From IMG/VR virus record IMGVR_UViG_3300032180_000035, positions 1-22,212 of that record: a DNA stretch of 22,212 bases; one strand, written 5' to 3'. Under the pieces are notes generated by a model, which worked only from the letters and a program-made list of their open reading frames with translations, made no database searches and was not told the origin of the DNA. The stretch is from a virus. The position numbers were made by a program, and so were the translations under genes. Position 1 is the first letter of the stretch. Every line of letters begins with the position of its first letter. Of the stretch, positions 1 through 22,212 are shown in pieces.

Positions 1-267
1 ACCCCAACGAATCTCACTGCCAGTGATGCTGCGGTAGGCTTTGGAGCCAATGTGAATGTTGGCGATGCGCCGACATTTAACCAAACACAAACATTTAATG
101 ACAACTCCAGCGCCGTCAATGCCGCTGGTGGGTATCACTTAGGGACGGGGGCTGTGACGGTCACCTGGGGGACCCCGGATGCCACAGATACATTGGTGGC
201 TGTGCGCGTGGTGGCCGTTGGTGGGGCCCCGGACGTGACACAGTTTTACAAGAGACGCGTACCATGA
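1..267 (+). CDS. C-terminal end of an unidentified protein (5' partial)
   Basis: Frame 1 is open from the first base to a TGA at 265-267, so this is the last 88 codons of a gene that begins before the window. The visible part is rich in Ala, Gly, Thr and Val and looks like beta-structured exported or virion-surface protein. It ends in a short basic tail, QFYKRRVP. The protein encoded at 4007-4201 ends in a very similar tail, QFFKRRIQ. The stop overlaps the ATG of the next gene (ATGA at 264-267), suggesting translational coupling. An internal GTG at 52 could be a start, but the frame is open upstream, so I treat it as partial. I do not recognise a family. Confidence 0.7.
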   Translation, partial: TPTNLTASDAAVGFGANVNVGDAPTFNQTQTFNDNSSAVNAAGGYHLGTGAVTVTWGTPDATDTLVAVRVVAVGGAPDVTQFYKRRVP

Positions 268-2117
268 CGAGAGTCCTTTTCTTTGTGATGTTGTTCATGA
301 TGGGGATTGTTGGTCCAGTGCAGGCTGATCTCTGGTCTACCATCCTCGATTCCACGCGGGCGATTGATTGGACGGTGGCGGGAGTCATTGGCGGGATACC
401 GACGACTCGTGCGAATTGTACGAATACGGCGTGCAATGACCTGGCACCAGGAGGAACCGGGACCGTGAGCGCCGCAACGATCAACAGTGCCTTATCCGGT
501 GCTCCGTCCGACACGGTGGTGCGTATTCGTGCTGGGACATTTACGATCAATGGTACGATCACCTTGGTCAGCAATAAAACATTGCGTGGGGCGGGCATGA
601 CAACAGCGACGGGCACGGTTTTGCAAGGGGCGAACGTCCAAATAGGCTCTGGGAATAATCATCCTGTTGAGGGAACCAACACGGCTATTACCAGCGGAGC
701 AACCAAGGGGTCCACATCGCTGACGCTCAACAGTGTGTCAGGAATTTCTGTTGGTACACTATTGCGGGTGACGCAAAACGATTTGAGTTATATGAGTGCT
801 CAAGGCTCTAGTGGTTGTGCGAATTGGGCCGATGAAGGTTGGGGGGCCGATCCCAATAGTTGTTCGGCGGCGAACTCCTGGGACTCGGGGCAAACTGTGC
901 GCGTCACGGCGCTTCCTGGTGGGAATGTCGTGACCATCGAACCGGCGCTCTACCTTGACTACACCAGCGGCCCACGAGTGCATCGGTTCACGGCGGACAT
1001 TGTGTCGGCAGGGTTGGAGGACATCCAAATTTACAGCAATGGCAGCGGGGCACCCATCACGATGTTCTCCTCCTACGGCTCCTGGATTACCAGGACGGGG
1101 ACCAATTTCACCACCTCTGCTGATTGGCTTGAGATACGCGATAGCTTGCACAACACGATTTCTAACAACTATTTCCTGGACGCATTCACCCATACAGCCG
1201 GCGGAAACGATGAATGTGTGAGCCTGCGGTATAAGTCCAGCGCCAATCTCATCGAGAATAATATCTTCTATCGCGGGCATGTGAGCGTCATGTTGGAGTG
1301 GGGGTCATCGGGGAATGTGATCTCATACAACTACGCGACGGGGAATTATGAGACCAACCCCTCGAATCATACCTGGTTCATCAACGATTTCAATTTCCAC
1401 GGGGCACACCCCATGTTCAATCTCTTCGAGGGGAACATTGGTGATAAGTTTCAGCCGGATGATACCTGGGGGTCCAACAGCCACACCACAATCTTTCGGC
1501 ATTGGTCCCGTGGATCACGCCAGTATGTGCCGCCAGAAAATACCAGGGGCACGCTCGATTTTGGTAACGCGGTTTGGGAGACCCAGAACAATATCGCCTA
1601 TGCAATGGATTCGATGACGCGCTTTCCGAATTTTGTTGCGGCGGTTGCCGGGTCTACACACTTGAACGCCCTTCCTCCTGTAGCGTTTCGTGACGCTCCA
1701 ACAACAGGATCAGACCCGTCTTGCTGGAGAACAGGATATGAATCGGCCAACAGTACGCCAGTATCACCAAACAATGTGACTGCGGAGCGATTCTTTCACG
1801 GTATTCCAGATTGTTTAACCGGCACCGTGACCTGGGATGGTGGGACCACGCACACGATCCCAGCAAGTTTTTATCTCTCCGCCAAGCCAAGTTGGTTCGG
1901 TTCGCTCGCCTGGCCTGGGATTGGCCCAGACATTACGGGGGGTGTTGATCCGCTCGGCATGGCGAAGAAGAACCCCGCGATGACGTGTTTCGACAACGCC
2001 ACATTGGATGCCACCAATCGCCCGATTATTGATGCGGCCGTCTGCTACGCCTCGATTAGTACCAGTTCTACCATGAGTGGAGGGGCGAAAGTCTCTGGTG
2101 GAGTCAAGATCCAATGA
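264..2117 (+). CDS. Secreted right-handed beta-helix (pectate-lyase-like) protein
   Basis: 617 residues. Residues 1-21 form a clear Sec signal peptide (basic start, hydrophobic core FFVMLFMMGIVG, probable cleavage after VQA). Around residues 75-115 is the typical opening of a parallel beta-helix: an open helix, a DTVVRIRAGTFTING strand pair, then NKTLRGAG. Repeats in the style of PbH1 follow at about 290-400 (NLIENNIFYRG, NVISYNYATGN, NLFEGNIGDKF). Such folds occur in polysaccharide lyases and hydrolases and in phage tailspikes. A signal peptide is not expected on a virion tailspike, so this could be a secreted depolymerase or a lysogen cell-surface protein. I cannot identify catalytic residues. 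The start overlaps the previous stop, and the end overlaps the next gene (ATGATG at 2114). Confidence 0.75.
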   Translation: MTRVLFFVMLFMMGIVGPVQADLWSTILDSTRAIDWTVAGVIGGIPTTRANCTNTACNDLAPGGTGTVSAATINSALSGAPSDTVVRIRAGTFTINGTITLVSNKTLRGAGMTTATGTVLQGANVQIGSGNNHPVEGTNTAITSGATKGSTSLTLNSVSGISVGTLLRVTQNDLSYMSAQGSSGCANWADEGWGADPNSCSAANSWDSGQTVRVTALPGGNVVTIEPALYLDYTSGPRVHRFTADIVSAGLEDIQIYSNGSGAPITMFSSYGSWITRTGTNFTTSADWLEIRDSLHNTISNNYFLDAFTHTAGGNDECVSLRYKSSANLIENNIFYRGHVSVMLEWGSSGNVISYNYATGNYETNPSNHTWFINDFNFHGAHPMFNLFEGNIGDKFQPDDTWGSNSHTTIFRHWSRGSRQYVPPENTRGTLDFGNAVWETQNNIAYAMDSMTRFPNFVAAVAGSTHLNALPPVAFRDAPTTGSDPSCWRTGYESANSTPVSPNNVTAERFFHGIPDCLTGTVTWDGGTTHTIPASFYLSAKPSWFGSLAWPGIGPDITGGVDPLGMAKKNPAMTCFDNATLDATNRPIIDAAVCYASISTSSTMSGGAKVSGGVKIQ

Positions 2118-2320
2118 TGCGGTGCGCACTCTGTTGGCGTCAGTTTTTGCGCGGTGGACCTGGTGAGGGCGTCATGACCATGAGTGAGTATCACGAAGTC
2201 TGTCTCGGATGCGGCATTCCTACGGACAAGAAATTGCTCGTCAATGGCTATTGCAAGGAGGGGTGTGCGAAATCTGCTACTCGCGCTCGCACTGACGCTG
2301 ATCTGCGCCTCGTGGGCTAA
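2114..2320 (+). CDS. Small zinc-ribbon-like protein
   Basis: 68 residues starting at an ATG that overlaps the previous TGA. It has three cysteine pairs: C4/C7 (CALC), C30/C33 (CLGC) and C47/C51 (CKEGC), the pattern of a small zinc-binding protein. Two later in-frame ATGs (2174, 2180) would lose the first pair, so I prefer 2114. The 3' part overlaps the start of the FN3 protein, whose Shine-Dalgarno sequence lies inside the CKEGC codons. Downstream at 4205 is a second small CxxC protein. The function is unknown; the paired cysteines are the main reason to think it is coding. Confidence 0.5.
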   Translation: MMRCALCWRQFLRGGPGEGVMTMSEYHEVCLGCGIPTDKKLLVNGYCKEGCAKSATRARTDADLRLVG

Positions 2321-2954
2321 CGCGGCCTGGACCGTCGCCCCGGCGTCGCTTGCAGTCACGGAGACCTATAATCAGGCCCCCGTCTCTGTGAGTCTCACCG
2401 TGACCAATACGGGCACGGCAGGCGTTGCCGTCACCTGGGTCGATAGCTTGGATTACTTCAAGGGACTCCTCCCATCCGTGACGCAGACCGTCCCCGTTGG
2501 CGGCACAAAGACCTGGACGATCGGCGTGAATGTGCAAGATCCTTATGGCTGTGTACCGAGTTGCCCGATGCCAGTGGGGACCTATAGCGGATCGGTCGTG
2601 ATGACTGGAGGAGGACAGACTATAACAGTGCCGGTCACATTGACGGTTGCACCCGCAACGCCTCCGGTTGTACCTGGGAAAGTAGCCGGTGTCACCTTGC
2701 AGATTCAGACGGTCCCTGATCCCTTGTTGCTGTCCTGGACCGCCAACACCGAACCGGATCTGGCTGGATACAAGGTCTACCAGCGCATTCTTTCCTCGTC
2801 TTACGGCACTCCGCTCGCGGTCTTGGGCAAGGTGACGACCTACCAGGTCAACGGCATTCAGCCAGGGCTGACCTATTCCTATACCGTGACCGCGTACGAT
2901 ACCTCTGGCAACGAAAGTTCGAAGTCCAACGAAGTGAGCAAAACCATTCCATGA
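2265..2954 (+). CDS. Secreted protein with Ig-like and fibronectin type III domains
   Basis: About 229 residues from the GTG at 2265, which has AAGGAGGG at 2255-2262 upstream; the in-frame ATG at 2244 is an alternative that would add a basic n-region. The signal peptide is RNLLLALALTLICASWANA. A beta-sandwich domain of about 105 residues follows, resembling bacterial Ig-like/ASH modules (SLTVTNTGTAGVAVTW ... GTYSGSVVMTGGGQT). Then come a VPGKVAGVTLQIQ linker and one FN3 domain (LLLSWTANTEPDLAGYKVY ... GLTYSYTVTAYDTSGNES). FN3 modules in phages usually bind surfaces or carbohydrates. The stop overlaps the ATG at 2951. Confidence 0.75.
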   Translation: MRNLLLALALTLICASWANAAWTVAPASLAVTETYNQAPVSVSLTVTNTGTAGVAVTWVDSLDYFKGLLPSVTQTVPVGGTKTWTIGVNVQDPYGCVPSCPMPVGTYSGSVVMTGGGQTITVPVTLTVAPATPPVVPGKVAGVTLQIQTVPDPLLLSWTANTEPDLAGYKVYQRILSSSYGTPLAVLGKVTTYQVNGIQPGLTYSYTVTAYDTSGNESSKSNEVSKTIP

Positions 2955-2965
2955 AAGGAGCGATC

Positions 2966-3319
2966 GTGAAGATCTTATTGGCACTGTTTCTTCTCGTCAC
3001 TGTGCTAGTAGTTCCGCAATTCAGTCAGGCGGCGACCCAGCAGGCCTTTCTTACGTGGTCTGATCTGCCCAATGAGACCGGCTATGTGATTGAACGTAAA
3101 GTGGGGCCAACTGGCACCTATGCCCAGGTTGGTACCACGGCGGCCGGTGCCGTGACGTTTACCGATCCGAACTTGGCACAAGGCACGAACTATTGCTGGC
3201 ATGTCTTTGGGGCTAACGGCATAGGCAATGGTGTGCCGAGCGATGATGTCTGTGTCGGGACGGCTGGAGTACCAGGGAAAGTCGGACCCGTTACCGTGAC
3301 AATTGTGATTGTGCCCTAG
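2966..3319 (+). CDS. Secreted single-domain fibronectin type III protein
   Basis: I choose the GTG at 2966 because AAAGGAG at 2954-2960 sits 5-6 bases upstream; an in-frame ATG at 2951 overlaps the previous stop and is an equally possible coupled start. From GTG the protein is 117 residues: a signal peptide (KILLALFLLVTVLVVPQFSQA), then one FN3-like domain (AFLTWSDLPNETGYVIERK ... GTNYCWHVFGANGIGNG). It ends with VPGKVGPVTVTIVIVP, close to the linker that precedes the FN3 domain of the upstream gene. It therefore looks like an FN3 unit cut off just before a second one. It stops at TAG 3317-3319, which overlaps the next gene's Shine-Dalgarno sequence. Confidence 0.75.
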   Translation: MKILLALFLLVTVLVVPQFSQAATQQAFLTWSDLPNETGYVIERKVGPTGTYAQVGTTAAGAVTFTDPNLAQGTNYCWHVFGANGIGNGVPSDDVCVGTAGVPGKVGPVTVTIVIVP

Positions 3320-3333
3320 GAGGCAGGTTGGGC

Positions 3334-4029
3334 ATGCGAGCGATCAGAATCCTTGCGGTCTTCGTCCTGATGCTCTGTGGGGGGCGGCTCGTGCTGGCCG
3401 CTGACACCACGATTAGTAACCTCACGGCGGCCTCCTCGATGGCCGACGCGAACGAATTTGCGATCAACGAGGCGGGGACTTCGAAGAAGCTCTCCGGCAC
3501 GCTGATAAAGGCGTGGGCAGGGAATGTGCTGCGGAATGTCTCGACTGCGGCGCAATCGCCAGCGGCCGGGGCCTCTACGTATCTGACCAACTCCAACATT
3601 GCGGTCCCGACGGGGAAACTACGGATTGGAACGGTCTTTCGGTGGACCTTGGTATTCACCAAGACTGCCGCCGGGACTGCAACCAGAGCCCATATTGTGC
3701 GCATTGGCACATTGGGCACCACGGGGGACGCGGCCATTATTACACTGACCTCCGGGACGCCTACGGCGGCGGTCGATACAGGCATCCAGATCATTACCGT
3801 CGTGATTCGAGGGCCGTTGAGTGCCTCCTGTATCGCTTCAGGTGGCAGCTCTGCCAGTCATCAACTGTCCACGACCGGCCTTTTCGCTGTCCAAACTGAG
3901 ACCCTGCAAGTTACCTCTGGCACATTTGATTGTACTGTGGCGAATCTCATTGTGGGGTTGAGCGTGACGACTGGGGCTTCGGAAGCGTTGACGTATCAGC
4001 AGGTGATTGCTGAAGCCTATAATCTGTAG
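3334..4029 (+). CDS. Exported fibre-like protein of unknown function
   Basis: 231 residues from the ATG at 3334; a TTG at 3328 adds two residues. AGGAGG at 3318-3323 serves either start. The N-terminus is a signal peptide (RAIRILAVFVLMLCGGRLVLA). The following segment, DTTISNLTAASSMADANEF ... SKKLSGTLI, resembles the motif found at the start of many phage tail fibres (a short ISxLPAA-type strand, an EF/ELxxxN strand, then KKLSxxxL). The rest is Thr/Ala/Gly-rich beta structure. A fibre-like motif behind a signal peptide is unusual: virion proteins are normally not exported by Sec. It stops at TAG 4027-4029 and overlaps the next gene by 23 bases. Confidence 0.65.
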   Translation: MRAIRILAVFVLMLCGGRLVLAADTTISNLTAASSMADANEFAINEAGTSKKLSGTLIKAWAGNVLRNVSTAAQSPAAGASTYLTNSNIAVPTGKLRIGTVFRWTLVFTKTAAGTATRAHIVRIGTLGTTGDAAIITLTSGTPTAAVDTGIQIITVVIRGPLSASCIASGGSSASHQLSTTGLFAVQTETLQVTSGTFDCTVANLIVGLSVTTGASEALTYQQVIAEAYNL

Positions 4030-4201
4030 CCTGCTTTTGTTGGGCCTGCTGGTGCCAGCGACGACACTAGCGGATGGCTGTATTCTGATGGAGGACGCGG
4101 TGAGCTTTCTGCTGCAAGAAGGTGGAGCGGGACGCATCCTGTTGGAAGGGCAGGCGATTTGTGCAGGCGGGGTTCAATTCTTTAAGAGGCGGATACAGTG
4201 A
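4007..4201 (+). CDS. Small exported protein with basic C-terminal tail
   Basis: 64 residues from a TTG at 4007, inside the end of the upstream gene. Residues 1-22 form a signal peptide (KPIICSLLLLGLLVPATTLA). The mature part is about 42 residues, with an acidic/hydrophobic repeat-like stretch (ILMEDAVSFLLQEGG then RILLEG), and ends in GGVQFFKRRIQ. The end resembles that of the first, partial protein (QFYKRRVP). Short phage proteins with LLxEDG-type repeats occur, but I know of no established function. The start is uncertain: the Shine-Dalgarno is weak (AGGTG just upstream) and the codon is TTG. Confidence 0.55.
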   Translation: MLKPIICSLLLLGLLVPATTLADGCILMEDAVSFLLQEGGAGRILLEGQAICAGGVQFFKRRIQ

Positions 4202-4204
4202 GCC

Positions 4205-4450
4205 ATGCTCTGGTCACGGCGCTGTCCACGGTGTGGGGTGCTTCTGACAAAAGAGACACCATGGGAGCCATGGAAGTGCGAGCGATGCCATTGGATAGGG
4301 GAAGATGATGTCAGCCGAGACCCACGAGACGATACAGGACCAGCTGCTCCGGCACGAGGGCCTGCGCCGATTTCCCTACAAGGACAGTGCCGGGAAGTGG
4401 ACGATTGGGGTCGGCAGAAATTTGGACGAGGTGGGGATTACGAAGAATGA
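4205..4450 (+). CDS. Small CxxC zinc-ribbon protein overlapping the lysozyme start
   Basis: The first 32 residues form a compact zinc ribbon: CPRC at 7-10 and CERC at 25-28, separated by 14 residues. The ATG lies three bases after the previous stop. The frame stays open to 4450 and so overlaps the lysozyme gene by 146 bases; the overlapping tail (Asp/Pro/Gly/Arg-rich) has no recognisable structure and looks like an alternative-frame reading of the lysozyme. The CxxC part is probably real. Whether the whole length is made is uncertain. Together with the protein at 2114 it gives two zinc-ribbon proteins in this accessory block. Confidence 0.5.
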   Translation: MLWSRRCPRCGVLLTKETPWEPWKCERCHWIGEDDVSRDPRDDTGPAAPARGPAPISLQGQCREVDDWGRQKFGRGGDYEE

Positions 4451-4754
4451 GGCGTTGTATCTTTTGGACAATGATCTGGGGCGCGTGCGGGCCGAACTAG
4501 ATCAGGCGCTTCCGTGGTGGCGAGAACTGGATCTGATTCGGCAACAGGTCATGATCGACCTCGGGTTCAATCTTGGGGTCCTGACACCACCAGAGACGGC
4601 GAAACTGTTGACGTTCACGCATACGCTTGATCTGATTAAAAGCGGGCGTTACGCAGCGGCGGCGGAGAATTTGACCAAGACGAAATGGCATAGCGATGTT
4701 GGGGTTCGTGCCCTGGAACTCGAAGCAATGTTGCGCATGCCAGTGGAGACCTGA
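4305..4754 (+). CDS. Endolysin: T4-type lysozyme, glycoside hydrolase family 24
   Basis: 149 residues. It should cleave the N-acetylmuramic acid to N-acetylglucosamine bond of peptidoglycan at lysis. The GH24 catalytic triad is visible as E18 (LLRHEGLRRFPYKD), D27 and T33 (WTIGVGRNL); the spacing of 9 and 6 residues is the same as E11-D20-T26 of T4 lysozyme. The helix RQQVMIDLGFNLG and the terminal RALELEAMLRMP region match the family's C-terminal lobe. There is no signal peptide, so it needs a holin. ATGs at 4305 and 4308 are both possible after GGGGAAG. The stop overlaps the next start (TGATG). Confidence 0.93.
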   Translation: MMSAETHETIQDQLLRHEGLRRFPYKDSAGKWTIGVGRNLDEVGITKNEALYLLDNDLGRVRAELDQALPWWRELDLIRQQVMIDLGFNLGVLTPPETAKLLTFTHTLDLIKSGRYAAAAENLTKTKWHSDVGVRALELEAMLRMPVET

Positions 4755-5290
4755 TGGACGGCCAACTGATTCTTGGAATTATCGTGGCGGTTGTGGGGTT
4801 CATCGGATCGATGTTCTGGTTTGGCCATCGGTTGGGGGTCATGTCTTCGGAATCGGTTGCCCAGACTAAAATTCAAGAGGGCTTACGGACCGATCTGGAG
4901 GCATTGAGGGTTACGGTTAATTTAATGGGCGTGATTGTGTCTGGGGTGAAGACGGTCGAGGATGATGTAAAACTCATCAAGGACAGTCTATTCCGCCGAG
5001 CGCAGGCTGAGTTGGCGAGCAAGGGCTGGGGCGGCTTTGCGAGTCCATTCCACATTGGGCAGGTCGGCGTGGACGCCATTCTGCCGTTCATCACGGAGTT
5101 TGTGCCCTTCTACTGCAATACGAAAAAGGAACACCCCGAGATGAGCGATCAAGAGTTCTTCTGGCTCCTCGAAAAGAACTTTGGTGATGTCATTATCGAG
5201 AAAATCTGTGCCCCGCAGCAACTCTCGCAGTTAGGCTGCCTGATTGCCATTCTCGAAGTCTGTAAACTGGAAGGAGCAAAACATGCCTGA
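4754..5290 (+). CDS. Single-pass membrane protein with coiled coil, unknown
   Basis: 178 residues. Residues 4-24 (QLILGIIVAVVGFIGSMFWFG) form one transmembrane segment at the extreme N-terminus. A predicted helical or coiled-coil stretch follows (about 35-85, EGLRTDLEALRVTVNLM ... VEDDVKLIKDSLF), then a C-terminal domain with PFITEFVPFYCN, QEFFWLLEKNFGDVII and three cysteines. Its place directly after the lysozyme, with overlapping stop and start, suggests a role at the membrane during lysis (holin partner, antiholin or spanin-like), but no family is recognised. The C-terminus overlaps the next start by 8 bases. Confidence 0.65.
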   Translation: MDGQLILGIIVAVVGFIGSMFWFGHRLGVMSSESVAQTKIQEGLRTDLEALRVTVNLMGVIVSGVKTVEDDVKLIKDSLFRRAQAELASKGWGGFASPFHIGQVGVDAILPFITEFVPFYCNTKKEHPEMSDQEFFWLLEKNFGDVIIEKICAPQQLSQLGCLIAILEVCKLEGAKHA

Positions 5291-5489
5291 TATTGCGAGT
5301 TCCCTTGAGACGGAGCTGATTAAGGTCCGCGTGACGATTGGGCCGATCAGTCTGGATGTGGAAGACAGGTCCGACAAGCTGACATTGCTCGTGACGAAGA
5401 TCGTCGAGTCGTTCATTGGGAGAAAGATTATCGGGGTGACGGCGGGATCAGATGTGATCACTGAACTAAAGAGCAAGACAGGTACTTGA
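5283..5489 (+). CDS. Small conserved-looking protein, unknown
   Basis: 68 residues from the ATG at 5283, chosen because GGAAGGAG at 5269-5276 lies just upstream; a longer in-frame reading from 5244 would lie inside the preceding gene. The protein has an N-terminal strand and helix (SSLETELIKVRVTIGPISLD) and a helix ending in IVESFIGRKIIG. It has no signal peptide, TM segment or cysteine. Its start lies 8 bases inside the upstream gene and it ends one base before the nuclease gene, so it is probably co-translated with both. No family is recognised. Confidence 0.6.
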   Translation: MPDIASSLETELIKVRVTIGPISLDVEDRSDKLTLLVTKIVESFIGRKIIGVTAGSDVITELKSKTGT

Positions 5490-5490
5490 T

Positions 5491-5931
5491 ATGCGCACTC
5501 GCGATTTTTGGCTCGGTCTCACATTGGGCTTCTGGATCGGCGCACTCATGGGGATGGTCTCTATGGTCAAGGCCGAAGACCTCCCCAATGTCGTCTGGCT
5601 GACCTGCTATGACGGCGATACGTGCAGTTTCGATGTGATGCTGCCTGCCGTGTTCGGGAGCGCGATCGGGGTACGCTTGACCGGCATTGACGCGCCGGAG
5701 ATCAATGGGAAATGTCAGAAGGAACAGGATCTGGCGAAGGCGGCGCGGGACTTTCTCAAGGCGCAGATGCAGGACAAGACCATCGTGCTGCAACAGGTGT
5801 TCAGGGACAAGTACTTTCGCCTGGAAGCCGTCATCCTGGCGAACGGCGTGAATCTCAACCAATTGATGATCGAGAATGGCTACGCGGTGCCGTACAATGG
5901 CTCAGGACCACGAAAGGATTGGTATCTATGA
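5491..5931 (+). CDS. Exported staphylococcal-nuclease-like (thermonuclease) protein
   Basis: 146 residues. Residues 1-28 form a signal peptide or signal anchor (WLGLTLGFWIGALMGMV ... VKA). The mature part is an SNase/OB fold: YDGDT with D43, then VRLTGIDAPE with R62, D67 and E70, and DKYFRLEA with R110. These match D21, R35, D40, E43 and R87 of the classical enzyme, with identical spacing from R to D (5) and R to E (8), so the calcium and catalytic residues are complete. It would cut DNA or RNA in the periplasm or outside the cell. At 146 residues it is near the minimal length for the domain. It ends inside the ATGA of the next gene. Confidence 0.85.
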   Translation: MRTRDFWLGLTLGFWIGALMGMVSMVKAEDLPNVVWLTCYDGDTCSFDVMLPAVFGSAIGVRLTGIDAPEINGKCQKEQDLAKAARDFLKAQMQDKTIVLQQVFRDKYFRLEAVILANGVNLNQLMIENGYAVPYNGSGPRKDWYL

Positions 5932-6113
5932 CCGACGCACTAAAGGGAAAGCTAGAGCATGTGAAGACAGGGCTATTGGTGGGCACGGTGCCGACGCCGA
6001 GCAAGATCCATGAAATCTTCGAGGACATTCAGGCCCTCCTCTACGATTTGGATCTGCGCGTGAAAGAATTGGAAACCGGCAAGGTCCCCTACATGGAGCC
6101 GAGGGGGAATTAA
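5928..6113 (+). CDS. Small helical protein, unknown
   Basis: 61 residues from the ATG at 5928, which overlaps the nuclease stop (ATGA) and has AAAGGA at 5913-5918, nine bases upstream. The open frame runs much further 5' (to 5712), but that part lies inside the nuclease gene. The protein is mostly helical and amphipathic (KIHEIFEDIQALLYDLDLRVKE), with no signal peptide or cysteine. It could be a small soluble partner of the nuclease or the lysis proteins. Only position and coupling support this; no family is recognised. Confidence 0.6.
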   Translation: MTDALKGKLEHVKTGLLVGTVPTPSKIHEIFEDIQALLYDLDLRVKELETGKVPYMEPRGN

Positions 6114-6115
6114 AC

Positions 6116-6400
6116 ATGGATACCTTGATTTTGGTATGTGTCACTGTGATGGGAATCTCGGACTCGATCCTTGCTATTCCGAATCCTCCAGACCCGCATT
6201 ACGCCTTTACGCATTGTACGGTGCATGACACTCTGAAGGAGGCCGCAATGGCCGAATTTAATCGGCGCAAGGGTGGAACTATATCGGTACCGTACAATCA
6301 TGAAACCGAGTCCGTGACATACTACAAAATTGATCTGAAAGAAAAGACCATGATGGCTATCCAAACTCCAAGAATTCGCATTGAAGTGGATGAGAAATGA
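6116..6400 (+). CDS. Small protein with hydrophobic N-terminus, unknown
   Basis: 94 residues. The ATG follows the previous TAA by two bases, with a G-rich stretch upstream (GAGGGGGAA). Residues 1-21 (DTLILVCVTVMGISDSILAI) are hydrophobic but carry an acidic residue at position 2 and lack a basic n-region, so export is uncertain. The remainder has a helix (TLKEAAMAEFNRRKGG) and strands typical of a small alpha/beta domain (ESVTYYKIDLKEKTMMAI, RIRIEVDEK). No family is recognised. It sits among short genes with membrane or export signals. Confidence 0.6.
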   Translation: MDTLILVCVTVMGISDSILAIPNPPDPHYAFTHCTVHDTLKEAAMAEFNRRKGGTISVPYNHETESVTYYKIDLKEKTMMAIQTPRIRIEVDEK

Positions 6401-6411
6401 AGGGGAACTGA

Positions 6412-6591
6412 GTGTGGTTCTTGCTCATCGTCTTTTTGCAATGGCCGTTCCAATCCTTTGTACTGGAACGATTTGCCAATGAGGAAGACTGTCTCGATCG
6501 GCGTGACCAGGTGGGCTATGACATGGCGGAAACCTATCCCTATGAAGCAGATTTTGTGATCGTCTGTCGATTGAAACCACGGGTCGTTTAA
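6412..6591 (+). CDS. Small membrane-anchored protein (GTG start), unknown
   Basis: 59 residues read from a GTG at 6412, preceded by AAGGGG at 6400-6405. The stop is TAA 6589-6591, followed closely by the next gene's AAGGAGG. The N-terminus is hydrophobic and aromatic (WFLLIVFLQWPFQSFVL), suggesting a membrane segment. The rest is acidic and polar (RFANEEDCLDRRDQVG ... YPYEADFVIVCRLK), with two cysteines that could form a disulfide if exported. It fills an otherwise empty gap in a very compact operon and is short enough to be missed by length cut-offs. Confidence 0.6.
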   Translation: MWFLLIVFLQWPFQSFVLERFANEEDCLDRRDQVGYDMAETYPYEADFVIVCRLKPRVV

Positions 6592-6604
6592 CCAAGGAGG
6601 CGTT

Positions 6605-6979
6605 GTGCGAATCTATTTGAGACTCCTATTCATGATGTTGGCCATGATCCCGGCAAGGCTGGCGTTGGCGCAGGCGGTCGCCACAGAGGCTCCTGCGTCA
6701 AGCAATCCCTGGGAGCATCTATTGAAGCTGATCTTCCCGGTCATTCTGACGGCGGTGGGGCCGATCCTCACAGGGTTTATCAAGACCGCGCCGGGCTGGG
6801 TCAAGTTCATTGTGGCCAGTATCGGCACGACCATAGTTGGGTTTGGGGCCGGATCCATTCCAGATTTCCCGGTCTATCCTGATACAGGAGCGGAAATCGG
6901 CCTGGGTGCAGGAGCGACTAGTCAAGCCATTCTAAACGGCTGGCTGAAGCGACCGGATGGGGAGGCACCGAAATCATAA
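6605..6979 (+). CDS. Candidate holin: small membrane protein with signal sequence
   Basis: 124 residues from GTG at 6605 with a strong AAGGAGG at 6594-6600. Residues 1-22 form a signal peptide (MRIYLRLLFMMLAMIPARLALA). Two hydrophobic helices follow, at about 39-59 (LLKLIFPVILTAVGPILTGF) and 65-84 (WVKFIVASIGTTIVGFGAG), and a weaker Gly/Ala-rich one at 97-112; the tail is charged. Small size, two or three TM segments, a charged C-terminus and closeness to a lysozyme lacking a signal peptide fit a holin. The signal peptide would put the N-terminus of the mature protein outside, which is unusual. It could be another envelope protein. The stop overlaps the next ATG (TAATG). Confidence 0.55.
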   Translation: MRIYLRLLFMMLAMIPARLALAQAVATEAPASSNPWEHLLKLIFPVILTAVGPILTGFIKTAPGWVKFIVASIGTTIVGFGAGSIPDFPVYPDTGAEIGLGAGATSQAILNGWLKRPDGEAPKS

Positions 6980-7191
6980 TGCCTGGGATTCCAGAAGCTG
7001 CCGGGGCTGGGTTATCTCTCATTGATCACGTCTTTATGTGGTTCACGGATGAATCGGGCCGCATTGAGATTAAGAAGCGTGCGCGTCTGCGTGCGAAAAA
7101 GGAGGAATGCCGTCGTGCGTTATTGGATAGTCGCTGGGATGATCTCAAGCTCCTTACTGCTGAGCTTGAGCGCATGTCAAACGAAGCCTGA
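6979..7191 (+). CDS. Small basic helical protein overlapping a lipoprotein gene
   Basis: 70 residues. The start ATG shares a base with the previous TAA. The N-terminal third is mildly hydrophobic (GAGLSLIDHVFMWF); the rest is a charged helix or coiled coil (RIEIKKRARLRAKKEECRR ... LKLLTAELERMSNEA). The next gene, a lipoprotein, begins inside it in another frame, an arrangement like the Rz/Rz1 spanin pair. However, the N-terminal hydrophobic stretch is weak for an inner-membrane spanin, so this is only a possible i-spanin. Confidence 0.55.
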   Translation: MPGIPEAAGAGLSLIDHVFMWFTDESGRIEIKKRARLRAKKEECRRALLDSRWDDLKLLTAELERMSNEA

Positions 7192-7312
7192 GCCGTGCAA
7201 TTGCGAGCGGGCCGAGGTGGAAATGCGCACCTATGCGAACAAATATCTCGATGCCCTGGAGGATGTGGGGAATCTCCGGCAGCAATTAAAGGCGTGCCAG
7301 GAAAAACATTAA
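7115..7312 (+). CDS. Small outer-membrane lipoprotein, candidate o-spanin
   Basis: 65 residues from GTG at 7115, chosen because AAGGAGG at 7099-7105 lies nine bases upstream and the product then begins with a signal peptide (RYWIVAGMISSSLLLSL). The lipobox is L18-S19-A20-C21. The mature chain carries CNC, then a helix or coiled coil (RAEVEMRTYANKYLDALED ... NLRQQLKACQ). The gene starts inside the upstream gene and runs past its end. A short lipoprotein overlapping another frame next to a lysozyme and holin suggests an outer-membrane spanin, but the usual proline-rich segment is absent, so it may be another envelope lipoprotein. Confidence 0.65.
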   Translation: MRYWIVAGMISSSLLLSLSACQTKPEPCNCERAEVEMRTYANKYLDALEDVGNLRQQLKACQEKH

Positions 7313-7322
7313 AGGAGGCGCT

Positions 7323-7445
7323 ATGTTCGCTCGATATTTCTATGTTGTGATGTTGCTGATAGCGGTCGTCTCGCTCGGGGCCTGTGGTAAGTCGCTGGAT
7401 CAAACCATCCGCGTCGGCCAAGGCGTGATCGGGATCGTGGGCTAG
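7323..7445 (+). CDS. Very short lipoprotein (40 residues) ending at an in-frame TAG
   Basis: The ATG at 7323 follows AAAGGAGG at 7311-7318. The product is a lipoprotein signal peptide with lipobox L18-G19-A20-C21 (VVSLGAC), then about 20 residues (GKSLDQTIRVGQGVIGIVG) ending at TAG 7443-7445. The frame remains open after the TAG for another 38 codons, starting with ATG, to TGA 7560-7562. Either an amber mutation has split a 79-codon lipoprotein gene, or the TAG is read through or followed by re-initiation. On its own it is a plausible tiny entericidin-sized lipoprotein. Confidence 0.6.
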   Translation: MFARYFYVVMLLIAVVSLGACGKSLDQTIRVGQGVIGIVG

Positions 7446-7562
7446 ATGTATCAGGACGCGCAAGAGAACTTGTCGGAGATCAAGAAGCTCGTGGCACCGG
7501 CGAGTCCAGCCAATCCGGCAACAGCAGTGCCATCAGCGACCGTGCTGCCGACGAAACCATGA
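7446..7562 (+). CDS. Downstream half of the split lipoprotein gene
   Basis: 38 residues in the same frame as, and directly after, the TAG at 7443-7445 (TAGATG). The sequence is YQDAQENLSEIKKLVAP followed by a Pro/Ala/Thr-rich tail to the TGA. As a continuation of the lipoprotein it makes sense: a short amphipathic helix, then a flexible Pro-rich end. As a separate protein it has no Shine-Dalgarno of its own beyond the coupled stop/start and no signal peptide. I regard it as part of one gene with 7323-7445, either broken or recoded. Confidence 0.45.
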   Translation: MYQDAQENLSEIKKLVAPASPANPATAVPSATVLPTKP

Positions 7563-7578
7563 CGAAAGGTCGTGCACG

Positions 7579-8175
7579 ATGCCGTACACGGATGTGCAGA
7601 TCATCAACATGGCCTTGGCCCATCTGGGGCATACGCAGCTCATTGCCGCTCGCTCAGAATTGGCGAATGAAGCGGTCGTGGGAAATCTGTTCTATGAGGC
7701 CGCCGTCCAATACTGTCTCGAAGATTTCGCCTATGGCTTTGCAAGACAGTATGTGGCGCCCGGGTTGGTGGAGACCGATCCGAACGAGGACTGGCAATTC
7801 AGTTACCGCTACCCCTCCGACTGTGTGAAAGTGCGCCGCATCGTCACAAGGCTAGGACGACAGGACCCGAACCCGCCGCCCTTCAACATCGGTCAGGACG
7901 ATTCGGCGCGGCTTATTTATTCCAACACCGAGAACATGGTGATTGAATATACCAAACTCGTCACCAACACAGCCTTGTATCCTGCCATGTTCGCCGAGGC
8001 GGTGTCGTGGTGGCTCGCGGGTCTGATGTGTCCAGGGTTGGCCAAGGACCGGAAGCAAGCGGCGGGATGCTTTCAGATGTACAGTCTCGTGCTGCAGCGG
8101 GCACAGGCGAAGGACCGGAACGAATCGCAAGACCCGCCAGAACTGGAGTCTGAAGCGATCCGGGCGAGGGCCTGA
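7579..8175 (+). CDS. Tail tubular protein A (T7 gp11-like tail adaptor)
   Basis: 198 residues, close to the 196 of T7 gp11. In T7-type phages this protein forms the ring that joins the portal to the tail nozzle. The family signature is seen at the N-terminus (VQIINMALAHLGHTQLIAA), followed by the helix EAVVGNLFYEAAVQYCLEDF, the central QFSYRYPSDCVKVRRIV strand pair, and the C-terminal FAEAVSWWLAGLM helix. The neighbour, starting in the overlap TGATG, is the nozzle protein, as in T7. AAAGG lies about nine bases before the ATG. The C-terminal end is charged and probably flexible. Confidence 0.88.
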   Translation: MPYTDVQIINMALAHLGHTQLIAARSELANEAVVGNLFYEAAVQYCLEDFAYGFARQYVAPGLVETDPNEDWQFSYRYPSDCVKVRRIVTRLGRQDPNPPPFNIGQDDSARLIYSNTENMVIEYTKLVTNTALYPAMFAEAVSWWLAGLMCPGLAKDRKQAAGCFQMYSLVLQRAQAKDRNESQDPPELESEAIRARA

Positions 8176-10646
8176 TGCCGGACCTCATCCAACGGAATTT
8201 TGCTGGTGGGGAAGTCGCCCCAGCGCTGTTCGGTCGCGCGGATGTCGTCAAATATCAGACTGGACTCAAAACCTGCCGGAACTTCTTTGTGCGTCGGCAC
8301 GGGGGCGTGTCGAATCGCTCCGGTTCTCAATACATCACCCCACAGCGCGAGTCGGCATCTCGCGGACGTGTGATCAAGTTTGTATTCAACGCCACGCAAA
8401 CCTATGTACTGCTGTTCGAAAATCAGACCATGCGGGTGATCCAGAACGGGGTATTGCTCACCGTCCCAGGAGCCACGGCCTGGTCTGGTGCGACGAATTA
8501 TGTCGCCGGGGACGTCGCCGCGTCTGCGGGCGTCAATTACTACTGCATCCTGGCCCACCTCAATCACGTCCCGCCGAATGCGATCTACTGGTATGCGATG
8601 CCGGCCAATAATATCTATGAAGTGCCGACGCCCTTCCTCACGGCGGATCTCCAAACGCTGTATCGCAGCCAATCCGCCGATGTCATTACGCTCACGCATA
8701 CGGGCTATCAGATCCACGACCTCTCGCGCACGGGACACACGACCTGGGTCTTTACGCCGGTCGTGATGGTGCCGTCCATTGCCGCCCCCGCCGCACCCAC
8801 GCACGGAGCTGGCGCGGGAGCCTATCATTGGAAGGTGACGGCGGTCAAACTGGAGACCTATGAAGAAAGCGAACCGTCCCCGGCCAGTACCTCCAGCGTG
8901 GCGGCGACGAGCGGAGCCCCGATCACCTTGACCCTCTCCACGGTGACGGGGGCGCTGGAATACAACGTCTACAAAGATGAAGGCGCCGGGATCTATGGAT
9001 TCATCGGGACCTCCAGCGGCGCGACCTTCATTGATCGAGGGAGTATTCCGAATTATGATCTCACCCCGCCGGCCCCACGCGATCCGTTCATTGCAGGAAA
9101 CAGTCATCCAGCCATCTCAGGGTATCTCCAACAACGGAAGGGCTATGGCGGATTGCCGAGCAATCCTGAAACGGTCTACTTATCGAAAACCGGGCAGTAT
9201 AAGAACTTCGGGATTTCTTCTCCCTTGCAGGACGATGATGCCTGTACGTATCCGATTGCCTCCAAAGAAGTGAACACGATCCGGCACCTGATCGAGGTCA
9301 TGGAAAGTTTCATCTTCACCTCCGGAGTCGAATGGGATGCCCAGGGTGGACTCGATGGACAACTCACACCCCGATCACCGGGACTCAAACCCAAGAGCTA
9401 TTACGGCTCCTCGGTCGTGCCTCCCGTGGTGATCGGGGACAACGTGCTCTATATCCAAGATCGAGGGAGTCTCGTGCGGGATCTGAACTACGATGCCCGC
9501 ACGAGCGGCTATCAAGGCCGAGACCTGTCGGTCTTTGCGCCACACTTGTTTGCGGGGAAGACGATCGAGCATTGGGACTACGCGCAAAATCCCGATTCTA
9601 TTGTCTGGGCGGTGCTGAACGATGGCTCCTTGCTCGGGCTCACCTATCTGCGTGAGCATGAAATCTGGGGTTGGCATCGGCACGATACGGATGGCTTCTA
9701 CGAGGATGTGGTCTGTGTGCCGGAAGGCACGGAGGATGCGGTGTATGTGCTGGTTCGGCGCACCATCGGCGGGGTGACGAAACGGTACCTCGAGCGATTC
9801 GCTACCCGTCATGTGACGGATGTGATGGTCGACGCCATTTTTATGGATAGTTACCTGACCTACGACGGGCGCAACACGTCGGCCACCACGATGACGCTCT
9901 CGGGTGGATCTACATGGCTCTACACCGAAACACTTACCCTTACAGCCAGTACAGCATTCTTCGTGGTGGGTGATGTAGGCAACGCGATCCGCTTGACCCT
10001 CTCCACGACGACCTGGACGCCGGAAGGCAATAGCCAGACGACCACGGAGCATCTGATTCTGACCATTATCGGATACACCAGCGCAACGGTCGTGACGGTG
10101 AACGCCACTCGTACGGTGCCCGTGGCCTTTCGGAACGTGGCCTTCACGAACTGGGCGCGTGGCGCGGATGAATTTGCGGGGGCGGATCATCTCGAAGGGA
10201 AAGCGCTCGCCATTCTCGCGGATGGGAACGTGCTCAAGAACGGCATCGATGCCCCGTTGACCATCGTGACGGCCGGGGCCTTTACCACGGAGCGTCCGGT
10301 GTTTGTGCTGCATGCGGGCCTCCCCTATTGCAGTGACTTTGAACTGTTGGATCTGGAACTGCTGGGGGGGGAGACGATCACGACCAAGCAGAAGTCGATC
10401 AATCAGATCGCGCTGTTTCTTGAATTCTCGCGTGGCGTGTTTGCCGGCAACGATAGCGGGCATCTCTTTGAAATGAAGCAACGGAGCACGCCGATTCCTG
10501 GCGGGCCCTATCCGTTGGTGACGGGGAAATTCACTGTGTCGATGAGTGCGGCGTGGGGGAACGGGGGAAACGTGTTTGTCCGGCAGCGCGATCCGCTCCC
10601 GCTGACCATTCTCAACGCGGTGCCGGTCGTGGAAGTGGGCGGTTAA
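8175..10646 (+). CDS. Tail tubular protein B (T7 gp12-like tail nozzle)
   Basis: 823 residues, against 794 in T7 gp12. It should form the hexameric nozzle through which DNA leaves. The N-terminus is diagnostic: QRNFAGGEVAPALFGRAD, then YQTGLKTCRNFFVRRHGGV and NRSGSQYI, which are conserved in this family. A FN3/Ig-like segment is visible at about residues 205-285 (HWKVTAVKLETYEESEPSP ... ALEYNVYKDEG). Typical nozzle features such as NTIRHLIEVMESFIFTSG and FAPHLFAGKTIEHWDYAQNP follow. An eight-G run lies at 10364-10371 within an intact frame. Coupled to the upstream gene by TGATG. Confidence 0.9.
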   Translation: MPDLIQRNFAGGEVAPALFGRADVVKYQTGLKTCRNFFVRRHGGVSNRSGSQYITPQRESASRGRVIKFVFNATQTYVLLFENQTMRVIQNGVLLTVPGATAWSGATNYVAGDVAASAGVNYYCILAHLNHVPPNAIYWYAMPANNIYEVPTPFLTADLQTLYRSQSADVITLTHTGYQIHDLSRTGHTTWVFTPVVMVPSIAAPAAPTHGAGAGAYHWKVTAVKLETYEESEPSPASTSSVAATSGAPITLTLSTVTGALEYNVYKDEGAGIYGFIGTSSGATFIDRGSIPNYDLTPPAPRDPFIAGNSHPAISGYLQQRKGYGGLPSNPETVYLSKTGQYKNFGISSPLQDDDACTYPIASKEVNTIRHLIEVMESFIFTSGVEWDAQGGLDGQLTPRSPGLKPKSYYGSSVVPPVVIGDNVLYIQDRGSLVRDLNYDARTSGYQGRDLSVFAPHLFAGKTIEHWDYAQNPDSIVWAVLNDGSLLGLTYLREHEIWGWHRHDTDGFYEDVVCVPEGTEDAVYVLVRRTIGGVTKRYLERFATRHVTDVMVDAIFMDSYLTYDGRNTSATTMTLSGGSTWLYTETLTLTASTAFFVVGDVGNAIRLTLSTTTWTPEGNSQTTTEHLILTIIGYTSATVVTVNATRTVPVAFRNVAFTNWARGADEFAGADHLEGKALAILADGNVLKNGIDAPLTIVTAGAFTTERPVFVLHAGLPYCSDFELLDLELLGGETITTKQKSINQIALFLEFSRGVFAGNDSGHLFEMKQRSTPIPGGPYPLVTGKFTVSMSAAWGNGGNVFVRQRDPLPLTILNAVPVVEVGG

Positions 10647-10663
10647 CCCTACAGGAGGACAGG

Positions 10664-10786
10664 ATGCCGATCAAAAAGTATTTTTCAGGGAAAGGGCAGA
10701 CAGTGATGGCAGCGATGAAGAAAACCTATGGCGCGGCGAAGGGCAAACAAGTGTTCTACGCCACGGCGAATAAGCGAAAGAAATAA
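10664..10786 (+). CDS. Very small basic protein, unknown, in the tail operon
   Basis: 40 residues from the ATG at 10664, which follows a strong AGGAGGAC at 10652-10659. The protein is lysine-rich (PIKKYFSGKGQTVMAAMKK ... FYATANKRKK) and compact, without signal peptide or cysteine. Small basic proteins with a KxVFYATANKRK-like ending occur beside structural genes in other phages, where they are annotated only as hypothetical. Its position between the nozzle and the first internal virion protein corresponds to the place of T7 gp13, though I see no similarity. It may be an assembly factor or a DNA-binding minor component. Confidence 0.7.
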   Translation: MPIKKYFSGKGQTVMAAMKKTYGAAKGKQVFYATANKRKK

Positions 10787-10789
10787 CGG

Positions 10790-11290
10790 ATGGGTGCCAC
10801 CGCTGCCATTGGACTCGTCGCGGGCGGCTCGGCGTTCAGCGCCTTCTCCAAGATGAAGGCGGGGCGCGAGCAGCAGAAGATGTTTGAGCGGAACGCGGGC
10901 TTCGCCGACTGGCAAGCCCAGGATGCGCTCGATCGTGGCCAGATCAACGAGAAGCGGCAACGGCAGACGACCGAGGGCGTCATCGGCTCGCAGCGCACCA
11001 GTTTCGCCGCGCAGCACGTGGACGTGAACGCCGGGTCGTCACTGGATGTTCAGGCGGACGCGGCGTATCTGGGCGAACTCGATGCCTTGACGATTCGCAA
11101 CAATGCCGCGAAAGAAGCCTACGGCTATCGCGTGCAAGCCGAGGATCTGCGGCTGCGCGGGAAATATGCGAAGCAAGAAGGGATCATGGGCGGGATTGAA
11201 TCCATTCTCGGGGGAGGCTCCAGCCTCCTTCTTGCCAAGTACGGCGGGGGGCCGTACACCCTCACGAGCGCAGTTGGGAAAACCAAATAA
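10790..11290 (+). CDS. Internal virion protein B (T7 gp14-like ejection protein)
   Basis: 166 residues, against 196 in T7. gp14-type proteins are ejected first and form the outer-membrane part of the DNA channel. The sequence has a hydrophobic glycine-rich N-terminus (ATAAIGLVAGGSAFSAFSKM), a long helix with AGFADWQAQDALDRGQ, the conserved GSQRTSFAAQHVDVNAGSS region, and RNNAAKEAYGYRVQA with a Gly-rich end. The order gp12-small-gp14-gp15-gp16 matches T7. The stop overlaps the next start (TAATG). I assign the family from this pattern and the gene order, not from an alignment. Confidence 0.8.
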   Translation: MGATAAIGLVAGGSAFSAFSKMKAGREQQKMFERNAGFADWQAQDALDRGQINEKRQRQTTEGVIGSQRTSFAAQHVDVNAGSSLDVQADAAYLGELDALTIRNNAAKEAYGYRVQAEDLRLRGKYAKQEGIMGGIESILGGGSSLLLAKYGGGPYTLTSAVGKTK

Positions 11291-13179
11291 TGCCACGGGC
11301 CCCTGAACTGCAACGTCAAGTGACCGATGCGCCGTTCCCGAATGTGCGCGTGGGGGTCGCGCCGACGGCCGAGACCTATGGCGCTGGCATTGGGGATCTA
11401 GTCTCGCACCAGGCCGTGAAGTGGTACGACCTGGAGACGCGCTACGCGAACCAGACGGCGGTGTTCGAAGCGGATCGACAATTAGCCGAGAAGCAAACCG
11501 CACTCGAAGGCCAACTCGCGCAATTCAAAGGCAAGGCGGCACTCGGAGCCGATACACAGATCACGAAACAATTCGACGAGGCGGTCCAGACCATTGAGGC
11601 GGGACTCGCCAACGATCAACAGCGAGCGGCCTTTCGCCGGACGCATGCCCTGCGCCGGCAGCAACTGAACGAGACGACACAGAAGTATGTCCGGCAGGAA
11701 TACAGCACCTTTCAAGATACGGAGACGGCCGCCACGATTGACTCGGCGAAAGACCGTACTCGGCGCAATCCCGAGTCGCCCACGGTGGTTCAATCCGAAC
11801 GGCTCCGCGCCTTGAGTGCGGTTGGGGCCTGGGCCGCTCGGAAGGGGTTGATCGGGGATCTCACGCCGGAGATGGTCAACGATCCGCAGTTCCAACAGTC
11901 CTATCTCGCGCGTGGCGAGACGCCGCCCACGCTGGCGGATCTGACCGACCCGACGAAGGCCCATCAGTTTACGAGCGCAGCCTATCAGGAAAAACGCACG
12001 CAGGTGGAATCGGGTCTGCACCGAGAAGTGGTCGAGGGCTTGCTCGCCAAGGATCTGGATCAATCCGCCAAAGCCTATGCGGAGACAAATCGGGCGAACT
12101 TCACGGCATCTGACTTGGATGCTGTGGAGAAAGGGGTACTCGAAGGATCGACACGAGGCGAATCACGGAGACACGCACAGGAGATTCTGGCCCAGACTGG
12201 ACTCGATACACCGGATCAACGGCGTCAGGCGCTCAAAGCCGTGGAATCGATCACGAATGACAAGGTGGCCGATGCTACGCGCCAGCGGATCGAGCATGAG
12301 TTCGTCGTCTATGATCAGCGGAAGAAGGAAGGCTACGACCAGGCGTTCCTGACCTCAAGCAAGATTGTCGAGGATCAAGGACTGGCGCGACCCTCCGCAG
12401 GCATCCGCGATCTGATTCCGGTGCCGCTCTGGAACAGTTTGGAGCCAAAAGACCAAGTAGCACTCGAACTCCATTTGGCTAGGGTGCGGAAGCCTACCGA
12501 ACATGCGCATGAACCGAAGGTCTGGTATGACTTTGAAACGCTCACGACGAAGCAACTCGCCACGATATCAAAGCCGGACTTGCTGCGCACGTATCTTAAT
12601 CATTTTGACGGCACGCACTACGACCGGGCATTGAACGAATATCAGGCGGCGATCAGTGCGGAAGAGAAGGGGGGCGAGAAATTCATTCGGGCCCTCACGC
12701 CGCGCGAAGAGATCATGAACGCCTGGGTCAATTCGGGCATCGTCGATAATTCCGTGCCGCGCGCGAAGTGGACCAAGGAGGACGAGACGAATTACAACCG
12801 GTTTGAGAGCAAGGCGGCGCAGGCCTTGAGTGCCTTGCCGAAGGAGGCGAAGCCGGAGGAGATTCAGAAAGTGTTACAGAACCTTGCGGATACTCAGCTC
12901 AAGCAGAAGTACACGGTCGATCCTGGGATGTTCCGCTTCAACAAGCAGGTTCCTGCGATCGGATTACCGGAGGTGATGGGGGCCCGCAGTATTAGAATCC
13001 CGCTCTCCGAGATTCCTGCCGCCGAACAGGACACGCTCAAAGGGCTCCTGCGGACGGCGGAGAAGCCGGTCACGAACGACAAGCTGGAGCGGCTCTATGC
13101 GGTCCGCAAGCAGATGCTGGGCGGGATGCTGGAGAAAGAAGCCGCGAAGGCCGCGATGAAGGCGATTATTCTGGAGTAA
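11290..13179 (+). CDS. Internal virion protein C (T7 gp15-like ejection protein)
   Basis: 629 residues, against 747 in T7 gp15. In T7 this protein forms the periplasmic part of the ejection channel with gp16. The sequence is almost wholly helical and polar, with long stretches such as RQLAEKQTALEGQLAQFKG and the N-terminal ETYGAGIGDLVSHQAVKWY. There is no signal peptide or TM segment. Identification rests mainly on position between the gp14-like and the giant gp16-like genes, length and composition. The start shares a base with the upstream TAA and has no clear Shine-Dalgarno, so it is probably translated by coupling. Confidence 0.78.
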   Translation: MPRAPELQRQVTDAPFPNVRVGVAPTAETYGAGIGDLVSHQAVKWYDLETRYANQTAVFEADRQLAEKQTALEGQLAQFKGKAALGADTQITKQFDEAVQTIEAGLANDQQRAAFRRTHALRRQQLNETTQKYVRQEYSTFQDTETAATIDSAKDRTRRNPESPTVVQSERLRALSAVGAWAARKGLIGDLTPEMVNDPQFQQSYLARGETPPTLADLTDPTKAHQFTSAAYQEKRTQVESGLHREVVEGLLAKDLDQSAKAYAETNRANFTASDLDAVEKGVLEGSTRGESRRHAQEILAQTGLDTPDQRRQALKAVESITNDKVADATRQRIEHEFVVYDQRKKEGYDQAFLTSSKIVEDQGLARPSAGIRDLIPVPLWNSLEPKDQVALELHLARVRKPTEHAHEPKVWYDFETLTTKQLATISKPDLLRTYLNHFDGTHYDRALNEYQAAISAEEKGGEKFIRALTPREEIMNAWVNSGIVDNSVPRAKWTKEDETNYNRFESKAAQALSALPKEAKPEEIQKVLQNLADTQLKQKYTVDPGMFRFNKQVPAIGLPEVMGARSIRIPLSEIPAAEQDTLKGLLRTAEKPVTNDKLERLYAVRKQMLGGMLEKEAAKAAMKAIILE

Positions 13180-13182
13180 TTC

Positions 13183-16100
13183 ATGGCTGGTGCCCTTGAC
13201 GATGCCCTGGCCGCCGTGGCGGATACGCCGGAGAGTCTGGCCGATACCCAATCCTCGCCTTCTTATGCGATGCCCAGACCCTCTGCGCCTCCGAACCTGG
13301 ATGAGTCCGTGCAGGAGTATCTGAGCCAAGGCGAAGCTGAGCAGCTACGCGGCGTGACGGCCGTCGGGGTCAAGACCGAACCGTCGAAGGCGCTGAAGGT
13401 CCTGCAACTCACCGGCAAGACCGGTCTGCCGCGGGATTTCATTGAGCGCAACCTGGATTTTGTGAATCAGGAGACGGCGAAGCAGGATCTGAATCCCACA
13501 CAACTCCTCACGGACAGCCCCGCGTTCGCGGCATGGCTCTCGGAGCATCCCGATCATGTGGCAGCGGCACGGCCCGATGCCACGGCCCTGTCGTTCATTG
13601 AAAAGCAACTCCGCAACATTCCTGCGCAGTTTGCACAGGGCCAGCGCACGGTCGAGTATGGGAACGTCATGCTGGGGGTCGTGCAGGGGCTCCTGGATCA
13701 CACGGATGTGACGGCCCTACGAAAGCGGCAAGCCGAACTCGAAGCCGAGATGTCCAAGCCGGATGAGACGGGCCTGTCTGACATGCCGGGACTTGCCGGG
13801 GTCCTTCAGCGAGCCCCTGGCTGGATGGCCCAGCAGCTACCCATTTTAGCCTCCACCTTGGAGGAACAGGTGAAGACAGGGGCCAAGGGCGTGGCGGTGG
13901 GCGCTCTCGCTGGCGGGGCAGCGGGGGGCCTTCCGGGGGCTACAGTAGGCGGTCTGGCGGTCGGCGGAGCCTCCTGGCGGTTGGGGGCGGCGATCAATTC
14001 AGCCAAGATGGAGTTTGCCCAGGCCTTTGGCGACTATGAAAAGCTCACGGATGCCGATGGGTTACCGCTCGACCAACAGACCGCCATGGGCTTGGCCGGC
14101 ATTGTAGGGGTGCTGAACGGGGCGATCGACGGATTCTTTGGAGTGGAAGGGCTGACTGCGAAACTTCCGGGCATCAATCAGTTTACGCGCCAGGGGATCA
14201 AGGACCTGCTCCGGACCCCCACGACGAGCCGGGCGCTCCTCTCCTACGCCAAGACCGTCGGCCAAGTCATGGCGGTGGAAGGGGCGACTGAAGCCCTGCA
14301 GATGTATATCACGAAAGCGGGAGGGGTCGCGCTCCAGGCCGTGAAGGATGGCGGCTCGCCCGCCGAGTGGTTGGGGAAAATCTTCAGTCCAGAGAACCTG
14401 CAACAGGCGGCGACGGAAGCCGAAGCGGGAGCCTTCGGCGGCGGGGGCATTGCCACGGTCATGGCCACACCCCAAGTGGCACAGGATCTCTATCGGGTCA
14501 GGCAGGCCAACAAGGCCAAGCAGGCATTCGAAACCATCGGTGAAGCCATATCGCAGACCACCTTCCATAAGGAACTCCCTGATCAGTTGAAGGATATTAT
14601 CGCCCGAGGGACGAAAGACGGGCCCATCGAAACCCTCTATGTGCCAGAGCATGCCTTTAGCGAATACTTCCAGAAAGAAGGCGTGGATCCTCGCGAGGTG
14701 TACAAGGAAGTCACGGGTGACGCCGAGGCCTACGATCAGTCCGTGGAGACGGGTGCCGACTTGCCCATCAAGACCGCCGACTATGCGCAGAAGCTCGCCG
14801 GCACGAAACACAACGCCTTCTTTGCCAACGAACTGCGGACCTCGGTGGATGCGATGAACGGGTTTGAAGCGGCAGAATGGGTCACGCAACAGGACGAAAT
14901 CGACAAGGCGGCGGCGCAACAGCAGGGCGTCAAGACCGATCTCGCGGGAGATCCAGGTGCACAGGTGCGGCTCGATATTGCCGGCCAGCTCACCGCCTTG
15001 GGATTTGATCCTCGCGTGGTCGATCAGTATGCGGCCCTCTTTGAGGCCCGCTATCGAGCCAGGGCGGAACGGCGCGGGCTGGGCGAGACGGCGGCGGATC
15101 TGTTTGCGCAGCAGAACCTGCACATCACGCGACCCGTGCCAGCCGTCCTCCAGCAACTCGGCAAGACCACAGAACTGGACACACTCCTCGATCGGCTCCG
15201 GAGCGGCGATCTGCCCAAGCCCATCGACGTGTTTGGGCAATCGCTGACGGAGTTTTTGAAAGAGAAGGGCGGCCTCCATGATCAGGGAGGAGAACTCGCG
15301 GCACGCAACATTGACCAGGAACGCAAACCGTTTACCAAAACGCTGATTAAGAAAACGGGCAAGACATTAGATGAAGCCGCGCAGATGGCGGTCGAAGCAG
15401 GCTATCTGGAGGAGCGGGACATTCCCACGTTGCTTGATGCCTTGGATCAGGAAGCCCGAGGGACGCCGGTTTATGCCGTGGGAAAAGAGAACGCGCGCGC
15501 CTTCGACGTGCAACAGAATCTGGAATCATTGAAAGCCTACTTGGACGCCAAGGGTATAGATCTGGCTACGTCCACCAACCAACAGATCAAACAGATGTTG
15601 GGAGAAGCGGTGCAGCAGCCCTTATCGACTGAAGAAGTGCAGACGTTTGCGCAGACCTTCCAAGCCAGCGATACACCCAAGGGCTCCATCACGTTTGGGA
15701 GTCAATCGATCAACATCAAACTTTTGGAGAAGGCCGATCTCTCGACATTCATCCATGAAACCGGACATCTCTATTTGAACGAACTCCTGGACGATGCCAA
15801 GGCCGTGGCAGCCGTGCCGGTCGAATCACGGACGCCAATCCAGATCCAACTGCTCGCTGACCTCGCGACGATTCATTCCTGGCTCGGCAATAACGGTGAA
15901 GCCAAGCGGATCACCGTCGAACAGCATGAGAAGTTTGCGCGTGGCTTCGAGGCCTACACGATGGAAGGCAAGTCTCCCTCTCAGGCCATGCGGGAAGTCT
16001 TTGCGGCCTTCCGCCAATGGTTGATCCAGGCCTATCGCTCGCTCACGACGGCACCGCTCAACGTGAAGCTGACCAAGCAGGTTCGTGAAGTGATGGACCG

Positions 16101-19100
16101 GATGATCGCGACGGATGAGGAAATTGATCGGGCAGCGACTGAGGCTGAGGTGCATCCCATGTTCCTGGACGCCGAATCAGCCGGCATGACGCCCACAGAG
16201 TTTGTGGCCTATCGGGAGACCGTCGCCCAAGCGAGTCTGACAGCTCGCGAAACCTTACAGAAACAATTCATGGCCCAGTATCAACGTCAGCACGAGCAAT
16301 GGTGGAAGGACGAACGGGACGCGCTGCGTCTCCAGATCACAGCACGGGTGAACGAACAACCAGCGTATGTCGCGCTCTCCGTGCTCCAGACGGGCACCAT
16401 GCCGGACGGGTCGCCGTTACCCGCCGGCGTCGAATCGATGAAACTCGACCGTCAAGCCATCGCCGCGCAGTTCGGGCAGGACTTCCTCGCGCAGATGCCG
16501 AAAGGCACGATGAGCAAGAACGGGATGCATCAGGATACCGCCGCGCCGCTCTTTGGCTTCAACTCCGGGCAGGAGTTGGTGTTGGCGATCATGAATGCGA
16601 GACCAAAGTTCCGGTTGATCGAAGCCGAAACTGACCAGCAGATGCGGGATCGGCATGGGGATATGCGCTTTGACGGCACCATTGCAGAGGCGGCAAAAGC
16701 AGCGGTGATGAATGAACATCAAGAGGCAGTGATTGCCGCCGAGATCCGGGCGTTGAACGCCAAGCAGCGGGAAGTGGCCCCGTTTGTCAAAGCGGCAGTC
16801 GGCGAAGTGAAGACCCAACAGCAACAGGGCCGTGCCTTGCTCCGCACGATGATTCCTACTTTGAAAGACACGCGCGAGCTGGCGCGGAAGATCCTCGCCC
16901 GCACGGCGCTCAAGCAGGTCAATCCCTTTGCCTACTCCGTCGCGGCACGACAAGCGAGTAAACACGCCACGGCGGATCTGGCCAAGCAAGACTATCTGAA
17001 CGCCGGCCTGTTTAAGCAACGGGAACTGTTGAACCTGGCGCTGTTCCGTGAGGCGACGATCATCAAGGCCAACGTCGAGCAGGCGCACGCACTCGCCAAG
17101 GACTTCGGAAAACGTGATGCCACACTTGCCAAGTCGCGGAACGTGGATCTGATTAATGTGGGCCGGGCGATCCTGGCGCAGTATGGCTTGGCGAGACCCG
17201 TCGAGAAAACGGCGGCGGAGTATCTCAAGCCGATTTTGACCTATGACAAGGACCTCTACGACCAATGGAAGCCGCAAGTGGACGCACTCGCGCCGCGCCA
17301 GCTGGACTACAACGCGCTCACGGTCGAAGAATTTACAAAGCTGTTTGATGATCTGAACGCGCTGTGGCTACTTTCGCGACGCACGAAGCAGATGAAGGTG
17401 AACGAGCAACTGGTCGATCGCAAGCAGATCGTGGACGAATTGGCCGCAGCCATGGCCAGTTTTACACCACAACAGAAAGCGCAGGTGGTGGGGGCGCAGA
17501 CGCCGTGGACGGAGACCACGATCGGGTTGCTCTCCTGGGGCTCGGCGTTGAAGCGTGTCGAGTCGTGGGTACGGCGCATGGACGGGGGGGACATCAACGG
17601 GGTATTTCGCCGCTATCTGTGGACCCCCATCTCAGAAGCCTCGGACACCTTCCGGGCGGCGAAGAAGACGATGTTGCAACAGTATTTGGAGATCATCAAG
17701 CCGATTGAACAGACCTTGACACGGGATCTGATTCCAGCCCCAGAGCTCGGGCCGACCGTCTCATTCCGAGGGAAGACGGCGCTCCTCCATGCGGTCCTGC
17801 ATACGGGCAATGACAGCAATCAATCGAAACTGCTGCGGGGCTACCATTGGGCCCCATCAGCTTGGCAGACGTTCCTTGACCGGATGTACCGCGAGAAAGT
17901 CTTGACCAAATTGGACTATGACTTTGCCCAAGGCGTGTGGGATCTGCTGGAGTCCATCAAGCCACAGGCGCAGCAGGCGCACCATGAGATGTACGGGTAC
18001 TACTTTAGCGAAATCACGGCCCGAGAGATCACGACGCCGTGGGGCACGTATAAGGGCGGCTATGTGCCGGCGATTGCGGATCGGGCCAAGTCGGTGGATC
18101 AGGCGATTCGGGAAGAGAAGGATCTGTTCGACCAGGCCGGGAATAGCTTTATGTTTCCCACCACAGGGCGCGGATTCACGAAGGCCAGGGTCGAGGAATA
18201 CGCGGCACCCTTGGCGCTCGACATGACGACCATCCCAGTGCATCTCGACAAGACGATGCGCTTCATTCACTTAGAACCGCGCATTAAGGACGCCGCGCGG
18301 CTCGTCACCAACAAACAGTTCCGCCAGGCACTCGACGCCATGAATAGCACGGTCGCCAAGGACATGCTGGTGCCGTGGCTGCAACGCTCGGCGCAGCAGA
18401 CCGTCTCGACACCAGGGAAGAATCGCCATGCCGATGCCCTCTGGCGCTATCTGCGGAAATCGGTCGGCGCGCAGATCATGGTGGGGAACGTGCTGAATAC
18501 CCTGCAACAGTTCACAGGGTTCCCGATCGCGGCGACGATGGTCAAACCGCGACACCTCCGCGGCGCGATGGTCAATTATTTGCGGCACCCGATCACCTAT
18601 GCGGATGACATTGCGGCCCGCTCGACATTCATGAAAGGCCGCACGGCGACCCAAGTGATCGAGATACAGCAGACCATCGACGATATTCTGTTGAATCCCA
18701 CGAAATACGATCAGCTTCGGAAGTTTCTTGAGCGGCATGGCTACTTCCTGCAACAGGGCACCCAGAACGTCGTGGATCTCGTGACCTGGGGCGGGGCCTA
18801 TGACCAAGCGATCGCGAACAATCTGGATGAACGCATGGCGGTTAGAGCGGCTGATTCCGCCATCCGGCTGACCCAAGGCACCTTTGCGCCAGAGGATCTG
18901 TCGGCCTTTGAAGCGGGAACGCCGTTCACCCGAGCCTTCACGATGTTCTATTCCTATTTCAACATGCAGGCGAATCTGCTGACCACAGAGATGCAGATCG
19001 TGGCGCATGAGATGGGCCTGCGCAAGGGAGCGGGTCGCGCCTTCTATGTGTATCTGATGGGCTTCATGATTCCGGCGGTCCTGTCGGAAAGCATCATTCG

Positions 19101-19536
19101 TGGATTGGGCGGGTTTGACCCGGATAATGATGACGATTATCTCAATGAGGCGCTGTCGGTTTTCTTCGGTTCGCAACTCCGCACGGCCCTCGCGATGGTG
19201 CCTGGAGTCGGACCGATCACGCTCGCAGGAATTGGAGCCTTTACGAAGAAGCAGTACGACGACCGGATTTCTACATCGCCAATCGTGACCGTCTTGGAGA
19301 GTGCGGTGCGGGCGCCGCATTCCATCTACCAAGCCATGAGCGAAGAGGGCCATAGTAAGCGGGCCGTGCGGGATGTGCTCACGCTCCTGGGCCTTGTGAC
19401 AGGATTGCCGCTCGGAGCGTTCGGTCGGCCCGCAGGCTACCTGGCGGATGTCGCCGATGGAGTCGCGCAACCCGAGACGGCAGGCGACGTGGCCCGTGGC
19501 TTGCTCAGTGGCAAAGATGTGAACCGCACGAAATAA
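13183..19536 (+). CDS. Giant internal virion protein D (gp16-like) with HExxH protease motif
   Basis: 2117 residues, much longer than T7 gp16 (1318). It should be ejected into the cell and span the inner membrane to pull in DNA. Segments seen: an acidic N-terminus; a Gly/Ala-rich hydrophobic stretch at about 233-272 (GVAVGALAGGAAGGLPGATV) likely to insert in membranes; a zinc-peptidase motif H858-E-T-G-H862 in LSTFIHETGHLYLNELL; helical middle regions; and a C-terminal part (VGAQIMVGNVLNTLQQFTG, FTMFYSYFNMQANLLT, then hydrophobic YVYLMGFMIPAVL) like the end domains of large phage polyvalent proteins. I see no lytic transglycosylase domain at the N-terminus, unlike T7 gp16. Preceded by GGAG seven bases before the ATG. 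Confidence 0.88.
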   Translation: MAGALDDALAAVADTPESLADTQSSPSYAMPRPSAPPNLDESVQEYLSQGEAEQLRGVTAVGVKTEPSKALKVLQLTGKTGLPRDFIERNLDFVNQETAKQDLNPTQLLTDSPAFAAWLSEHPDHVAAARPDATALSFIEKQLRNIPAQFAQGQRTVEYGNVMLGVVQGLLDHTDVTALRKRQAELEAEMSKPDETGLSDMPGLAGVLQRAPGWMAQQLPILASTLEEQVKTGAKGVAVGALAGGAAGGLPGATVGGLAVGGASWRLGAAINSAKMEFAQAFGDYEKLTDADGLPLDQQTAMGLAGIVGVLNGAIDGFFGVEGLTAKLPGINQFTRQGIKDLLRTPTTSRALLSYAKTVGQVMAVEGATEALQMYITKAGGVALQAVKDGGSPAEWLGKIFSPENLQQAATEAEAGAFGGGGIATVMATPQVAQDLYRVRQANKAKQAFETIGEAISQTTFHKELPDQLKDIIARGTKDGPIETLYVPEHAFSEYFQKEGVDPREVYKEVTGDAEAYDQSVETGADLPIKTADYAQKLAGTKHNAFFANELRTSVDAMNGFEAAEWVTQQDEIDKAAAQQQGVKTDLAGDPGAQVRLDIAGQLTALGFDPRVVDQYAALFEARYRARAERRGLGETAADLFAQQNLHITRPVPAVLQQLGKTTELDTLLDRLRSGDLPKPIDVFGQSLTEFLKEKGGLHDQGGELAARNIDQERKPFTKTLIKKTGKTLDEAAQMAVEAGYLEERDIPTLLDALDQEARGTPVYAVGKENARAFDVQQNLESLKAYLDAKGIDLATSTNQQIKQMLGEAVQQPLSTEEVQTFAQTFQASDTPKGSITFGSQSINIKLLEKADLSTFIHETGHLYLNELLDDAKAVAAVPVESRTPIQIQLLADLATIHSWLGNNGEAKRITVEQHEKFARGFEAYTMEGKSPSQAMREVFAAFRQWLIQAYRSLTTAPLNVKLTKQVREVMDRMIATDEEIDRAATEAEVHPMFLDAESAGMTPTEFVAYRETVAQASLTARETLQKQFMAQYQRQHEQWWKDERDALRLQITARVNEQPAYVALSVLQTGTMPDGSPLPAGVESMKLDRQAIAAQFGQDFLAQMPKGTMSKNGMHQDTAAPLFGFNSGQELVLAIMNARPKFRLIEAETDQQMRDRHGDMRFDGTIAEAAKAAVMNEHQEAVIAAEIRALNAKQREVAPFVKAAVGEVKTQQQQGRALLRTMIPTLKDTRELARKILARTALKQVNPFAYSVAARQASKHATADLAKQDYLNAGLFKQRELLNLALFREATIIKANVEQAHALAKDFGKRDATLAKSRNVDLINVGRAILAQYGLARPVEKTAAEYLKPILTYDKDLYDQWKPQVDALAPRQLDYNALTVEEFTKLFDDLNALWLLSRRTKQMKVNEQLVDRKQIVDELAAAMASFTPQQKAQVVGAQTPWTETTIGLLSWGSALKRVESWVRRMDGGDINGVFRRYLWTPISEASDTFRAAKKTMLQQYLEIIKPIEQTLTRDLIPAPELGPTVSFRGKTALLHAVLHTGNDSNQSKLLRGYHWAPSAWQTFLDRMYREKVLTKLDYDFAQGVWDLLESIKPQAQQAHHEMYGYYFSEITAREITTPWGTYKGGYVPAIADRAKSVDQAIREEKDLFDQAGNSFMFPTTGRGFTKARVEEYAAPLALDMTTIPVHLDKTMRFIHLEPRIKDAARLVTNKQFRQALDAMNSTVAKDMLVPWLQRSAQQTVSTPGKNRHADALWRYLRKSVGAQIMVGNVLNTLQQFTGFPIAATMVKPRHLRGAMVNYLRHPITYADDIAARSTFMKGRTATQVIEIQQTIDDILLNPTKYDQLRKFLERHGYFLQQGTQNVVDLVTWGGAYDQAIANNLDERMAVRAADSAIRLTQGTFAPEDLSAFEAGTPFTRAFTMFYSYFNMQANLLTTEMQIVAHEMGLRKGAGRAFYVYLMGFMIPAVLSESIIRGLGGFDPDNDDDYLNEALSVFFGSQLRTALAMVPGVGPITLAGIGAFTKKQYDDRISTSPIVTVLESAVRAPHSIYQAMSEEGHSKRAVRDVLTLLGLVTGLPLGAFGRPAGYLADVADGVAQPETAGDVARGLLSGKDVNRTK

Positions 19537-19548
19537 GGAGCATTCATC

Positions 19549-20721
19549 ATGGCCATCGATACGACCCCCCCACGGTTTGATTATGTCGGGAACGGCACTG
19601 TGGCAACGTACGACTTCCCCAATCTGAAAATCTCGGCTGGCACGGATCTCCGCGTGACCGTCAAGAACACCGCGGGCGTCGAAACGCAACTGGTCTTTGG
19701 CGTGGACTTTACCGTCTCGGGGCTCAATCTGACGACGGGAGGCAGTATCACGCTGACGGCGGGGAACTTGACCTCCGGGTATCTCCTCACCATTCGCTAC
19801 GACAAGACGCCGCAGCAGACGACGGACTTCCGCAATCAAGGGGGCGTGTTTCTCGAAGTCATTGAGGATAAGTTCGATGAAGTCGTCCGGTTCGTGCAGT
19901 CGTTGCGGGATACGGTGCAGCGGTCGATGCATTTGCCGGAGACAGAGGTGGGCACGGCACTCGCGACGGTGACGCCGACGTTAGCCTTACGGGCGAGCAA
20001 GTTTGCCTATTGGGATAGTGCAGGGAATCTCACGGGTGTGGTCGTGGTCTCTCCAGGGACGTTAACGGTGTCGGCGTTTATTGAGACGCTGCTGGACGAT
20101 GCCAATGCTGGGGCGGCACGGGCAACGTTGGGGGTATCAGCGTTTATAGATACACTATTAAACGATGCGGATGCGGCGACCGCGCGTGGCACTTTGGGAG
20201 CGGCAGGTGTCACAGCCATTGAAACGCTGACGAATAAGACATTGACCGCTCCTATCCTCACCAGTCCAACAGTCTCCAGCGGTCCGCTCACGATGACCAG
20301 TGGGAAAATTGCCTTTCCGGCCATCCAGATCCCAAGCGCTGGGGCGAATGACCTTGATGACTATGAAGAAGGTACATGGACTCCCTCTCTCGGCGGGAAT
20401 ACAACCTACATCGCACAGGAAGGGACCTACACGAAAATAGGAAACTTCGTGTTCATTCGTGGGCGCATCTCTGTCAATGTCCTTGGTACTGGGGCTGTCA
20501 ACAATGTAACAGGTATTCCTTTCACTGCAGCAGTAGGACGCTATCCACTCGCTGTCAGCTTCACTGCTGGGCTTGCGACAGCCGTAGTGTCGATCACTGG
20601 GCAGGTTCAAAGTACGCTAATAAATTTTTACTTCCGCACGGCGGCAAGCACATCCGATACAGCAGGAACGGTTTTTGGTAATGCCACAGAAATATCGTTT
20701 GCAGGGGGTTACTTCATATGA
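19549..20721 (+). CDS. Tail fibre with T7-type N-terminal attachment domain
   Basis: 390 residues. Residues 1-150 match the T7 tail-fibre N-terminal domain that docks on the tail (RFDYVGNGTVATYDFPNL ... RYDKTPQQTTDFRNQG, then EVIEDKFDEVVRFVQSLRD). Two 22-residue repeats at 174-217 follow, then a TNKTLTAPILTSP motif common in fibres. The last 120 residues carry YEEGTWTPSLGG and GTYTKIGNFVFIRGRISV, a C-terminal module widespread in phage fibres and probably the receptor-binding tip. AAGGAG lies seven bases before the ATG. The 3' end is more A/T-rich than the rest, as expected if the tip was exchanged between phages. The stop overlaps a short reading frame (ATGA). Confidence 0.9.
   Translation: MAIDTTPPRFDYVGNGTVATYDFPNLKISAGTDLRVTVKNTAGVETQLVFGVDFTVSGLNLTTGGSITLTAGNLTSGYLLTIRYDKTPQQTTDFRNQGGVFLEVIEDKFDEVVRFVQSLRDTVQRSMHLPETEVGTALATVTPTLALRASKFAYWDSAGNLTGVVVVSPGTLTVSAFIETLLDDANAGAARATLGVSAFIDTLLNDADAATARGTLGAAGVTAIETLTNKTLTAPILTSPTVSSGPLTMTSGKIAFPAIQIPSAGANDLDDYEEGTWTPSLGGNTTYIAQEGTYTKIGNFVFIRGRISVNVLGTGAVNNVTGIPFTAAVGRYPLAVSFTAGLATAVVSITGQVQSTLINFYFRTAASTSDTAGTVFGNATEISFAGGYFI
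20068..20199 (+). repeat. Two tandem 22-residue repeats in the tail fibre
   Basis: Two 66-base units (20068-20133 and 20134-20199) encode VSAFIETLLDDANAGAARAT-LG and VSAFIDTLLNDADAATARGT-LG. They differ in 6 of 22 residues and at many silent positions, so they are old or under protein-level selection. Such LLxDADAAxARxTLG units occur in phage fibres and set the shaft length. Confidence 0.85.
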
Positions 20722-20765
20722 TCCATCACCAATCGTGTCTAGTGCTGGTGAGTGCGAGATATTGA
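20718..20765 (+). CDS. 15-residue leader-like reading frame between fibre and TM gene
   Basis: ATG 20718 overlaps the fibre stop (ATGA) and is preceded by AGGGGG at about 20703-20708. It encodes MIHHQSCLVLVSARY and stops at TGA 20763-20765, which overlaps the ATG of the next gene (TGATG). The double overlap suggests it passes ribosomes from the fibre gene to the TM gene. The peptide itself need not have a function. Confidence 0.3.
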   Translation: MIHHQSCLVLVSARY

Positions 20766-20917
20766 TGTTTGCGTGGCTGCTCATGGCGATTCTGATATTC
20801 ACCGGATGGGGAGGTTTCCAAGGCTGGGTCTCTGAGCATGTCGAGAATGTCTGTCTCCAGCGAAACAATCTACTGCTTATGGAGCAGCGCGAAGGGCCAT
20901 TGCAGGTGTGTCGGTAA
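20765..20917 (+). CDS. Small single-TM protein after the tail fibre, possible lysis protein
   Basis: 50 residues from the ATG at 20765. Residues 2-21 form one hydrophobic segment (FAWLLMAILIFTGWGGFQGW); the rest is polar with two cysteines. The frame is open upstream to 20675, but that part lies within the fibre gene, and the preceding short frame ends exactly on this ATG. In T7 the holin gene follows the tail fibre, so a holin or other lysis role is possible, but a candidate holin already lies at 6605. It is the last plus-strand gene; a convergent minus-strand frame ends 18 bases further on. Confidence 0.5.
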   Translation: MFAWLLMAILIFTGWGGFQGWVSEHVENVCLQRNNLLLMEQREGPLQVCR

Positions 20918-20934
20918 AAGAGGGAGATCTTCGT

Positions 20935-21009
20935 CTAGCCCAACGCCACGATCAGCGCAGCGGGAATGACGGTATCGCCCATGAGGAAACCGAGCCAGAA
21001 GGAACTCAT
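20935..21009 (-). CDS. 24-residue hydrophobic peptide coupled to the integrase
   Basis: On the minus strand an ATG at 21009-21007 overlaps the integrase stop (ATGA), with GGAGGGG just upstream inside the last integrase codons. It encodes MSSFWLGFLMGDTVIPAALI plus four residues and stops at TAG 20937-20935. The peptide is almost wholly hydrophobic with one Asp, as in very small membrane proteins. Shine-Dalgarno, overlap and hydrophobicity support it; the small size makes chance possible. Confidence 0.4.
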   Translation of the reverse strand: MSSFWLGFLMGDTVIPAALIVALG

Positions 21010-21761
21010 GTCCCCTCCATCTCTTCACACTGTCGCCCGTGCTTCTCTGATTTCAGTTTTCCCAGTGTTGGGAAGACCCTATCCGCATGCCGAGTCAACG
21101 CCGCCCGTATGGTGGTTTGATCCGCTTTCGCATAAATTTGCGTGGTGGACACGGAGCTATGATGGAGAATTTCCTTGATGACCATCAAGTTCTCCCCACT
21201 GGACACCATCATCGTCGCACAGGTGCGACGGAGATCGCGAATCTGTACATCTTGAATCCCCGCCTCCCATCGGATCTTCTTCCACCAATAGCGCACGGCG
21301 GTCCTCGACCACGGCACCTCGGGGGTATCACCGGGGAAGAAATAGGGACCCTCATTCGGGAGCGAGGCCAAGAGCTCACAACTCCTGGGCGAGAGAGCCA
21401 GCAGTTGGCGACGGCCGTTCTTCGTGACCGTTTTATGCCAGAAGCCTTGCCTCAGATCGACGTGCGCCCGTTGCATCTTCCGGGCTTCACTCATGCGCGG
21501 CCCTTCCAACAGCAGGAACGAGATATAGACGGCAATCTTTTGGGGATAGCGATCCAGGATGGCGCGTAGTCGCGTCCATTCGTCTGGGAGCAGAAAGCGT
21601 TCTCGCGCGCGCGCTCGTTTCCGGCGTGGACGAGCCAGCAGGAGATCGAAACAAGCACTCAACCGCTGCCAGGGCTTCATAGGGGGCATTGTACAATTCT
21701 TCTTCCAGCACTCTCTATCCCGCAAACGTAGCACCTGATTCCTCTTGAGTCTGTAGGCCAA
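21006..21761 (-). CDS. int: Tyrosine recombinase (phage integrase), short N-terminus
   Basis: 251 residues from a TTG at 21761; the ATG at 21689 (227 residues) is the next good start and I cannot decide. The catalytic domain is clear (numbering from TTG): R89 in LEGPRMSEARKM, K114 in VTKNGRRQL, R178 in IRDLRRTCATMM, H201 and Y210 in LHHSSVSTTQIYAK. The box II histidine (HxxR) is replaced by R175. Upstream of the catalytic domain only about 55 residues remain, so the arm-binding domain and most of the core-binding domain of usual 350-400-residue integrases are missing. It therefore may be a compact or a truncated enzyme. It would recombine attP with a host tRNA; a tRNA fragment lies 21 bases upstream. 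Confidence 0.85.
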   Translation of the reverse strand: MAYRLKRNQVLRLRDRECWKKNCTMPPMKPWQRLSACFDLLLARPRRKRARARERFLLPDEWTRLRAILDRYPQKIAVYISFLLLEGPRMSEARKMQRAHVDLRQGFWHKTVTKNGRRQLLALSPRSCELLASLPNEGPYFFPGDTPEVPWSRTAVRYWWKKIRWEAGIQDVQIRDLRRTCATMMVSSGENLMVIKEILHHSSVSTTQIYAKADQTTIRAALTRHADRVFPTLGKLKSEKHGRQCEEMEGT

Positions 21762-21782
21762 TCCCTCAGGCCCTTGCTCAAT

Positions 21783-21807
21783 CTCTATCCAATTGAGCTA
21801 CGGGCGC
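21783..21807 (-). other. tRNA 5' half (tRNA-Arg-like): candidate attachment core
   Basis: On the minus strand, 25 bases starting GCGCCCGTAGCTCAATTG match the 5' half of a typical bacterial tRNA-Arg: acceptor strand GCGCCCG, TA, D-stem GCTC, D-loop AATTGGATA, D-stem GAG. After that the sequence stops resembling a tRNA: no anticodon arm and no GGTTCGAATCC T-arm follow. A tRNA piece directly beside an integrase gene is the normal sign of an attachment site. The direction is the same as int. Most tRNA-using phages carry the 3' part; here it is the 5' part. Confidence 0.6.
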
Positions 21808-21817
21808 ACCCTCTGTA

Positions 21818-21868
21818 GCCCAACTCAGACCGGAGCTTATCTCCGGCGGGGGTGTTCCTGAGTTGGGC
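21818..21868 (-). terminator. Nested hairpin at the 3' end of the RHH gene
   Basis: Perfect 11-base arms GCCCAACTCAG (21818-21828) and CTGAGTTGGGC (21858-21868) enclose a second hairpin CCGGAG/CTCCGG (21830-21835/21841-21846, 5-base loop). No T-run follows on either strand, so it is not a classical Rho-independent terminator. It could stop or slow transcription between the RHH gene and int, protect an RNA end, or be a recombinase arm site at the attachment locus. Confidence 0.45.
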
Positions 21869-22034
21869 GCGGTGGGGTGGGTGGGCGTGCGCGTTCCTTA
21901 TGTTCCACAATACATTCTTGGATGTACCGGCTCTTACTGGTCCGTCTCATCTGGCTGCGCTCGTGCTCCATCCATTCATAGATATCAGGATCGAGGTACG
22001 TTTTGACCTCAATCAGGCGGATTGTGGGCATCAT
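21837..22034 (-). CDS. Small ribbon-helix-helix (Arc/CopG-like) transcription regulator
   Basis: 65 residues from ATG at 22034, with AAAGGGGG six bases upstream; a second ATG follows at once. The pattern is that of an RHH DNA-binding protein: a short N-terminal strand (TIRLIEVKTYLD), helix A (PDIYEWMEHERSQMRR), a turn with TSKS, and helix B (RYIQECIVEHKER). The tail is Pro/Arg-rich (PPTPPRPTQEHPRRR). RHH dimers bind short tandem boxes, and 10-base-spaced GGCTAC boxes lie in its own promoter region and in the divergent promoter. It lies upstream of int on the same strand, so it is a good candidate for a lysogeny or excision regulator. Confidence 0.65.
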   Translation of the reverse strand: MMPTIRLIEVKTYLDPDIYEWMEHERSQMRRTSKSRYIQECIVEHKERARPPTPPRPTQEHPRRR

Positions 22035-22056
22035 GCGTCACCCCCTTTCCCATTGT

Positions 22057-22083
22057 AGGCTACTTGCGGCTGCATAGTAGCCG
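22057..22083. promoter_or_regulatory. Left operator: GGCTAC boxes over the RHH promoter start
   Basis: AGGCTAC at 22057-22063 and a near copy CGGCTGC at 22067-22073, ten bases apart, plus an inverted copy TAGTAGCCG at 22075-22083 that overlaps the -10. The 10-base step puts the two direct boxes on one face of the DNA helix, as expected for RHH dimers binding side by side. Confidence 0.5.
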
Positions 22084-22102
22084 TTATGGGCGTTCGCGTC
22101 AA
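22074..22102 (-). promoter_or_regulatory. Sigma70-type promoter for the RHH gene
   Basis: On the minus strand, TTGACG (22102-22097), a 17-base spacer, then TACTAT (22079-22074), followed by a short leader and the RHH Shine-Dalgarno. Both hexamers are close to consensus with ideal spacing. GGCTAC-type boxes lie at and downstream of the -10, which suggests autoregulation. Confidence 0.6.
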
Positions 22103-22103
22103 T

Positions 22104-22122
22104 CCCCCTCTAATGTAGGGGG
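22104..22122. repeat. Small hairpin between the divergent promoters
   Basis: CCCCCT (22104-22109) and AGGGGG (22117-22122) form a 6-base stem with a 7-base loop, followed on the plus strand by a T-rich ATTTATTTT. It lies between the two -35 elements. It could be a weak plus-strand terminator or another protein-binding site. Confidence 0.35.
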
Positions 22123-22153
22123 CGATTTATTTTCAACAGGGGTGATTTTGTGC

Positions 22154-22182
22154 TTGACAGGTCGGCTACTTTCGGCTACTCT
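22154..22182 (+). promoter_or_regulatory. Sigma70-type rightward promoter, divergent from the RHH promoter
   Basis: TTGACA at 22154-22159, a 17-base spacer, then TACTCT at 22177-22182. It reads out of the window to the right, so the genes it drives are not seen. Two copies of TCGGCTACT occupy the spacer and the -10, a position where a bound repressor would block RNA polymerase. Confidence 0.6.
22162..22180. promoter_or_regulatory. Right operator: two TCGGCTACT boxes in the rightward promoter
   Basis: TCGGCTACT at 22162-22170 and again at 22172-22180, an exact direct repeat with a 10-base period, placed in the spacer and -10 of the rightward promoter. The core GGCTAC is shared with the left operator. 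Confidence 0.6.
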
Positions 22183-22212
22183 CTCCCGGACTCACCAGAT
22201 GGAGGCCCCTCA

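Follow-up and report, generated by a model that had tools for sequence, protein, structure and literature searches.

The 25-nt piece of a tRNA-Arg gene that adjoins a tyrosine integrase gene in a podovirus-like DNA fragment probably (roughly 60%) serves, or served until recently, as the core of an attachment site (attP) in a podovirus that is related to the BPP-1 group and is, or once was, temperate. The DNA analysed, hereafter the window, is the complete record IMGVR_UViG_3300032180_000035, a linear, metagenome-derived virus fragment of 22,212 bases that does not reach the other end of the element. We favor the attP reading because the match is exact, present in a single copy and directly adjacent to the integrase gene, because the spacer of an inverted repeat ends exactly where the tRNA identity ends, because similar sites occur in other viral contigs (L112, L102, L017 and L057), and because both the catalytic residues and a 250-codon frame of the integrase are intact. 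It has to be weighed against searches that yielded neither a host nor a second att copy, flanks without significant arm repeats, an integrase without the N-terminal domains of its relatives, a closest phage relative without an integrase and a stable hairpin ahead of the integrase gene.

A tRNA-Arg 5' fragment next to an integrase gene

The plus strand of the window carries a podovirus-like tail and internal-virion module, the products of which include nozzle-like, gp14-like, 2,117-aa internal and tail-fibre-like proteins. Relatives of this module are present in phage zth2-2, Limnohabitans phage DC33, Bordetella phage BPP-1 and IMG/VR contigs, including the closest phage relative, contig L029 (65% identity), which lacks an integrase. 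The structural genes of the window are open frames. The nozzle-like protein (8175-10646) shows a weak match to CBM_5_12 (carbohydrate-binding) at residues 102-129, and 5491-5931, within the structural/lysis module, encodes a protein that resembles staphylococcal nuclease and has a putative signal-like N-terminus. Relatives of the structural proteins were detected at 15 loci in genomes, with no informative integration site among those 15. An Rfam scan of the window gave no match. The terminal 1.2 kb is organized on the minus strand as a promoter-like site, a 65-aa open reading frame (ORF), a nested hairpin, the tRNA-Arg 5' fragment and the integrase gene; direct reading of the sequence bears out this order and its coordinates as given in the initial annotation.

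The fragment (GCGCCCGTAGCTCAATTGGATAGAG, 21783..21807, minus strand) is identical to nucleotides 1-25 of a bacterial tRNA-Arg gene, in agreement with the tRNA match that had been claimed, and its only exact copy within the 22,212-base record is the one at 21807-21783. The 3' half of the tRNA is absent from the window (ARAGORN: 0 genes in 22 kb). In IMG/VR, 27 contigs share a 24-mer of the piece, for the most part within complete tRNAs that are Arg in nearly all cases, whereas four of these contigs (L008, L017, L023 and L026) contain a 5' fragment only; by our estimate, the number of random 24-mer matches in the IMG/VR collection is far below 1. The identity stops inside the D-stem, at about position 25, where an A takes the place of the C needed to pair with G10. 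If the piece is the attachment core, the crossover must therefore lie within these first 25 nt.

A core-type inverted repeat, GCTCAAT-TGGATAGAG-ATTGAGC (21776..21798, minus strand), straddles this boundary. Its arms are perfect over 7 bp, or extend to 9 bp with one mismatch; the left arm and the spacer belong to the tRNA and the right arm is phage DNA that starts exactly where the identity ends. Perfect 7-bp repeats of such spacing occur only four times in the whole 22-kb window, and the repeat gave no match when used as a DNA pattern in IMG/VR. We take it as the core-type site and propose strand exchange within 21783-21791, in the D-arm. That the piece is a chance match or a captured stretch of tRNA without a role in integration, such as a transduced fragment, would fit the lack of a second copy in the record and of a host match, but is highly improbable given 25 exact nucleotides that include the tRNA start, the adjoining integrase gene and the inverted repeat at the boundary.

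The best repeat common to both flanks of the core is a 12-bp direct repeat (TTGGSCTACAGA) at 21823-21812 and 21761-21750 (span 21750..21823, minus strand). Its copies are centred on the proposed crossover and are weak candidate arm sites, as 17% of random flanks equal this repeat; tested against random flanks, the window core has no significant arm repeats. A copy of GGATAGAG within the integrase gene (repeat D10) was rejected since it corresponds to chance expectation. Searches of IMG/VR, GTDB and genomes turned up neither a host or attB nor a second copy of the att site or a relative in integrated form. A pattern describing D-arm fragments had 0 matches in 398 and in 297 genomes, a search of low power as the tRNA variant was present in only 4 of 40 genomes. 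Phage DNA is favored to the right of the core, since the promoter scan of the window detected nothing resembling a tRNA promoter immediately ahead of it and the right side yielded no host-like gene.

An integrase reduced to its catalytic domain

The integrase gene (21006..21761, minus strand) encodes a tyrosine integrase consisting of the catalytic domain only (PF00589, 6e-20), in a 250-codon open frame that keeps the catalytic residues R, K, R, H and Y. Translation may start at TTG 21761, GTG 21734 (preceded by the Shine-Dalgarno sequence AGAGG) or ATG 21689, while upstream the frame has no stop codon as far as 21797, within the tRNA fragment, where the TAG of the tRNA closes it. The arm-binding and core-binding domains present in all close relatives are lacking; relatives such as L086 and L032, of the Arm-DNA-bind_3 / Phage_integrase class, carry the arm-binding domain PF13356. 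About 45 aa precede the catalytic domain in the window, versus at least 179 (median 222) in the best 80 IMG/VR relatives. Nearly all relatives align only from residue 37 onwards, and those from 398 Pseudomonadota genomes and the best 80 in IMG/VR show no similarity to residues 1-36 or more of the window protein. A global alignment of the N-terminus seemed suggestive, but HMM and shuffle tests gave no homology of residues 1-51 to the relatives, and the same residues are unfolded in the structure model (pLDDT below 50). Two short genomic relatives proved to be truncated at contig ends. The window integrase is the only catalytic-only one when set against the best 80 viral relatives and every genomic relative that does not lie at a contig end. 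Exact peptide patterns retrieved no integrase relatives from IMG/VR and GTDB. The missing domains, the proposed D-arm crossover and the commonness of a tRNA followed by an integrase gene are points that were absent from the initial annotation.

The missing arm sites and the missing arm-binding domain fit each other, and this would be expected of a minimal system as well as of a decaying one. Without arm domains and significant arm repeats, the integrase may be defective; judged from its sequence, it could require a DNA-binding partner, work as a minimal recombinase or already be decaying. In the last case the tRNA piece would be a fossil site beside an integrase gene that has lost its N-terminal half (~180 aa), with decayed arm sites, in an effectively lytic phage and without any promoter swap. 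We regard such a relic as unlikely, though it deserves serious attention: the uniqueness of the catalytic-only form, its unfolded residues 1-51, the absence of arm repeats from the window and the lack of an integrase in L029 all speak for it, but the catalytic frame and residues are intact, the exact tRNA identity and the perfect core repeat have been kept, and the structural genes remain open frames.

The integrase without N-terminal domains, with a frame open into the tRNA piece, could also be read as one half of a split integrase, as in pTN3 and SSV. The window would then be a prophage junction with host DNA on its right side, and the ORF would be an int(C) cut at the core and read from the host tRNA promoter, with int(N) at the other end of the element. 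In pTN3-like archaeal integrases, the attB is a tRNA 5' half, the re-formed tRNA is split from its promoter and int(C), which has the same layout with a tRNA 5' half, may use the tRNA promoter (PMC8371274, PMC5495485). The window resembles pTN3/TKV4 of the Thermococcales in the proposed use of a tRNA 5' part, in the separation of the re-formed tRNA from its promoter that would follow, and in the possibility that the catalytic part is read from a host tRNA promoter; compared with the tRNA 5' half that forms the attB of pTN3 and SSV, its fragment is a tRNA 5' end of only 25 nt. However, pTN3/TKV4 is an archaeal plasmid with a 41-bp core and an attP inside the integrase gene, whereas the window represents a BPP-1-group-related phage with a 25-bp core and an integrase frame that is stopped in the core, so that its putative attP does not lie inside the frame as it does for the suicidal integrases of pTN3 and SSV; nor was an int(N) found in the window. 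The TAG that closes the frame is part of the tRNA fragment and would normally be kept by the re-formed tRNA. There is no homology between the core and the catalytic domain, the failure of the promoter scan to detect a tRNA promoter ahead of the core also argues against host DNA at the right, and a review gives self-splitting integrases as known only in archaea. A split integrase is therefore very unlikely here.

Comparable attachment sites and known systems

The claim that the tRNA piece is a crossover core is backed by comparable attP sites in other IMG/VR contigs, each close to an integrase gene and flanked by arm repeats. The closest counterpart is a marine-type phage contig, L112 (IMGVR_UViG_3300006916_000550), which shows this layout more cleanly: at 13298-14835, a small gene, a 24-nt tRNA-Ala 5' fragment and an integrase gene follow each other on the same strand, and the fragment ends at the same D-stem position as that of the window. 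It differs from the window in its tRNA, in an integrase that carries the arm-binding domain and in a 23-bp repeat, ATGACGGATATATGACGGAT(A/G)GG, that flanks the core on both sides. In L102 (IMGVR_UViG_3300006143_000018, 491-1970), an integrase gene, a promoter, a 25-nt tRNA-Arg 5' piece and a terminator are present, and the core is flanked on either side by 27-bp repeats. Here, unlike in the window, a good phage promoter (TTGACT-17-TATATT with a TG extension, that is, an extended -10) directly precedes the tRNA piece, so that the host tRNA that this phage would interrupt is provided with a phage promoter. The tRNA-Arg 5' fragments of L017 and L008/L057 reach the anticodon, with the integrase gene before the core and flanking repeats of 15 and 28 bp. 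At all four comparison sites, the arm repeats (15-28 bp) were matched by 0 of 60 nulls each. In L057 (922-2538), a 538-aa integrase frame passes through its own tRNA-Arg core, and integration should thus exchange the C-terminus of the integrase. A 410-aa ORF of L026 that had been read by eye as an integrase was discarded, as Pfam and NCBIfam do not confirm it.

Judged by these layouts, 5'-restoring attachment sites, including those in the D-arm, do occur in viruses. The initial annotation had called a phage restoring the 5' end unusual, which agrees with the Islander collection, in which 159 of 3,919 islands leave a tRNA 5' fragment (PMC4383910). In these islands, as in the window, a tyrosine integrase gene adjoins the tRNA fragment and the element restores the 5' end, but their crossovers were assigned to the anticodon or the T/junction region, whereas the identity in the window ends in the D-stem. 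Among integrases located beside a tRNA, the order of tRNA followed by integrase gene is in turn the most frequent one (736 of 1,273), and a coupling of integrase genes to tRNA promoters was put forward earlier (PMC2951348); an integrase gene behind a tRNA promoter is hence not special in itself. Prophages of the KplE1/IntS type ('STI') similarly have the tRNA before the integrase gene on the same strand and attL ahead of it, but they use the 3' end of argW and the integrase's own promoter lies over attL, whereas only a tRNA 5' half is present in the window (PMC2951348). The T7-like cyanophages P-SSP7 and S-TIP37 are likewise podoviruses with an integrase and an attP that reproduces a portion of a host tRNA exactly, and their integration has been detected by PCR; in contrast to the window, their core is located downstream of the integrase gene and matches tRNA-Leu (PMC8776855). 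In tRNA-dependent lysogeny, the phage carries a complete tRNA gene that replaces the disrupted one (PMC10865867); the 22 kb of this fragmentary phage genome contain no complete tRNA.

The layout is thus rare but already known, from 5'-fragment islands and from the promoter exchange of pTN3, and the window adds the D-arm end and the catalytic-only integrase to it. What appears new or unusual is that attP sites with a tRNA 5' fragment ending in the D-arm turn up again in a pair of unrelated IMG/VR contigs (L102 and L112), with an end point shared with the window that is partly due to selection, as the search pattern demanded divergence at base 25, and that the integrase of the window is catalytic-only.

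A proposed promoter exchange upon integration

The small ORF (65 aa, 21837..22034, minus strand) has a Shine-Dalgarno-like sequence (AAGGGGGT) and is preceded by the promoter-like site TTGACG-17-TACTAT (22074..22102, minus strand), which matches the consensus at 9 of 12 positions, a quality of which ~0.9 sites are expected by chance in the window. No Pfam, PHROG, NCBIfam or PDB family matches the ORF, and no relatives were found in phages, plasmids or IMG/VR. Its AlphaFold model contains two helices at modest confidence (pLDDT 70) and has no Foldseek match. With no family database match, the label 'RHH' rests on this two-helix model, and the ORF is treated here as an unconfirmed, RHH-like candidate regulator. 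Four GGCTACT/AGTAGCC motifs, at 22058, 22076, 22164 and 22174 (22058..22180), lie over and upstream of the promoter-like site as candidate autoregulatory operators; four of the seven copies in the window fall within these 125 bp around the promoter, a cluster that suggests autoregulation of the small ORF. Similar GGCTAC repeats also lie close to the core of L026, an unrelated contig.

Between the small ORF and the core lies a nested hairpin (21818..21868, minus strand) with outer 11-bp arms GCCCAACTCAG/CTGAGTTGGGC and the inner stem-loop CCGGAG-ATAAG-CTCCGG. It is highly stable (-31.5 kcal/mol, z = -4.8; 0 of 200 shuffles are as stable), includes the TAA of the small ORF and lacks a U-tract. 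Transcription from the small-ORF promoter would have to pass this hairpin before arriving at the tRNA piece or the integrase gene, and its run-through to the integrase gene is uncertain.

Under the attP reading, the integrase would recombine the core with the 5' end of a tRNA-Arg gene in the host, the strands being exchanged in the D-arm (TGGATAGAG). Integration would place the host tRNA promoter and 5' half directly ahead of the integrase gene at one prophage end; at the other, the small ORF, hairpin and core would be joined to the host 3' half, with the phage supplying the tRNA 5' half and its transcription, and the hairpin may separate or process the small-ORF mRNA and the tRNA. If recombination takes place at the core, this exchange of upstream regions follows from the orientation of core and integrase gene. 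The promoter swap proposed in the initial annotation therefore stands as far as the geometry behind the host tRNA promoter and the 5'-restoring layout are concerned, whereas we infer the switch itself, in which integration would occur and the integrase gene and tRNA would change promoters. It is doubtful that all of this forms a minimal system, with a catalytic-only integrase, a symmetric D-arm core, no arm sites and perhaps a small DNA-binding protein, in which integration brings the integrase gene under a growth-rate-controlled tRNA promoter and the host tRNA under that of the phage regulator.

In 5'-restoring phages, the host tRNA would depend on a phage promoter while the integrase gene would come under the host tRNA promoter. 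If true, the capacity for excision would be coupled to growth rate, and phages such as L102, in which a partial tRNA is preceded by a promoter of its own, would be explained. The usual three-site classification seems to have no place for D-arm attachment sites, which a search designed around anticodon and T-arm fragments would overlook. A catalytic-only phage integrase would test the minimum needs of a tyrosine recombinase.
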